From an uncultured Ardenticatenia bacterium (GTDB lineage Bacteria; Chloroflexota; Anaerolineae; 4572-78; NAK82): a DNA stretch of 64,000 nucleotides. Where the stretch lies: contig CAKZLO010000074.1 in assembly GCA_937127125.1 (NCBI GenBank), positions 1-64,000 on the forward strand. Reading direction: 5' to 3'. Position numbers and translations under genes: made by a program. Position 1 is the stretch's first letter; each line of letters starts with the position of its first letter. A model generated the notes under the pieces. It searched no databases, was not told the DNA's origin, and saw nothing but the letters and a program-made list of their open reading frames with translations. Of this stretch, positions 1 through 64,000 are shown one piece after another.

Positions 1-77
1 GTCTTGCCATGATCCACGTGCCCTATCGTCCCCACGTTCACATGCGGCTTGTCCCGAACAAATTTCTCCTTCGCCAT
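1..77 (-). CDS. tuf: Elongation factor Tu, 5' end only
   Basis: The N-terminal 25 residues of EF-Tu run off the left edge of the window. The translation starts MAKEKFVRDKPHVNVGTIGH and reaches the first part of the G1 P-loop (GHVDHGKT). EF-Tu is the GTPase that delivers aminoacyl-tRNA to the ribosome. The ATG at 77 is supported by an AGGAGG Shine-Dalgarno at 85-90. It lies directly downstream of tRNA-Thr and tRNA-Tyr on the same strand, a common tRNA-tuf arrangement in bacteria. Everything after the P-loop is outside the window. Confidence 0.95.
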   Translation of the reverse strand, partial: MAKEKFVRDKPHVNVGTIGHVDHGK

Positions 78-156
78 TGGCGTTCCTCCTCAATGTCTCA
101 GATAATGACGCACGTCCTTCGCATAACAGGACTCACATATCTCCACCACATAAGAA

Positions 157-229
157 AGCCCTCGACCGGACTTGAACCGGTGACCCCATTCTTACCAAGA
201 ATGTGCTCTACCCACTGAGCTACGAGGGC
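157..229 (-). tRNA. tRNA-Thr (anticodon GGT)
   Basis: A full cloverleaf can be folded. The 7-bp acceptor stem is formed by 223-229 and 158-164, there is a GTTCAAGTC-type T arm, and the anticodon stem encloses the loop TTGGTAA with anticodon GGT. The 3' CCA is not encoded, so it must be added by the CCA-adding enzyme. It lies between tRNA-Tyr and tuf. Confidence 0.95.
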
Positions 230-261
230 GTACGAGGTGGACAGACACCAATATTAACACA

Positions 262-343
262 TGGGCGGGGAAGGATTCGAACCTCCGAAGCGTTACGCAG
301 CTGATTTACAGTCAGCCCCCTTTGTCCACTTGGGTACCCGCCC
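262..343 (-). tRNA. tRNA-Tyr (anticodon GTA)
   Basis: This is a class II tRNA with a long variable arm. The acceptor stem pairs 337-343 with 263-269. The anticodon loop is CTGTAAA, giving GTA, closed by GCTGA/TCAGC. The T arm carries GGTTCGAATCC. No CCA is encoded. It is the first RNA of a probable tRNA-Tyr/tRNA-Thr/tuf transcription unit. Confidence 0.95.
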
Positions 344-375
344 TTGTAAATGTTCCGTTTGCTGCACAAAATGCT

Positions 376-404
376 AGTATACTGAAAAAATATTCTAAAG
401 TCAA
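376..404 (-). promoter_or_regulatory. Sigma-A promoter for tRNA-Tyr/tRNA-Thr/tuf
   Basis: Read on the minus strand: -35 TTGACT, a 17-nt AT-rich spacer, -10 TATACT. The predicted start is near 368, about 25 nt before the mature tRNA-Tyr. It abuts the stop codon of the SLOG gene ending at 406, so the tRNA unit is transcribed separately from ligA. Confidence 0.8.
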
Positions 405-405
405 A

Positions 406-3113
<2,708 letters not shown>

Positions 3114-3150
3114 TTACCAGAGCTTATGATGTTGGATGATGGAATTCATC

Positions 3151-3813
3151 TCACTCCGGTGGCGGAGCTGGCTCCAAAAAGTCAGCGCGTCCCCACCCTT
3201 CGCTTCCATCTGTGTTGCGCAAATACCACCACTGATAGAGAGCGCCCGTTTCATCTCGTTCCCCGTCTTGATCATCCCGTGGACCGTCCAGCACTGGCAG
3301 CACAGCATTTTCTCCAGCCACCACTAGGCGAGCTGTACTTCGCGCTGGTCCAGCCCGCAGGCTGAGACCCTTGCCTTCTGTATTGACAATACGCACGTAG
3401 CCTCCTACGCTGATCCCCGTTGGTGGTGTGGGGGTTGGGGTCGGTTGCGGAGTAGGCGTGGGCGGCACCGGCGTGGGTGTGGGGGGAACGGTTGGGGTGA
3501 AAGTCGGCACCAGCATGCTCTCCTCGGTAGGTGCAGGTGTCTGGACAGCCACCACGGTCATCTCAGTGGTCAATGCGGGAGTCGATTCCACCGAGACAAG
3601 AGTAGGAGTTGCTGCAGCCGTGGTAGTCCTGGTAAAGATGCGCACCAAACCTAATGCCACCAGCCCGATGGTCAACAGAGCTGCCAAGCCGCCGATCAAG
3701 ACCCAGACAATGGGGAAACCAACATCCTCGGTCTCCTCTTCAGTGCGCCTGGGGCGCCGTCGTTCGGGCATCTCCCATTGTACGTTATCTTCTGGTGGTT
3801 GATCCTGGATCAT
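3151..3813 (-). CDS. Membrane-anchored protein with Thr/Pro linker and SH3-like domain
   Basis: A 220-residue protein of unknown role. It has a charged cytoplasmic N-terminus (about 30 residues, ERRRPRRTEEE), one membrane segment at about 33-60 (VLIGGLAALLTIGLVALGL), a long Thr/Pro/Val-rich extracellular linker (about 62-145), and a C-terminal SH3b-like fold starting near GYVRIVNTEGKGLSLRAG and ending in WWYLRNTDGSEGWGRADFL. Bacterial SH3 domains of this kind often bind cell-wall peptides; that is family knowledge, not shown here. The ATG at 3813 lies downstream of a good promoter at 3917-3945 and is preceded by AGGAGG. Confidence 0.7.
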   Translation of the reverse strand: MIQDQPPEDNVQWEMPERRRPRRTEEETEDVGFPIVWVLIGGLAALLTIGLVALGLVRIFTRTTTAAATPTLVSVESTPALTTEMTVVAVQTPAPTEESMLVPTFTPTVPPTPTPVPPTPTPQPTPTPTPPTGISVGGYVRIVNTEGKGLSLRAGPARSTARLVVAGENAVLPVLDGPRDDQDGERDETGALYQWWYLRNTDGSEGWGRADFLEPAPPPE

Positions 3814-3916
3814 TCGAGTACCTCCTGATTGTGTAGATTCAGCAGCCGCACAATCACCAGCTCCAGCTTACCGGACTGCTGAGTGGATCGTACAGGTCTC
3901 GCATCTCCTTGGGGCC

Positions 3917-3945
3917 ATTGTACATACAAGACGCGCGATGTGCAA
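3917..3945 (-). promoter_or_regulatory. Sigma-A promoter for the SH3-like gene
   Basis: On the minus strand: -35 TTGCAC, 17-nt spacer, -10 TACAAT. It lies in the 234-bp gap after rsmE, giving a leader of about 95 nt before the ATG at 3813. The same gap has a 10-codon ORF (3957-3989) with a good GGAGG site; see findings. Confidence 0.6.
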
Positions 3946-4047
3946 GCTTTATGGTGTTATAGTACGTCTGCAAGAGGAAGGATTTGCATGAAACACCTCC
4001 ATAAGAGTGACAGCTGATTAGTGTCTTGCTGCACAGCGAGGAGAACT

Positions 4048-4806
4048 CTAATCTTGTTCCATTTCGTATAAGATGACGGAGGCGGCTACCAATCCGGCTG
4101 TCTCCGCACGCAAAACGCGCGGCCCCAACTGCACGGCTTGCACACCATACTGTGCGGCCAGATAAATCTCTTCGTTTGTGAAACCTCCTTCTGGCCCGAC
4201 GAGAAGGCTAAAGGCAGCAGGTGGCTTGCGCTCGTTGCTCGTGATGTTTGCAAGTGCGTGTTTGAGGCTGAACTGAGCATCATGTTCGGACAAAATAAAC
4301 GCACAGGCATTGGCAGCAACCGCTTCTTGGCAGGCTAGGGCGAACATCATCGCGGCACGCAAGATTGGCAGTCGTCCTCGATGGCTCTGCTCAGCCGCTT
4401 CACGGATGACGTGCTGCCAGCGCTCTAGCTTGGAATCCAGGTCAGAGACATCGCCTACCACAGAACGTTCACAGATGATAGGCACGAACTCGGAGACCCC
4501 CAGCTCTGTGCCTTTTTGGAGCACGAATTCGAATTTGCGCGCTTTGAGCGCTGCCTGATATAGGACAATGCGCGTGCGCGGTTCGCCCATGGCAGGTCGT
4601 TCTTCAATGATCCAACCGATCACTGAGCTGGAGGACACTTGTTGGAGCTCAACCTCGCACTCCCATCCAGTATTGTCCAGCACGACGATGCGGTCACCGG
4701 GTCGGAGACGCAACACATTGCGCACCTGGTGCGCTGTCGCACCGTATAATGTTACGGATTTCTCGTGAATCCACTCAGGTGGCACAAAAAAGCGATGCTG
4801 TGTCAT
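4048..4806 (-). CDS. rsmE: 16S rRNA m3U1498 methyltransferase RsmE
   Basis: A SPOUT-class, SAM-dependent enzyme that methylates N3 of U1498 in 16S rRNA. Its 252 residues match the family. An N-terminal PUA-like domain (HRFFVPPEWI ... HQVRNVLRLRPGD) is followed by the knotted SPOUT domain with the SAM-binding loop LLVGPEGGFTNEEI and the C-terminal LGPRVLRAETAGLVA motif. It starts 12 nt after the prmA stop, and prmA-rsmE pairs are common in bacteria. Here both lie at the end of the heat-shock operon. Confidence 0.95.
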   Translation of the reverse strand: MTQHRFFVPPEWIHEKSVTLYGATAHQVRNVLRLRPGDRIVVLDNTGWECEVELQQVSSSSVIGWIIEERPAMGEPRTRIVLYQAALKARKFEFVLQKGTELGVSEFVPIICERSVVGDVSDLDSKLERWQHVIREAAEQSHRGRLPILRAAMMFALACQEAVAANACAFILSEHDAQFSLKHALANITSNERKPPAAFSLLVGPEGGFTNEEIYLAAQYGVQAVQLGPRVLRAETAGLVAASVILYEMEQD

Positions 4807-4818
4807 AAGTTGGCATTA

Positions 4819-5835
4819 TTATGAATTGGGCCCAGCAGACATCTCGTTCGGACGCCGAGCACATATGGCCACCCATCCTTCTTCCGCGCGCTGGTCGATT
4901 ATTTCCATCCCCTGAGCGCGGAGTGCTCGAGCTACTTCGTCGCTCTGTTCGGGGATGATACCGCTTGCGATCAGTGCGCCAGCAGGAAGCAGATTGCGTG
5001 CCAGAGCCGGTGCTAACACGATAATAGTTTCAGCTAACAAATTGGCTAAAATGACGTTCCAGCCCGAAATTCCGGATGAGACAGACGGAAGCAGTGCACT
5101 CGTTGAGCTGCTCAGTGCGGGCAGCAGAGGTTGGGAATCGGGGAGAGACCCTATCTGAAGGGTACCATCGGGAGCTAAGGTGCCATGCTGTACCACAATT
5201 GTGAAGGCCAAGCCGTTGCGCTGCACATTCTCCTGCGCGACACACACTGCCTCGGGGTCAATATCGAGCGCAAGGACGGAGGTGGCACCCAGTCGTGCTG
5301 CGGCAATAGCCAAGATGCCAGAACCACTTCCAAGGTCGAGCACTGCATCACCAGGGCACAAGTGCTCTTCGAGCAGTGTGAGACACAAGCGCGTTGTTGC
5401 ATGCAGCCCGCTGCCAAAAGCCATCCCCGGGTCTATTTCAATCACGCGCTCGTGTGGCTTAGGGTCATAGGGTTCCCAGCTGGGTTTGACCACCAGGCGT
5501 TGGCCAACGTTGAAGACGTGGTAATTGGCTTTCCAGGCCTCTGCCCAGTCTGTCTCGCTCAGGGTGCGCAATGTAGGCGCAACAACAGGTGGTTCTTGAT
5601 GTGCAGCGCGCACCCGATTGAGCAACTCCAGTGAGATTTCGATGTGACGTAGGCGCTCGATGTTTTGAGCCTGAACATATGTCTTAACGTTTGTTGTCAT
5701 TAGGCCCCGATCATCGATGCGTTGCTCTGTCACTGCGCCACCCCAGCCGTAGCGATCAAACACCTCGGCGACCAGCTGTGCCGTCTCTGAATCCAGGTCG
5801 TACAAAGCTACCTCGATGAGGGGTTGGCTACTCAT
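4819..5835 (-). CDS. prmA: Ribosomal protein L11 methyltransferase PrmA
   Basis: SAM-dependent trimethylation of ribosomal protein L11. It has 338 residues, longer than the usual 290-320. The methyltransferase core is clear: VLDLGSGSGILAIAAARLGA (motif I), LALDIDPEAV, then WNVILANLLAETI with the catalytic-loop NLLA. The N-terminal ferredoxin-like L11-binding domain is present, including ETDWAEAWKANYHVF. The extra length is a Ser/Leu/Pro-rich stretch at about 225-262, between motif III and NLLA, which looks like a low-complexity surface loop. It starts 14 nt after the dnaJ stop. Confidence 0.94.
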   Translation of the reverse strand: MSSQPLIEVALYDLDSETAQLVAEVFDRYGWGGAVTEQRIDDRGLMTTNVKTYVQAQNIERLRHIEISLELLNRVRAAHQEPPVVAPTLRTLSETDWAEAWKANYHVFNVGQRLVVKPSWEPYDPKPHERVIEIDPGMAFGSGLHATTRLCLTLLEEHLCPGDAVLDLGSGSGILAIAAARLGATSVLALDIDPEAVCVAQENVQRNGLAFTIVVQHGTLAPDGTLQIGSLPDSQPLLPALSSSTSALLPSVSSGISGWNVILANLLAETIIVLAPALARNLLPAGALIASGIIPEQSDEVARALRAQGMEIIDQRAEEGWVAICARRPNEMSAGPNS

Positions 5836-5849
5836 AAGCTCTGACCAGA

Positions 5850-6980
5850 TCAGACGCCTAACGCTTCACGCACTCGATCGAAGAAGCTGCGTTCTCGTTG
5901 GGGCACAACCTCCTTATCCAGGGTCTTGCCCAATTCGATCAACAGTGCGCGTTGTTCGGGGGTAAGGTTGGTAGGCGTCAACACTTGGATCGTGACGATC
6001 ATGTCGCCTCGCCCGTCGCGCCGCAGATATGGCACGCCCAGCCCGCGCAGGCGAATAGTGTCACCCGTCTGGGTGCCGGCTGGAATGATCATCTTATGCA
6101 TGCTGCCATCGATGGTGGGGACTTCTACCTCGTCGCCGAGTGCTGCTTGAGCGATATTGATTGCCAGCTCAAGGTAGATATCGTGATCGACCCGGCGGAA
6201 GAAGCGATGAGGCTTTACGTGGAGCACAACATACAGATTGCCGGGCGGCCCACCGTTCAGACCTGGTTCACCCTCTTTGGCGAGCCGAATCTGGGTCCCA
6301 TCATCCACGCCTGCCGGGATTTTCACCGCCAGCCGACGCTGTTCGAGCACGCGCTTGCGCCCTCGACAACGGCTACATGGTGTCGTGATTACCTCGCCCT
6401 CGCCTTGACAACGTGGGCAGGTGGAGATGTTTAAAAAGAACCCCATCTGATGACGGACTTCACCCAGACCATTGCATTCGGGGCAACGGATCGGCGAGGT
6501 GCCCGGCTCGGCGCCTGAACCATTACATTGAGGACACGTTTGGTGGCGTGTGATCTCGATTTCCTTTTCTGCCCCGAACACGGCTTCGGTGAATTCGATC
6601 TCCAAATCGTAGCGCAGATCGGCACCGCGCTGTGGTCCACGTCGCGTCCGTGCCCGGCTGCCGAAGCCCATGCCGAAGCTAGTGCCGAAGAACTCCTCAA
6701 ATATCTCAAATGGATCGCGGAATCCACCGAAGCCCTCAAAGCCGCCCCAACCGCCGGGAGCCCCTCCGTGTCCAAAGCGGTCATAAACAGCACGTTTCTC
6801 CGGATCACTCAGCACCTGGTATGCTTCATTGATCTCCTTGAAGCGTATCTCGGCGTCCGGATCCTTGCAGACGTCCGGATGGTACTGTCGTGCAAGCCGG
6901 CGATAAGCTTTCTTAATGTCTTCAGTGCTGGCATTTCGGTCTATGCCTAGGATTTCGTAGTAGTCACGCTTGTTGCTCAA
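5850..6980 (-). CDS. dnaJ: Chaperone DnaJ (Hsp40)
   Basis: Co-chaperone that delivers unfolded proteins to DnaK and stimulates its ATPase. It has 376 residues. The J domain carries the essential HPD (RQYHPDVC, about residue 34), followed by a Gly/Phe-rich linker (about 72-110). The zinc-binding region has four repeats: [24 protein letters not shown] and a slightly diverged CSRCRGRK. The C-terminal substrate-binding domains follow (VKPHRFFRR...[11 protein letters not shown]). The start is TTG at 6980, directly before [11 protein letters not shown] and after a GGGAGAG site; no better ATG exists. Fourth gene of the CIRCE operon. Confidence 0.97.
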
Positions 6981-7088
6981 CTCTCACTCTCCCGCCAGAA
7001 TAGGTGAAAGAGAATACCTTGCCACAGTAGTGATCAGAAACGAAAAAATGGTCTTTAGCAACTCAGATTCACCCTTCTGCGCAGCATG

Positions 7089-8996
7089 CTATGTTTCTTG
7101 AAATTCCCCGTCCACCACTTCGCCTTCTGGGGGCTTTTGCGTCTCCTCGTGCGGAGGAGTAGCATCGCTATCAGGACGGGGCGTACTTCCGTGCTGTTCA
7201 TACATAGCAGCGCCGATCTTTTGCATGGCTGTACCCAGCTCTTCAGTAGCCTGTCTGATGCGCGCTATGTCGCTGCCACTGAGAGCTTCGCGCACCATTC
7301 CAACCTTCTGCTCCACCTCAGATCTCACATTGTTGGGCACCTTGTCGCCCAGCTCCCGTAAGGCTTTCTCGGCGGCGTAAATCATGCTATCGGCGCGGTT
7401 GCGCGCTTCCGCTTCCTCGCGGCGGCGCGCATCTTCCTGGCGATGTCGCTCTGCTTCCTCCACCATACGCTTGATTTCTGCCTCACTCAGGCCGCTGGAA
7501 GCAGTGATCGTGATCTTCTGCTCGCGCCCGGTCGCCTTGTCGCGCGCGCTGACGTGGAGAATGCCATCAGCATCGATGTCAAAGCATACCTCGATCTGGG
7601 GCACACCGCGTGGCGCCGGAGGGATGCCGTCCAAAATAAACTTGCCCAGCAGCTTGTTATCTGCTGCCATAGGGCGTTCACCTTGGACTACCTTGATTTC
7701 CACACTGGTCTGGCCATCTGATGCAGTGGAAAAGATCTGGCTCTTGCGCGTAGGGATCGTTGTGTTGCGTGGGATCAAGGGTGTGGCGACGCCGCCTAAT
7801 GTTTCGATGCCCAACGTGAGGGGCGTTACGTCCAACAAAAGAACATCTCTTACCTCTCCACCGAGTACACCAGCCTGAATAGCGGCTCCGATAGCTACCA
7901 CTTCATCAGGGTTGACACCTTTGTGCGGTTCCCGTCCGAAGATTCTCTTCACCGCAGCCTGCACTGCCGGGCTGCGTGTCTGTCCGCCCACCAGAACCAC
8001 CTCATTGATCTGGTGCGGTTCCAGCTTCGCATCCTGCAAGGCCTGACGGCACGGGCCAAGGGAACGATCTACCAAATCCTCAGTCAGTTGCTCCAATTTG
8101 GCCCGGGTGAGAGTCATAATCAGGTGCTTGGGCCCCGTGGCGTCGGCAGTGATAAAAGGTAGGTTGATCTCCGTTTGCAGTGTGGATGACAGCTCGATCT
8201 TAGCCCGTTCACAGGCCTCGCGTAGACGCTGCAAAGCTTGACGGTCCTGACGCAAGTCGATGCCATGTTCTTTGTAAAACTCATCTGCCACATAGTCCAC
8301 GATGCGTTGATCGAAGTCATCGCCGCCCAAGAAGGTATCACCATTAGTTGCCTTGACCTCGAAGACGCCATCGCCGACATCCAGGATGGAAATATCAAAG
8401 GTACCGCCCCCCAGATCATAGACAGCGATAATCTCGTCCTTTCGCTTGTCAAGACCGTACGCCAAGCTCGCAGCAGTAGGTTCGTTGATGATGCGCAACA
8501 CTTCTAGGCCGGCGATACGCCCGGCATCCTTAGTCGCCTGGCGCTGACTATCGTTGAAATAAGCTGGCACAGTGATAACTGCTTGAGTTACTGGCTCACC
8601 CAGGTAGGCCTCGGCATCCGCCTTGAGTTTTTGGAGAATCATGGCGCTGATCTCTTGTGGAGAGTAGGTCTTGCCCCCCATCTCCACAAGCACGTCACCG
8701 TTGGGCGCCTCGTGCACTGCATAGGGCACATGCTGGATGGCACGCTGCACTTCCGGATCGCGATATTTGCGCCCCATAAAGCGCTTGATGGAGAAAATTG
8801 TGTTCTCCGGATTGATAATCGCCTGACGGCGGGCAATCTGCCCCACCATCCGTTCGCCTGTCTTGGGATTGACAGCGACGACAGAAGGGCATAGACGCGA
8901 CCCCTCGGCAGTGGGGATCACCACCGGTTCCCCACCTTCCATAACTGCTACGACGGAGTTGGTGGTGCCGAGGTCAATGCCGATAATCTTTCCCAT
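7089..8996 (-). CDS. dnaK: Chaperone DnaK (Hsp70)
   Basis: ATP-dependent Hsp70 chaperone in the cytoplasm. Its 635 residues match the family. The nucleotide-binding domain opens [18 protein letters not shown] and has the connect/phosphate motifs [13 protein letters not shown] and [13 protein letters not shown]. The interdomain linker [10 protein letters not shown] (about 385) leads to the beta-sandwich substrate domain and the helical lid. The tail is acidic ([10 protein letters not shown]) rather than EEVD. A 108-nt gap separates it from dnaJ and a 36-nt gap from grpE. Confidence 0.98.
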
Positions 8997-9032
8997 GTGA
9001 TCTATCCGCTCCTCTATGTAGGGCTGTACAGC

Positions 9033-9683
9033 TTAGTCAGATACAACATTATTCTCTTGTTCGCCCGAGCTGCTCGGCGCTTGCGCTGCGGTGTTGCAAG
9101 CTACTTTGACCAGGGCTGGACGCAGAACACGCTCACCAAGGCAGTACCCCTTGCGCAACTCTTCGATGACGGTACCATCCGGGTGTTCGGTGGTTTCCTC
9201 CTGCATCATCGCCTCGTGCCATTGGGGGTCAAACATCTGCCCCACCGCTGACACTGGGGTCACGTTTTCGCTTTCCAGAAACGCCTGGAGCTTGTTCAGG
9301 ATCATTTGCACACCGCTGACCCAAGGATGGTCGGCCAGTTCTGGCGGCAGCGCCTGCCACGCGCGCTCAAAATCGTCCACGATGGGCAATAGCTTGAGCA
9401 GCAGCGCCTCGTTGCTGCGGCAACGAATCTCATCGCGCTCTGCCTCGACGCGCCGCCGGTAGTTGGCAAACTCGGCGCGGGCACGTTGCCAGCCCTCCAG
9501 GTATTCGGCGGCCTGTGCCTGTGTCTTCTCCAATTCGGCCTGCAAAGCAGCCACGTCCACCGTCGTTGCTGCTGGCAACTCAGCAGGCGTGCCACCGATC
9601 TCTGTTTCTTCTGTGCTCGGTTCTGTCCCAGGTTCTGATAGTAAGGGTTCCCCTGTCACAGTATTCTTTTCGTTGTCCGACAT
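9033..9683 (-). CDS. grpE: Nucleotide exchange factor GrpE
   Basis: Dimeric exchange factor that releases ADP from DnaK. About 216 residues. An acidic, low-complexity N-terminus (residues 1-40) precedes a long coiled coil (QAELEKTQAQAAEYLEGWQ) and the conserved RARAEFANYRRRVEAERDE. The C-terminal beta wing carries QMFDPQWHEAMMQEE and GYCLGERVLRPALVKV. I start at the ATG at 9683 because an AGGAGG sits 6 nt upstream; the in-frame start 6 codons earlier lacks this. It lies between hrcA and dnaK. Confidence 0.96.
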   Translation of the reverse strand: MSDNEKNTVTGEPLLSEPGTEPSTEETEIGGTPAELPAATTVDVAALQAELEKTQAQAAEYLEGWQRARAEFANYRRRVEAERDEIRCRSNEALLLKLLPIVDDFERAWQALPPELADHPWVSGVQMILNKLQAFLESENVTPVSAVGQMFDPQWHEAMMQEETTEHPDGTVIEELRKGYCLGERVLRPALVKVACNTAAQAPSSSGEQENNVVSD

Positions 9684-9762
9684 AGCGCCTCCTATTCCCA
9701 CGCAAGGCCGAAGAAGCCAGATATACTCACAATCTCACAGGATGGGTTGCGCTGTGAATTTG

Positions 9763-10809
9763 TCAGCGACCGTAGAGGTTGCTCATCAGGTCGCTCATCA
9801 GTTGGGCTACGTACCGTACCACTGATACAGCGCGATCATACTGTATGCGCAACGGCCCCAGCACACCCAGTGCACCAGCTACCTGATCTTCTACCCCATA
9901 CCGTGCGAGCACTAAGCTCACCTCTGAAAGATCCTGCCAGCGTCCTTCGCCACCGATGATGATTTGCAGACCGCCTCGTTGCAATACTTCGCTGACCAAC
10001 GCGTCGATCATTTGTCGTTCTTCCAGTAGACGCACGATTTGCTGGGCGCCTTCACTGTGGACGAATTCTGGCTGGCTCAACAGATTAAGCAGCCCATCTC
10101 GGTAAATCTCGCTGGCATGGCGAGCATCAAGACGCCGCATAATGTCACATACGGCATCGCCTACGCGGTGCTCCAACTCTGGCAAGCTTGGCAAGGTAGC
10201 CACGATGGCTCTCTCATTAAGCCCTTCCCAGCGATGATTGAGCTGAGCAGCAATGCGCGACAGCTCCTCTTGGCTTATCGGCGCATTCAGCGTTAGTACC
10301 TGCTGCTTCACCACGCCGGCGTACAACACCAGAATCAACAGTGCCAGCGTATCTCGAATGGATATCAACTCCACATGTTTCAGACGGCTGGGCGCAGACT
10401 TGGGAGAGGTTACCAGAGCAGCCCCTCGTGCCCGATGCGCCAGGACGGCCGCTGCCAGGCGCATCCACTGTTCCATATCCAGTCTTGCTTGATGAAACTG
10501 ATGACTGATGGTACGTCGCTCGGCGGGTGATAGATCGCTCTCCCCCATCAGCTTTTCTACGAAGTACCGATAGCCCTTCTCGGTGGGGATACGCCCCGCC
10601 GAGGTGTGCGGATGAGTGAGGTAGCCCCTCTCCTCCAGCCAAGCCATGTCATTACGGATCGTGGCTGGACTGACCTCCAGATGATAGCAGTCTCTGATTG
10701 CCTTTGAGCCCACAGGCGCCGCCGTACGAATGTATTCCCTGATCACCAGACGCAACACTGTCTGGCAGCGCAGCGTCATCTCATCCGACTCAGGCGTCTC
10801 AATTGGCAT
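9763..10809 (-). CDS. hrcA: Heat-inducible transcription repressor HrcA
   Basis: Repressor that binds CIRCE and shuts off the dnaK operon at normal temperature. 348 residues. An N-terminal winged helix carries the family motif GSKAIRDCYHLEVSPATIRNDM (in part) and LEERGYLTHPHTSAGRIPT. The GAF-like dimerisation domain follows, ending LGVLGPLRIQYDRAVSVVRYVA. It is first in hrcA-grpE-dnaK-dnaJ-prmA-rsmE, and a perfect CIRCE lies 36 nt upstream of its ATG, so it represses its own operon. Confidence 0.97.
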   Translation of the reverse strand: MPIETPESDEMTLRCQTVLRLVIREYIRTAAPVGSKAIRDCYHLEVSPATIRNDMAWLEERGYLTHPHTSAGRIPTEKGYRYFVEKLMGESDLSPAERRTISHQFHQARLDMEQWMRLAAAVLAHRARGAALVTSPKSAPSRLKHVELISIRDTLALLILVLYAGVVKQQVLTLNAPISQEELSRIAAQLNHRWEGLNERAIVATLPSLPELEHRVGDAVCDIMRRLDARHASEIYRDGLLNLLSQPEFVHSEGAQQIVRLLEERQMIDALVSEVLQRGGLQIIIGGEGRWQDLSEVSLVLARYGVEDQVAGALGVLGPLRIQYDRAVSVVRYVAQLMSDLMSNLYGR

Positions 10810-10845
10810 TATCTGGACACCCCCAGTGCAAGAGCCACTATTAAG

Positions 10846-10872
10846 TTAGCACTCTTAGCATAAGAGTGCTAA
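10846..10872 (-). promoter_or_regulatory. CIRCE operator
   Basis: A perfect inverted repeat: TTAGCACTC, nine nucleotides, GAGTGCTAA. It matches the published CIRCE consensus at every arm position. It starts about 8 nt after the predicted transcription start of the hrcA promoter, so bound HrcA would block initiation or escape, and the element is also present in the leader RNA. Confidence 0.97.
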
Positions 10873-10886
10873 ATAGCTCAAGTGCT

Positions 10887-10915
10887 ATCATACCACAAAG
10901 CATAGGGAGTGTCAA
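10887..10915 (-). promoter_or_regulatory. Sigma-A promoter of the hrcA-dnaK operon
   Basis: On the minus strand: -35 TTGACA, 17-nt spacer, -10 TATGAT. It is almost at consensus and placed immediately upstream of CIRCE, as expected for a housekeeping-sigma heat-shock promoter under negative control. Confidence 0.92.
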
Positions 10916-11038
10916 AGAAAGTTCGGAAAATGGACTTGCTCACAGCGGCTTTGATAAAGAGCACCCTGTGGCTCCTGCCTACCCCACCAGACAGGATATC
11001 AGCTGGCCCGTTGTGTTTGTTGCCGAACGAGACCACAG

Positions 11039-11086
11039 TGCGCGGCACCAGGGTAGGGATAGGATGGTCATATCCGGTGCCGCGCA
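11039..11086 (-). terminator. Long-loop inverted repeat after the YVTN gene
   Basis: GCGCGGCACC at 11040-11049 pairs exactly with GGTGCCGCGC at 11076-11085, with an extra T-A pair outside. It lies 34 nt downstream of the YVTN stop and 120 nt upstream of the hrcA promoter. No T-run follows, so intrinsic termination is uncertain. Apart from this, 10916-11119 holds nothing I can recognise. Confidence 0.45.
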
Positions 11087-11119
11087 TGTAACGAGGAAGT
11101 GCCCTGTGTCCCTGGAGCG

Positions 11120-13621
11120 TTAGCGCATGATGATGGGCAGATGTGCTCGCGCCTCCGTGACCAGGAATTCGTAGCCGTAGGTGTTCAGCCGGCCGGGGAT
11201 GGGGCTGCTCTGCCTCCCGGTATTGACCGAGGTGGCCTCCTGTCCATCCACTGCGAAGGCATACACGAAATGGAGCCCGCGCGTGAGCGATGGGGTGCTG
11301 CCGCTGGCGCTGGCGCCATCAGGTGTGGCGCGCCGCCATGGGCCAGTCATAGTGTCCACTTGGAAGTAGATCTGGCGCACCGGCGGCGTGGTCGGCGCAT
11401 ACAGACTGTTGGCAGTGAAATTGAACCGCACTGTGGCACCATAGGCAGTGTGCCGTGGCAGCTCCTCGATGGTAGTATCGAGCTTAAGAGGGTTGATGCG
11501 ATGTTGACTGTCTATAGCGGTCAATGTGCTGCTCGTTCTGTTCACCGTCACCGCGTCCTCGCCGAGTGGAAAGGCTGCAAGCGCGCCGCCACCGAGAGCT
11601 AGCCCACTAGCCACAGGGAAGTCACGCACGCCGTCAATCACTGTCAGAGTGTTTATGCCCTCGTTAATTATGTACACCTTGTTGGTGGCTATGTTGACGG
11701 CCAAAGCGCGAGGGTTGGTGCCCATGCTGGGCCGATTGACCACAGTATTGGTGGCGCCGTCAATGATGCTGACCTGATTGCTGCCCCAGTCCGTGACATA
11801 AATCTTGTTGGTGACTGGATTTACGGCAACCCTTCTGGGATTCAAGGCTCCCGCAAGTCCCAGGATGGATGCTGTGTTGGTGGTGCCGTCGATAATGATG
11901 ATCCAATTGTGATTGTAAGCGGTGACATAGATGCGGTTCGTGACCGGGTTAACGGCGACATCGCTCAGGCCAGCGCCACCGTAAGGGCCAATGGTGCTTG
12001 TCGCATTGGTCGCGCCGTCAATCACTGTCACGCTGTTGCTATTGTGGTTAACCACATAGACCTTGTTGGTATAGGCGTTGACATCTATCGCGCCTGGCTG
12101 GTCGCCCACAGGAACGTTGGTCGTGGCAAACGTGTTGCCGTCAACCACGGTGACGTTGTCGCTGTCTCGGTTGACAACGTATACCCTGTGGGTGACCGGA
12201 TTGGCCCGCACCGCAACGGGAAAATCTCCAACGGGACGCCTATTGAGAATAGTATCGTTAGTGCTGTCAATGATGGTCAGTCGGTCAGGCCCGCTTTCGG
12301 CAACGTACAGGCGGCTGGCGGTCGGGTCAAGTGTCGTGCTGGTCGGACCTGCTCCGGCGCCCAGATTGATGTCAATCCCATGAATGGCCTCTCGCACATT
12401 GTTCGAGTCGAAGTGGAGTACGTAGAACTTCTTGTTGTAGAAGTCGATGGCGATGTCCACCGGTGATGTGCCACCTGATGGGATCGTCAACACACCTTGA
12501 GTGGTGCCATCGATAACACCCACCCACGTTGCTGTCGCATCGTCACATGCCAAAAAGACCTTGTGAGTCAGCGGGTTGACCGCCAGAGCAGCCGGCTTGA
12601 TGAAACCACCTATGTGGACGAGGATACCGTTCGTCTCGCCGTCGATGACGGTAACGTTTCCAGTGCCGTTGTTGGCGGTGTAGATCTTGTTGGCTGCCGC
12701 ATTGACTGCCACCGATTGCGGTTGCGAGCCGGCTGGGAGAGTCACTGTTGCTACCACAGCATTCGTATCAGTGCGGATCACTGTCACGGTGTTGTTGCCA
12801 CTGTTGGCCACATAAAGCCGGTCGGTGGCCGGGTTAACTGCCACAGCGAATGGCCCCGCTCCAGCCGGGAGGGCAATGGGGGTTGTCGATCCGGAGGTAC
12901 CTTCGATGGATATGACCTACGCTGCCATACCTGTTGCGGCAACGTAGATGCGATTGCGCACCGGGTTAACTGCGACGGCTATCGCGCCTGTGCCGACAGT
13001 GATGGTCGAATGCCCGTTGGTCGCCCCGTCGATCACAGAAAGCTGTGTATCGAAAGTATTGGCGACGTAGACGCGGTTGGCGACAGGGTTGACCGCCAGT
13101 GCGCCCGGTCCATCTCCCACGGGCACGTTTGTCACCACGGTGTCCGTCGCACCGTCGATGACGCTCACTGTGTCGGCAGCAAGATTAGCCACGTAGACAC
13201 GGTTGGTGACGGGATTGACCGCTATGGCGAATGGGTGGGTGCCGACCGTGATGGACTTCAGTACAGAATCGGATGTGCCGCTGATGACATAGACACTATT
13301 GCTGCCGCTGCAGGCTACGTAGACCTTGTTAGTGACTGTGTTGACTGCTATGCCGGAAGGGGTGGTACCGACCGGTAACGTGGTCAAAACTTTTTCGGTG
13401 GTACCGTCAATGACGGTGACGCTGGCATTCAACCGGTTAGCTGTATAAACCTTATTGGTTACTGGGTTGACGACCACATTGATTGCAGCGTTGCCAGTAT
13501 TGATCCCCGGCAAGTCGTGGTCAGCGTGAGCTAGTGGGGGAGTCGCGATGTGACCGGTAAGCAGGGCAGCTAAGAGCAACAAAGATACAACTCGAGTCAA
13601 GCGACTGTGCATGTCCTCCAT
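11120..13621 (-). pseudogene. Secreted YVTN-repeat beta-propeller protein, interrupted by an in-frame TAG
   Basis: One reading frame of 834 codons, split by a single TAG at 12917-12919. Both halves are in the same frame and the propeller repeats run straight through the stop, so this is a nonsense codon, not a frameshift. Residues 1-32 form a Sec signal peptide ending near PLAHA. Then come many repeats of about 43 residues with the cores AVNPVTNRIYVAN and VSVIDG, typical of YVTN/40-residue surface propellers. The last 130 residues form a different, Ig-like segment ending in LPIIMR. The ATG at 13621 has a GGAGG 9 nt upstream. Substrate or partner unknown; a surface or S-layer-like role is only inferred. 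A truncated product of 234 residues would be made unless the TAG is read through or is a sequencing error. Confidence 0.8.
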
Positions 13622-13666
13622 TGGAACTACCCTCCTCTCTTAGGGTACGCATCATGTATCCACTAG

Positions 13667-13698
13667 GTGTTCTAGTTCTACATCTGGTCCTAGAACAC
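13667..13698 (-). repeat. 9-bp inverted repeat in the YVTN gene leader
   Basis: GTGTTCTAG at 13667-13675 pairs exactly with CTAGAACAC at 13690-13698 (14-nt loop). It lies between the -10 box at 13769-13774 and the ATG at 13621, so it is in the mRNA leader or is an operator. No T-run follows. Confidence 0.5.
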
Positions 13699-13768
13699 GC
13701 GCGAGGCTGGCAGACGAAAGTGGAGAGTCACAGCAGTGGCGATGGGGAGTATTGAGGCCTCTTCCCTA

Positions 13769-13774
13769 ATTATA
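13769..13774 (-). promoter_or_regulatory. Extended -10 promoter for the YVTN gene
   Basis: TGCTATAAT on the minus strand gives a perfect -10 with an extended TG. The -35 region (GATCCC) is poor. The leader would be about 140 nt. The rest of the 13622-13917 gap shows only the inverted repeat at 13667-13698. Confidence 0.5.
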
Positions 13775-13917
13775 GCACGATTCTATTAAGAGGGATCACT
13801 CAGTTTTGCGCCCAACGCCGCTGGATCGGCAGGGACATGCACATACATAGCGCTCGGAGGCACCAGACATTGGAATTCGGGCCTAGGGGGTGTGGCAAGC
13901 TGCCAGACTAATGCCTT

Positions 13918-14685
13918 TCACACTGGGTTGTGCAGATCCAGGAAGTGCACAGTGATGTCCAGCTCGCGGCGCAGCACTTCCGAGAGTGCCAGTATACCCA
14001 GCCGTTCAGTGGGGTAGTGACCGGCAGCTACGAGATTGATACCTGCTTCACGGAACAGCTCGCGGCACCATTCGCGCGGCTCACCGGTTACAAAGAGGTC
14101 CACGCGCTGAGTAATCAACCATTCCATCTCGCCTGCGCGTGGTGCGCCGCTACCACTCAGCGCCACCATACGCTTCACATATTTCGGCCCGAACGCGTAT
14201 TGGACGCCCGGTTGGAGGAAAATATCGCTGCAGCGTGCAAATAGGTGTTCTCTGTCCACTGGGGTAGGAAATTCACCGACCCATCCCCAACCGTCTGTCG
14301 TGTAGGGTGCGACAGGCTGAGCTCCCAATTGTTTAATGATCTGGGCATTGTTGCCCAGCTCAGGATGGCTGTCCAACAGGTAATGGTAGCCGATCAGCGA
14401 TAGAGAATGGTCGAGCAGGAAGTGTAGCCTCCGTAGAAAGATGCGATCAAAGTGAATGCCGGCTGGCATATTGAGAGAGTGGTGCACTACCAGTGCGTCC
14501 GCGCCCATGCGGAGAGCTTCCTCGAAAAAACGAAGGCTGGCGCTGACGCCGGTTACCACCACCTCTACCTTGTCGCGCCCGCGTACCTGCAAGCCATTCG
14601 CCATGTGCGAATCCACCCGCTCTACCTGGGATGAGTTCCCCATCAACGTGTCCAGGAAGCTTACAAGGTGATCCAGAGTAACCAT
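13918..14685 (-). CDS. Nif3-like dinuclear metal centre protein
   Basis: Member of the NIF3/YbgI/DUF34 family, conserved proteins with a two-metal site; the biochemical role is still unsettled (annotations include GTP cyclohydrolase I type 2). 255 residues. Metal-site motifs are visible: the His pair in VVHHSLNM (about residue 66), and near the C-terminus VAAGHYPTERLG with a His and Glu of the second cluster. It lacks the long middle insertion seen in some bacterial members. ATG at 14685 with GGAGAG upstream. Transcribed divergently from the small zinc-ribbon gene. Confidence 0.85.
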   Translation of the reverse strand: MVTLDHLVSFLDTLMGNSSQVERVDSHMANGLQVRGRDKVEVVVTGVSASLRFFEEALRMGADALVVHHSLNMPAGIHFDRIFLRRLHFLLDHSLSLIGYHYLLDSHPELGNNAQIIKQLGAQPVAPYTTDGWGWVGEFPTPVDREHLFARCSDIFLQPGVQYAFGPKYVKRMVALSGSGAPRAGEMEWLITQRVDLFVTGEPREWCRELFREAGINLVAAGHYPTERLGILALSEVLRRELDITVHFLDLHNPV

Positions 14686-14732
14686 CTGATCTCTCCAGTT
14701 CGATGATGGAATTTTGTCTCTTCTTGCCCCGC

Positions 14733-14740
14733 ATTATAAT
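14733..14740 (+). promoter_or_regulatory. Palindromic -10 region between divergent genes
   Basis: ATTATAAT contains TATAAT on both strands, within the palindrome CATTATAATG. It lies between the Nif3-like gene (minus, ATG 14685) and the zinc-ribbon gene (plus, proposed TTG 14778), so it could serve either or both. The -35 boxes are weak on both sides (TTGTCT with a 15-nt spacer on the plus strand). Confidence 0.5.
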
Positions 14741-14777
14741 GGAAAGCGAGGGGATCACAGAAAGGAGCTACATCGCT

Positions 14778-15047
14778 TTGATACGCGTCACGTGTTTCAG
14801 ATGTCGTCGCCGGTTTGATCTCGACCCAGTATGGGTTGGGGTGGAATTGCACAGGCAGCAAGTGAAGGACAGAATACCGCGCCACTTTCAGGCTTATTGT
14901 CCTGCCTGCCGAGCTCTCAACAAAATATCCGTGAGCGAGATGCGCAAGGATTTGGAGGCTGCATCCGAGGCAATTGCTAGTGCTCTTGCTCAACAGGAGA
15001 AGGACGCAGACTCTTCTGCCACCTCTCCCTCTGTGACGTCTGGTTAG
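14778..15047 (+). CDS. Small Cys4 zinc-ribbon-like protein
   Basis: An 89-residue protein with two CxxC knuckles: CFRCRRRF near the start and YCPACRALN about 35 residues later. This should bind one zinc ion. The C-terminus (about 55-89) is helical and Ala/Glu-rich, then Ser/Thr-rich. I place the start at TTG 14778 because AAAGGAG lies 9 nt upstream and the -10 box overlaps the upstream ATGs (14703, 14739). No function is assigned; such ribbons often bind nucleic acid or protein partners. Confidence 0.6.
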   Translation: MIRVTCFRCRRRFDLDPVWVGVELHRQQVKDRIPRHFQAYCPACRALNKISVSEMRKDLEAASEAIASALAQQEKDADSSATSPSVTSG

Positions 15048-15093
15048 GCCGAGTCGACATTGCCGGTGAAGCAACAACCACGGCTCAGCTTGG

Positions 15094-15128
15094 GAACAAA
15101 AACGGGAGGTAAGATCGCCCTCCCGTTT
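15094..15128 (-). terminator. Rho-independent terminator of the rpoC-rpsU unit
   Basis: AAACGGGAGG at 15100-15109 pairs with CCTCCCGTTT at 15119-15128. On the minus strand the stem is followed by TTTTTGTT, a good intrinsic terminator 44 nt after the rpsU stop. On the plus strand it may also stop the small zinc-ribbon transcript, though the T-run there is short. Confidence 0.85.
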
Positions 15129-15171
15129 CGTCCCATGTTGTATGTACCTGATGTGTCTGAGATTTCAAGAC

Positions 15172-15399
15172 CTAAACCTGACGCGCTTGCTTCATCTGGC
15201 GACGCAACATTTTGCGCCGAGCCTTGCGTATCGCGCGTTGCTTCTCCAGGCGTCGCTGCTCACCTTTTGAGACATACCATCGCTTCTTGCGGTAGGTGCT
15301 CAGAACCCGGTTTTTAACCACCTCCTTGCGAAATCGCTTAAGGAGACTCTCCTGCGATTCGCCAGGTCGGAGGGCAACCGTCATCCGCGCCGTCTGCAT
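15172..15399 (-). CDS. rpsU: 30S ribosomal protein S21
   Basis: Small basic ribosomal protein of the 30S platform. 75 residues from the ATG at 15399 (MQTARMTVALRPGESQESLL), with the S21 core FRKEVVKNRVLSTYRKKRWY and a C-terminal Arg/Lys-rich helix. A strong AAAGGAGG lies 10 nt upstream. A longer in-frame start at 15456 would overlap rpoC and reads as non-S21 sequence. Placed 53 nt after rpoC and followed by a terminator, so it is probably the last gene of the rpoC transcript. Confidence 0.92.
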   Translation of the reverse strand: MQTARMTVALRPGESQESLLKRFRKEVVKNRVLSTYRKKRWYVSKGEQRRLEKQRAIRKARRKMLRRQMKQARQV

Positions 15400-15452
15400 G
15401 CATTTCTCACCTCCTTTCTCCTCCAAATAGACATTCAGCCCCTGACGACCTC

Positions 15453-18400
15453 TCAATATTCATCGTCCTCAAGAACAGTTTCCTCAACTTCCTCCATCTC
15501 GCTGCTTCTGTTGCTCGTCTCATCGGCCATCTCAAAGCTTTCTGCTTGGTCAAGGCCGAAGCTAGCGATCGTCGGTTTTGACTTGGTGCGCTCTAGGACT
15601 CTGGCCGTTGCTTTTTGCTTGCGCACTGCATAGCCGGTGCCGGCCGGGATGAGTTTGCCGATAATCACGTTCTCCTTCAGTCCGTACAGGTCGTCCCGCT
15701 TACCCTCAATGGCTGCCTGAGCAAGGACGTTTATGGTATGCTGGAAGGATGCAGCGGCCAGAAAACTCTCGGTGTTAAGAGCTGCTTTTGTGATGCCCAG
15801 CAATACCGGGCGACCAGTTGCAGGTCGCTTGCCTGCGGCGAGCAGCTGGTCGTTCACCTTCTGGAATCTGAGACGGTCTACCAGCTCGCCTGGCAGGTAA
15901 TCGCTATCCCCGGTTGAGGTAACTCTCACCCGATTCGTCATCTGACGGATGATTAGCTCGATGTGCTTATCGTGGATCGAAACGCCCTGCGAGCGATACA
16001 CCTTTTGAATCTCTTCCAGGAGATATGCTTGTGCCGCCTCGCGCCCCATAATGCGTAGGATACGGTTGGGATCGAGTGAACCTTCCGTCAGCTGCTGGCC
16101 AGTTCTCACCATGTCGCCAGGCGCGACGCGCAGTCGCGCTGCCGAAGCGACTTCGTATTCCCGTTCATCTCGGTAGGTCCAGTGGATGGTGATCTTGTGG
16201 CCATCTCGTTCTACCACACCACCATGCTCGGCCAGAAGCTCTCGGTCGCCGCGCTTGGCAAGCCGGGTATGCGCAGGCACTTCCTCGCCATCCTCCACCA
16301 GGATAGCCCAGTTGCCAGGCACTTCATAGACGTCGTGGCGTATTTCCTCCTGGACAATACGCAACATTCTTCCACCATCCTCAGTGGTGAGGACTTCCAC
16401 GCGCCCATCGATATCCGAGATAATTGCCTCACCCTTGGGCACCCGTGCCTCGAACAGCTCTTGGACGCGCGGCAGACCATGGGTAATGTCCTCCACGTTG
16501 GCAACACCACCCGTGTGGAACGTGCGCAGCGTCAACTGAGTGCCAGGCTCGCCGATGGACTGCGCTGCAATGATGCCTACTGCCTCTCCAAGGTTGACCA
16601 GGCCACCACGAGCCAGGTCGCGCCCATAGCACATCGCGCATATGCCGTGCTCCAATTCGCACATCATGGGAGAGCGCACATAGACCCTTTCTACCTCTGC
16701 CTCGACGATAGCTTGCACCTGGTCTTCTTCGATCATTTGACCGCGTTCCACCAGGATCTCACCAGTCTTAGGATGCACAACGCGTTCTGCCGCTATGCGA
16801 CCTATGATGCGCTCTGCCAACGTCTCACCGATTGCCTTGGACCTATCTGCATGGATCCAGAAGCCGGCCTGTGTTCCGCAGTCAATGTCGTTGATGATCA
16901 GCTCTTGGGCCACATCCACCAACCGGCGGGTGAGGTAACCTGCGTCAGCTGTGCGCAGCGCCGTGTCGGCCAGACCTTTACGCGCACCGTGAGTGGAAAT
17001 AAAGTACTCTAGTGCGGTGAGGCCTTCGCGGAAGTTAGAGCGGATAGGTAGAGGGAAGATGCGGCCTGCCGGGTCGGCCATCAGGCCACGCATACCAGCC
17101 AGCTGACGAATAGGCTGAAACCCTCCTTTCGTGGCGCCCGAATCTGCCATCAAGCGGAGCGGGCTCTGCTCGTCAATCGAGCGGCGCACTGCATCTGTGA
17201 CCTGATCTGTTGCTTGCGTCCACAGCTCGACGGTCTTGACGTACTGCTCATCCTCGGTGATCAGACCCCGCCGGAACTGTTGTTCCACCTGAGCGACCTG
17301 TTGCTCGACCTGCTCCAGGATTTGCTGTTTCACCTTGGGTACCGTGATGTCCGACACCGCAATACTGGTTCCTGACTTAGTGGCATAGCGGAACCCGATC
17401 GCCTTGATCTTGTCGACCAGTCGTGCTGTCTCCTCGGGCCCTAGCAGCTGATAGCAGCGTCCCACCAGATCTTGCAAGCCACCCTTTTCAAGCACCTTGT
17501 TGACGTAGCGAAGCCGCTCGGGCAAAATGCTGTTGAAAATGGCACGCCCCACCGTAGTGTCAACAAGCTCTGGCTGACCGCTATCGCCTGTGGTGGTCAT
17601 CACCTTGATCTTTGCGTGCAAATCTACCTTGCCCAGCGAATAGGCTAGAGCGACCTCATCCAGGCTGCTGAAGACCTTTCCCTCGCCCAGCTTACCGTCT
17701 TCAGCCATGGTTAGGTAATAGACACCCAGCACCATATCCTTAGTAGGACCGACAACTGGTTTACCATTAGCGGGCAGGAGAAGGTTTTTCGTGGAGAGCA
17801 TCAATTCATAAGCTTCCTCCACCGCTTTCTGCGATAAAGGAATATGCACCGCCATCTGATCACCATCAAAGTCAGCGTTAAAAGCGGCGCAAACCAGCGG
17901 GTGAATCTGGATGGCGTTCCCTTCCACCAGCACGGGCTCAAAAGCTTGGATGCCCAGCCGGTGCAGCGTGGGGGCACGGTTCAGGAGGATGGGACGTGTC
18001 TTGATAACCTCTTCCAAAACTTCCCATACCTCAGGGCGCTGTTGCTCGATGACGCGTTTTGCGCCTTTTACGTTGTTGGCGTAGTTGTATTCTACCAGCT
18101 TCTGAATCACGAATGGGCGGAAGAGCTCCAGCGCCATACTCTTAGGCAACCCACATTGATGCAACTCGAGCTCGGGGCCAATCACGATGACTGAACGGCC
18201 GGAGTAGTCCACTCGTTTGCCCAGCAAGTTGCGGCGGAAACGACCTTGCTTGCCCTTGAGCATATCTGAGAGAGACTTCAGCTGTCGCCTTCCGCGTGCA
18301 GAGATCGCCTTGCCGCGTCGGCTGTTGTCGATCAACGAGTCCACTGCTTCCTGTAACATGCGTTTCTCGTTGCGCACGATCACGTCGGGTGCGCCCAACT

Positions 18401-19769
18401 CCAACAATCGCTTGAGACGATTGTTACGGTTGATCACCCGGCGATACAGGTCGTTGAGATCGCTTGTCGCTAGGCGTCCCCCATCTAGCTGCACCATCGG
18501 ACGTAGGTCTGGTGGAATCACTGGCAACACGGTCAAGATCATCCACTCCGGTCGGTTGCCGCTCCGGCGCAACGATTCAACTACACGCAAGCGCTTGACC
18601 GCTTTCTTACGGATTTGTTTCGAGCGAGTGCTTCGGATCTGGGAACGCAGTTCACGTGCCAGCTTATCCATGTCAAGGTTTAGGCAGATTTCGCGTAGTG
18701 CCTCTGCTCCCATGCCAGCCTGGAAGATATGCCCCCAGCGGTCAGACAGCTCGCGATACTGAGTCTCGTTGAGGAACTGCATTTGCTGAATGCTCATCAG
18801 CTCAGTGCGTTCTTCCTCCAAGCGTGTAGCCAGCTCATCGATCTCGCGCTCGACCTCTTTGGTCAAACGCTCGACCTCTTGATCGTTGGCGAAACGCAGT
18901 CGTTCAATCTCAGCTTGGATCGTGTCGCGTTCGCGCGTCAGGTCCTCTTCGGCGGCAACTTTGATGGCGTTTAGATGTGCTTCCACCATTTCATTCAGCC
19001 GAGCTAGGTGGTCACGCGTGACCACCTCACCTGTCGACACCAGCACCTCAGGCTTGTGCGGGTTATGCCCGTCGGTTGGGAATGCCACGATGCTATCTGC
19101 TGGCTTACCGAGCAGGGACTCGAGCTGTCTTTGCACCTCTTGGGCACTTTTCATGACCTGCTCGATCTCACGTGCTTGGCGCTCGTCGATCTGCTGCTGG
19201 TACGCCTGTTCGCGCTCTCGTAGCTGCTCAATCTCTTTGTCCATTGCGGTGCGCAGTGCATCGATTTGTTCCTGCAGCGAGCGTTCCAGGCGCACGCGCT
19301 CGCGGCTCAGCTCATCGTCCAGTCGCTTGAGCGCTTTGGCGCGGGCTTGCTCATCCACGCGGGTGATGATGTATTGAGCGAAATACAGGACGCGATCCAG
19401 ATTGCGTCGCGAAATGTCGAGCAATAAACCCAAGTAGGAGGGTACGCGGCGCGTGTACCAGATGTGTGCCACGGGGGCTGCCAGTTCGATGTGCCCCATC
19501 CGCTCGCGGCGTACCGAAGAGCGGGTTACTAAAACACCACACTTCTCACAGGTAATACCACGATAGCGAATCTGTTTGTATTTACCACAATAACATTGAT
19601 AGTCCTTGGTTGGTCCGAAGATCACCTCACAGAAAAGACCATCCTTTTCAGGACGTAGGCGTCGATAGTTGATGGTCTCCGGCTTGGTGACCTCACCGTA
19701 TGACCAGCTGCGAATCTGCTCTGGCGACGCCAGGCTGATACGCAAAGCTTGAAAGTCCTTTACCTCCAC
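15453..19769 (-). CDS. rpoC: RNA polymerase subunit beta'
   Basis: Catalytic subunit of RNA polymerase, 1438 residues. An N-terminal zinc ribbon (CYCGKYKQI ... CEKCG, about 55-80) is followed by a long charged coiled-coil insertion (about 140-330), then the clamp, the active-site NADFDGD (about 630-636) that holds the catalytic magnesium, the bridge helix/trigger loop region ([20 protein letters not shown]) and an acidic tail ([13 protein letters not shown]). I choose GTG 19769, with GGGGAGG 6 nt upstream, giving [13 protein letters not shown]; the upstream TTG lies within the ribosome-binding site. rpoB, usually directly upstream, is absent, and rpoC has its own promoter. Confidence 0.97.
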
Positions 19770-19860
19770 GGTTGTCCTCCCCAACAGATAAAATGATCCT
19801 TGCCCACACCATTGGTTAACAGATCAGACCCAGATGCACCGTCGCGAGGCATGACAAAAT

Positions 19861-19881
19861 GGCGCTCACAACTTGGGCGCC
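19861..19881 (-). repeat. Short GC-rich hairpin in the rpoC leader
   Basis: GGCGC (19861-19865) pairs with GCGCC (19877-19881), followed on the minus strand by ATTTTGT. It lies inside the leader of about 180 nt between the rpoC promoter and GTG. It is a weak terminator-like element and could act as an attenuator; short stem, so low confidence. Confidence 0.3.
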
Positions 19882-19959
19882 TCTTAATCCTGGTATGTCA
19901 AATCTACACTGGTGATTTTTGGCTCGCCTTGAGCTTGGCGCACTCGATACAATAAAATA

Positions 19960-19988
19960 AATATAGCACAAAATGCGAATCCTGTCAA
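19960..19988 (-). promoter_or_regulatory. Sigma-A promoter of rpoC
   Basis: On the minus strand: -35 TTGACA, 17-nt spacer, -10 TATATT. Predicted start near 19952, giving a leader of about 180 nt. This supports rpoC being transcribed independently of any rpoB. Confidence 0.88.
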
Positions 19989-20065
19989 GGAGAACTCGAC
20001 GGGGTGATTGTTCGTCAGTTGGTGGAAAGAGGTGCAGAATATAGCGAAAAGGGACGGGGAGGTAA

Positions 20066-20293
20066 GTGATGCGTCTGGAGATGAGGATGCCAGATGTACA
20101 CAGGCACGATGAGACCCTGGACGGTGCCAATAATGCTGCTGAACGCGCCATCGGCTGGTGCATCAAAGGATGGTATCGTGCAATGCACGGCTACCAACGC
20201 GCTCGTTCCGCCATCGATGTCTTGCGTCCACGCGCGTGGGTTGGCAACCACTTGGGGCGCAGCAGGGCTGACCTTACGCCGCTGGTTATCTGA
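20066..20293 (+). pseudogene. Transposase C-terminal remnant
   Basis: Only the last 60-70 residues of a DDE-type transposase appear to remain. The segment LDGANNAAERAIG, then IKGWYRAMHGYQRARSA and a terminal DLTPLVI, resembles the conserved xTNNxAERxIG...K...MxGY block around the last catalytic Glu of several insertion-sequence transposases. There is no credible start, no upstream catalytic Asp residues and no visible inverted repeats. The family cannot be named. It lies in the gap upstream of the rpoC promoter, where an rpoB gene would normally be. The rest of 19989-20390 shows nothing else. Confidence 0.55.
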
Positions 20294-20390
20294 ACTGTGC
20301 CCGGTGCTTGATCAATGTGCAGGCTGACTCAGGCTCACCAAATAATGAACAATCACGTCAAACTGTAGTGATTTATTTACAGAAGGGTGC

Positions 20391-20972
20391 TTACTTACGG
20401 AACGTCCCCATCAATTCAGTGCGCGCCAATATGTGGCCCTCCATTGCTTTTAGCAGTTGTTGCTTGGTTGCCCCTGGCGGAAGATTAAGTACTGTGTCAA
20501 GCGCATACAGCTTAAAGAAGTAACGGTGGGTGCCTGAGGGAGGACAGGGGCCTCGATAACCGGTCTGTCCCCAACCGTTAAGCCCTTGGCGACTGCCATC
20601 CGGCAGCTGACCGTCCGTGGGCACGCCCTCAGGCAGGGAATGTGTAGCAGCAGGTAGATTGTAGATCAGCCAGTGCACCCAATCGCCCGCTGGCGCATCC
20701 GGATCGTCGCAGATAAGGGCAAAGCTCTGCGTGCCCGCGGGGGCATCGCTCCAGTTGAGGGGCGGTGAGACATCCTTGCCGCGACAGGTGTACTGTGGCG
20801 GTATAGGCTGCCCCTGGGCAAAAGCGCTGCTGCTCAATTGAAATGCCATGCTCTCACCTCCTTGTTCAGGTGTGGCAGTGGAAAGTGGCGCCCTTGGTGC
20901 CGCCAACTGACACGTGGCTATGCTCAGTGAAGCTGCAAGACATGCTATCGTGAGCATCAAATATTTTACCAT
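20391..20972 (-). CDS. PEBP-family (YbhB/YbcL-like) exported protein
   Basis: Phosphatidylethanolamine-binding-protein-like fold, a family with unclear bacterial roles. 193 residues. An N-terminal export signal (about 1-21) ends in SIATC, an imperfect lipobox with Thr at -1, so lipid anchoring is uncertain. A Thr/Pro linker is followed by the PEBP domain with DVSPPLNWSDAPAGTQSFAL, the ligand-pocket DDPDAPAGDWVHWLIYN, and GYRGPCPPSGTHRYFFKLYAL. ATG at 20972 with AGGAGG 8 nt upstream. It stands alone. Confidence 0.88.
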   Translation of the reverse strand: MVKYLMLTIACLAASLSIATCQLAAPRAPLSTATPEQGGESMAFQLSSSAFAQGQPIPPQYTCRGKDVSPPLNWSDAPAGTQSFALICDDPDAPAGDWVHWLIYNLPAATHSLPEGVPTDGQLPDGSRQGLNGWGQTGYRGPCPPSGTHRYFFKLYALDTVLNLPPGATKQQLLKAMEGHILARTELMGTFRK

Positions 20973-21099
20973 TGCGACCACCTCCTAATGCAAACCAGTC
21001 CCAATGCTCACATAGGTATCAAAAGGGGTTCGTGTGGCCCAATCGTCCTATTGATTTAGCATCGGCAAGATAATGTGGAGGCCTCGTAGTACCCCCGAT

Positions 21100-22581
21100 C
21101 TAACCTATTTCGTCCAGCAAGCGACGCACGCCCAAAGGGATCAAGTCACCTGCCACGCCGCTGCCTTGTACGTCCATTCCCACGAGGTAGAGGTTGCGGA
21201 TAGGCGTGTGAGGTTCCAAACGTTTCTCCCCGGTCTGACCGAAAGTCTGGGCAGTCTCCGTTCCTGGCCACCCGTCGGTGAAAAACATCGGTAGGTACCA
21301 GACAAGCACGGCATCTAAGCTGGGGAATAGTGCGCGAAGGTCGGCGAATGCGAGTGCAAGTTCGCCCTTGCGATCGGTCTGTTGTAGAGGCAAAAAGGCA
21401 TCGTAGAGGTGCAGTCCGTCTTGGCTGAGAGAGGGGTCAAAGCAGGTGGGAGAAAACACACCTGCTATGCGTTGGCATCCAGGTGTCATAAGAATGGGTG
21501 CATCTTCGAAGAGAGGCTCCCGGGTAGCCAGGAAGATTGCAGCGCATTCTGCACCTTTAAGAGATTGCAAGCGTGCGCAATAGGCCATTGGCAAGTTGTC
21601 ACTTCCAACAAGACGAATAAGAGCGGATGGTCCGGCATTATGTACCACTACATCGCTGGTGACTTGCTCTCCCCCCGCCAGCTCGATCCCGCATGCGCGA
21701 CCCTGCTTCAGCAGAATGCGCTGCACACGACTGGCTAAGTATAACTCGCCGCCATGTGCCTTCAGCGTGTGTATAAGAGCTCCAATGATTGTCGCTACCC
21801 CTCCCGCTGGCATGGCGAAGTCGGCACCCGCTGCACCGCTGTCCAAAACAATTTGGATGAACTCGCTGGCTGGCATTGCCCGACTGCTTACTCCGGCGGC
21901 GGTCACTGCAATGGCATCCACGACGGCCAAGAGATCAGCATCCTGGCAGAAGCTCGCTATGTAGTCGTGGGCGCTTAAACCTTCTGGCGCGCCGTGTCGC
22001 CCGCGTGCGATGGCATGCATCCAGGCCCGGCGCACTTCGGGGTGTAACATGTAGTGCAACGAGGGGTAATGCCGCCCATCCTGAAAGCGTACCGCGTATT
22101 GTTCAGAAAGGCCCCTGTCGCGTAGAGAGATATATCGCAAGCCGCCTCTGTCCGGATGCTCATCGATGCCAAGTTCTGCAAGGAAGCGTCCAATGTGACT
22201 TTTTGGCCCCAGGTTGGTCCAGGCTGCTGTGGGCACTGCTGCACCACGATATGTGAGCCCTGTGTAGCGCCCGCCGGGGAAGCTGAGCTGCTCGAAAACG
22301 GCGACACGGCGCCCTCGACGTGCCAGTGCAGCGGCAGTCATCAACCCACCGATTCCCGCACCGATGACGAGAACCTCATAGTGTTGTGTCAGGTTGAGTC
22401 TGGGTGAATCCAGGTTTGTCTCTGGTATGAAACAGCGGTTAGGACAGGCGTAATAACACAGATTGCAGTCGACGCAACGCTCCACCAGCAGATGTGCCCA
22501 ACCGTCTGTCACCAAAGCTTGCTGAGGACAGACCATTACACAGTACGCACATCCGGAGCAACACTCCTGCAACAATCTCAT
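21100..22581 (-). CDS. Two-cluster ferredoxin fused to a CrtI-like FAD oxidoreductase
   Basis: A 493-residue fusion. Residues 7-47 form a 2[4Fe-4S] ferredoxin with Cys 8/11/14/18-Pro and 36/39/42/46-Pro. From about residue 69 a FAD-binding Rossmann fold begins (VLVIGAGIGGLMTAAALARR ... VFEQ), with the FPGGRY motif typical of phytoene desaturase/retinol saturase-like amine oxidoreductases. The C-terminus has the family's substrate-FAD closing motif NLYLVGMDVQGSGVAGDLIPLG. The reaction is unknown; the ferredoxin could pass electrons to or from FAD. It is last in a pfkB-maoC-oxidoreductase operon, 10 nt after maoC. Carotenoid or another prenyl/fatty substrate is possible, but no other carotenoid gene is nearby. 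Confidence 0.8.
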   Translation of the reverse strand: MRLLQECCSGCAYCVMVCPQQALVTDGWAHLLVERCVDCNLCYYACPNRCFIPETNLDSPRLNLTQHYEVLVIGAGIGGLMTAAALARRGRRVAVFEQLSFPGGRYTGLTYRGAAVPTAAWTNLGPKSHIGRFLAELGIDEHPDRGGLRYISLRDRGLSEQYAVRFQDGRHYPSLHYMLHPEVRRAWMHAIARGRHGAPEGLSAHDYIASFCQDADLLAVVDAIAVTAAGVSSRAMPASEFIQIVLDSGAAGADFAMPAGGVATIIGALIHTLKAHGGELYLASRVQRILLKQGRACGIELAGGEQVTSDVVVHNAGPSALIRLVGSDNLPMAYCARLQSLKGAECAAIFLATREPLFEDAPILMTPGCQRIAGVFSPTCFDPSLSQDGLHLYDAFLPLQQTDRKGELALAFADLRALFPSLDAVLVWYLPMFFTDGWPGTETAQTFGQTGEKRLEPHTPIRNLYLVGMDVQGSGVAGDLIPLGVRRLLDEIG

Positions 22582-22591
22582 AGCCGTTCAC

Positions 22592-23044
22592 TCACGATGG
22601 CTTGCTTGCGACCAAAACGTGCCAATCGCCCCGTTGAACGGTTCTGCCATCCTGATTGATCACACTCACGTCGAAGACCACCAATCCGCCGCCCAGACGA
22701 GCCATTGGCTTAGTCTCCTTGCACACCGCCTTCACGTGGACGGTGTCGCCGATAAAGACAGGCAAGCTAAACTTCCAAGACAGCTCGCGGAAAGCAAGCG
22801 CAGTGCCTTCAATGAAGCCCAAACGTGCAGCCAAGCCAGTGGCGACTGAGAGCACCAGCACGCCATGCGCGATGCGCTTTCCATATGGGGTCTTGCGGGC
22901 GAATTCTTCATCTGTGTGGAGCTGGGTGTAATCTCCCGAGAGGCCAGCAAACATGACAATGTCTGCTTCTGTGATGGTGCGCGCAGGGCTTACCTGCTCG
23001 CTGCCCACCTCAAACTCTTCAAAATATAGTCCACGGGGTCTCAT
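22592..23044 (-). CDS. MaoC-like (R)-specific enoyl-CoA hydratase
   Basis: A 150-residue hot-dog-fold hydratase/dehydratase of the MaoC/PhaJ type, which adds water to enoyl-CoA esters. The catalytic hydratase-2 motif is present: FAGLSGDYTQLHTDEEFA (Asp and His) followed by RIAHGVLVLSVATGL. GDTVHVKAVC and the closing VINQDGRTVQRG are also typical. ATG at 23044 with GGAGG 7 nt upstream; the in-frame start 33 codons earlier overlaps the pfkB 3' end and is rejected. Its pairing with a FAD oxidoreductase suggests acyl-CoA chemistry, but this is inference. Confidence 0.88.
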   Translation of the reverse strand: MRPRGLYFEEFEVGSEQVSPARTITEADIVMFAGLSGDYTQLHTDEEFARKTPYGKRIAHGVLVLSVATGLAARLGFIEGTALAFRELSWKFSLPVFIGDTVHVKAVCKETKPMARLGGGLVVFDVSVINQDGRTVQRGDWHVLVASKPS

Positions 23045-23094
23045 ACGCTTGCCTCCACGCTTTAATGTCTGCTGCGAATCACTCTGAGGGCATT

Positions 23095-24033
23095 TCACAT
23101 CACTAATGCATCGTACAAACAATCGAGACTGAGCGTTTGGCACACCGAATCGTTGTGTTGGAGCGTCACAGCCGCTGCTGCCGCGCCCAATCGCACTGCC
23201 TCGTCGATAGGAAAGCCGTTGACGAGACCAAAGACCACTCCCGCTGTCAGCGCATCGCCAGCGCCTGTGCGGTCCACCACCCTGGTCTTGACCGCCGGTA
23301 TGTGCCCACTTACCTCAGGTGTCGCATAGCACACGCCCAGTTCGGCCAGAGTCACAACTGCTACCTGAACACCCAGTGTCACCAATTGCTTAGCCGCTGC
23401 GATTCCATGGCTCCTCGTGTTGCGCAATGTGCGGTCGCATAACACCTCGGCCTCAGAGATGTCTGGCGTCACCATAAAAAAATCGGATAGATGTGGCTTG
23501 AGACGACATGCCAGCGGAACAGATGTAGGATCTGCGCTGATCGGTACTTGATGTTTCTTGGCTTCGCGTATCAAGGTCTGTAGGCTGGCTGGCGGGAGAT
23601 TGGCATCGATGACAATCATTGCTGCGGTGCGGATAAGCCGACGGTGGCTGTAAATAAACGCTGGGGTGAGCAGTTTCATAATCTCCATGTCATCTACCGA
23701 GAGCACCAGCTGACCTTCGCGATCATAGATAGCTACATAGGCTGCAGTGTGGTGCTCGGCGTCCTCAAGTACATAAGAGACGTCGACACCTGCGTCGGCG
23801 GTCTGCTCGCGCACTCTTCTACCGGAACGTCCTTTGCCCACTGCAGAGAGGAGGATCGCCTTCTCGCCAAGTCGCGCCAGGTTTTCAGCCACGTTTCGAG
23901 CACACCCGCCGTTGCTGACGTAAATGGTGCCAGGGTTGCTGGTGCCCATATGCAACGGGCCGGCAGCATAACCTTTTGTGTCCAGTCCAGCAGCTCCGAT
24001 CACCAGGATGTGGGAATGTTGCCTGTTCAGCAT
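23095..24033 (-). CDS. PfkB-family sugar/nucleoside kinase
   Basis: A 312-residue ribokinase-like enzyme. The N-terminal signature GGCARNVAENLARLG (about residues 37-51) and the C-terminal ATP/anion-hole motif DRTGAGDALTAGVVFGL (catalytic Asp in GAGD) are both intact. It most likely phosphorylates a sugar, nucleoside or pseudouridine; residues that would decide the substrate cannot be read here. First gene of the operon with maoC and the ferredoxin-oxidoreductase, behind the promoter at 24098-24126. Confidence 0.88.
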   Translation of the reverse strand: MLNRQHSHILVIGAAGLDTKGYAAGPLHMGTSNPGTIYVSNGGCARNVAENLARLGEKAILLSAVGKGRSGRRVREQTADAGVDVSYVLEDAEHHTAAYVAIYDREGQLVLSVDDMEIMKLLTPAFIYSHRRLIRTAAMIVIDANLPPASLQTLIREAKKHQVPISADPTSVPLACRLKPHLSDFFMVTPDISEAEVLCDRTLRNTRSHGIAAAKQLVTLGVQVAVVTLAELGVCYATPEVSGHIPAVKTRVVDRTGAGDALTAGVVFGLVNGFPIDEAVRLGAAAAAVTLQHNDSVCQTLSLDCLYDALVM

Positions 24034-24097
24034 GGGTTTGAGGCTTTCCTGCAGGTTGGTACGCTCGGCTAGGCCTGATCCGCGCTGATCGAATAAA

Positions 24098-24126
24098 ACT
24101 ATACCTCACTTTGGGCAGTCCAGCAA
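24098..24126 (-). promoter_or_regulatory. Sigma-A promoter of the pfkB-maoC-oxidoreductase operon
   Basis: On the minus strand: -35 TTGCTG, 17-nt spacer, -10 TATAGT. The leader to the ATG at 24033 is about 58 nt. The stretch 24127-24370 between this promoter and the end of the suf operon holds no gene I can support. Confidence 0.7.
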
Positions 24127-24370
24127 ACCATAGTTGCGGGGAGATATGTGGAGCCCAAGGATGTGAACGGCACAACGGGAAAGTTCTATGATTCTGTAGA
24201 TAACTGTGTCAGAAATTACCGTCGGAAGCGATAACCGTTGCCTTTGTTCTTTACGAAGCAACTTGGCAGATAGGCCTGAAACAGCTCGGTCACTGTCGCG
24301 CTTGGTAGCTACAGCTACTTGCGTTGGACCACTTTGGACAGCTCGAATGCTCAGATGAAAGTGCTAGCAG

Positions 24371-24694
24371 TCAGAATCCCAACAGGGATGGATCTTCCAT
24401 CATTGCAGGATGCCACTGTTGTTGAAGCACTTCCACTTTTACTGGTACCCCTGCTGCCTTTTCAGCAACTTCGTGCACCTGCTTCACCATCCAGGGCGCG
24501 AAGGGGCAGAAAGGTGTGGTGAGCACCATTTTCAGCACAATCGGCGAGGCATTCACATCAATTTCACGAATTAGCCCCAGCGCGACTACATCAAGATGCA
24601 GCTCGGGGTCCACCACACGCCGCAATGCTTCGCGAATCTGCTCTACCGATACAGCTGTCGTCTGTTCTTTGTGTTCTTCGTGTTCTTCGGTCAT
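24371..24694 (-). CDS. DUF59/MIP18-family iron-sulfur assembly protein (SufT-like)
   Basis: A 107-residue protein of the DUF59 (MIP18) family, which helps mature Fe-S proteins and often ends suf operons. Core: IREALRRVVDPELHLDVVALGLIREI, then LTTPFCPFAPWMVKQVHEVAE with the conserved Cys. The N-terminus is Glu/His-rich (TEEHEEHKEQ). ATG at 24694 with AAGGAG 6 nt upstream; an earlier in-frame start at 24727 has no such site. Last gene of sufCBDSU-Rieske-DUF59. Confidence 0.85.
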   Translation of the reverse strand: MTEEHEEHKEQTTAVSVEQIREALRRVVDPELHLDVVALGLIREIDVNASPIVLKMVLTTPFCPFAPWMVKQVHEVAEKAAGVPVKVEVLQQQWHPAMMEDPSLLGF

Positions 24695-24729
24695 CGGAGT
24701 CTCCTTACCCATAAAATCCCTCAGCAATT

Positions 24730-25044
24730 TTATTCTCGTGGTGCGATCAGGATGTCATCATTCTCCACTACGACTTGATACGTTGGCACGGGCCGATAGG
24801 CTGGCAGCGAGCGCACCTGACCGGTCCGCACGTCGAAGCGTGCACCGTGACGTGGGCAGACAATCACCTCACCGTGGAGCTCTCCCTCGACCAGTGGGCC
24901 GCCATCGTGTGTACATATGTCCTCAATTGCGTAATACTTGCCCCCAATATTGAACAGGCCTACAGGTGTACCATAGTACTCTACCAGCATCTTTTCACCA
25001 GGTGCTAAATCGGATGTCTTGGCCACTTTGACGAAACGGCTCAT
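24730..25044 (-). CDS. Rieske [2Fe-2S] ferredoxin-like protein
   Basis: A 104-residue stand-alone Rieske domain of the NirD/aromatic-dioxygenase ferredoxin type. Both cluster-binding boxes are present: CTHDGGPL and CPRHGARFD (two Cys, two His). It has no membrane anchor, so it is a soluble electron carrier. ATG at 25044 follows AAGGAG with good spacing. In suf operons such proteins may supply electrons for cluster assembly or be an early client; this is inference. Confidence 0.9.
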   Translation of the reverse strand: MSRFVKVAKTSDLAPGEKMLVEYYGTPVGLFNIGGKYYAIEDICTHDGGPLVEGELHGEVIVCPRHGARFDVRTGQVRSLPAYRPVPTYQVVVENDDILIAPRE

Positions 25045-25086
25045 TTGTTTCTCCTTAATGGACCGGCACACCGAGACGTCCAACGC

Positions 25087-25479
25087 TCATCCTTCTTCGT
25101 CGAACGTGGCAGGTAGACCGTATATAGCACCCTTGAGCACCTTGAGCGGCAACAAGGCGCATTTGATACGCACAGGTCCAAGCTGGATCCCCAATGCATC
25201 CAGAATGTCTTGTTTGCTCAGCGCTTTGGCTTCTTCGAGCGTCTTTCCTGAAATCATCTCGGTCAACATCGATGCCGAGGCCTGGCTGATGGCGCAACCT
25301 TCACCGTTGAAGCGCACCTGGTCAATCGCACCATCTCCGTTTACTTTCAGGTCGATTCGGATGCGATCACCACACAGAGGGTTGTCGTCCTGAAACGTGT
25401 GGGTAGGGTTTTCCAGCTCCCCTTTGTTGCGAGGGTTGCGGTAATGATCGAGAATGATCTCACGATAAAGGTCATCCAT
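25087..25479 (-). CDS. sufU: Fe-S cluster scaffold/sulfur-transfer protein SufU
   Basis: A SufU/IscU-like protein that accepts sulfur from SufS. 130 residues. The three conserved cysteines are in place: NPLCGD, GEGCAISQASAS and IKCALLPLKVL, with Asp next to the first. The N-terminus DLYREIILDHYRNPRN is typical. SufU from Gram-positive-type SUF systems carries a zinc ion and swaps it with SufS. ATG at 25479; a GTG four codons earlier overlaps the sufS stop and sits too close to the Shine-Dalgarno. Confidence 0.94.
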   Translation of the reverse strand: MDDLYREIILDHYRNPRNKGELENPTHTFQDDNPLCGDRIRIDLKVNGDGAIDQVRFNGEGCAISQASASMLTEMISGKTLEEAKALSKQDILDALGIQLGPVRIKCALLPLKVLKGAIYGLPATFDEEG

Positions 25480-25487
25480 CGGGGTTA

Positions 25488-26714
25488 TCACCCTCCAAAT
25501 AGACGGCGTGCTGTATCGAGCGCTTCGACTAGCCGGTCAATCTCTGTTAGTTCATTATACACATAAAAGCTGGCACGAGCCGTAGCCATCACTCCCATTT
25601 TCTGGTGTAATGGCATGGCACAGTGATGGCCAGCTCGGATAGCGATCCCTTCACGATCCAGAATGGCAGCCACGTCGTGCGCGTGCAGTCCGTTTAGGTT
25701 GAAAGCAATCGCGCCACCTCGCATATCGACTTGTTGAGGTCCATAGATGCAAATGCCCTCCACCTGGCTTAACCGTTCGAGCGCGTAGCGTGTCAGTTCG
25801 ACTTCGTGCTGGCGCACATTCTCCATTCCCAAGCCACTTAGGTAATCCACGGCGGCACCCAACCCAATGGCCTCAGCGATAGAGGGGGTGCCTGCCTCGA
25901 ACTTATGGGGTAGCTCATTCCATTCGGCACCTTCCCACGTCACACGGCGGATCATCTCGCCACCGGTGAGGAATGGGGGCATCTGTTCCAATAGATGACG
26001 TTTCCCGTACAAAAAACCGCTGCCTGTAGGTCCCAGCATCTTGTGACCTGAGGCTGCCAGGAAGTCCACATCCAGAGACTGAACATCGGTGGGCAGGTGG
26101 GGCACGCCCTGCGCGCCGTCCAGCAGCACCAGTGCGCCCGCAGCGTGCGCGCGGGTCACGAATTCGCGCACAGGCAGAATCGTGCCCAGTACATTGGACA
26201 TCTGGGTAATGGCAACCAGTTTCACGCGCTCGTCGAGCAGAGCATCATATGCGCCCATATCGCAACAGAAACGCTCATCGATAGGGATATAAGCGAGCTG
26301 CGCTCCGGTCTCTGCAGCGACCTGCTGCCATGGGACAAGATTGGCATGATGTTCCATTTCGGTGACCAGAATTTTGTCCTTGGCGGTGATGTTGCGGCGT
26401 CCCCATGCATACGCTACCAGGTTGATCGCCTCTGTAGCGTTGCGTGTAAAGACAATTTCGCGCCAGCTGTCTGCATTGATGAATTGCGCTACTTTGCACC
26501 GTGCCTGTTCATATGCCTCTGTCGCCCGCTCGCTCAGCTGATAAATGCCTCGATGCACATTGGCGTGGTAGGAGCGATAGTATTCATCCATAGCTTGGAT
26601 CACCGCCAGCGGTTTCTGCGAGCTGGCAGCGCTGTCCAGGTAGACCAGTGGTTTGCCGTTGATGGATTGGTGCAGTATCGGGAAATCCTGACGAATGATA
26701 CAGCTATCCAACAT
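25488..26714 (-). CDS. sufS: Cysteine desulfurase SufS
   Basis: PLP enzyme that removes sulfur from cysteine as a persulfide. 408 residues, usual for group II desulfurases. The PLP-lysine is in AASGHKMLGPTGSGFLYG; the persulfide cysteine is in IRAGHHCAMPLHQ with the short loop typical of SufS. The N-terminal YLDSAASSQKPLAV is also diagnostic. Placed between sufD and sufU; ATG at 26714 with GAGGG upstream. Confidence 0.97.
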   Translation of the reverse strand: MLDSCIIRQDFPILHQSINGKPLVYLDSAASSQKPLAVIQAMDEYYRSYHANVHRGIYQLSERATEAYEQARCKVAQFINADSWREIVFTRNATEAINLVAYAWGRRNITAKDKILVTEMEHHANLVPWQQVAAETGAQLAYIPIDERFCCDMGAYDALLDERVKLVAITQMSNVLGTILPVREFVTRAHAAGALVLLDGAQGVPHLPTDVQSLDVDFLAASGHKMLGPTGSGFLYGKRHLLEQMPPFLTGGEMIRRVTWEGAEWNELPHKFEAGTPSIAEAIGLGAAVDYLSGLGMENVRQHEVELTRYALERLSQVEGICIYGPQQVDMRGGAIAFNLNGLHAHDVAAILDREGIAIRAGHHCAMPLHQKMGVMATARASFYVYNELTEIDRLVEALDTARRLFGG

Positions 26715-26789
26715 ATAAAGCCCTCAACTCCGTAGTACGCTCTCTGCAGAGTGCAGTCAATTAGAGTGCACTGAATAATGTGCAACAGC

Positions 26790-28148
26790 TCACGTGTCCA
26801 ACCGGGATGCCACTGCTTCGGCGAATCTGCGACGGATGTCTTCCTGTTCAACTCTTCCCAGGACACTTGCAAAAAACCCTTCGATGAGCAGACGTGTCGC
26901 CAATTCTCGTGAGATGCCCCGACTCTGTAAATAAAATATGTGTTCTTCGTCGATACGTGCGACCGTGGCGCCGTGAGAAGCATGTACGTCGTGCGCATCA
27001 ATCACCAAACTGGGTATTGAGTCGATACGCGCTCGGTCGCTCAGGATCAAATTATCATTCTTTAGGTAGGAATCGGCTTGCTGCCCACTCTGGTCGATGC
27101 GTATGAGTCCCCGGAGGACAGCACGTCCTCGATCGCGTGCTGCTCCTTTGATAAGCAGGTCAGCCTGTGTGTGGCGGGCACTGTGGTGCACGGTCAAGTC
27201 CAAGTCAATGTGTTGGTGGTTACGCGCAAGGTAAACCCCATTTATCATACATGAGGCACCGTCTGCTGCCAATATGCTGTCCAAGAAGGTTTTGTGCAAC
27301 CGCCCGCCCAAGTATCCGAGGTCCCACGTAACATGGCTTTGGGCACTGTGCACAGCACGCCGAGTATTGCAGCTGAACACATGTTCTCCCCACCGCTGCA
27401 GTTCTGCATATGTCACTGACGCCCTTTCCCCCGCGATGATCTCGCTGACAGCTGCTGAAAAAGCTTGACCAGCATGGTCAAGCGACACCATGTCCTCGAT
27501 GACTGTCACAGATGCATCTGCTTCAGCGATGAGCAGCGTACGCGGAAAGACAGCTATGTTCTGCCCTGCCAACCCAAGGATGATCTCAAAGGGCTGGGCA
27601 ATTTTGACTCCGCGAGGTACATAGATAAAGGCGCCACCGTTCCAGAGCGCACTGTTCAAGGCGACAAACTTGCCCTCGCCGGGGGTGACTCCCCGCATTA
27701 AGTGCTCCTGCACCAACTCGGGGTATTGACGTGCTGCTGTGAGTAAATCTGTGACAAGCACACCTTGGGAGGTCACCTCAGGATCAGCTTCTTGCCATAC
27801 TACATACCCATTTAACAGCACGAGACGACCTGCGGTCTGCTGACGCGTGTCCAATGCACTCCGAAGACGCTCAGGAATGAGCTCCAAAGAGGATGCTCGC
27901 TCTACAGAGGCAATATCAGGTAGTTCGAGAGCTCCCCATTTGATGGCGCGCAAGTCTGTGCGACGCCAATGTTCATCCTGCAAGGTAGGCATCGGCATGT
28001 CTTCAAACAGTGACCATGCAATGTGCCGCCTTTCTTGTAGCCAGTCTGGCTCTTCCAACTGCTCTGATAATTGTGCCATGGTTTGGCGCGTAAATATTCC
28101 GTGGGAAAGTGCCACATCGGTTGTGATTTGCAATATCTTCTCCGACAT
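26790..28148 (-). CDS. sufD: Fe-S assembly scaffold subunit SufD
   Basis: Partner of SufB in the SufBC2D scaffold. 452 residues. The right-handed beta-helix core is shared with SufB: GEGKFVALNSALWNGGAFIYVPRGV, then DARSRIDSIPSLVIDAHDVHASHGATV-like C-terminal strands (DAHDVHASHGATVARIDEEH) with the conserved His. It ends LLIEGFFASVLGRVEQEDIR. It lies 10 nt after sufB; ATG with a GAGAGG site. Confidence 0.93.
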   Translation of the reverse strand: MSEKILQITTDVALSHGIFTRQTMAQLSEQLEEPDWLQERRHIAWSLFEDMPMPTLQDEHWRRTDLRAIKWGALELPDIASVERASSLELIPERLRSALDTRQQTAGRLVLLNGYVVWQEADPEVTSQGVLVTDLLTAARQYPELVQEHLMRGVTPGEGKFVALNSALWNGGAFIYVPRGVKIAQPFEIILGLAGQNIAVFPRTLLIAEADASVTVIEDMVSLDHAGQAFSAAVSEIIAGERASVTYAELQRWGEHVFSCNTRRAVHSAQSHVTWDLGYLGGRLHKTFLDSILAADGASCMINGVYLARNHQHIDLDLTVHHSARHTQADLLIKGAARDRGRAVLRGLIRIDQSGQQADSYLKNDNLILSDRARIDSIPSLVIDAHDVHASHGATVARIDEEHIFYLQSRGISRELATRLLIEGFFASVLGRVEQEDIRRRFAEAVASRLDT

Positions 28149-28158
28149 GTCGTCCTCT

Positions 28159-29559
28159 CTATCCTACCGAGCCTTCCATCTCCAAGTCGATCAGGCGATT
28201 CATCTCCAAAGCATATTCCATAGGCAGTTCCTTGACCACTGGCTCGATAAAGCCTGAGACAATCAGGGTAGCTGCTCGATGCTCATCGATACCTCGGCTT
28301 TGCAAATAGAACAGCTGCTCCTCCGACACCTTGGACACTGTAGCCTCATGCCCGATGGCCACATTACTCTCTTCGATTTCAATTGTAGGTATCGTGTCCG
28401 ATGCGGAGTGCTCATCCAGGATGAGCGCGTCACACACCACGTTGGACTTGCTCCCCGAGGCGCCGGCTACCACTTTGAGCAAACCACGATAGATAGTGCG
28501 CCCCCCGCCTTTGCTGATGCTCTTGCTGGTGACAACCGAGCTGGTGTGAGGCGCAGCATGAATGATTTTTCCGCCTGCATCTTGCACCTGGCCCTTGCCT
28601 GCGAAGACAATGGATAGGATTTCCCCACGTGCTCCCGGGCCCATTAGCCAGATAGCAGGATATTTCATAGTGACTTTGGAGCCCAAGTTACAGTCTACCC
28701 ATTCCACCGTGGCTTCCTGGTGCGCAATCGCGCGTTTGGTGACTAGATTGTAGACGTTGCGGCTCCAGTTTTGGATCGTGGTGTAACGCACGCGTGCACC
28801 GCGTTTGGCAATGATCTCTACTACTGCGCTGTGCAAGCTATCGCTAGAATAAATAGGCGCCGTGCAACCTTCTACATAATGAACATAGCTACCTTCATCG
28901 GCAATAATCAGCGTGCGCTCAAACTGGCCCATATCGCGCGCGTTGATGCGAAAATAGGCCTGAAGTGGCAATTCGACGTGCACCCCTGCTGGAACATAGA
29001 TAAAGCTGCCGCCCGACCATACCGCGCTGTTAAGTGCAGCAAATTTGTTGTCCTCAGGAGGCACCACTGTCCCAATGAACTCACGCACTATCTCCGGATA
29101 CTGACGTAAACCGGAGTCCATATCCAGAAAGATAACCCCTTTTTCGGCAAGGTTCTTCTGGATATTGTGGTAGACCATCTCGGATTCGTACTGAGCACCC
29201 ACGCCAGCTAGGAACTTGCGTTCCGCCTCGGGGATGCCCAGCCGTTCAAAGGTGTCACGAATCTCTTGTGGCACTTCGTCCCAGGAGCGTCCTTGCCGTT
29301 CGGTGGGCTTAATGTAGTAGTAGATGTCGTCAAAGCGTACACCACTTAAGTCAGCACCCCAAGTGGGCATTGGCTTTTGCAGGAAAGCCTGATAGGCCTG
29401 CAGACGAAAGCGGGTCATCCATTCCGGTTCGCCCTTTATCCAGGATATCTCACGTACGATGTCTTCGTCCAGGCCCTTGCGCGCCTTAAAGACATAATTC
29501 TCTGGCACACTGAAACCGTATTTGTAATTGTCCAAATCTACATCGATCTTGGCAGGCAT
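28159..29559 (-). CDS. sufB: Fe-S assembly scaffold subunit SufB
   Basis: Main scaffold on which the cluster forms. 466 residues. Typical blocks: [20 protein letters not shown] near the N-terminus, [20 protein letters not shown] in the middle, YVEGCTAP with a conserved Cys, and the C-terminal [20 protein letters not shown] and [19 protein letters not shown]. More similar to canonical SufB than its neighbour SufD, which separates the two assignments. ATG with AGGGGG upstream; 49 nt after sufC. Confidence 0.97.
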
Positions 29560-29608
29560 AATACCCCCTAGTGTATAAGACTAGCGCGCAGAAGCGGTTT
29601 GGTGTGAA

Positions 29609-30385
29609 TCACCCTCCGTTCGCATTCTTGGTGTAGCGATCGTAACCTTCCTCCTCCAGCTGGAGCGCCAGCTCAGGACCACCAGAAGCGACAATCTGTC
29701 CGTGCGCTAAGATGTGTACAAATTGTGGTTTAATATAGTTGAGAATACGCTGGTAGTGAGTGATCACCAAAACCCCCATCTCAGGCCCTACCAGTGAATT
29801 GACACCTTGAGCTACCACGCGCAATGCGTCAATATCAAGGCCAGAGTCTGTTTCATCCAGAATGACAATCTCTGGCTCCAGCATAGCCATTTGAAGAATT
29901 TCTGCTCTCTTTTTCTCACCGCCGGAGAAGCCCTCATTCAGGTAGCGCTGCGCGAAAGAGTTATCCATCTGGAGCAGTGCCATTTTCTCATTGAGCCGAC
30001 GGCGGAACTCTGTTACTGGGATCGATGGTTTTCCATTGTTGCCCTGTTGATCACCCTTTACGGCGTCCACCGCGGCGCGCAGGAAGTTGGCCAGACTGAG
30101 GCCGGGTATTGCCACTGGATATTGGAAGGCCAGAAAAAGTCCCATGCGTGCCCGCTCATCCGGCGCCAGCCCGAGCAAACTCTGTCCTTTATACAGGATA
30201 TCTCCTTTCAATACCTGATATCTGGGATGGCCCATCAGGGTGTAGGCGAGTGTGCTCTTGCCTGATCCGTTGGGCCCCATAATTGCATGGATTTCTCCCT
30301 GTCTGATTCTCAAGCTTAACCCTTTCAGGATCAGCTTATTCTCGACCTGCACGTGCAAGTCCTTGATGATGAGCTCGTTGGTCAT
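29609..30385 (-). CDS. sufC: Fe-S assembly ATPase SufC
   Basis: ABC-type ATPase that drives the SufBCD scaffold. 258 residues from the ATG at 30385. Walker [10 protein letters not shown], signature [12 protein letters not shown], Walker [14 protein letters not shown] (SufC-type [11 protein letters not shown]) and the switch His in [10 protein letters not shown] are all present. A start at 30454 would lie upstream of the mapped promoter, so 30385 (GGAGG site) is right. First gene of the suf operon. Confidence 0.96.
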
Positions 30386-30422
30386 ATTGCCTCCGGGCAG
30401 TAAATGTGCTCTGACGACCTCT

Positions 30423-30451
30423 ATCATAGCATGATTGAGTATATTTGTCAA
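30423..30451 (-). promoter_or_regulatory. Sigma-A promoter of the suf operon
   Basis: On the minus strand: -35 TTGACA, 17-nt spacer, -10 TATGAT, essentially consensus. The predicted start near 30416 leaves a leader of about 30 nt. It fixes the sufC start downstream of this point. No obvious regulator site (Fur, IscR/SufR-like palindrome) is visible by eye. Confidence 0.92.
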
Positions 30452-30492
30452 CATCTCGATGTGAGAAAGCTCATATATCCCTTCTTCACGTG

Positions 30493-30521
30493 TTGACTTT
30501 ACCTATATTTCATGCTACCAT
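30493..30521 (+). promoter_or_regulatory. Sigma-A promoter for the PIN-TRAM/cysS/rlmB unit
   Basis: -35 TTGACT, 17-nt spacer, -10 TACCAT, on the plus strand, divergent from and 40 nt away from the suf promoter. The predicted start near 30528 gives a leader of about 320 nt. Confidence 0.7.
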
Positions 30522-30527
30522 TTCATT

Positions 30528-30850
30528 TGCGGCAGGAAGATAAAACGTTGCAATTATAAGTGTTTTCCCCTGATCTGATTATCCCTGTCGCACAACAGAA
30601 TACGACGGTCTAACTGCCTGGATCAGCTCTCTGCTCGGTGGTGACAGGAGGCCGTCTTGGGCTGCTGAGAGCCTGTAAGCTCGTGATTTGGTCGGTGCCA
30701 TTCGGTGTCCCTTCTTGGTATTTTGCAGGGGACGCGCGGATGGCTGTAGTCACCTGTACGGGAGCAGCTGCTTCGGGCCTGATTGGCGGTTAACACAGTT
30801 GAGAAATCATCTAGGCGACGTCGAATTGGTCGCTCGAAAGGACGATCCCT
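30528..30850 (+). ncRNA. Long structured leader or small RNA, unidentified
   Basis: No ORF is convincing in this 323-nt stretch. It can fold: GACGGTC (30604-30610) pairs with GGCCGTC (30650-30656) in 7 bp with one G-U, enclosing CCTG...CAGG. GTCCC (30707-30711) pairs with GGGAC (30729-30733). I compared it by eye with T-box, FMN, TPP, SAM, cobalamin, SRP and 6S hallmarks and found no match. A T-box was the first guess because cysS is downstream, but the TGG-acceptor-binding motif is missing. Confidence 0.35.
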
Positions 30851-31900
30851 ATGAGCTTTGAGTTCGTGATCCGCCTGATCGGTATGGTGGTAATGGCTGT
30901 ACTCAGCTTCCAGTTCGCCATCTCGCTTGGGGGGACGTGGACTGATGTACGCATCATCACGGCTTTGGTTCTGGCGGCAGCTGCGTTGGGGCTGTTGGTG
31001 TCTCCACTGGTTACGATCCGACCAATCGTGTGGATAAGCAGTCGCATCAACAGCCTGTCCTCGTCCCAGCTATTTGCAGGCGTCGTGGGGCTGATTCTAG
31101 GGTTGGCCATTGCAGCGCTGATGACACCGGCGCTGTCGAATCTTCCATCACCTTTTGGCGAGATACTGCCGTTTGCAGCCAGTATCCTCCTAGGCTACTT
31201 GGGAATGGTTATCCTGGCAAGGCGTCACCGTGAGATAGCTGACTTTGTCAGCGCTCGCTTGGTGCGTGAGGGGGGAGGCCGACGTGGTGCGCGGGCGCGC
31301 GAATCGGATGTCGTGCTCCTGGATACCAGTGTTATCATTGATGGGCGCATCGCCGACATCAGTCGAACCGGATTCATCGGCGAGACAATGCTAGTACCTC
31401 GCTTCGTCCTGGATGAGCTGCAGCATATTGCCGACTCGCCTGATCCCTTGCGGCGCAATCGAGGGCGACGAGGACTCGATATGTTAAACAAACTCCAAAA
31501 AGAATCAGTGGTGCCCATCGTGATCACAGATATGGACATTGAAGAAGTGCGCGAGGTGGACAGCAAGTTAATTATGTTGGCGAAGAAGCTGCGTTGCCCG
31601 ATCATAACAAACGATTATAATCTAAATCGGGTAGCAGAGCTGCAGGGTGTAGCAGTTCTCAACATTAATGAGCTTACAAATGCTGTGCGGGTCATCCTGC
31701 TACCGGGCGAAACTTTGCAAGTGCGCATCATCCAGGAAGGCAAAGAACCCGGGCAGGGTGTCGGTTATCTGGATGATGGCACAATGGTGGTTGTTGAGAA
31801 TGGAAAACGGTATCTAAATCAGACCATCGAGGCAACGGTGACCAAAGTGTTGCAGACGGCAGCCGGTCGCATGATCTTCGCACAGCCTCTTACGAGCTAA
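30851..31900 (+). CDS. Membrane-anchored PIN-TRAM domain protein (YacL type)
   Basis: A 349-residue putative nuclease. Four membrane segments (about 5-25, 35-58, 77-100, 105-120) are followed by a PIN domain with acidic residues in VVLLDTSVIIDGRI, FVLDELQHIADS, EVREVDSKLIMLAKKL and ITNDYNLNRVAEL, and a C-terminal TRAM domain (LLPGETLQVRIIQEGKEPGQGVGYLDDGTMV in part). PIN domains are metal-dependent RNases; TRAM binds RNA. The same neighbour set (yacL ... cysS ... rlmB) occurs in Firmicutes. ATG at 30851 follows AAAGGA. Confidence 0.9.
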   Translation: MSFEFVIRLIGMVVMAVLSFQFAISLGGTWTDVRIITALVLAAAALGLLVSPLVTIRPIVWISSRINSLSSSQLFAGVVGLILGLAIAALMTPALSNLPSPFGEILPFAASILLGYLGMVILARRHREIADFVSARLVREGGGRRGARARESDVVLLDTSVIIDGRIADISRTGFIGETMLVPRFVLDELQHIADSPDPLRRNRGRRGLDMLNKLQKESVVPIVITDMDIEEVREVDSKLIMLAKKLRCPIITNDYNLNRVAELQGVAVLNINELTNAVRVILLPGETLQVRIIQEGKEPGQGVGYLDDGTMVVVENGKRYLNQTIEATVTKVLQTAAGRMIFAQPLTS

Positions 31901-31913
31901 GGATGGAGTATGT

Positions 31914-33371
31914 ATGGCACTGCAGGTGTTTAACTATCTTACTCGCCGTCAGGAAGTCTTTCGGCCTATCAGCGAGGGATTTGTAGGCATGTATGTCTGT
32001 GGCCCTACAGTATATGGGCACGCGCACATTGGGCATGCCAAGGTGTACATCACTTTTGATATCGTGCACCGCTACCTAGAGTATCTCGGTTATCGCGTGC
32101 GCTACGTGCAGAATATCACAGACGTAGGGCATCTCACCGGTGATGCCGATGAAGGCGAAGACAAAATCGCCCAACAAGCACGTAAGGAGCGCGTCGAGCC
32201 CATGGAGATTGCCGAGTTTTACACGCGCTCTTACTTTGAGGATATGGATGCTCTGAATGTCCTGCGCCCGGACATCTCCCCGCGCGCCAGCGGCCATGTA
32301 CCTGAACAGATAGAACTTGCTCAGCTTCTCATTGAAAAGGGATATGCTTATGTGAGCAACGGATCCGTTTTCTTCTCTGTCCGAAGTTGGCCTTCTTATG
32401 GCAAGCTCTCGGGGCGAAAAATTGAGGAGCTGGAAGAGGGAGCGCGGCTCGCGGTGAACCCGGATAAGCGCGATCCACTGGATTTCGCTGTGTGGCGCGC
32501 AGCAAAACCGGGTCATATTATGCGCTGGAAAAGCCCTTGGGGTGAAGGTTTCCCCGGCTGGCATGCTGAGTGTTCGGTGATGGCGATGAAGTATCTGGGT
32601 CTGCCTTTTGACATCCATGGCGGTGGGTTGGAGAACATCTTTCCACACAACGAGAGCGAAATCGCTCAAAGTGAAGCAGCATATGGGAAGGAGTTTGCTC
32701 GTTACTGGATCCTAAACAACATGGTAACGGTCAACGGCGTCAAGATGGGCAAAAGCTTAGGTAACTTCACCACCATCAAGGATGTTCTCACCCGTCACAA
32801 CGCCATGACATTGCGCTTCTTCATTCTTAGCAGCCATTACCGCTCGACGACTGATTTCACTGAGGAGGCTCTATCGGCTGCGGCCAGAGGATATGAAAGG
32901 CTGGTGAGCACGGTCCGTTTGACGCGCGATAGGCTGAAGCGTAGTGAGCCGGGGGGGAGTATGGATCCAGCATTTGCAGATGTGATCAACCATCACAAGG
33001 ATCGGTTTCTGGCAGCTATGGATGATGACTTCAATACTCCTCAAGCGCTGGCTGTTTTGTTCGATTTCAGCCGCGAAGTCAACAGTTTGTTGAACAGCGA
33101 CCGTCTGGTAACTCGCACCACGCTCGAAGCGGTCGATGATCTGTATCGCACACTGGGTGGAGCGATTTTGGGGATTATTCCGGATCAGCTGTCGACATCT
33201 ACTGAACGCGGCCTCGAGACCCAACTGATGGAATTGATCATCAAGCTGCGTGCTGAGGCGCGCGCCCGCAAGGACTGGGCTACAGCGGACACCATCCGCG
33301 CCGAGCTGGCCAGGATAGGCGTTGTGCTCGAAGATCGTCCAGAAGGGACCACGTGGCGGATAGCCCAGTGA
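31914..33371 (+). CDS. cysS: Cysteinyl-tRNA synthetase
   Basis: Class I synthetase charging tRNA-Cys. 485 residues. The HIGH motif is in [15 protein letters not shown] with the zinc/substrate Cys just before; zinc ligands continue in WHAECSVMA and [15 protein letters not shown]. The KMSKS motif reads VKMGKSLGN. The C-terminal anticodon-binding region includes [25 protein letters not shown] at 31914 with GGAG 5 nt upstream, 13 nt after the PIN-TRAM stop. The 3' end overlaps rlmB by 19 nt. Confidence 0.97.
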
Positions 33372-34111
33372 AGGAGCTGTTGTACGGGCGACAACCTGTG
33401 CGTGAATGCTTGCGAGCACGCAGGCGGCACATCCATAGCTTATTGTTGGCAGAAGGAGTCCGAGAAACTGGCATCGTAGCGGAAATCATCGCGTTGGCCG
33501 GACAACTAGGCATCCCCGTGGTGCGAACGCCGCGGGCTTATCTCGAGAAAGTCTCCGAGGCGGCCCAAGGAGTGGGTCTGGAGGTGGGGGCCTACCCATA
33601 TGTGTCTGTTGGCGAGATATTGAGGTTGGCGCGGGCACGCTCCGAGCAGCCGTTTCTCCTAGCGCTTGATCATTTGCAAGATCCTCACAACTTTGGCGCA
33701 TTACTGCGCTCAGCCGAGGCAGTGGGGGTGCACGGAGTCGTGATCCCAGAGCGGCGCGCGGTTGGGGTAACCCCAGCAGTGGTCAGTGCCTCAGCAGGCG
33801 CGAGCGAACATGTACGCATAGCCCGAGTCACCAACCTTGTGCGCACCTTGATGGATCTAAAGGCCGAGAATGTATGGATAGTGGGGCTCGACAACACCCC
33901 GGACAGTTTGCCTTATTATGAGGTGGATCTGGACCGTTCACTGGCATTGCTAGTGGGCGCCGAGGGGATAGGGATAACCCATCTGGCACGCAGAACATGT
34001 GACTTGGTGATCCGATTGCCTATGCGGGGGCGTGTGCAATCTTTGAACGCTTCCGTGGCAGGAGGTATTGTTCTATACGCTGCATGGGCTGCACGTGGCT
34101 TCTCCCAGTAG
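33353..34111 (+). CDS. rlmB: 23S rRNA 2'-O-methyltransferase, TrmH/RlmB family
   Basis: SPOUT-class methyltransferase modifying ribose 2'-OH in 23S rRNA (RlmB methylates G2251). 252 residues. The N-terminal substrate-binding domain (LLYGRQPVRECLRARRR) is followed by the SPOUT motifs LALDHLQDPHNFGALLRSAEA, VGAEGIGITHL and the knot motif IRLPMRGRVQSLNASVAGGI. The start is GTG inside the end of cysS, with AAGG upstream, so translation is likely coupled. Substrate site is assigned from family resemblance. Confidence 0.92.
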   Translation: MADSPVKELLYGRQPVRECLRARRRHIHSLLLAEGVRETGIVAEIIALAGQLGIPVVRTPRAYLEKVSEAAQGVGLEVGAYPYVSVGEILRLARARSEQPFLLALDHLQDPHNFGALLRSAEAVGVHGVVIPERRAVGVTPAVVSASAGASEHVRIARVTNLVRTLMDLKAENVWIVGLDNTPDSLPYYEVDLDRSLALLVGAEGIGITHLARRTCDLVIRLPMRGRVQSLNASVAGGIVLYAAWAARGFSQ

Positions 34112-34236
34112 GCAGCTCCGCTTTGTCGTCGCTGTGAGGTGTCGAGGGAAACCTCGCGTTGATCATAGGTATTCCCTAGGAAATGGGGTGGACAGGTCAG
34201 GTAGCAGGAGACTTCTTGGCATTCCACTTATCGTTG

Positions 34237-34266
34237 TGGACATATCGCCATGCCGTGTGATATAAT
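34237..34266 (+). promoter_or_regulatory. Promoter of the CBS-ACT gene
   Basis: -35 TGGACA, 18-nt spacer, extended -10 TGATATAAT. The leader is about 50 nt to the ATG at 34324, with GGAGAGGAG just upstream. The 34112-34236 part of the gap shows nothing else. Confidence 0.75.
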
Positions 34267-34323
34267 CCAAATTGAAGAGGCATAGGCGATCCCAAGTCCC
34301 CCCAGAGTAAAGGAGAGGAGACT

Positions 34324-34968
34324 ATGTTGGTACGCGAACGCATGAGCAAGCACGTTTTGACTGTCAAGCCAAATGCGCCCGTGGACGAAACGCTACGCCG
34401 TATGCGCCTCGAAAAAGTCCGCCGTTTCCCAGTGGTTGACAATGAGGGGCGATTAGTAGGGATTGTGTCAGAGAGGGACCTGCTATACGCTGCTCCATCG
34501 CCGGCAACGTCGCTCTCGGTGTATGAACTCCATTATCTTTATTCGCGCATTAAAGTCGAACAGGTGATGACGCGTGAAGTTGTCACTGTCAACTACGATG
34601 ACCCAATCGAAGAAGCTGCCCGCCTCATGGCAGATCACCGGATAGGTGGACTTCCTGTGATGCGCGAGGGTGAGCTGGTTGGAATTATCACGGAGACTGA
34701 CATCTTTAAAGCTTTTATGGAAATGCTCGGGGCGCGCGACCAGGGCATCCGCGTGACCGTATCCTGCCACGACAAGCGAGGCGAGCTGGCTTCTATTACG
34801 GGTGCGATTGCACGTCTGGGTGGCAATATTATTAGCTTGAGCACATTCTGGGGAGAGGATGCCACTACTTCCTACATCACGTTGAAGGTCTCAGAAGTGG
34901 ACAAAGAGACTTTGATCAATGAGATCAAACCACTTGTGATTGAGATCGTCGATGTGCGGGAGATGTAA
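34324..34968 (+). CDS. CBS-CBS-ACT protein (AcuB-like)
   Basis: A 214-residue cytoplasmic sensor. CBS domain 1 (about 1-60; MSKHVLTVKPNAPVDETLRR) and CBS domain 2 (about 76-135; VMTREVVTVNYDDPIEEAA ... GIITETDIFKAF) form a Bateman module that usually binds adenosine nucleotides. A C-terminal ACT domain follows (VTVSCHDKRGELASITGAI), usually a small-molecule, often amino-acid, binding site. Named AcuB-like by architecture only; the regulated partner is unknown. Convergent with rmlD, with a 10-bp gap. Confidence 0.88.
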   Translation: MLVRERMSKHVLTVKPNAPVDETLRRMRLEKVRRFPVVDNEGRLVGIVSERDLLYAAPSPATSLSVYELHYLYSRIKVEQVMTREVVTVNYDDPIEEAARLMADHRIGGLPVMREGELVGIITETDIFKAFMEMLGARDQGIRVTVSCHDKRGELASITGAIARLGGNIISLSTFWGEDATTSYITLKVSEVDKETLINEIKPLVIEIVDVREM

Positions 34969-34978
34969 CCGCTCGTAT

Positions 34979-35842
34979 TCATTTTCGGAAATAATCTTGC
35001 AAGGCTTCTTGCCACGGCCTGAGGCGAATGCCAAGTGCAGCCCCTGCCATATTCTGCAGCGGAGCGAAAGCAGGTGGCTGTGACGCGCGCTTGAATTGAT
35101 CGCGCGTGATAGGGCGCACGGGAATCCCGGTTCGTCCTGCTTGTTTTAGAATTTCTGTGGCGTATTCGTAGCGCGAGCAGTACCCTTCATTTACAAGATG
35201 ATAGATACCATAGTGCTCGGTGGTGATCAATCGCCAAATCGCTTCCGCCACGTCGGGCGCATAGGTGGGATTAGCGACCTCATCCGTCACGACTTGTAGC
35301 TCTCCATGTTGATCTGCCCGTGACAGTATCTTGCTGACAAAGTTGTTTCCGTTCGGGGCAAAGAGCCAGCTAACGCGCACGATGTAGAGCTTGTGCAACA
35401 GCCGGGCAGCGACCACTTCACCGGCTAGCTTCGACTCGCCATAGGGATTGATAGGATGTGGTTCGTCAAACTCGAGGTAGGGTCTTTCACTCGTACCATC
35501 AAATACCTCATTTGTGCTGATATACACCATTGCGGCACCAGCCCGCTGACACAACAGCGCAACGTTTTGGGTGCCAAAAGCGTTCACTCGGAATGCTTCC
35601 TCAGGATTGCGTGCACAACCATCCACATCGGTCATTGCTGCGCAGTGGATCACCAGATGAGGCTGCAGCTCGGCCAGTTGTGCCATCTGTCGTGGGTCAG
35701 TGATATCCCATTCTGGCAGATCTACCAGAACAAATTCCACATTGAGCAGACTTGCCTCACCAACCTCGCGGGAAGCATTGGCAAGGGTAGCCCGCAGTGC
35801 TCGTCCCAGCTGTCCATTCGCTCCAGTTATCACAACGCGCAT
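34979..35842 (-). CDS. RmlD-like dTDP-4-dehydrorhamnose reductase/SDR
   Basis: An extended SDR of 287 residues. NAD(P)-binding GANGQLGRAL at the N-terminus, LVIHCAAMTDVDGCARNPEEA and active-site Tyr/Lys in NPYGESKLAGE are classic RmlD blocks. RmlD makes dTDP-L-rhamnose; without rmlABC nearby the sugar specificity is not established. It starts 7 nt after the RibY-like stop, so it is the last gene of the FMN-riboswitch operon. What a nucleotide-sugar reductase would do there is unclear. Confidence 0.85.
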   Translation of the reverse strand: MRVVITGANGQLGRALRATLANASREVGEASLLNVEFVLVDLPEWDITDPRQMAQLAELQPHLVIHCAAMTDVDGCARNPEEAFRVNAFGTQNVALLCQRAGAAMVYISTNEVFDGTSERPYLEFDEPHPINPYGESKLAGEVVAARLLHKLYIVRVSWLFAPNGNNFVSKILSRADQHGELQVVTDEVANPTYAPDVAEAIWRLITTEHYGIYHLVNEGYCSRYEYATEILKQAGRTGIPVRPITRDQFKRASQPPAFAPLQNMAGAALGIRLRPWQEALQDYFRK

Positions 35843-35849
35843 TTCAATG

Positions 35850-36893
35850 TCACTCCACGAACTCGTTGGTATAAAGGCTCTCCACTTCGGGGGCTTTTTC
35901 GATCATTTCTGCTGCCTTCATTACACTGATCGTATCGAGCCAGGCCTGGGCATCGGAGCGACCTAGCGAATCGGTACGCCAGAGCACTAGAGAAGCTTCG
36001 AGTACAGCTCTCTGTGCAGGGACTTTATCATCTGTGATTTCAGGCACGACTTGGCGTACAATTGCAAATGCCTCATCAGGGTGATCAAGTGTATATTGTA
36101 ACCCTTTTAAGAACCCGCGCACCAGTCGACGCACCACGTCGGGTTGTTCTCGAATCATCTTTTCATTGGTGACGATGCCGTTGGATACCATATTGATATA
36201 ATCAGAGGCTTCGAATACGTTGACCTGTCTATTGAGCTGGCGCATTTGTACTGGTTCATTTGCTACATAGATTACCGCGGCATCAACAACCCCTTGAGTC
36301 ACTGATTCCACCTGAGTGAATCCGATCACTTGGAGACGAACCGCCTTTTCGTCCAACTTCGCCGCGTATGCCAGCGCTTTCCAGCCCACATAGCTGGCGC
36401 CATGAAGTGCTGGGATGCCGACTGAGTGTCCCTCCAGTTCCTTAGGTGAGTCGAGGCCTTTCTCGACAGGCACCATCACGCCAACCGGATAACGCTGATA
36501 CCACTTCGCAACATACACGACCGGAAGGCCTTGGGACCGTGCCAACACGACCTGGTCACCACTGGCAACGGCGAACTCGCGCTCACCCTGACCAGTGAGC
36601 GCGACAAAGTCGGTCTCAAAGCCATACTGAATAACCACCGAAAGTCCCTGTTCCTCAAAGAAACCCTTGCTTTGTGCTGCGTAGAGCGGAGCAAACTGTA
36701 CATTAGGAATATAGCCAACTCCCAGTAACACCTGACGCAGCTGATCCGTGCTAGGCAGTGGGTTACTGGTGGCCGTAGGAGCAGACAGTGCCTTTGGAGT
36801 CGGGATCATCGCTGGCTGTGGAGTGCAAGCAACCAGCGCAGCAAGTAAAAGAGCAAGGTATATTATTTGGGTCGTCCACTGTCGAGATTGCAC
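35850..36893 (-). CDS. ribY: RibY-like (NMT1/THI5-like) substrate-binding lipoprotein
   Basis: A 347-residue ABC binding protein. Signal peptide with lipobox LVAC (about residue 23) and a Thr/Pro linker precede the NMT1/THI5/SsuA-like fold: LGVGYIPNVQFAPLYAAQSK, FFEEQGLSVVIQYG, ASGDQVVLARSQGLPVVYVA and GIPALHGASYVGWKAL. This fold is shared by ThiY (pyrimidine precursors), SsuA and RibY. The FMN riboswitch upstream points to riboflavin or a precursor, matching the RibXY system predicted for Chloroflexi. The start is GTG at 36893. The ligand is inferred from the riboswitch, not from pocket residues. Confidence 0.75.
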   Translation of the reverse strand: MQSRQWTTQIIYLALLLAALVACTPQPAMIPTPKALSAPTATSNPLPSTDQLRQVLLGVGYIPNVQFAPLYAAQSKGFFEEQGLSVVIQYGFETDFVALTGQGEREFAVASGDQVVLARSQGLPVVYVAKWYQRYPVGVMVPVEKGLDSPKELEGHSVGIPALHGASYVGWKALAYAAKLDEKAVRLQVIGFTQVESVTQGVVDAAVIYVANEPVQMRQLNRQVNVFEASDYINMVSNGIVTNEKMIREQPDVVRRLVRGFLKGLQYTLDHPDEAFAIVRQVVPEITDDKVPAQRAVLEASLVLWRTDSLGRSDAQAWLDTISVMKAAEMIEKAPEVESLYTNEFVE

Positions 36894-36946
36894 TTTCCTG
36901 CTGTCCTTTCTGCCTGAGAAGAGTGGAGATGAAATAAATAAGGGGG

Positions 36947-37816
36947 TTATGCATCACGCCAGCGTAGCAGCCACTTTTCGAGTAGCATAACAATGCCATA
37001 CAAGCTTAGGGCAATGACCACCAGGGTCAGCACGGCCACAAAGACCAGTGGGGTATTGAACAAGCCACGAGCTTGGTTGATCAGAAATCCCAACCCCTGA
37101 TCAGCCCCCACAAACTCTCCTACGACGGCACCCACGACTGATAATGTGACGGCAATGCGCAGTCCACCTAAAAATACTGGTAACGCGGCAGGTACTTCTA
37201 ACATCCGGAATGTCTGCCAACGGCTTGCTTCTAGTGAACGCATCAGCTCGTGCAGCTCCTTTGGAACATCCCGTATACCGACGACGACGCTGATCAAGAG
37301 TGGGAAGAACACGATTAATGCGCATATCAGCATTTTGCTCAATTGCCCGGACCCAAACCAGATAACAAGCAAAGGGGCAATTGCCACAATAGGCACTGAT
37401 TGTGAGACGACGAGGAACGGGGTAGAAAGGCGCTCCAAGCGGCGACTTTTGGCAAGGGGATAGCCCAGTGCCAGCGCTGTCACAAGCCCCAAGATTAACC
37501 CGGCACTTACTTCAACCAAAGTAACACTGGTGTGGCGCCAGAGGGTGCCATCAACGATTACTTTTTGCGCCGTGCTGAATACGTCGGACGGCGAGGGAAG
37601 AATGAAGCTGGGGTAACGGGTCACCCACACCACGAATTGCCAAGTGGCTAACAATGCCACCGCAGCCAGTGGCACGATCAACACATCCCAACGCAGACGG
37701 GGTACATTCAGTGGTCCTATAGTAAACCGTATGATCCGTTGACGTACACGACAAGGTTGCACGTTACCCAAACTGTCTGAAGAACATCCAGTCTTGACTG
37801 TAATCATATGCGCCAT
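36947..37816 (-). CDS. ribX: RibX-like ABC transporter permease
   Basis: A 289-residue membrane protein of the BPD-transporter family (SsuC/ThiX/RibX type) with about six membrane segments. The first segment is around residues 44-67. The ATPase-contact EAA loop reads LMRSLEASRWQTFRMLEVPAALPVFLGG. It is 53 nt before the RibY-like gene and 16 nt after the gene upstream. No ABC ATPase occurs in the operon; an unlinked or shared ATPase is assumed. Confidence 0.78.
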   Translation of the reverse strand: MAHMITVKTGCSSDSLGNVQPCRVRQRIIRFTIGPLNVPRLRWDVLIVPLAAVALLATWQFVVWVTRYPSFILPSPSDVFSTAQKVIVDGTLWRHTSVTLVEVSAGLILGLVTALALGYPLAKSRRLERLSTPFLVVSQSVPIVAIAPLLVIWFGSGQLSKMLICALIVFFPLLISVVVGIRDVPKELHELMRSLEASRWQTFRMLEVPAALPVFLGGLRIAVTLSVVGAVVGEFVGADQGLGFLINQARGLFNTPLVFVAVLTLVVIALSLYGIVMLLEKWLLRWRDA

Positions 37817-37832
37817 AGAGATATTTCTCCCC

Positions 37833-38276
37833 CTATTCTCCTTGGGGCACGGCAGTGGCTGTTAGCTGGAGCAGTCCCATATCGACGCGCGACCCTGCCA
37901 CCACCACAACAGAGAACTCACGGCCAGCGCCCTGGTGAGCCACGACTATTGCTTGTTGACCGGCTGGCACACCTTGAAGCTCAAAACTGCCATCCTCACT
38001 ACTTCGAGCTTCGATGGAGGTTCGCAGGACGAAGATATCTGCCTCGAGCGGCCTGTTTTTTTCGTCCACTACTCGACCGGTTACTGTGCCTGTGCCGACC
38101 AAAAGTTCTGCTGAGCTGCTGCGCATAAAGTTGATCAAAACTAGCCCTACGAAAGCTGCGGCTAGCACTAAGATGACAACCCACAACCACCTGTGCCGGG
38201 TTGATGATTCGGGTGGGGGAGAGGGGGGCAATCCTTCTGCGTAGGCTTCTAGTGATGGTGACTTCTCATATGGCAT
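37833..38276 (-). CDS. Membrane-anchored protein with carboxypeptidase-regulatory-like domain
   Basis: A 147-residue protein. A cytoplasmic Pro/Ser-rich N-terminus (about 1-29) leads to one membrane helix (WLWVVILVLAAAFVGLVLI, about 31-50), then an extracytoplasmic beta-sandwich (GTVTGRVVDEKNRPLEADIF ... SSEDGSFELQGVPAGQQAIV). This resembles carboxypeptidase-D regulatory-like folds found in surface proteins. No enzymatic motif. ATG at 38276 with GGGGAG 5 nt upstream. It lies 20 nt after the pilin-like/LamG gene and 16 nt before ribX, inside the FMN-riboswitch operon. Function unknown. Confidence 0.7.
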   Translation of the reverse strand: MPYEKSPSLEAYAEGLPPSPPPESSTRHRWLWVVILVLAAAFVGLVLINFMRSSSAELLVGTGTVTGRVVDEKNRPLEADIFVLRTSIEARSSEDGSFELQGVPAGQQAIVVAHQGAGREFSVVVVAGSRVDMGLLQLTATAVPQGE

Positions 38277-38296
38277 AAAAGCTCCCCTATCGTCAA

Positions 38297-38983
38297 TCAA
38301 GGCAATGGATCAATCGATAGATCATCAAAGCACACCTGGGATGCATCCCAGGTGCGAAAACCAACACCGCCGTGGGTGTATGTATCATCTCTACCGGTCA
38401 GTACTTGATTGCCATCCACATATGCAGTAAAAGTGTTTCCATTGACTAGAACTGCGATCTGGTAGCTGGTGCCCCACCAATTGAAGCCCGGTGCACGGGC
38501 TACAGCGAAGGGGGACAGCTCATTGCCTCTCACCCACTTCCTGAAGATAAACGAACTCGCGTACCCTGGATCAAACTGGAATGTGTAACCATCGACCCGG
38601 TCGAAATTCGTTGCTCGAAAGTAGACGCCATACCCATTGCCTTGTTGCAACAAGGCCACTCTGATGCGAATCGCATAGTTGCTGTACGAGAGCGGTATGA
38701 ACATGCGACCCTCTCGGCCACCCCCACATAGTTGTCCGTTCTCAATGCGCCAATTCCCGTTGACGATGGTCCAGGCATCCAGACCAGAGAAGTCTTCAAC
38801 AAAATAGTGCATACAAGATGCCGGCTGGTCAGCCAGAGTGCCTGCCACCGTGCAATAAATATCCCTTACGCTCGTGCCGGTAGTGGCAAGTGAGAGGGCC
38901 ACTATCCCACCCATAAGGGCAAGGATCAAGACATACTCGATATGTGCTTGGGCATAGACAATTGAGGGCGATCTCCTTGCCAA
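38297..38983 (-). CDS. Flp/type IV pilin-like N-terminus fused to a LamG-like domain
   Basis: About 228 residues. The N-terminus has a class III/Flp-like motif: a short basic leader, then AQAHIEYVLILALMGGIVAL, a hydrophobic pilin-type helix with Glu near position +5. After a Cys-containing link (IYCTVAGTLADQPASC) comes a concanavalin/LamG-like or DUF1080-like beta-sandwich (DFSGLDAWTIVNGNWRIENG ... GVYFRATNF ... GVGFRTWDASQVCFDDLSI). I place the start at TTG 38983 after GGGGGGAG, because the ATG at 39037 lies inside the riboswitch terminator. First gene after the FMN riboswitch. Role unknown; a surface-exposed or pilus-linked sugar-binding protein is a guess. Confidence 0.65.
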   Translation of the reverse strand: MARRSPSIVYAQAHIEYVLILALMGGIVALSLATTGTSVRDIYCTVAGTLADQPASCMHYFVEDFSGLDAWTIVNGNWRIENGQLCGGGREGRMFIPLSYSNYAIRIRVALLQQGNGYGVYFRATNFDRVDGYTFQFDPGYASSFIFRKWVRGNELSPFAVARAPGFNWWGTSYQIAVLVNGNTFTAYVDGNQVLTGRDDTYTHGGVGFRTWDASQVCFDDLSIDPLP

Positions 38984-39005
38984 CTTTGTGTGTCTCCCCC
39001 CTTGA

Positions 39006-39045
39006 CAAAAAACACAACCCCGAAGATATCTTTGCATCTTCGGGG
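39006..39045 (-). terminator. Riboswitch-controlled intrinsic terminator
   Basis: CCCCGAAGAT and ATCTTCGGGG (39036-39045 and 39018-39027 on the plus strand) form a perfect 10-bp stem with an 8-nt loop, followed on the minus strand by TTGTGTTTTTTG. The descending arm is identical to the 5' strand of the riboswitch P1 (39299-39308), so the ascending arm can pair with either. This is the expression platform of the FMN riboswitch. Confidence 0.92.
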
Positions 39046-39120
39046 TCTCTTATGGTGAGCTTGCGTCTGCTGCAGCACGGCGGACTCAGTGCCTGCTGGC
39101 AAACCACCTTATGTACAGAC

Positions 39121-39309
39121 CATCTTCTCCCATCCGGACTTTACCGTCGGCTCCGGCCTTTCACCGGATCCACCTCAATGCCATTTTTCTCAACGGCGCA
39201 GAGGGTCGCGGGCTTGGTTGGGAACATGGTATCCCACCTTACCGCCGATCGGGAATTGTCACGTCTGCTCTCTTAGTGAGCAAACGCAACTCACCCTGCC
39301 CCGAAGATC
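39121..39309 (-). ncRNA. FMN riboswitch (RFN element)
   Basis: A full RFN aptamer on the minus strand. The 5' end reads ATCTTCGGGGCAGGGTGA, then AATTCCCGATCGGCGGTA, AAGCCCGCGA, GGATCCGGTGAAAGGCCGG and GCCGACGGTAAAGTCCGGATG, ending GGGAGAAGAT. P1 pairs ATCTTC (39303-39308) with GAAGAT (39122-39127). It binds FMN and, with the terminator at 39006-39045, would stop transcription when FMN is plentiful. The genes downstream are not ribDEHC but the pilin-like/RibXY operon. Confidence 0.97.
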
Positions 39310-39334
39310 GTCTCACTATTCAATTGGCAAAGCA

Positions 39335-39363
39335 ATTATAACCTGCCACTGCAGCTTTGTCAA
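39335..39363 (-). promoter_or_regulatory. Sigma-A promoter of the FMN-riboswitch operon
   Basis: On the minus strand: -35 TTGACA, 17-nt spacer, -10 TATAAT; an exact consensus. Transcription would begin about 20 nt before the riboswitch P1. It is divergent from the glmS-like promoter, 41 nt away. Confidence 0.95.
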
Positions 39364-39403
39364 ATTTTGTCTTAGAGTGCAACCGGAAACCGGGAAAATT
39401 CCC

Positions 39404-39432
39404 TTGACACATGTAGTACTCTATGTTATAGT
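39404..39432 (+). promoter_or_regulatory. Sigma-A promoter of the glmS-like/liv operon
   Basis: -35 TTGACA, 17-nt spacer, -10 TATAGT. Leader of about 64 nt to the ATG at 39503. No glmS-ribozyme motif is seen in the leader. Confidence 0.9.
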
Positions 39433-39502
39433 GATTTATATTTTCAGGTCGCCAACGCGTAGTAGATTCTCTCTTTTATTGTTCTGTTCCACCTGATCAA
39501 CG

Positions 39503-41290
39503 ATGTGTGGCATCTTTGGCATTATCACTGCTCAGGAGACCAACCTGGGGCCTCTGCTGACCGAGGCAGGCCGTCGGCTCGCTTATCGCGGCTACGACTC
39601 GGCGGGATGTGCTACAGTGTCCAAGAATGGTATTGATCTGCGCAAGGATGTGGGCCGTGTGGACGAGGTGGCCCAGCGATTGGGCTTTGCCGAGATGCGT
39701 GGCCGTCGTGGCATCGTACAGGTGCGTTGGGCCACCTTTGGTGAGCTGGCGCGGCGCAATGCACAGCCGCATCTGGATTGCGACGGTGATATCGTAGGGG
39801 CGCATAACGGCAATATCATCAACAATGTGCAGATGCGCGAGCTGTTTGCACGAGAGGGACACAGCGTTCGTGGCGAGAACGATGGCGAAACGTGCATCCA
39901 TGCCGTAGAGCGTCATTTCGACCGTGGCTGTGACATGGTAGAGGCAATCCGGCGTGCTCACGCCGATCTGGAGGGCGATTATGCCTTTGTTATCACGCAC
40001 CGTGACAATGAGGAGCTGTATGCGATAAAGAAAGGCTCCGGATTGGTGGTGGGCATTGGCGAAGGGTTCACGTGTTGTTCCTCTGATTTACACTCCATCC
40101 TCCCGCTGACGCGTCGTTTCTTGCGTGTGCGCGATGGAGAGATAGTGATCCTGCGGCCGCATGAGGTCGTGCTGTTGCGCGTCAGCGATGCTGCTCCAGT
40201 CGAGCGCACTCCAGAGGTGTTTGAGGGGGAAGTGCCCATCGCTGACAAGGGTGACTTTCCCCATTTCATCCTGAAGGAAATCTACGAGCAGCCTCGTGTG
40301 GTGAGCGAGCTATTGCGCCATCTCAGCAAGGATGCTACAGTGGCGCGTTTTTTGGCCGCTTTGCGTGCAGCTCATCCTTTGTTCCTGGTGGGCAGTGGCA
40401 GCAGTTTTCATGCCTGTTTGCTTGGCAGCTATTACTTTAGCCGCCTAGCTGGCAAGCTAGTGATACCGACGTTGCCGGCTCATTTTATTGAGTGCTATGC
40501 ACCCACTCTAGGCTCCGATACCAGCGTAGTTTTCATCAGCCAGAGCGGTGAGACCAAAGATGTGATGAATGCAGTGGGGGTGGCACGCAGCAAAGATGTG
40601 CGTGTGCTCAGCATCGCCAACCTGGAAAGCTCCAGTCTGGTAGGCGCCAGTGAGATGAGCTTGTTCCTTCAGTGTGGCTATGAGTTCAGCGTAGCAGCTA
40701 CCAAAACCTTTGTCAGCGAATGTGTGTTGTTGCTCTATCTGGCGCAACAGCTAGGTGGTATGGATACCTCCTCATTGTGGCAACTGCCGGACTTGCTGGA
40801 GGATACCCTCGAACGCTCAGAGCGTTATGTGGATGGCGTGCTCGCGCACCTAATGGCGATGAACGACATGTATTACCTTGGCTACGGCGTCACGTATCCC
40901 ATCGCGCTGGAAGGTGCCCTCAAGCTGAAGGAGATCACCTATATGCATTGTGAGGGGATCTTCAGCTCTGAGTTCAAGCATGGGCCGCTGTCGGCTGTGG
41001 CGCCTGATTACCCGGTGGTTTTTGTCACCGCGCCTCATGACGTGGATATGATGATCAACCATGTCAATGAGGTCACGTGTCGGGGAGGCATTGCGATTGC
41101 GCTGGCAGAGGAGGATGAACGACTGCGCAAGAATGTGCAGGCCTATTTCCCCCTGCCCGCGGCGGGCCAATGGCTTAATCCCATCTTGGCGACACTGCCG
41201 TTGCAGCTGGTTGCCTATCGGGCCAGTGTGCGACTAGGGTTGGATCCTGACTATCCGCGCAATCTGAGCAAGACGCTGACGGTAGATTGA
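39503..41290 (+). CDS. GlmS-like glutamine amidotransferase with SIS domains
   Basis: A 595-residue class II amidotransferase related to glutamine-fructose-6-phosphate transaminase, which makes glucosamine-6-P. The nucleophile Cys is at position 2 (MCGIFGI). The glutaminase site is diverged: VRWATFGELARRNAQPH and AHNGNIINN instead of TRWATHG...NAHPH and HNGIIEN, which gives it some PurF-like features. Two SIS domains follow: GSGSSFHACLLGSYYF, FISQSGETKDVMNA, EFSVAATKTF and FKHGPLSAV, ending YPRNLSKTLTVD as in GlmS. It could be the housekeeping GlmS of this lineage or a specialised amino-sugar enzyme. It lies 37 nt before livG. Confidence 0.8.
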   Translation: MCGIFGIITAQETNLGPLLTEAGRRLAYRGYDSAGCATVSKNGIDLRKDVGRVDEVAQRLGFAEMRGRRGIVQVRWATFGELARRNAQPHLDCDGDIVGAHNGNIINNVQMRELFAREGHSVRGENDGETCIHAVERHFDRGCDMVEAIRRAHADLEGDYAFVITHRDNEELYAIKKGSGLVVGIGEGFTCCSSDLHSILPLTRRFLRVRDGEIVILRPHEVVLLRVSDAAPVERTPEVFEGEVPIADKGDFPHFILKEIYEQPRVVSELLRHLSKDATVARFLAALRAAHPLFLVGSGSSFHACLLGSYYFSRLAGKLVIPTLPAHFIECYAPTLGSDTSVVFISQSGETKDVMNAVGVARSKDVRVLSIANLESSSLVGASEMSLFLQCGYEFSVAATKTFVSECVLLLYLAQQLGGMDTSSLWQLPDLLEDTLERSERYVDGVLAHLMAMNDMYYLGYGVTYPIALEGALKLKEITYMHCEGIFSSEFKHGPLSAVAPDYPVVFVTAPHDVDMMINHVNEVTCRGGIAIALAEEDERLRKNVQAYFPLPAAGQWLNPILATLPLQLVAYRASVRLGLDPDYPRNLSKTLTVD

Positions 41291-41327
41291 GAGATCAGAG
41301 ACTATTCTGGTGCCACGGAAGGGCGAG

Positions 41328-42143
41328 ATGAGTGTGACAGCTACGGAACCAGCCTACCTGCTTGAGGTGGACGGCTTGAGTAAAGCTTTCAAGGGATTGC
41401 TGGCGGTTCACGATTATCATGTGCGTCTGTCCGAAGGGGAGATCTTAGGGATCATCGGTCCCAATGGCGCTGGCAAGACCACCGTTTTCAATCTGATTAC
41501 CGGTGTGCTGGCGCCAACGCAAGGGCGGATCCGCTTCCAGGGATATGACATCGTCGGACGCCCACCTCACGAGATCGCGCGTATGGGCATTGCGCGCACA
41601 TTTCAGAACATTCGTCTCTTCCGTGCTCTCTCGGTGTTGGAAAATGTGATGCTGGGCCTTCAAATGCACACCCACGTTGGACTGGGTGAGACCATCTTGT
41701 CGCTGCCCGGGTTTCGCGAGCGAGAACGTCGTTTGGCCGAAGAAGCGATGCACTTGCTGGAATTGTTTGATCTGGCCGGCATGTGGTCCAACCAGGCACA
41801 AAGTCTTTCCTTTGGACATCAACGCCGGCTTGAGATTGCCACCGCATTGGCTACCCGTCCCACTCTTTTACTGCTGGACGAGCCTGCTGCGGGTATGAAC
41901 CCTAGCGAAAAAGAGGAGCTCATGACACTCATCACCCACATTCACAAGGAATTTAACCTGACCATCATTCTCATCGAACATGACATGCGGGTGATCATGG
42001 GCATCTGTCAGCGCATTCAGACGCTCAACTACGGCGAAATTATCGCGGAAGGGACACCCGCGGAAATCCAGGCGAACCCACATGTCATCGAAGCATATCT
42101 CGGGCATAGCCATGCAGTGGGCGCTGTGTTGCAGCGTGCGTAG
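41328..42143 (+). CDS. livG: Branched-chain amino acid-type ABC ATPase LivG
   Basis: ATP-binding subunit of a HAAT-family importer. About 271 residues. Walker [13 protein letters not shown]-loop RTFQNIRLF, signature [15 protein letters not shown] (FG variant common in LivG), Walker [14 protein letters not shown] and switch His LIEHDMRV. The long loop between Walker A and the signature is typical of LivG. I use the ATG at 41328 rather than the GTG 18 nt upstream, since GGAAGGG precedes it. First of livG-F-H-M-J. Confidence 0.93.
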
Positions 42144-42161
42144 CAAGGGGAAGACAGGGTC

Positions 42162-42869
42162 ATGCTGCTGGAAATCGAGAATCTGTCCGTCTACTACGAC
42201 AGTATTCAGGCTCTGAAGGGCGTTTCCTTACAGGTGGACGAGGGCGAGCTGGTGACGATTGTCGGTTCCAACGGTGCCGGTAAGACCACCACGTTGTTGA
42301 CCATCTCTGGTATCCTACGGCCACGCCGCGGCGTGGTGCGTTTCCGGGGGCAGGATATCACCACCCTTGCACCACACGAGATCGTACGGCGGGGCATTTC
42401 CCACTGTCCGGAGGGGCGACAGATCTTTACCGGGCTGACGGTAACCGAAAATCTGTGGATGGGCGCTTATCATCGTCAGGATCGCGAGGGTGTCGCGCGC
42501 GACTTGGCATGGGTGCAGGAGCTTTTCCCCGTCCTCGCGGAACGACGGCGCCAGCTCGCGGGCACCCTTTCGGGGGGCGAGCAGCAAATGCTGGCAATTG
42601 CACGTGCACTGATGAGCCGTCCCAAGATGTTGCTTCTGGACGAGCCATCGCTAGGATTGGCACCTATGCTGGTGGAGACCATCTTCGAAGTGATCCAGCA
42701 GCTGCGTGCACAGGGCGTCACTATTCTACTGGTGGAACAGAACGCTTATCAGGCGTTGCGCGTCGCTGACCGCGCTTACGTGCTGGAGACCGGCAGCATC
42801 AAGCTCTCTGGATCTGCACAAGAACTGGCACGCAACGAAGAAGTGAAAAAGGCATACTTGGGAGGCTGA
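42162..42869 (+). CDS. livF: Branched-chain amino acid-type ABC ATPase LivF
   Basis: Second ATPase of the importer, 235 residues. Walker A IVGSNGAGKTT, the LivF-type RGISHCPEGRQIFTGLTV, signature LSGGEQQMLAIARAL, Walker B MLLLDEPSLGLAP and LLVEQNAYQAL (Gln in place of the usual switch-region residue is common in LivF). 18 nt after livG and 6 nt before livH. Confidence 0.94.
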   Translation: MLLEIENLSVYYDSIQALKGVSLQVDEGELVTIVGSNGAGKTTTLLTISGILRPRRGVVRFRGQDITTLAPHEIVRRGISHCPEGRQIFTGLTVTENLWMGAYHRQDREGVARDLAWVQELFPVLAERRRQLAGTLSGGEQQMLAIARALMSRPKMLLLDEPSLGLAPMLVETIFEVIQQLRAQGVTILLVEQNAYQALRVADRAYVLETGSIKLSGSAQELARNEEVKKAYLGG

Positions 42870-42875
42870 AAACTC

Positions 42876-43775
42876 GTGTTCTCATTGCCTTATGTTGCTC
42901 AGCAGGTTGTCAATGGCCTTACGTTAGGCAGCATTTACGCCCTAGTGGCTATCGGTCTGACCATTGTGTATGGCATCTTGCGGCTCATCAACTTCGCGCA
43001 CGGTGACCTGCTGATGGTGGGCGCCTATCTAGCGTTGGCGCTGTTGTTGAATACCGCCTTACCGTTGGGGGCAGCGGTGTTGCTACCGATGATTATAGTG
43101 GGCGGGGTCGGCGTGCTGGTAGAGCGGCTGGCCTATCGGCCGTTGCGTGGCGCTCCTGAGGTGGCGATGCTGATCACCAGCCTGGCTGTGAGTAGTGTTA
43201 TCCAGAACGGTACCATTATGACGCTGAGCGCTCAACCGCGTGCTTTCCGCCTGCCTCAAGACTTGATTGCTCAGAATCGAGTAGGTGTTGTAAGCTTCAG
43301 CACTCTGGACGCTGTCAGCGTTGCCATGGCAGTGGGTTTGATGGCACTTCTGACATTGTTTGTCACGCGCACACGCGTGGGCATTGCGATGCGGGCATGT
43401 GCCGAGAATTTGCGCGCGGCGCGCTTGATGGGGATCAACATCAACCAAGTGATCGCCTATGCTTTTGCCATCGGCTCAGCGTTGGCGGCGGCCGCTGGCT
43501 TTATGTGGGCAGGTCGCTTTGGCTCCATAGAGCCTTTCATGGGCTTTCTGCCGGGGCTGAAGGCATTTGTGGCCGCGGTAATCGGCGGTATCGGTAGTAT
43601 CCCGGGTGCGATGCTGGGTGGCTACCTGCTAGGTTTTTCTGAGATTTTCTTCGTGGGCTTTCTGCCACCTGAGCTGTCGGGTTACCGCGATGCCTTCGTG
43701 TTTACCCTGTTGTTGTTGGTGTTGCTCGTGCGCCCGCGCGGCCTGTTGTCCACCGGCGCTGAGAGGGAAGGTTGA
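42876..43775 (+). CDS. livH: ABC importer permease LivH
   Basis: Inner-membrane permease, 299 residues, about eight hydrophobic segments. Typical LivH sequence: QQVVNGLTLGSIYALVAIGL, IVYGILRLINFAHGDLLMVG, and RACAENLRAARLMGININ, the ATPase-contact loop. The C-terminus has VIGGIGSIPGAMLGGYLLGFSE. GTG start at 42876 with GGGAGG upstream. Confidence 0.94.
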   Translation: MFSLPYVAQQVVNGLTLGSIYALVAIGLTIVYGILRLINFAHGDLLMVGAYLALALLLNTALPLGAAVLLPMIIVGGVGVLVERLAYRPLRGAPEVAMLITSLAVSSVIQNGTIMTLSAQPRAFRLPQDLIAQNRVGVVSFSTLDAVSVAMAVGLMALLTLFVTRTRVGIAMRACAENLRAARLMGININQVIAYAFAIGSALAAAAGFMWAGRFGSIEPFMGFLPGLKAFVAAVIGGIGSIPGAMLGGYLLGFSEIFFVGFLPPELSGYRDAFVFTLLLLVLLVRPRGLLSTGAEREG

Positions 43776-43781
43776 GCCGCT

Positions 43782-44810
43782 ATGAACAAGAATGCTCTCT
43801 TCTACCTAGCACTGCTGACTGGGCTGCTGTTCCTGGCGCAATCCTTGCTCAACGATTACTATCAACGTGTGCTCGCTGTCGTTTTCATTAATATTATCCT
43901 CACTGTTAGCTTGAACCTGACCAATGGCTTTGCTGGAGACTTCTCGCTGGGGCATGCCGCTTTCATGTCTATCGGTGCCTACTTATCAGCCATCCTGACC
44001 TTGCCGCCAGCGTCTAAGGCGACGCTGATGCCACAGCTGCCCACCTGGCTGGGACAGCTGGAGTTGCCATTTGTAGTCGCGACCATCTTGGGCGGTTTGT
44101 TGGCTGCATCTGTGGCTGCCGTGGTAGGCGTCCCGGTGCTGCGCCTGCGCGGGCACTATCTGGCTGTCGCCACATTGGGCTTGATGGTCATTGTACGTGT
44201 GGTCGCTATTAACTGGACGACGATCACCCGCGGCGCCAAAGGGATTAACGGATTACCTGCTTTTACCAACTTATGGTGGGTATTTGGATGGGCAGTGGTG
44301 ACCGTCTACGTCATCTGGCGGCTGGTGAATTCACCCTATGGACGGGCAATGATGGCCATCCGTGAGGATGCTACTGCCGCGGCGGCTCGCGGTGTGAATG
44401 TGACTGCGCATCGTATGCTGGCGTTCTGCGTGGGTGCTTTCTTCGCCGGAATCGCTGGCGCGCTGTGGGGGCACTTGATCACTGCCATTACTCCTCATTC
44501 TTTCTCCTTTCTTATCACGTTCAATGTGGTGGTAATGCTGGTTGTCGGAGGAATGGGATCCATCAGTGGTTCGATTGTTGGAGCGACAGTGATGACGCTG
44601 GTGCCCGAGTTTCTGCGTCGCGTGGAGACCAGCCTGTCCCTGGGTGGTCATCCGCTCTATGGGCTGAGTCAGATTATCATTGCGGTGACTATCACTCTGG
44701 TGATGATCTTCCGTCGCCGAGGTCTGTTAGGTGGTCGCGAGGTACAGCTGCCGAGTCTCTTCGATCGAAGGCGCGCAGCACCTCGGGCCAGGATAGAGAC
44801 AACTGGATAA
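43782..44810 (+). CDS. livM: ABC importer permease LivM
   Basis: Second permease, 342 residues. LivM hallmarks: LNLTNGFAGDFSLGHAAFMSIGAY, VLRLRGHYLAVATLGLMVIV, the cytoplasmic loop AIREDATAAAARGVNVTAHR, and VVGGMGSISGSIVGATVMTLVPE. It pairs with LivH to form the channel. 6 nt after livH. The next gene begins 119 nt later. Confidence 0.94.
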   Translation: MNKNALFYLALLTGLLFLAQSLLNDYYQRVLAVVFINIILTVSLNLTNGFAGDFSLGHAAFMSIGAYLSAILTLPPASKATLMPQLPTWLGQLELPFVVATILGGLLAASVAAVVGVPVLRLRGHYLAVATLGLMVIVRVVAINWTTITRGAKGINGLPAFTNLWWVFGWAVVTVYVIWRLVNSPYGRAMMAIREDATAAAARGVNVTAHRMLAFCVGAFFAGIAGALWGHLITAITPHSFSFLITFNVVVMLVVGGMGSISGSIVGATVMTLVPEFLRRVETSLSLGGHPLYGLSQIIIAVTITLVMIFRRRGLLGGREVQLPSLFDRRRAAPRARIETTG

Positions 44811-44929
44811 GGACATCGCTGGATGTACTGAAGAAAGGGGGGATGTCAGGAGGAACTTGACATAACTTTCAAATCTCTTATCGGTCAGTTTCCAACTTTT
44901 TATTCCTGAAGAAGAAGGAGGAGACAGCC

Positions 44930-47176
44930 ATGAAGCGGGTACTGAGTCTAACATTGTTGTTGTGCCTGTTGTTTAGCTTGGCACCTTTCGGTCGGGCACT
45001 GGCAGCCGAGCCGATCAAGATAGGTGGGATGTACAATGTGACGGGGGGTATGTCGTCGATTGACGCGCCTGGGTTGAACGGGATGAAGTTGGCGGCCAAG
45101 CAGATCAACGAGGCGGGTGGTCTGTTGGGGCGGCCGGTGGAGATTGTGGCGATCGACGGCAAGACGGACCAGACGGCGGTGACCAACGCTGTGTCAGAGA
45201 TGATCAACGTGCACAAGGTGGTGGCGATAGGTGGGTTGAATGACTCGACGTATGCGTTGGCGGCAGGTCCGATAGCGCAGGCGGCTGGGATACCCTTCGT
45301 CACGGCGGGTGCTACGTTGCCGACGTTGCCGGAGCAGATAGGGGATTACTTCTTTATGACCCCCTTTGGCGACGATGCTCAGGCGTATGCGATAGCCGAG
45401 TTTGCCGTGAACGATCTGAAGGCCAAGACGGCCTGGCTGTTGGTAGATCAAGCGTATGACTTCACCACGGCGTTGGCGGCCTTCTTCAAGGAGCGTTTCA
45501 CGGCGCTGGGTGGTGAGATAGTGTTGGAGGACAAGTATCAGTCGGGAGACACGGACTTTTCGGCGCAGATTGCGCGGTTGAAGGCGTTGTCACCGCAGCC
45601 GGATGTCTTGTTTGTGTCAGCCATTCCGAACGAGGCGGGGATCACCACCAAGCAGATTCGTGAGGCGGGTTTGACGCAACCGATCTTGTCGGGGGATGGA
45701 TTTGACACGCCGTTGATTGGTGAGGTGGCGGGTGAGAATGCGGATGATGTGTACTACTCGACGCACGCCTCGCTGGACAATCCGGATCCCAAGGTGCAGA
45801 ACTTTGTCAAGGCCTACAAAGAGGAATATGGTGTGGCGCCGGAGAATGCCTTTGCTGCGCTGGGCTATGATATGATGATGCAGATGGCCGATGCCATCAA
45901 GCGGGCTGGGTCGGTTGATCCGAAGGCGATTCGTGATGCTCTGGCGGAGACGAAGGACTTCCAAGGGGTGACGGGTGTGATCAGTTATGAGTCGGGCAAG
46001 CGTGTGCCGAACAAGTCGGTGACCATCATTCGTGTCCAGGATGGCGTCTACTCCTTCGTCAAGGAGATCGTTCCCAGCGCTATGCCCGCCGCACCCACTG
46101 GTGAGCCGATCAAGATAGGTGGGATGTACAATGTGACGGGGGGTATGTCGTCGATTGACGCGCCTGGGTTGAACGGGATGAAGTTGGCGGCCAAGCAGAT
46201 CAACGAGGCGGGTGGTCTGTTGGGGCGGCCGGTGGAGATTGTGGCGATCGACGGCAAGACGGACCAGACGGCGGTGACCAACGCTGTGTCAGAGATGATC
46301 AACGTGCACAAGGTGGTGGCGATAGGTGGGTTGAATGACTCGACGTATGCGTTGGCGGCAGGTCCGATAGCGCAGGCGGCTGGGATACCCTTCGTCACGG
46401 CGGGTGCTACGTTGCCGACGTTGCCGGAGCAGATAGGGGATTACTTCTTTATGACCCCCTTTGGCGACGATGCTCAGGCGTATGCGATAGCCGAGTTTGC
46501 CGTGAACGATCTGAAGGCCAAGACGGCCTGGCTGTTGGTAGATCAAGCGTATGACTTCACCACGGCGTTGGCGGCCTTCTTCAAGGAGCGTTTCACGGCG
46601 CTGGGTGGTGAGATAGTGTTGGAGGACAAGTATCAGTCGGGAGACACGGACTTTTCGGCGCAGATTGCGCGGTTGAAGGCGTTGTCACCGCAGCCGGATG
46701 TCTTGTTTGTGTCAGCCATTCCGAACGAGGCGGGGATCACCACCAAGCAGATTCGTGAGGCGGGTTTGACGCAACCGATCTTGTCGGGGGATGGATTTGA
46801 CACGCCGTTGATTGGTGAGGTGGCGGGTGAGAATGCGGATGATGTGTACTACTCGACGCACGCCTCGCTGGACAATCCGGATCCCAAGGTGCAGAACTTT
46901 GTCAAGGCCTACAAAGAGGAATATGGTGTGGCGCCGGAGAATGCCTTTGCTGCGCTGGGCTATGATATGATGATGCAGATGGCCGATGCCATCAAGCGGG
47001 CTGGGTCGGTTGATCCGAAGGCGATTCGTGATGCTCTGGCGGAGACGAAGGACTTCCAAGGGGTGACGGGTGTGATCAGTTATGAGTCGGGCAAGCGTGT
47101 GCCGAACAAGTCGGTGACCATCATTCGTGTCCAGGATGGCGTCTACTCCTTCGTCAAGGAGATCACACCACAGTAA
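44930..47176 (+). CDS. livJ: LivJ-type binding protein, tandem double-domain
   Basis: Periplasmic/exported binding protein of the Leu/Ile/Val-binding type I fold, but doubled: 748 residues instead of about 380. Residues 1-26 are one Sec signal peptide (no lipobox Cys at the cut). Then EPIKIGGMYNVTGGM ... VYSFVKEI occurs twice, each 354 residues with identical translation, joined by an 11-residue linker VPSAMPAAPTG. The first copy is bases 45008-46069, the second 46103-47164. A strong GGAGGAG precedes the ATG. The codons favour G-ending forms (GTG, GCG, TTG, ACG) more than neighbours. The ligand is unknown. Could also be an assembly artefact, though the unique linker argues against simple collapse or duplication. 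Confidence 0.9.
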   Translation: MKRVLSLTLLLCLLFSLAPFGRALAAEPIKIGGMYNVTGGMSSIDAPGLNGMKLAAKQINEAGGLLGRPVEIVAIDGKTDQTAVTNAVSEMINVHKVVAIGGLNDSTYALAAGPIAQAAGIPFVTAGATLPTLPEQIGDYFFMTPFGDDAQAYAIAEFAVNDLKAKTAWLLVDQAYDFTTALAAFFKERFTALGGEIVLEDKYQSGDTDFSAQIARLKALSPQPDVLFVSAIPNEAGITTKQIREAGLTQPILSGDGFDTPLIGEVAGENADDVYYSTHASLDNPDPKVQNFVKAYKEEYGVAPENAFAALGYDMMMQMADAIKRAGSVDPKAIRDALAETKDFQGVTGVISYESGKRVPNKSVTIIRVQDGVYSFVKEIVPSAMPAAPTGEPIKIGGMYNVTGGMSSIDAPGLNGMKLAAKQINEAGGLLGRPVEIVAIDGKTDQTAVTNAVSEMINVHKVVAIGGLNDSTYALAAGPIAQAAGIPFVTAGATLPTLPEQIGDYFFMTPFGDDAQAYAIAEFAVNDLKAKTAWLLVDQAYDFTTALAAFFKERFTALGGEIVLEDKYQSGDTDFSAQIARLKALSPQPDVLFVSAIPNEAGITTKQIREAGLTQPILSGDGFDTPLIGEVAGENADDVYYSTHASLDNPDPKVQNFVKAYKEEYGVAPENAFAALGYDMMMQMADAIKRAGSVDPKAIRDALAETKDFQGVTGVISYESGKRVPNKSVTIIRVQDGVYSFVKEITPQ
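45008..46069 (+). repeat. Tandem repeat unit, copy 1 (1062 bp)
   Basis: Encodes the first binding domain of livJ. It appears base-for-base identical to 46103-47164, at an offset of 1095 bp, at every position I compared. Confidence 0.93.
46103..47164 (+). repeat. Tandem repeat unit, copy 2 (1062 bp)
   Basis: Encodes the second binding domain of livJ. The 33-bp spacer 46070-46102 encodes the linker and is not repeated. After copy 2 the gene ends within four codons. Confidence 0.93.
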
Positions 47177-47213
47177 GGCATGGCCCCGCACGCAACATTA
47201 CGTTAATAACTTT

Positions 47214-47243
47214 GCGATCAGCGGTCGTATGGCCGCTGATCGC
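47214..47243 (+). terminator. Perfect 11-bp hairpin between livJ and the creatininase gene
   Basis: GCGATCAGCGG (47214-47224) pairs with CCGCTGATCGC (47233-47243), loop of 8. It lies 37 nt after the livJ stop and 34 nt before the next ATG. Without a T-run it is more likely an mRNA-stabilising or partial-termination hairpin, which would keep livJ expression above that of the downstream gene. Confidence 0.55.
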
Positions 47244-47277
47244 AGCATTTCTGACGCATACAGCACAGGAGCGCTCT

Positions 47278-48033
47278 ATGCCAGTCTATCAAGCAGAAGA
47301 ACTGAACGGTCACAAGTACAAAATGCACAAGTTTACCAAAGCGATGTTCAACGTGGGCTCATTGGAGAACCATGGCGATCATCTGCCTTTCGGCACTGAC
47401 TGTCTGGTCAGCTATCTGCTCGCCAAAGAGGTTGCCGACCACTTTGACGATATCTTGCTGTTGCCGCCACTCTATTATGGAATGAGTGAGCATTACAAGG
47501 ATTTCCCCTTCACGATTTCGTTGCGTTATGAGACGATGACTGAGCTGTTGCGCGACATTCTGTTATCATTGCATCGTGAAGGCATCTATCGCGTATTCAT
47601 CTTCAATGGCCACGATGGCAACAGCGCTCCCATCGAGATCGCAACGCGCAGCGTGAAGGTGTCGCATCCGGAAATGAAAATCGCGGTGCAGGATGCCTGG
47701 TGGATTACCGCTGGACAGTTGCTGCCACCCGGTACGTTCGAGGTGTGGAACGGACTAGGGCATGCTGGCGAGGGAGAGACAAGCATTGCGTTAGAGCTCT
47801 TCCCCCATTTAGTGGAGATGGAGTATGCACGTGGGGTGGTGCCTCAGTTGCCCCCTCATGCTGACCTAAAGTGGAAGTTCAGTGAGTTGACCAACACTGG
47901 CGCAACAGGTGATCCCAGCAAAGGAACCCGAGAGAAGGGTGCCGCGATGCGCAAGGTGCTGGTGAACGCAATTGTGGAGTTCATTCGCTACTTGGACAGT
48001 ATCAACTGGGAATACCAGCAACCGAGAACGTGA
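47278..48033 (+). CDS. Creatininase-family amidohydrolase
   Basis: A 251-residue metal-dependent hydrolase of the creatininase/MftE/ArfB family, which opens small amide rings or cleaves formamides. Metal-binding residues are visible: GSLENHGDHLPFGTD (Glu, His, Asp), IFNGHDGNSAP (His) and HAGEGETSIALELFP (Glu). The family motif NGHGGN is NGHDGN here. ATG at 47278 with AGGAG 6 nt upstream; an upstream in-frame start at 47212 would span the hairpin. Its place after the liv genes suggests it processes the imported compound, perhaps a cyclic amide; substrate unknown. Confidence 0.85.
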   Translation: MPVYQAEELNGHKYKMHKFTKAMFNVGSLENHGDHLPFGTDCLVSYLLAKEVADHFDDILLLPPLYYGMSEHYKDFPFTISLRYETMTELLRDILLSLHREGIYRVFIFNGHDGNSAPIEIATRSVKVSHPEMKIAVQDAWWITAGQLLPPGTFEVWNGLGHAGEGETSIALELFPHLVEMEYARGVVPQLPPHADLKWKFSELTNTGATGDPSKGTREKGAAMRKVLVNAIVEFIRYLDSINWEYQQPRT

Positions 48034-48045
48034 TCTTGGGAAACT

Positions 48046-48082
48046 GCCAGACCATAAGGATGTATGGCCCTTATGGTCTGGC
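48046..48082. terminator. Bidirectional hairpin between convergent genes
   Basis: GCCAGACCATAAGG (48046-48059) pairs exactly with CCTTATGGTCTGGC (48069-48082): 14 bp with a 9-nt loop. It lies between the creatininase stop (plus) and the rplI stop (minus). T-runs are short on both sides, but the position fits a shared terminator. Confidence 0.75.
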
Positions 48083-48110
48083 GTTGCCAACAGACGGAAA
48101 TACACCAGGC

Positions 48111-48578
48111 CTATGAGGCGCTCTGTGCGGCGGTCTCTTCAGGCTCGATTACCACATTAATCTTGGCCACCACGTTAGCCATAAGATGTATCTCTACCTC
48201 ATGTTGACCGAGCTGACGCAACGGCTGGGCTATGATCTTACGCCGATCGACTTCCTGCCCGATGCGCTCCTGCAACGCCGCCGCCAGATCGGCGGTAGTG
48301 ATCGAACCATACAATTTGCCCTTTTCGCCTGCGCGTGCACGGAAGGTCAAGGTCAAACCGTCCAAGCGACGTGCTAATTCTTGAGCATCGTTCAGCTGTC
48401 GTTGCCGCTTGCGCTCTGTTGCCTGACGCAATGTCTCGATCTCCTTGAGGGAGCCCTCTGTCATACTACGCGCCAGCTTGCGGGGTATCAAAAAATTGCG
48501 TGCATAACCATCGGCCACCGAGACAACGCTGCCAGCGTGACCCAAATTTTCCACATCCTCCAACAGCAGTACTTTCAC
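48111..48578 (-). CDS. rplI: 50S ribosomal protein L9
   Basis: Two-domain ribosomal protein that binds 23S rRNA near the L1 stalk. 155 residues. N-terminal domain KVLLLEDVENLGHAGSVVSV and YARNFLIPRKLA, then the long connecting helix (LKEIETLRQATERKRQRQ) and the C-terminal domain (EKGKLYGSITTADLAAAL). I choose the GTG at 48578, which gives MKVLLLEDV as in other L9 proteins; the ATG at 48602 adds eight basic residues. No rpsF/ssb/rpsR neighbours are seen. Confidence 0.94.
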   Translation of the reverse strand: MKVLLLEDVENLGHAGSVVSVADGYARNFLIPRKLARSMTEGSLKEIETLRQATERKRQRQLNDAQELARRLDGLTLTFRARAGEKGKLYGSITTADLAAALQERIGQEVDRRKIIAQPLRQLGQHEVEIHLMANVVAKINVVIEPEETAAQSAS

Positions 48579-48787
48579 GGTACGCTTGCCTCGCTTTCTC
48601 ATAGGGTGCTACCAAGAGCATGAAGAGTTGTATAAAAACCATGGTACCCGTAATCTGTTCACTCGGCAAGCGCGGAGACCATGTAATTCGTAGCCTATAA
48701 GGTGGAACTTGTCGGTGTTGTTTGACGTCCACAAGGAAATGGTGTGGTTCTATATGGAGGTCTCGTTTCCACCTTGGGGGTTGCTTT

Positions 48788-48816
48788 TTGAGATGGGGTG
48801 TTATTCGTGTTATAAT
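48788..48816 (+). promoter_or_regulatory. Sigma-A promoter of the seven-gene lipoprotein/protease run
   Basis: -35 TTGAGA, 17-nt spacer, extended -10 TGTTATAAT. The predicted start near 48823 leaves about 42 nt before the first ATG (48865). No other good promoter or terminator was seen up to 55576. The 48603-48787 part of the gap shows no gene. Confidence 0.85.
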
Positions 48817-48864
48817 TTTTTTCACTTCTTCCGCTAGCCGAAAGGGTACAAACCGGTAGACACT

Positions 48865-49590
48865 ATGAATAAGAAATCCACTCTCTTGCTGCTTACTGTG
48901 GTTGTGCTCCTGATAGGTAGTGCTGGATGTGTGTTGACTGACACATTGTCCCGACGCCTGGGACGTCAGGCACGCACACCGCTCGCTCAAGTGTCGCGCA
49001 CGCCCAGGCCAACTTTCACTGCTACCCCGCCGTGGACAGCGACGCCGACGGACACTGCCACGCCGACAGCGACACCTACGCCTACGGTTACCCCCATTCC
49101 GACTGATACACCTATCCCAACAGACACTCCTACTCCGGAGCCGACAAACACCCCGAGACCGCGGCCAAAGCCACCTACAGACACACCCGCACCACCGCCT
49201 ACACCGGAGTACCCATTTGCAGTCGTTGAGATCAGTCCGCCTGAGTTTACCCGTACTACGAACCCGATGATCGTTGTGTTTGTTGCTATCACAGATCAGA
49301 ACAACACACCCCTTGGGGGCTACAGGGTGGTGGGGGATAGTGCTCAAGCACCCTATAATTCGCACGTCGAATCACCTCCGTCGTGTTATGATTGGTGCTC
49401 TACCAGCGGTGTGGGGGGGTACGTAAAGGCTGCGAATGTGAAGTTCGAGCCAGGTCCTTTCATTGATGGCACCTGGAACATCTACCTGGTTGACGGTGCA
49501 GGGCAGCAAGTGTCGCCAGTTGTGCCTCTCACCTATAGCACGGATCCCAATACGTGGCGTTGGGATTTCGTGTTCTTCAAACGAAAATAG
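48865..49590 (+). CDS. Thr/Pro-rich surface lipoprotein 1
   Basis: A 241-residue exported lipoprotein of unknown role. The signal peptide ends at lipobox GSAGC (about residue 22). A Thr/Pro-rich linker spans about 40-112 (repeats like TATPTDTATPTAT). The C-terminal domain of about 120 residues looks like a beta-sandwich with two Cys in CYDWC, then VKFEPGPFIDGTWNIYLVDG. The last part aligns by eye with lipoprotein 2 (VKFSPYTPGHYKAWLIKDG). First gene of the seven-gene run. Confidence 0.75.
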   Translation: MNKKSTLLLLTVVVLLIGSAGCVLTDTLSRRLGRQARTPLAQVSRTPRPTFTATPPWTATPTDTATPTATPTPTVTPIPTDTPIPTDTPTPEPTNTPRPRPKPPTDTPAPPPTPEYPFAVVEISPPEFTRTTNPMIVVFVAITDQNNTPLGGYRVVGDSAQAPYNSHVESPPSCYDWCSTSGVGGYVKAANVKFEPGPFIDGTWNIYLVDGAGQQVSPVVPLTYSTDPNTWRWDFVFFKRK

Positions 49591-49608
49591 CACGTAGCGG
49601 CGCAAAAC

Positions 49609-50319
49609 ATGAGACGTAACTTTATCCCTTGGTTCCTTGTGCTGGTTATGTTGGGCGGTTTGGGGTGCTCTGTGGGAACGCTGCTGGTGCGTGCACCCAC
49701 ACCAACGCCTCAGCCCACACGCACACCGCGGCCAACCTTTACCTTCACACCCAATTGGACGCCGACTCGCATGCCTACCGCGACAGCAACACCCACCCAG
49801 ACGCCCACTGAGACGCCGATCCCCACCGATACGGCAACACCCACGTTAGTGCCACAGGAGGTTTCTGAGCCGGAGGAACCGGTCGAGCTGCCACCTCAGG
49901 ACACGCCGACCCCAGAACCGCCTACAGCAACGCCTACGCCACCGTATCCTTTCACTACCGAGGTATTTGTCTTCGATACACAGGGGGCGTTGGAAACGCG
50001 CGTAACCGCTTACGTGGTCGAGGTGTTTGACGCCAGCACTGGCCACTTCAAAGACTTGTGGGATTACCAGATCAAGCTGATTGACCCGATGGGCGGCGAG
50101 CACCTGAGCAATATGTCTGGCGGCAAGAATCACACCGTTGGACCAGGACTGGGCAACGATCGCTGGTTCAATACTGAAGTCAAGTTTTCCCCTTACACAC
50201 CGGGTCACTATAAGGCATGGCTGATCAAAGACGGAGTGCAGCAGTCGCCAGTGGTTGAGTTTGATATGTCGCCTTCTCCGACGCAATATGTACACATTGA
50301 TTTCTTGTTGAAACACTAA
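49609..50319 (+). CDS. Thr/Pro-rich surface lipoprotein 2
   Basis: A 236-residue paralogue of its neighbours. Lipobox GGLGC (about residue 20), Thr/Pro linker to about residue 112, then a C-terminal domain with VFVFDTQGALETRVTAYVVEV, HYKAWLIKDGVQQSPVVEF. The ending shares the pattern 'no-Cys, QSPVV' with lipoprotein 1 (QVSPVVPL). Unknown function. 18 nt after lipoprotein 1. Confidence 0.75.
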   Translation: MRRNFIPWFLVLVMLGGLGCSVGTLLVRAPTPTPQPTRTPRPTFTFTPNWTPTRMPTATATPTQTPTETPIPTDTATPTLVPQEVSEPEEPVELPPQDTPTPEPPTATPTPPYPFTTEVFVFDTQGALETRVTAYVVEVFDASTGHFKDLWDYQIKLIDPMGGEHLSNMSGGKNHTVGPGLGNDRWFNTEVKFSPYTPGHYKAWLIKDGVQQSPVVEFDMSPSPTQYVHIDFLLKH

Positions 50320-50351
50320 CCTCCATCATCAGGAGATATCTCGGAACGAGG

Positions 50352-51068
50352 ATGAGAGCGAAGCGAAGACTCCTCTTGCTGGTAGTTGTCGTGTTAACAA
50401 TAGCGACTCTGGGATGTGCGTTGACAGAGCGGATGGCCGCAAGGCGCAGCACGCGATCCGTGACGGTGGCGCAGAAAGTTGCCACACGCACACCATTGCC
50501 GACTTTCACGCCAACCCCACCCGCGACGCCCACGCCGTTGCCCACATTAACGCCTACTAACACGCCTACCCCAACGCCGACACTCACTCCCACGCCGACC
50601 GATACGCCCACGCCAACCAACACGCCACGACCGAGGCCAAAACCCACGGAGCCACCGCCTCCTCCGGCAGAGCCGACACCTGAATATCAATTTTCGCCCG
50701 AGCCGTGGGAAGGGCAGTGGAATGGTGGTTTGGCGCAAATTCGAGGAAAAATTCGCGACCGCAACGGTCAACCAGTCAACGGATACTTTGTACAAGCGCG
50801 CTGCGGCGGCACTGTATTGGCTTCCAACCCGTCGGGTATTAATCTTTATGCCCCTGACAAGCCGTATGAACCTGGGGCTTACGATATGATCCTTAGCTCG
50901 CCGTTAGACCCGAATTCGATGTGTCGTTGGGAAGTGCGAGTAGTACAAGCCTCCAATTATGAAGAGGCAAAGAATCCGGGGGCACCTTCGCTCTCACCTG
51001 TAGGCTACTGTGACCTGAGCTGGGACGAAATGTCCATCTGTTTCGCTAACTGGCGCAAGAACTGGTGA
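50352..51068 (+). CDS. Thr/Pro-rich surface lipoprotein 3
   Basis: A 238-residue member of the same set. Lipobox TLGC (about residue 22), Thr/Pro linker (about 45-115), then a C-terminal domain with GGLAQIRGKIRDRNGQPVNGYFVQARC, which resembles carboxypeptidase-regulatory-like or Ig-like folds, and three further Cys. Its stop overlaps the GTG start of the protease gene. Unknown function. Confidence 0.75.
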   Translation: MRAKRRLLLLVVVVLTIATLGCALTERMAARRSTRSVTVAQKVATRTPLPTFTPTPPATPTPLPTLTPTNTPTPTPTLTPTPTDTPTPTNTPRPRPKPTEPPPPPAEPTPEYQFSPEPWEGQWNGGLAQIRGKIRDRNGQPVNGYFVQARCGGTVLASNPSGINLYAPDKPYEPGAYDMILSSPLDPNSMCRWEVRVVQASNYEEAKNPGAPSLSPVGYCDLSWDEMSICFANWRKNW

Positions 51069-53152
51069 CCGATAGACGCGAGCGCTATGATTCTATTATT
51101 ACTGGATTGCTGGTTGCAGCACTGGTAGTGCTGGCATGCCTGCTCAGTGGTGCTGGTGTATACTTCTCCTTGCGCTTAGCCCCGCTGTATCAAGCATACC
51201 TTCCCACTGCAACAGCGACGCCAACCCCTACGCCTCTCTCTTTGCCCACTCGTGTACCGTCACCTTCCCCCACGACGCTGCCAGCCGTCTCGGAAAAGGC
51301 CAAGTACACCTCGCTGGGAAGCCAGCCAGAAGGCGCCGGCCTATCGACTGAAGAACTGCTCAGTAAGGTCGAGATTCCAGTGCGCGATCGTTTGGCACTC
51401 GCGCGCCGCCTCAAACTTTCCGACACACCCATACCAGCTGTAGTCAACTCGGTGCCCCCTGTTTATCACATGGGTGAGCAACAGAGCTTCTGCGTCCTGG
51501 ATAGCGACGCGGTGCGTTATGAGTCCATCAACGCCACGCTGCGCTACATAGGCGACCACAGTTATTGGTGGATACAAGACGGTCACCAAGCAAGTGACGA
51601 GGCCATTGTGGCTTCAGCAAAGGAATTTGAGCAGCATATTTATCCCACTAATCGTGACTTCTTCGGCAGCGAATGGACCCCGGGCGTAGACAATGACCCG
51701 CGTATTCACATCTTCCTGGGCGACGTGCCCGGTGTAAGCGGCTATTTCTACAGTGCCAATGAGTATTCTCGTCTGATCAACCCATGTAGCAACGAAAAGG
51801 AAATGTTTTACATCAACATAGGTGCTGTGCCATTAGGAAGCCAAGATCTCTATGTTACTCTGGCGCACGAATTCCAGCATATGATCCACTGGCATCACGA
51901 CCCCAATGAGGAGACATGGATCAACGAAGGACTATCAAATCTTGCGGTGGAACTCAACGGCTACGAAACAACCGACATCACCTATGCCTTTAGCCGACAA
52001 CCTGATACGCAACTGAATGCCTGGGCGGATGCGCCAGAGAGCACTTTTCCTCATTATGCTGCCAGCTATCTTTTTACGAGCTATTTCCTAGAGCGCTTTG
52101 GTGAGGAGATTATGCGGGAGGTGGTGGCCGAGCCGGAGAATGGCATCGCCGGTCTCAACACAATCCTGGCACGCGCAAGACGGTCACCCCGCTTTGACGA
52201 CATTTTTGCCGATTGGGTGGTCGCCAACTATCTGGATGACACGACAACCGGACAGGGACAGTGGGGCTATCGGCGCCTGGATCCGCAGCCGGTGAGGATC
52301 GAAGCAGAACACAGCACCTATCCCGTTGAAATAGAAGGACAGGTGAACCAATATGCCACGGACTACTTCAGATTTGTCGGCGAAGGGGATCTCACCGTAG
52401 AGTTCGAGGGCAACACGCAAGTCAAAATCGCGCCCAATGATCCGCATAGTGGTACCTTCCAATGGTGGTCGAACCGGGGTGACGACTCGGATATGACACT
52501 GACGCGCTCATTTGACCTTTCCCAGGTGACCGAAGCGACATTGGAGTTCTGGCTCTGGTACGACATCGAAGCAGGTTGGGACTTTGCCTTTGTCGAGGTC
52601 TCTACTGATGGTGGGGAAACTTGGACTATTCTGCCTGGTCGCTACACCAGCACGGATAACCCCAGCGGCAACAGCTTTGGCGCGGCGTGGACTGGGATTT
52701 CCGGTGGCGGAGAGACGCCACAATGGGTGCACGAGCAGGTGGATCTCACGCCGTATGTGGGTCGGCAGGTGCAAGTACGGTTCGAGTATATTACCGATGA
52801 CGCGGTTAACCATGTAGGCCTGATGCTGGATGATATTGCCATCCCCCAAATCGGCTATTTTGATGATGTTGAGGCTGGGGATGGGGATTGGATAGCGCAT
52901 GGATTTGCGCGTGTGGACAATGTGCTGCCACAGCGTTATATAGTGCAGATCATTTATGAGGGAGAAACAGTGCAGGTTCAGCGCCTGACCCTCAATCACG
53001 CCAACCGTGGCCGGTTGACAATACCGGGGATGGGCAGGGCGCTTTCCAGTGTAGTGCTGGCGGTGAGTGGTGCAACCCCCTTCACAACTGAGCCAGCTCC
53101 ATACCGTATTCGCGCCAGTATAACGTCATTCGCCGACGGGGCAGACAGTTGA
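51065..53152 (+). CDS. Membrane-anchored HExxH metalloprotease (M6/immune-inhibitor-A-like)
   Basis: A 695-residue exported zinc peptidase. N-terminal membrane anchor (about 9-37, ITGLLVAALVVLACLLSGAG), a Thr/Pro linker, then a catalytic domain with LAHEFQHMIHWHHD (zinc His pair and Glu, about 267-271) and WINEGLSNLA giving the third ligand Glu. A MAM/immune-inhibitor-A-like beta-sandwich follows (TLEFWLWYDIEAGWDFAFVEVS, then VHEQVDLTPYVGRQVQVRFEY). The family assignment rests on these motifs; M6 or a nearby gluzincin clan. GTG start overlaps the previous stop. It may process or be displayed with the three lipoproteins. Confidence 0.8.
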   Translation: MTDRRERYDSIITGLLVAALVVLACLLSGAGVYFSLRLAPLYQAYLPTATATPTPTPLSLPTRVPSPSPTTLPAVSEKAKYTSLGSQPEGAGLSTEELLSKVEIPVRDRLALARRLKLSDTPIPAVVNSVPPVYHMGEQQSFCVLDSDAVRYESINATLRYIGDHSYWWIQDGHQASDEAIVASAKEFEQHIYPTNRDFFGSEWTPGVDNDPRIHIFLGDVPGVSGYFYSANEYSRLINPCSNEKEMFYINIGAVPLGSQDLYVTLAHEFQHMIHWHHDPNEETWINEGLSNLAVELNGYETTDITYAFSRQPDTQLNAWADAPESTFPHYAASYLFTSYFLERFGEEIMREVVAEPENGIAGLNTILARARRSPRFDDIFADWVVANYLDDTTTGQGQWGYRRLDPQPVRIEAEHSTYPVEIEGQVNQYATDYFRFVGEGDLTVEFEGNTQVKIAPNDPHSGTFQWWSNRGDDSDMTLTRSFDLSQVTEATLEFWLWYDIEAGWDFAFVEVSTDGGETWTILPGRYTSTDNPSGNSFGAAWTGISGGGETPQWVHEQVDLTPYVGRQVQVRFEYITDDAVNHVGLMLDDIAIPQIGYFDDVEAGDGDWIAHGFARVDNVLPQRYIVQIIYEGETVQVQRLTLNHANRGRLTIPGMGRALSSVVLAVSGATPFTTEPAPYRIRASITSFADGADS

Positions 53153-53892
53153 ATCTGAAACTTTCCGTTATCATTCCCGTGTACAATGAGGCTGCCACCC
53201 TGCGCGAGATCCTGAGTCGCGTTCGAAAAGTGGACATTGCCATCCAGGTTGACTTTGGCCCCTATAGTCATCTGGAGCAGCCGCTTCGCGTGGAGAAGGA
53301 ACTCATCGTGGTGGACGACGGTTCACGCGATGGTTCGCGCGAGATTATTCGGGAGGAGGAAACAGCCGGACACATCCGCGCCTTCTACCATTCCCACAAT
53401 CAAGGCAAAGGGGCAGCGGTGCGGACCGGCTTGCAACACGCCTCCGGCGATTTCATTGTGGTACAGGATGCCGACTTAGAATATGATCCGCGTGAGTATC
53501 GTGTTCTTTTACTACCGCTCCTGGAAGGACGTGCCCGGGTTGTCTATGGGTCGCGCTTCCGTGGTGGACCAACCAAGGCAATGTTCTTCACCCACATGTT
53601 GGGCAACCGTTTCCTCACCTTGGTCACAAATATCCTCTATGACTCAATCATCACCGATATGGAAACTTGCTACAAGTGCTTCTGCGCCGATGTGGTGCGT
53701 GGCATCCCGTTGAAGGCACGTGGCTTCGAGTTCGAGCCGGAGATCACTGCCAAGGTGCTCAAGCGCGGCTATCGCATTTATGAGGTACCAATTTCGTACA
53801 CCGGGCGTGAATTCCACGAGGGCAAGAAGATTAGCTGGCGCGATGGCTTCAAGGCACTTTGGACGCTTATCAAATATCGCTTTGTAGACTGA
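53149..53892 (+). CDS. GT2 glycosyltransferase, dolichol/polyprenol-phosphate sugar synthase-like
   Basis: A 247-residue GT-A enzyme. LSVIIPVYNEAATLREIL at the N-terminus, VVDDGSRDGSREII for nucleotide binding, FIVVQDADLEYDP with the metal-binding DAD, and ETCYKCFCADVVRGI plus FEFEPEITAKVLKRGYRIYEVPISY as in DPM1-type enzymes. These transfer a sugar from GDP/UDP to polyprenyl phosphate. No C-terminal membrane domain is present. Start is TTG at 53149, overlapping the protease stop. It might supply lipid-linked sugar for decorating the Thr-rich neighbours; this is inference. Confidence 0.85.
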   Translation: MNLKLSVIIPVYNEAATLREILSRVRKVDIAIQVDFGPYSHLEQPLRVEKELIVVDDGSRDGSREIIREEETAGHIRAFYHSHNQGKGAAVRTGLQHASGDFIVVQDADLEYDPREYRVLLLPLLEGRARVVYGSRFRGGPTKAMFFTHMLGNRFLTLVTNILYDSIITDMETCYKCFCADVVRGIPLKARGFEFEPEITAKVLKRGYRIYEVPISYTGREFHEGKKISWRDGFKALWTLIKYRFVD

Positions 53893-53894
53893 GT

Positions 53895-54848
53895 ATGCAA
53901 CAACCTGTCGTGGTGCTGGGCAATCCAGTGTTAGATTGCATACTAGAGGTGGAACAGCTACCGTCAGCACCTGGTGCGCGGTATGAAATACAAGCGCTGA
54001 GCATTGGGCCCGGTGGCGCAGCGAATATAATGATCGGGACTGTACGCCTGGGGTTGCCGGTCCAGGCACTTGGGGCGGTGGGCGATGATGTTCCTGGGCG
54101 GCGCCTGCTCCGCTGGCTTAGTGCAGAGGGAGTGGATGTGCAGTTCCTCACTAAAGTGTCTGGCAAACGCACAGCGCGTGTGTTTGTGTTGACCACGTCC
54201 CAAGGGATTCAATCTTTCCTCGGCTACCATCCTCCTACCAATGGCCCGTCAAGTCTTCCACCAGCTTGGCAAGAAGCGATTCAGCACGGGGTATCTTTCT
54301 ATTGCGATGGCTGGAGTTGTAGAAGTCTGGGCACAACCCTGGTGCGACAGGCCATGCAGACAGCAAAAGCTGCAGGTGTCCCGGTCTTTTTCGACCCAGG
54401 ACCACAAGTGCAACTCTGCGCCGCCAGTCAGCTGGCTGATCTCTTGCGCGAGACCACTGTACTGATGCTCACCGAGGAAGAAGCGCGCGTCTTGCTTCCG
54501 GGTGCACTCACGTTGCCAGATCTAGCTTCTGCCTTGCAAGCATATGGCCCTCAGCTGGTTGTGATTAAGCGTGGGGCTCTTGGCTGTTTGGTGCAGCGGG
54601 GTGACGAGGTGGTGCTCCACCCTGGCTTTACGGTTTCAGTGCGCGACACCACTGCTGCCGGCGATGCGGTGTCTGCTGCTATGTTGTTGGGTTGGTTGCG
54701 TCATTATGAGTTGCCACAGCTGGCTGTCCTGTTGAACGCCGCCGGTGCTGTCGCCGTGCAACGGCTAGGAGGCGGCTTCAATATGCCCCGTTTGGCTGAA
54801 ATCCAGGCCTTGTTGCAGCAGCATGGGAGAGCGACGGATTGGATGTGA
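53895..54848 (+). CDS. PfkB-family carbohydrate kinase
   Basis: A 317-residue ribokinase-like kinase. N-terminal VVVLGNPVLDCILEVEQLPSA and GPGGAANIMIGTVRLGLPV; C-terminal DTTAAGDAVSAAMLLGWL with the catalytic Asp (AAGD instead of GAGD). It is clearly different from the PfkB protein at 23095-24033. Substrate unknown. ATG at 53895, 2 nt after the GT2 stop; the 3' end overlaps the next gene by about 10 nt. Confidence 0.85.
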   Translation: MQQPVVVLGNPVLDCILEVEQLPSAPGARYEIQALSIGPGGAANIMIGTVRLGLPVQALGAVGDDVPGRRLLRWLSAEGVDVQFLTKVSGKRTARVFVLTTSQGIQSFLGYHPPTNGPSSLPPAWQEAIQHGVSFYCDGWSCRSLGTTLVRQAMQTAKAAGVPVFFDPGPQVQLCAASQLADLLRETTVLMLTEEEARVLLPGALTLPDLASALQAYGPQLVVIKRGALGCLVQRGDEVVLHPGFTVSVRDTTAAGDAVSAAMLLGWLRHYELPQLAVLLNAAGAVAVQRLGGGFNMPRLAEIQALLQQHGRATDWM

Positions 54849-55576
54849 AGAGGCGGGAGCTCGACAGGCATGCATGGCACAATTCGGATAGCGGCGTGCG
54901 CATGCGCTTGGAGCAGCCTGCTGTTACAGTGCTTTCCACTGCGGGCGTGTTGGTCGTTGCTGCCTATATCGCCACGCAAATGCTCTCTGACCTTATGAGC
55001 TTGAAAATCGCTTATGTCGCTTCGTTCAGCGTGGATGCTGGCACCTTCATTTATCCCTTTACCTTCACATTGCGCGATCTGGTACATAAGCTGCTGGGAA
55101 AACACCACGCGCGTGTCGTTGTCGTCAGTGCTGGCGTGATCAACCTGGCAATGGCGGGGTGTCTGGCTTTCGCAGCCTGGCTGCCGCCTGATCCTACATG
55201 GGCATTGCAGGCAGCTTTCGCAGCTGTTTTGGCGCCTACCTGGCGGATTGTCATCGCCAGTATTGTTGCTGAGGTTATCGCCGAGCTAATCGATACTGAG
55301 GTGTACAGCTTGTGGGTACGCTATGTGACACGACGTGTGCAGTGGTCGCGCGTACTGGTCAGCAACTTAGTGAGCATACCGGTGGATAGCTTGATCTTTA
55401 GCTGGTGTGCCTTCGGGCAGTGGGGGGGGGTATTGCCAGGAGGGCTTCCCGATGCCACAGTATGGGCAATCTTCTGGGCTAATGTACTTCTCAAGGGTGC
55501 TATGACTTTGGTGAGCCTACCTGGCATCTACGTAGTGCCTGAACGAAGGGATGCGAGAGAGTCATTGGCTGTGTGA
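54839..55576 (+). CDS. VUT/YhhQ-family transporter (queuosine precursor type)
   Basis: A polytopic membrane protein of up to 245 residues in the VUT (DUF165) family; YhhQ members import queuosine precursors such as preQ0/preQ1. Six or so membrane segments, with family features SFSVDAGTFIYPFTFTLRDLVHKLLG, AELIDTEVYSLW and the C-terminal SIPVDSLIFSWCAFGQWG. The acidic residue in the second of these is typical. The start is uncertain: TTG at 54839 (GGGAG upstream), GTG at 54845, or ATG at 54902. Last gene of the seven-gene run. Confidence 0.8.
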   Translation: MDVKRRELDRHAWHNSDSGVRMRLEQPAVTVLSTAGVLVVAAYIATQMLSDLMSLKIAYVASFSVDAGTFIYPFTFTLRDLVHKLLGKHHARVVVVSAGVINLAMAGCLAFAAWLPPDPTWALQAAFAAVLAPTWRIVIASIVAEVIAELIDTEVYSLWVRYVTRRVQWSRVLVSNLVSIPVDSLIFSWCAFGQWGGVLPGGLPDATVWAIFWANVLLKGAMTLVSLPGIYVVPERRDARESLAV

Positions 55577-55714
55577 TCTTTGTAAGAGCCACTTGATGCT
55601 TCAGAATTATCCTTCCAACATAGGCCATGCTGTGTCGGCGCCGGACCGAGACGCAACCTGGATGTGGTACATCCTGGAGATACTCCCGAATTGAATGGTG
55701 TAATGCTTAACAAA

Positions 55715-55764
55715 GAAGCAGTTGAAGTATAGTACTTGACAATGAAGTAGTTGAAGGGTATAAT
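55715..55764 (+). repeat. Direct repeat overlapping the sugar-ABC promoter
   Basis: GAAGCAGTTGAAGTATAGT (55715-55733) and GAAGTAGTTGAAGGGTATA (from 55744) are imperfect copies 29 bp apart; the second covers the spacer and -10 of the promoter. This is a plausible operator for a regulator of the transporter operon. No regulator gene is adjacent. Confidence 0.5.
55736..55764 (+). promoter_or_regulatory. Sigma-A promoter of the sugar-ABC operon
   Basis: -35 TTGACA, 17-nt spacer, -10 TATAAT; an exact consensus. Predicted start near 55771, leaving a leader of about 320 nt before the ATG at 56092. Confidence 0.92.
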
Positions 55765-55770
55765 GTAATT

Positions 55771-56091
55771 AAATATATCATTAACCTTGTAACACCACAC
55801 CGATTGATCTCTCATTGCTCCATTCCGAAAGGAGGTGAGGTACGTCGAACACTAGATTGCCAGTCGGCCAAAATCCTCCGCCAGCATATTGTTTAAGCTC
55901 TCCTCAGTAAATTTCTGCTTGTTTCAGGGAGTGGGTTGCCCGACCTATTGCGGCGAGGATTCAGGCTACCAGTGACCAGCGCAATGCCGCTGCTTGGTGT
56001 GGCGAAAGCCCGATAAGTATTGTATATGCATTGGACAAACTAGTCCAGGTTCCGTTTGTGTCATCAAGAGATCACATAAGGAGGATGTGCT
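55771..56091 (+). other. Long structured leader of the sugar-ABC operon
   Basis: No real ORF is seen. GTCGGCCAA (55863-55871) can pair with TTGCCCGAC (55936-55944, one mismatch), and AATCCTCCGCC (55872-55882) with GGCGAGGATT (55952-55961, one bulge). These pairings interleave, so both together would be a pseudoknot. A GGCGAAAGCC hairpin-like tetraloop lies further on. A textbook AAAGGAGGTGAGG at 55827-55840 has no usable ATG after it. It does not match a riboswitch class I know. Confidence 0.4.
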
Positions 56092-57561
56092 ATGAAAGCA
56101 AGCTTCTGGAAAATCTTGGGTTTAACGGTGATCTTGAGCATGCTCTTTACGCTGTCGGGCACCGCTTGGGCAGCACAACCGTTGCCACAGGAAAGCGAAG
56201 ACTGGTGGGCCAAAGCGGCCGAGCCGTACAAGGGTGTTACTATTAAGGGTATCTCGGAGAGCACGCCACCCTCGAAATATGCGGCTGAGGTGTTAGCTCC
56301 CGCCTTCGAGGAAGCGACCGGTATCAAGGTCGAGTTCGAAACCACCTCCTGGGACCTGCAGTACACCAAGGCCATCCAGGACATGGAGGCCGGCACCGGT
56401 GTCTACGACTTCGTCTACGTTGAGCAGGACATCGTGTATGCCTACCTAGACCGCAAGTTCCTGGTCAATCTCACCCAGATGATGGCGGAAAAACCGGAGC
56501 TAATATGGCCTGGCTTCAACGTGAATGCGTTTACCTCCTTCATCGATTACTTCAAGGATCCTGCGACAGGCGATGTATACGGTATCCCGATTGAGGCGTT
56601 CATCAAGATCTACCTGTACCGCAAGGATCTGTTTGAGGATCCAGAGGTCAAAGCGGCCTTCGAGAAGGAGTACGGCTACCCGTTGGCGCCGGCTGTTAAC
56701 CACAAACAATACGCCGATATTGCCGCGTTCTTCGCCAAATGGGGCAAGGACCACAATATGGAGCTGTGGGGCACCACAGTGCAGGCCAATACTGGGCACC
56801 CTGCTTCCTTCTATGAGTTGTTCGAAACCATCCTGCCTAGCTTCGGTGTTTACAACTGGGGCATCAACCTGGAGAACTGGAAGGCTACGGTCGCCAACGG
56901 CGGCACATTGAACAGCGATCGTGCCAAGGAGGCATTTGCTTTCTGGGTGGACTTGCTGAAGTATGCCCCACCTGAGGCGACCGCCAGCACATGGGACGAG
57001 GTGGCCGCTTCCTTTGCTGCTGGGCGTGCTGCGCAGGGCTGGGTCTATGGCGAGAATGCTGCCTGGATTGCCACGGACGAGAGCCGGTCCAAGGTGGTCG
57101 GCAAGGTTGGTGCAGCTCTGCCTCCGCTGTACGCTGGTGTTCTGGAGGACAAGATTCTGCGTAACATAGGTTACATCGGCTACTACGACGGCGGTGCCTA
57201 CGGCATCCCACACTCCTCCAAGAATAAGGAGGCTGCTCTGTTGTGGTTGCAGTGGCTCTCTCGACCAGACATCCAGGTTGACTGGGCGATGGCAAGTGCC
57301 CGTGTGACCCAGACGGCCACCTTCGATGATCCCCGCTTGAAAGAGTTCGACAAGAAGGTGGATGGATACTTCACCATGCTGAAGGAAAAGGGCTTCCTGT
57401 TCGGTGGTGCGCCGCCATTCCCGTTCCATGCCACAATCCGCGAGGTCATCGCACCCTTCATCTATAAAGGTATTAGCGGTGAGATGGGCACGGCGGACGC
57501 GCTTGATCAGGCAGCGGCCGCGGTTGATCAGGAACTCGTCCGACTCGGCTACGGCAAGTAG
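56092..57561 (+). CDS. Sugar/polyol ABC transporter substrate-binding protein
   Basis: A 489-residue exported family-1 solute-binding protein. The signal peptide (about 1-27, cut near AWA-AQ) lacks a lipobox Cys. The two-lobe fold is recognised from [60 protein letters not shown], and [21 protein letters not shown] conserved Asn/Trp-rich ligand surface is likely but cannot be assigned. Strong AAGGAGG upstream. First gene of an SBP-permease-permease-small protein-SDR operon; a polyol ligand is suggested by the SDR. Confidence 0.9.
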
Positions 57562-57582
57562 CCGCCTCTGGGGGAAGATGTT

Positions 57583-58458
57583 ATGAGGGCAACCCGCACC
57601 GGGTGGGGGCTTTTGGCCCCCACCCTTATCATTCTAGGCTTCGTCGGCATTCTGCCGTTTCTGTACGTCGTTTACATCGGGTTCTTTGACTGGGATATCT
57701 TTGCGGCCAAAATTGGGATGGTTTTCGCAGGCGTGAATAACTACCGCCGGTTAGTTTTCGATGATGAATATCTGGCGGCTTTGGGGCGAACTCTGCAGTT
57801 CACGATCTGGGTGGTAATCAGCGAGCTGATATTGGGCTTCTTGCTTGCCCAGCTGCTGATGAGAAACTTTGTGGGCAGGTCTGTGTTCCGCACTATTCAC
57901 GCTTTGCCCTTGGTTGTCGCACCTATAGCCGTGGGTGCTACCTGGCGCCTGTTTACCATCCCTGGATTCGGCCCGCTTCCTTACTTTCTGGACAAATGGT
58001 TTGGCATCGAGTACAGCATCAGTCGTTACGCCAGCCATGCCTTCACCACCATTGTCCTGATGGACATCTGGCATTGGACACCATTTGTCACGTTGACTCT
58101 CGTAGCCGGGATGACAGCCTTGCCAAGGGAACCTTTCGAACAAGCACTCGTGGATGGTGCTAACCGGTGGCAGGTTTTCCGTTATCTGACGCTGCCCATG
58201 CTCACACCAGTATTGGTGACCACCACCTTTATTCGCATTATGGACGCACTGCGCATCGTAGACGAGGTGTGGATGCTAACTGGTGGCGGCCCGGGCACGT
58301 CTACACGCTTTGTGGGATTGCACATCTGGCTGGTTGTCTTTCCGAAAACAGCGTATGGCTATGGTGCGGCTATGTCACTGTTGACTCTGTATTTCACGAT
58401 CGTGCTGAGCTGGCTGCTCTTCATCGCAATCACCCAGAGCGGCAAGCAGGCCGCCTGA
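57583..58458 (+). CDS. Sugar ABC transporter permease (MalF/UgpA-like)
   Basis: A 291-residue inner-membrane permease with six predicted segments. The first segment is [21 protein letters not shown]. The ATPase-contact EAA loop reads [28 protein letters not shown]. The segment [16 protein letters not shown] is typical of the family. ATG at 57583, 21 nt after the SBP stop, with GGGGGAAG upstream. Confidence 0.93.
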
Positions 58459-58469
58459 CGAGGTGTGTT

Positions 58470-59324
58470 ATGGTATCAAGATCCTTCCGAAAGGCGCTAG
58501 GCGATGTCGGAACCTATCTGGTCTGGATCTTCATGAGCGGGTTCACCTTGCTACCTATCTACTGGATGTTTGTCGTGTCAGCCCGCAGCCGCGTAGAGTT
58601 GTTCGGGGGGCCGAACCTTATCCAGACAACCTTTTTTGCCGAGAACTACCTCAAACCGCTTTCCAGCCCGGCTTATCAGCGGTACCTGACCAATTCGCTC
58701 ATTATCGCTACCTCGAATGCTGTGTTGGTGACCCTCGTGGCCATTATGGCTACCTACGCGCTCTCACGCTACCGCTTGAAGGGCGATGAGAACATTTTCT
58801 TCTGGACGATCACCAACCGCATGGCACCACCGGCCGTGTTCTTATTGCCGTTGTTTCTGCTTTACACACGCGTCATTAAGATCGGAGAGTGGAGCCTGTT
58901 CGATACGCACATTGGTATCATTATACTCTATTGTGTGTTCAATCTCCCGTTTGCTATATGGCTGCTGAAGGGCATTATTGACGGCATCCCGGTCGAGCTG
59001 GATGAAGCAGCACTTGTAGATGGTGCGAACGTTCTCACAGTCATCTTTCGAATTATTGTGCCGTTGGCCGCGCCCACGATCGCCATCAGTGGTATTTTGA
59101 GTTGGATTTTTGCCTGGAATGAGTATTTGTTCGCGGCCGCTCTGACAAGTGTTAATGCCCGCACTATCCCCACTGGTTTGGGTGAGTTCGTGACCGTCAC
59201 AGGCACCAACTGGGGTCAGATGGCTGCTGTGGCAGTCGTTGCCATCCTGCCAGGCTTGCTGTTTCTGTCACTGGTCCAACGATACATTGTAACAGGTCTC
59301 ACCTTTGGCGCTGTGAAGGAATAG
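58470..59324 (+). CDS. Sugar ABC transporter permease (MalG/UgpE-like)
   Basis: A 284-residue partner permease. Six segments; the start region [20 protein letters not shown], then [31 protein letters not shown] loop [33 protein letters not shown] at 58470 with GAGG upstream; a longer in-frame reading from 58167 overlaps the first permease and is not used. No ATPase follows in the operon. Confidence 0.93.
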
Positions 59325-59328
59325 GCCA

Positions 59329-59580
59329 ATGGCAGAAGAACCGAAGAAGAAAGCCACCGAGACCAACAACGCGGTAACCGTCGCTGCTCCTGTGCGACAT
59401 GTCGGACGCAAGGGTTTCCTGCCCATCGTAACCAACTTGTGGGACCGTTTCTTCATTAGCGGTGTGTTGCTTGTCGCAATCCACCTCTTGTGGTTGCGCT
59501 TTGTTGAGTTTTACTTGCCGCTTCCGGTCGCCACAGTGATCTCGTTGGTGCTGATGTACGTCATAATGCGCTGGGGGTAA
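59329..59580 (+). CDS. Small membrane protein at the end of the sugar-ABC genes
   Basis: An 83-residue protein with a charged N-terminus (about 1-38) and two hydrophobic segments ([18 protein letters not shown] and [16 protein letters not shown]). It starts 4 nt after the permease stop with a good AAGGAAT site, so it is surely co-expressed. Small membrane proteins (such as DUF2160) accompany glycerol/polyol ABC permeases elsewhere; this may be a similar accessory subunit, but I cannot show homology. Confidence 0.65.
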
Positions 59581-59653
59581 ACCTGAGAACCCTTGGCTTA
59601 TCCGATATCGACGAGATAACGTACTATGCTTTGACGCAAGTCAGGGGGGATAT

Positions 59654-60460
59654 ATGACAGACAAGTCTCAAGCATCGAAGCCGATCCTGGAGCGATTCCG
59701 GCTCGATGGCCGGGTGGCGCTCGTTACCGGTGGCGCTATGGGCATCGGGCTGGGATATGCCGAGGCGCTCGGTCAGGCGGGCGCAAAGGTGGCAATAGTT
59801 GACATAAATAAGGAGGCGGCTCATAGCGCCTGCGATATGCTCAAGGCGGCCGGCATCGACGCCATGGTCGTGTTAGCCGACGTGACACAGCCAGATCAGG
59901 TAAAGCGCATGGTTCAGGAGGTGATGGACCAATGGGGCCGGCTCGACATCGGCGTGAATAACGCTGGCATTGCACACTGGCATGACTCGGAGACATTAGA
60001 CTACGCTGACTGGAAGCGTGTGGTCGACCTTAACTTGAACGCTGTTTTCCTCTGTTGTCAGGCAGAGGCACAAGTGATGTTGAAGGCTGGGTATGGCAAG
60101 ATCATCAACACGGCCTCTATGTCGGGCCACATTGTGAACCGGCCCCAAAATCAGGCCGCCTACAACGCGACCAAGGCAGGTGTCATTCATCTCACGCGCA
60201 GCCTGGCCGCGGAGTGGGCCAACCGGGGCATACGAGTCAATAGCATCAGTCCCGGTTACACGCGCACTGCGCTGGTGGAACAGTTCATCAGCACGCCAGA
60301 AGGGCGAGAGCTCGAGAAGCTCTGGGTAAGTCTTACACCCCTCGGACGTATGGGAACAGTATCAGATCTGCAAGGAGCTGTTGTTTACTTGGCTTCAGAA
60401 GCATCCGATTTCATGACCGGCAATGATCTTATCATTGATGGAGGCTATTGCTGCTGGTAA
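59654..60460 (+). CDS. SDR-family polyol/sugar dehydrogenase
   Basis: A 268-residue classical short-chain dehydrogenase. Cofactor motif TGGAMGIG (about 26-33), VDIN acidic residue after beta-2 pointing to NAD(H), NNAG at about 98, catalytic Ser/Tyr/Lys in [10 protein letters not shown] and AAYNATKAG, and the C-terminal [15 protein letters not shown]. The last motif is typical of polyol dehydrogenases and sorbose reductases. GGGGGG site 6 nt before the ATG; 73 nt after the small membrane protein. It probably oxidises the imported polyol. Confidence 0.9.
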
Positions 60461-60488
60461 GATTTCGCAAGGCTCGCCTGAACCAATC

Positions 60489-60528
60489 AAAAAGGGGTTC
60501 CCCTTTCATTTTGCGGGAACCCCTTTTT
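60489..60528. terminator. Bidirectional intrinsic terminator
   Basis: AAAAAGGGGTTCCC (60489-60502) pairs exactly with GGGAACCCCTTTTT (60515-60528): 14 bp, 12-nt loop, with a T-run on either strand. It ends the SDR operon (plus) and the gtrA-GT4-SIS-ADH operon (minus). Confidence 0.95.
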
Positions 60529-60561
60529 GGGCTTAACACTGCGATGCCATTCACACAAGCG

Positions 60562-61575
60562 TTAGAGGCCAGGTTCCAGCTGTACCTTCAGCGTTTTTCC
60601 AGATCTGAACAAATCAAACACGCTGGCAAACTCACGCAGTGGCGCAGTGTGACTGACAAGTGGTGTAACATCGATTACACCGTTAGCAAGCCAAGCTATT
60701 GCCGGTTGAAACGTGTAGCATAGCGCGAAACTCCCAATGATCACCCAGTCGTGGCGGAATACATCGTAGGGACTCAGCTTTATGCTGGCGTTGTTGGGGG
60801 CAACTCCGAACTGCAAGTACTGGCCGCGCGGCTTCAGGTAGGTGAACGCCTGCTCAATCACTGCTGGTACCCCAGTGGCGTCTACGACAATTGCGAAACC
60901 GTAGGGAGCGAGCTCGCGCAGCGCCTCTGTCTGCTCGGGACCAGCTGGCACTACAGCGGTTGCGCCCAGCTGCTGTGCCAGCGCCAGACGGTCCAATTGT
61001 TTCTCAACTACGACAACCTGAGAGGCTCCGCTGTGACGCAGTGCTTGCACCAGAATCAACCCCATCGGGCCGGCTCCGAAGATCAAGACCTCGTCACCCG
61101 GCCACACACGCAGGCGTTTAAGCGCATGGATAACACAGGCAAGCGGCTCCACGAAAGCGGCCTGAGCATCACTGATCGTATCTGGCAAGCGATAACAGGC
61201 CCGTGCCGGCACAGCAACATATTCTGCAAAGCTGCCCGGGCGCGTGATGCCAACTCCCTGCCAATTGAGACAGTGATTGGCCTGTTCATTGCGACAAAAG
61301 TAGCAATGACCACAGTATAGGTTGGGGTCCGGTGCCACACGGTCGCCCACCCGGAAGTCGGTGATATCGCTGCCAACTTCGACAATTGTTCCACCAAATT
61401 CGTGTCCTGGGATGATAGGGAAGTCGGACATGTATTCATTGTGGTAGATGTGCACATCTGTGCCGCAGATCCCCGTCCGTGCGACTTGCACAACGACTTC
61501 ATCTGGTCGACACGTCGGATCAGGCACTCTTTCAAGACTGACGGTTTCGGGCGCGGTAAACACAATAGCTTGCAT
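60562..61575 (-). CDS. Zinc-dependent medium-chain alcohol/polyol dehydrogenase
   Basis: A 337-residue MDR of the sorbitol/threonine dehydrogenase branch. Catalytic zinc residues: [14 protein letters not shown] (Cys) and IIPGHEFGG (His, Glu). The structural zinc Cys4 is complete: [17 protein letters not shown]. Rossmann motif [14 protein letters not shown] and an acidic residue in [10 protein letters not shown] point to NAD. ATG at 61575 has GGAG 7 nt upstream; an in-frame start at 61686 overlaps the upstream gene. It faces the SDR gene; both may act in the same sugar/polyol pathway. Confidence 0.92.
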
Positions 61576-61579
61576 GGTA

Positions 61580-62134
61580 TCACTCCAGATTGGTATGTCT
61601 TTGGCGAAGATCCTCGGCGCTCTGACCCAGCGCGGTCTGCAGTTGCGGCACGAGTGCGTCAAGTAGGATCCACAGTGACTGTTCAAAGGCAGAACCCATT
61701 ACCTGGGTGGAGCTGCTCTTCTCCTTCTCCGCCATCGTCTGGGCAGGTAGGTAAACTACTAAGTCAGCTTCCCTTGGCACTGGCCCTCCGGGTTGGGCGG
61801 TCAGGACTGCCACCTGACTGCCGGAACGGCGTGCGATCCCCACGAGCGCTTGGATGGTTGCCAGGTGGCCAGGGCCGCAGGAGACAAGAAACAGGTCGCC
61901 CGATCCGGCGGGTGGTGTGGTGACATCTCCTACTACGGCCACCCTTAATCCCAGATGCATCAGGCGCATAGCGAACGCATGCATAACAAGTCCTTCACGG
62001 CCAAGACCATGAACGAGTATGTATCGTGCGTTCTGAATAGCTTTGCAAAGCGCTGTGACTTCATCTTCGTTGACGCGAGCTAAAACGCGATCGATTTCGC
62101 TCAGAATCTCTCGCACTTTGTCATAGATGTTCAC
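61580..62134 (-). CDS. SIS-domain protein, 6-phospho-3-hexuloisomerase-like
   Basis: A 184-residue single SIS-domain protein. [20 protein letters not shown]-type sugar-phosphate-binding Ser/Gly loop (HGLGREG), [20 protein letters not shown], and a C-terminal [20 protein letters not shown] close to HxlB/PHI proteins. PHI isomerises 3-hexulose-6-P and fructose-6-P with HPS as partner; no hxlA is in the window. GTG start at 62134 with a G-rich site upstream; longer reading from 62197 overlaps the GT4 gene. Just upstream of the zinc dehydrogenase. Confidence 0.75.
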
Positions 62135-62171
62135 TTCCCAGCCCCCTTCTTGGCAGCTAATGAACAGTTGG

Positions 62172-63323
62172 TCATCTTCCGGTTGATGAACTGGCACCTA
62201 AAGCTTCATACACCTCTAATAATCGCTGGGCTGCTGACTCCCAAGTGAAACGGCTGGTCTGCGCGTATCCGCGTCGGACGAGATCGCGCCGAAGATCTGG
62301 ATCCAGAAGGATACGATCCGTCGCCTCAGCAATCTCTTCGGGACTGGCGCTGTTGACCAGCAGGGCAGCATCTCCGGCGATCTCAGGCAGAGAAGAGTTA
62401 TTGGCACACACAACAGGGGTGCCACAGGCCATTGCTTCCAGCACTGGGATGCCGAAACCCTCGTAGTGGCTGGGGAAGACAAAGGCACTCGCTAGGCTAT
62501 AGAGCGCTGGCATATCTTCGTCCCGCACGAAGCCGACAAAGTGGATGCGCTCACGAAAGGGCGAAGATTCAGCAGCGGCGAAAATCGGCTCATAGTTCCA
62601 GCCTTTGCCCCCCGCAATGACCAGGTGCAGATCAGCGTGGGTGGGTCGCGCGGCAAGAATGTTGAAAGCAGCGATGAGACCGGTAAAGTTCTTGCGTGGC
62701 TCCAACGTGCTCACACCGAGCACAAAGCGTTCCGGCAATTGATAGCGCTGCCGCACTGTGTTCAGCCGGGTGGGATCCTGCACTCGACGAAAATGCCCTT
62801 CGACACCCACGCCAAGGACGGTGATGCACTCTGGTGGTACATGCATCAGCTCGATCAGGTCGTTGCGCGTGTTATGGCTGTCTGCCAGAATGTGGCGCGC
62901 GCGACGCACACTACGCGGCACCGCTTTGCACAACCAGCTGAGCAATGGCGGGTGGGCACCCTGTGGATAACGCAGGAAACTGAGGTCATGCACAGTGAGC
63001 ACGCAAGGCATCATAGCAGGGGGCAGGGTAAAGCTCGGGCCGTGAAAGAGATCGGCCCGCCCAGTCAGAATCTCTACAGGTAATGGCAGGTTCATCCGGT
63101 GCCACAGTACGGTGGCCCAGCGGTCTGAAAGCGGCACAACACGCAATGCAAAGCCATCTGGCAGATGGGTGGGTATGTAGTAAGCCCCAGAGTACCCTAA
63201 GACCAACAGGGTAAAGCGATGAGGGGGGCTCAGCTGCATCAAGCTGTTCACCAGACCGCGCGTGTAACGGCCAATCCCGGCTCGCTGATGAACCGCTGGG
63301 GTGTAGTCGATAACTATGTGCAT
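62172..63323 (-). CDS. GT4-family glycosyltransferase
   Basis: A 383-residue GT-B enzyme. N-terminal HIVIDYTPAVHQRAGIGRYTRGL, a classic group-1 start. C-terminal donor-binding domain: FVLGVSTLEPRKNFTGLIAA and FVFPSHYEGFGIPVLEAMACGTPVV with the EGFGIPVLEA E-x7-E motif. It transfers an activated sugar, donor unknown. 45 nt after gtrA and before the SIS gene, with 37 nt between. Confidence 0.9.
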   Translation of the reverse strand: MHIVIDYTPAVHQRAGIGRYTRGLVNSLMQLSPPHRFTLLVLGYSGAYYIPTHLPDGFALRVVPLSDRWATVLWHRMNLPLPVEILTGRADLFHGPSFTLPPAMMPCVLTVHDLSFLRYPQGAHPPLLSWLCKAVPRSVRRARHILADSHNTRNDLIELMHVPPECITVLGVGVEGHFRRVQDPTRLNTVRQRYQLPERFVLGVSTLEPRKNFTGLIAAFNILAARPTHADLHLVIAGGKGWNYEPIFAAAESSPFRERIHFVGFVRDEDMPALYSLASAFVFPSHYEGFGIPVLEAMACGTPVVCANNSSLPEIAGDAALLVNSASPEEIAEATDRILLDPDLRRDLVRRGYAQTSRFTWESAAQRLLEVYEALGASSSTGR

Positions 63324-63368
63324 TGTGAACGAACAAGTTTTTCCAAGAATGTTCCAAGAACGTTGGCT

Positions 63369-63815
63369 TTACAGCCCGCGATAGGTCCACAGCCGGTTTA
63401 TCCCGAAATTCCAGAAAAGGACAATCACGATCGCCACCGCTTTGGCCAGGTTGTAATCCCATGGATCAGGGATGTATTGACTGAGCAGGGCATGCAAACC
63501 CACCAGGATCAAGTTGTTGATGACAAGCCCGACGACATTGACCAGAGCAAATTGGGGCAGCTGGGAACGGATCGGGCGCGCGCGCGATTCGGGAAAGGTC
63601 CACAGACGGTTCCACGTGAAATTGCTCAACACAGCCAGGCTGAAGGACAGTGTGTTCGAAACTACCAAGGGCAGGCCGAACACCTTGTGAGCCAGGTTCA
63701 GTACGCTAAAATCAACCACGGCACCAATGCTGCCCACCGTGGCGAACTTGACGAAGCGGATGAGTTCCTTACGATTCTGGCTGTTCAGGATCCCCACCGG
63801 GCGTATACTTGACAT
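63369..63815 (-). CDS. GtrA-family membrane protein
   Basis: A 148-residue protein with four predicted membrane helices. GtrA proteins often flip or carry polyprenyl-phosphate sugars. Typical sequence: FVKFATVGSIGAVVDFSVLNL, SNTLSFSLAVLSNFTWNRLWTF, and the C-terminal NLAKAVAIVIVLFWNFGINRLWTY. The ATG at 63815 (AAGG upstream) fits the promoter at 63921-63949; the ORF from 63971 starts upstream of that promoter. First gene of gtrA-GT4-SIS-ADH. Confidence 0.9.
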   Translation of the reverse strand: MSSIRPVGILNSQNRKELIRFVKFATVGSIGAVVDFSVLNLAHKVFGLPLVVSNTLSFSLAVLSNFTWNRLWTFPESRARPIRSQLPQFALVNVVGLVINNLILVGLHALLSQYIPDPWDYNLAKAVAIVIVLFWNFGINRLWTYRGL

Positions 63816-63920
63816 AATATAAAAACACCTTCTTTGGATCAGAGACTTGGCCTTCTTAACAGAAGACGCTGAGGCGCAGATGGCCACATGACCAAGATAG
63901 AGCATCTCGATCTCGCTGCC

Positions 63921-63949
63921 AGTATATAGATGCGAAGAAGAACTGTCAA
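63921..63949 (-). promoter_or_regulatory. Sigma-A promoter of the gtrA operon
   Basis: On the minus strand: -35 TTGACA, 17-nt spacer, -10 TATACT. Leader of about 100 nt. 63950-64000 shows nothing further. Confidence 0.88.
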
Positions 63950-64000
63950 TTGTTATGCGAGGGTATGCCAAAGTATCGCGTTGGAGTGTCCACGCATCGC

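Follow-up and report, generated by a model that had tools for sequence, protein, structure and literature searches.

In the window, the 64,000-nt stretch of Chloroflexota DNA analysed here, a full-length FMN riboswitch precedes five same-strand genes, and between the switch and the riboflavin transporter genes stand two genes for a predicted sugar-binding Tad-type pilin and its membrane partner. We consider it probable that this is an FMN-repressed operon of a predicted riboflavin auxotroph, combining flavin import, a sugar-binding Tad pilin and RmlD for contact with flavin sources. The regulatory link between switch and surface genes is well supported; its purpose we infer. The genome that holds the window (3.73 Mb) is labelled G000, and the other two members of its genus G001 and G002. 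This genus is one of hot-spring-type Chloroflexota. The features, in the direction of transcription, are as follows.

39335-39363, minus strand: sigma-70-type promoter, TTGACA-17-TATAAT, 12/12 consensus positions
39118-39312, minus strand: FMN riboswitch aptamer (RFN, RF00050), 93.2 bits, model positions 1-138 (full length)
39016-39047, minus strand: intrinsic terminator serving as expression platform, 13 bp stem plus T run
38297-38983, minus strand: gene 1, predicted Tad/Flp-type (class III) prepilin with C-terminal CBM66-like jelly roll, TTG start, PF06439
37833-38276, minus strand: gene 2, bitopic CarboxypepD_reg membrane protein (CPDreg), PF13620, E 3.5e-8
36947-37816, minus strand: gene 3, RibX riboflavin ABC permease, PF00528, E 2.6e-33
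35850-36893, minus strand: gene 4, RibY, predicted riboflavin-binding lipoprotein of the NMT1/THI5 family, PF09084, E 4.4e-50
34979-35842, minus strand: gene 5, RmlD, dTDP-4-dehydrorhamnose reductase, TIGR01214, 287.9 bits

The initial annotation had described a consensus promoter and full RFN aptamer leading into a five-gene operon with gaps of 7-53 nt, and this layout held, with the intrinsic terminator as an addition. The promoter (39363-39335) is the only sigma-70-like minus-strand site within 34700-39700, and comparable promoters lie upstream of the RFN in G001, G002, G005, G006 and G016. The aptamer (E 4e-20; RF00050 gathering cut-off, 66.2 bits) is the only FMN riboswitch of the genome. 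The gaps from gene 1 to gene 5 are 20, 16, 53 and 7 nt, with the starts of genes 1 and 2 refined by alignment with relatives: gene 1 starts at TTG 38983, the ATG of the mechanical ORF (39037) falling within the terminator hairpin, and gene 2 starts at ATG 38276, which leaves no overlap between the two. A separate promoter and terminator between the surface genes and ribX had been named as what would refute the proposal; scanning the minus strand from those genes to ribX turned up neither a promoter nor a terminator followed by a good T tail. Hairpins within the operon genes are weak and likewise lack a good T tail. At its 3′ end the operon abuts a convergent CBS-domain gene (34324-34968, plus strand).

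In 3/3 genus members, 10-11 contiguous nt of the terminator 5′ arm can base-pair with the 5′ strand of aptamer helix P1 (GATCTTCGGGG), and comparable pairings between P1 and the terminator arm occur in many RFN leaders across the class. Folding the leader in silico only up to the terminator 5′ arm joins this arm to the 5′ strand of P1 (about 10 expected pairs) and leaves P1 itself with 0 pairs; when the whole leader is folded, P1 (6-9 pairs) and the terminator appear. This exchange of partners, which depends on whether the terminator 3′ arm is included in the fold, supports reading the leader as an FMN OFF switch that would act by transcription attenuation/antitermination. In the FMN-bound state P1 would form and, being held by FMN, would leave the terminator to fold just before gene 1. 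Without P1, its 5′ strand would instead pair with the terminator 5′ arm (10-11 pairs) as an antiterminator, and RNA polymerase would enter all five genes. FMN binding and in vivo repression by this aptamer are predicted from sequence and folding.

The RibX-like permease and RibY-like binding protein read from the sequence at first are backed both by family matches, a BPD_transp_1 permease and an NMT1-type binding protein under an RFN, and by orthology to the genes that most members of the class have directly 3′ of their FMN switch. RibX shares mostly 49-76% identity with the first post-RFN gene of other Anaerolineae, and RibY orthologues follow ribX under RFNs across the class. Escherichia coli took up riboflavin with the help of RibXY from Chloroflexus aurantiacus (PMC4418817). 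Riboflavin binding by the window's RibY is predicted from its family; a search for a solved RibY in the PDB found none, the nearest match being the thiamin-precursor binder 3ix1. The gene ribZ, which follows ribY in 32 of 42 other RFN-ribX loci, is absent from the window operon. A solo ATPase gene (G000:C34:150667-151425) falls on a short branch among ATPases of RFN operons from the same order, where the resolution of the tree is poor, and is predicted to be the detached RibZ. Its orthologues in G005 (73%) and G006 (71%) lie on contigs other than that of the RFN operon; the best RibZ match in G002 reaches only 46%.

Neither RibH (PF00885) nor RibE (PF00677) was found in the window genome, in either genus-mate or in the rest of the family (all seven members), whereas the same search of 14 control genomes found RibH in 14/14 and RibE in 11/14. 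Because these two enzymes are missing while RibF (FAD synthetase/flavokinase family) is kept, we predict that the organism is a riboflavin auxotroph with RibXY as its supply route, a call resting on an assembly that is 95% complete.

Gene 1 had been called pilin-like with a LamG domain. The pilin part stood, and is now placed in the Tad/Flp class; the LamG part is sharpened to CBM66 by profile and fold. The window protein matches PF06439 (E 1e-10) and has no match of its own to Flp_Fap or Class_IIIsignal, while in its family of 23 proteins PF06439 is found in all, Flp_Fap in 8/23 and Class_IIIsignal in 3/23. A profile of this family matches the Flp pilin structures 8u1k and 8u2b in its N-terminal part (E about 1e-4) and the CBM66 of Bacillus subtilis levanase (4b1m) in its C-terminal part (E 4.6e-20). 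The AlphaFold model of the window protein (pLDDT 87.6) consists of a 30-residue helix (residues 5-34), one more helix and a jelly roll, the last superposing on CBM66 with Z 22.3, rmsd 2.1 over 158 residues and TM 0.84. A short leader is followed by a hydrophobic helix, and every family member has the Gln+1 and Glu+5 typical of class III prepilins (motif G^QxxxEY); just before the cleavage site nearly all relatives have Gly, and all three switch-linked copies have Ala. By profile and model, then, the product is a predicted Tad/Flp (type IVb, class III) pilin fused to a CBM66-type domain. Prepilin processing and filament assembly are putative, and the Ala in place of Gly counts against them. The head probably binds sugar, with fructan or another sugar as candidate ligand, and the protein as read from its sequence is no recognisable flavin-binding protein. 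The name of PF06439 would suggest a 3-keto-disaccharide hydrolase, which we did not adopt as the function since CBM66 fits better by profile and fold.

The product of gene 2, first listed as a regulatory-like domain protein, does carry such a domain (PF13620), and can now be described as a bitopic partner of the pilin: its sequence reads as a short cytoplasmic N-terminus, one transmembrane segment and an extracellular CarboxypepD_reg domain, and its gene adjoins the pilin gene as the usual partner in most genomes with the pair. The RmlD-like reductase assigned to the operon end is the genome's only true RmlD, the sole protein genome-wide above the curated TIGR01214 cut-off (224.05). An rmlD gene also lies within the RFN operon in G002 and G006.

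Whether relatives keep the two surface genes beside ribXY was one of the checks that the initial annotation had proposed, and the answer is split. Inside the genus 3/3 species have the order RFN-pilin-CPDreg; in G000 and G002 it continues with ribX-ribY-rmlD, and the contig of G001 stops within CPDreg. Outside it, 0/42 other RFN-ribX loci have the pair between FMN switch and ribX, ribX coming first there; two genomes were left out of this comparison, G004 for a run of N after the riboswitch and G009 for ending too soon. Proteins of the three genus members are 63-86% identical. Synonymous divergence (dS) is near or at saturation among the three species, and dN/dS is about 0.05-0.1 for pilin and CPDreg where computable, with similar values for ribX, ribY and rmlD (G000 versus G002); the arrangement is therefore old and selected, and a chance neighbourhood would hardly have lasted so long. 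It is real, limited to one genus, and a variant of the FMN-ribXY operon.

About two dozen of the 396 genomes of the class hold a full-length relative of gene 1, most with gene 2 directly behind. These pairs are scattered among Anaerolineae, usually beside tadZ/cpaE, and their typical neighbors are a response-regulator-ParA protein (REC+ParA) and hybrid histidine kinases. No FMN or other riboswitch was found near the pair in 24 loci elsewhere, where one tRNA was the only RNA feature. A contig search with the window pilin matched only the two genus-mates, the MAGs SKYB15 and Nak82; the broader family comes from the search across genomes of the class. The window genome has a second, Tad-linked pair on contig C20, and the genus keeps this second pair at a locus of its own. 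In the tree the C20 type and the switch-linked type are split with full support, and the switch-linked pair groups with tadZ-linked pairs from other families. Tad genes of the window genome are found on C76 (RcpC/CpaB, CpaE, CpaF, TadB and TadC) and at a second Tad locus on C5, and there are two prepilin peptidases.

Flavin starvation most likely co-induces flavin import and the sugar-binding Tad pilin. In this mechanism RibXY and the detached RibZ ATPase would import riboflavin. The pilin, with its CBM66-type head exposed, would be cleaved by a prepilin peptidase, and Tad machinery from other loci of the genome would assemble it; the bitopic CarboxypepD_reg protein would be its partner. RmlD would make dTDP-L-rhamnose for surface glycans. 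A sugar-binding pilin and dTDP-rhamnose synthesis on one switch suggest that flavin shortage changes the cell surface. When flavin runs short the auxotroph would thus raise uptake and alter its surface or pilus, so as perhaps to hold other cells or a polysaccharide matrix, from which the vitamin would likely come.

Counting against this, the pair elsewhere is independent of flavin genes, and its placement here could be the borrowing of a convenient promoter. A chance insertion in the ancestor of the genus would then have put the pair behind the FMN promoter, where its expression is tolerated with no link to flavin; we judge this unlikely although it is the strongest of the alternatives. It would fit the pair's absence from all 42 other RFN-ribX loci and its life elsewhere without FMN switches, and the family's RFN operon does admit unrelated genes (pdxS-pdxT inserted between ribX and ribY in G003; rmlD in G006 and G002) and has seen ribZ depart. 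Against it, the order has outlived the near-saturation of synonymous sites in three species under strong purifying selection on both genes, and in all three the insertion is directly behind the switch and before ribX. Moreover, with a second Tad-linked pair kept, the switch-linked copy is not needed merely to own such a pilin.

Genes 1 and 2 might also form a surface sensor or receptor, a pseudopilin with a CPDreg membrane arm and no filament. We think this improbable. Homologous pairs do often adjoin hybrid histidine kinases and the response-regulator-ParA protein, and the residue before the cleavage site is changed in the switch-linked copies; however, the REC+ParA architecture of that neighbor is that of TadZ/CpaE, a Tad assembly protein, and no member of the family departs from the class III prepilin residues Gln+1 and Glu+5. 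Very improbable is direct flavin capture, the module proposed at first, in which the LamG-like and CarboxypepD_reg domains bind riboflavin or flavin carriers and pass them to RibY: co-regulation with ribXY in the genus speaks for it, but the head has a CBM66-like, carbohydrate-binding fold, members of the same clade adjoin tadZ without any FMN switch, the 42 other loci have RibXY without the pair, and RibXY of C. aurantiacus sustains uptake in E. coli (PMC4418817). Of the two ideas, display of a sugar-binding Tad pilin under flavin control is the supported one, and capture of flavin by the surface proteins lacks support; a scavenging role through attachment to flavin sources is possible.

Returning to the co-induction of import and pilin, the operon suggests that shortage of the vitamin is coupled to surface contact besides uptake. 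A further step, which we put forward tentatively and as one possibility, is that in this riboflavin-auxotroph genus starvation leads to display of the pilin for attaching to, or feeding on, flavin-producing neighbors, an RNA switch thereby coupling nutrient status to cell-cell contact. If true, a surface pilin under an FMN switch, long kept in a predicted auxotroph, would mean that vitamin sensing can govern adhesion. The finding offers a connection, open to direct testing, between riboswitches, auxotrophy and contact through pili in microbial mats.

To our knowledge, nearly all known FMN riboswitches stand ahead of genes for riboflavin synthesis and transport. Titles and abstracts yielded no precedent for an FMN riboswitch with a pilin, nor for Tad pili with LamG, and we found no earlier description of the Flp pilin plus CBM66 architecture with a fixed partner gene in Chloroflexota. 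The nearest known system is the Chloroflexota FMN riboswitch-ribXY(Z) operon (PMC3766115; PMC4418817), which shares the RFN, ribX followed by ribY, and transcription attenuation; the window differs in having two Tad-pilus-type genes before ribX, rmlD after ribY and the ATPase gene elsewhere. In Myxococcus, Tad pili with interchangeable tips exposing variable domains mediate prey-cell contact (PMC12075869). These Kil pilus Tips, which belong to the minor or tip pilins of Tad/Flp pili that expose a C-terminal domain, likewise join a class III prepilin N-terminus to a globular domain in a genome with Tad machinery, whereas the window has a single predicted pilin-CBM66 fusion, a CarboxypepD_reg partner and a vitamin riboswitch. 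The CBM66 of B. subtilis levanase (4azz, 4b1l, 4b1m) resembles the head in fold and sequence (E 4.6e-20, Z 22), but the window module sits on a pilin and lacks a catalytic domain. Finally, Thermaerobacter marianensis has an FMN riboswitch upstream of yaaDE (pdxST) (PMC4418817), another case of this switch over non-riboflavin genes, and one echoed by the pdxST genes inside the ribXY operon of G003; there the added function is vitamin B6 synthesis, whereas in the window operon it is a surface structure.

RibH and RibE, enzymes of riboflavin synthesis, are absent in nearly all genomes of the order, and RibF, the FAD synthetase/flavokinase, is found in most (genomes G007-G024); riboflavin auxotrophy seems to be an order-wide trait. 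Two places in the window's own genome (G000) are listed here.

Window 39335-39432, minus and plus strands: a divergent pair of near-consensus promoters with about 40 bp between them
L169:8838-9278 and 10299-10697 (contig C20): third CarboxypepD_reg protein gene and a plain Flp-like pilin gene

The minus promoter of the divergent pair leads into the FMN operon, and the plus promoter (TTGACA-17-TATAGT, preceded by TG) into a glmS-like gene at 39503. The third CarboxypepD_reg protein is without a CBM66 pilin; the plain Flp-like pilin gene, whose product carries the motif GQGLVEY, lies ~1 kb away.

Elsewhere, a single RFN in G055 (L045, contig C228) precedes one run that combines genes for import with genes for synthesis, ribX-ribY-ribZ-ribD-ribE, with a ribY of degenerate appearance. 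The order in G006 (L036, contig C542) is RFN-ribX-rmlD-CBS gene without ribY between; ribY may be at another place, or lost. Downstream of its RFN, G003 (L033, contig C164), from another genus of the family, has RFN-ribX-pdxS-pdxT-ribY, the vitamin B6 synthase genes pdxS and pdxT being placed between ribX and ribY; in Thermaerobacter marianensis, pdxST is reported to be preceded by an FMN switch (PMC4418817).
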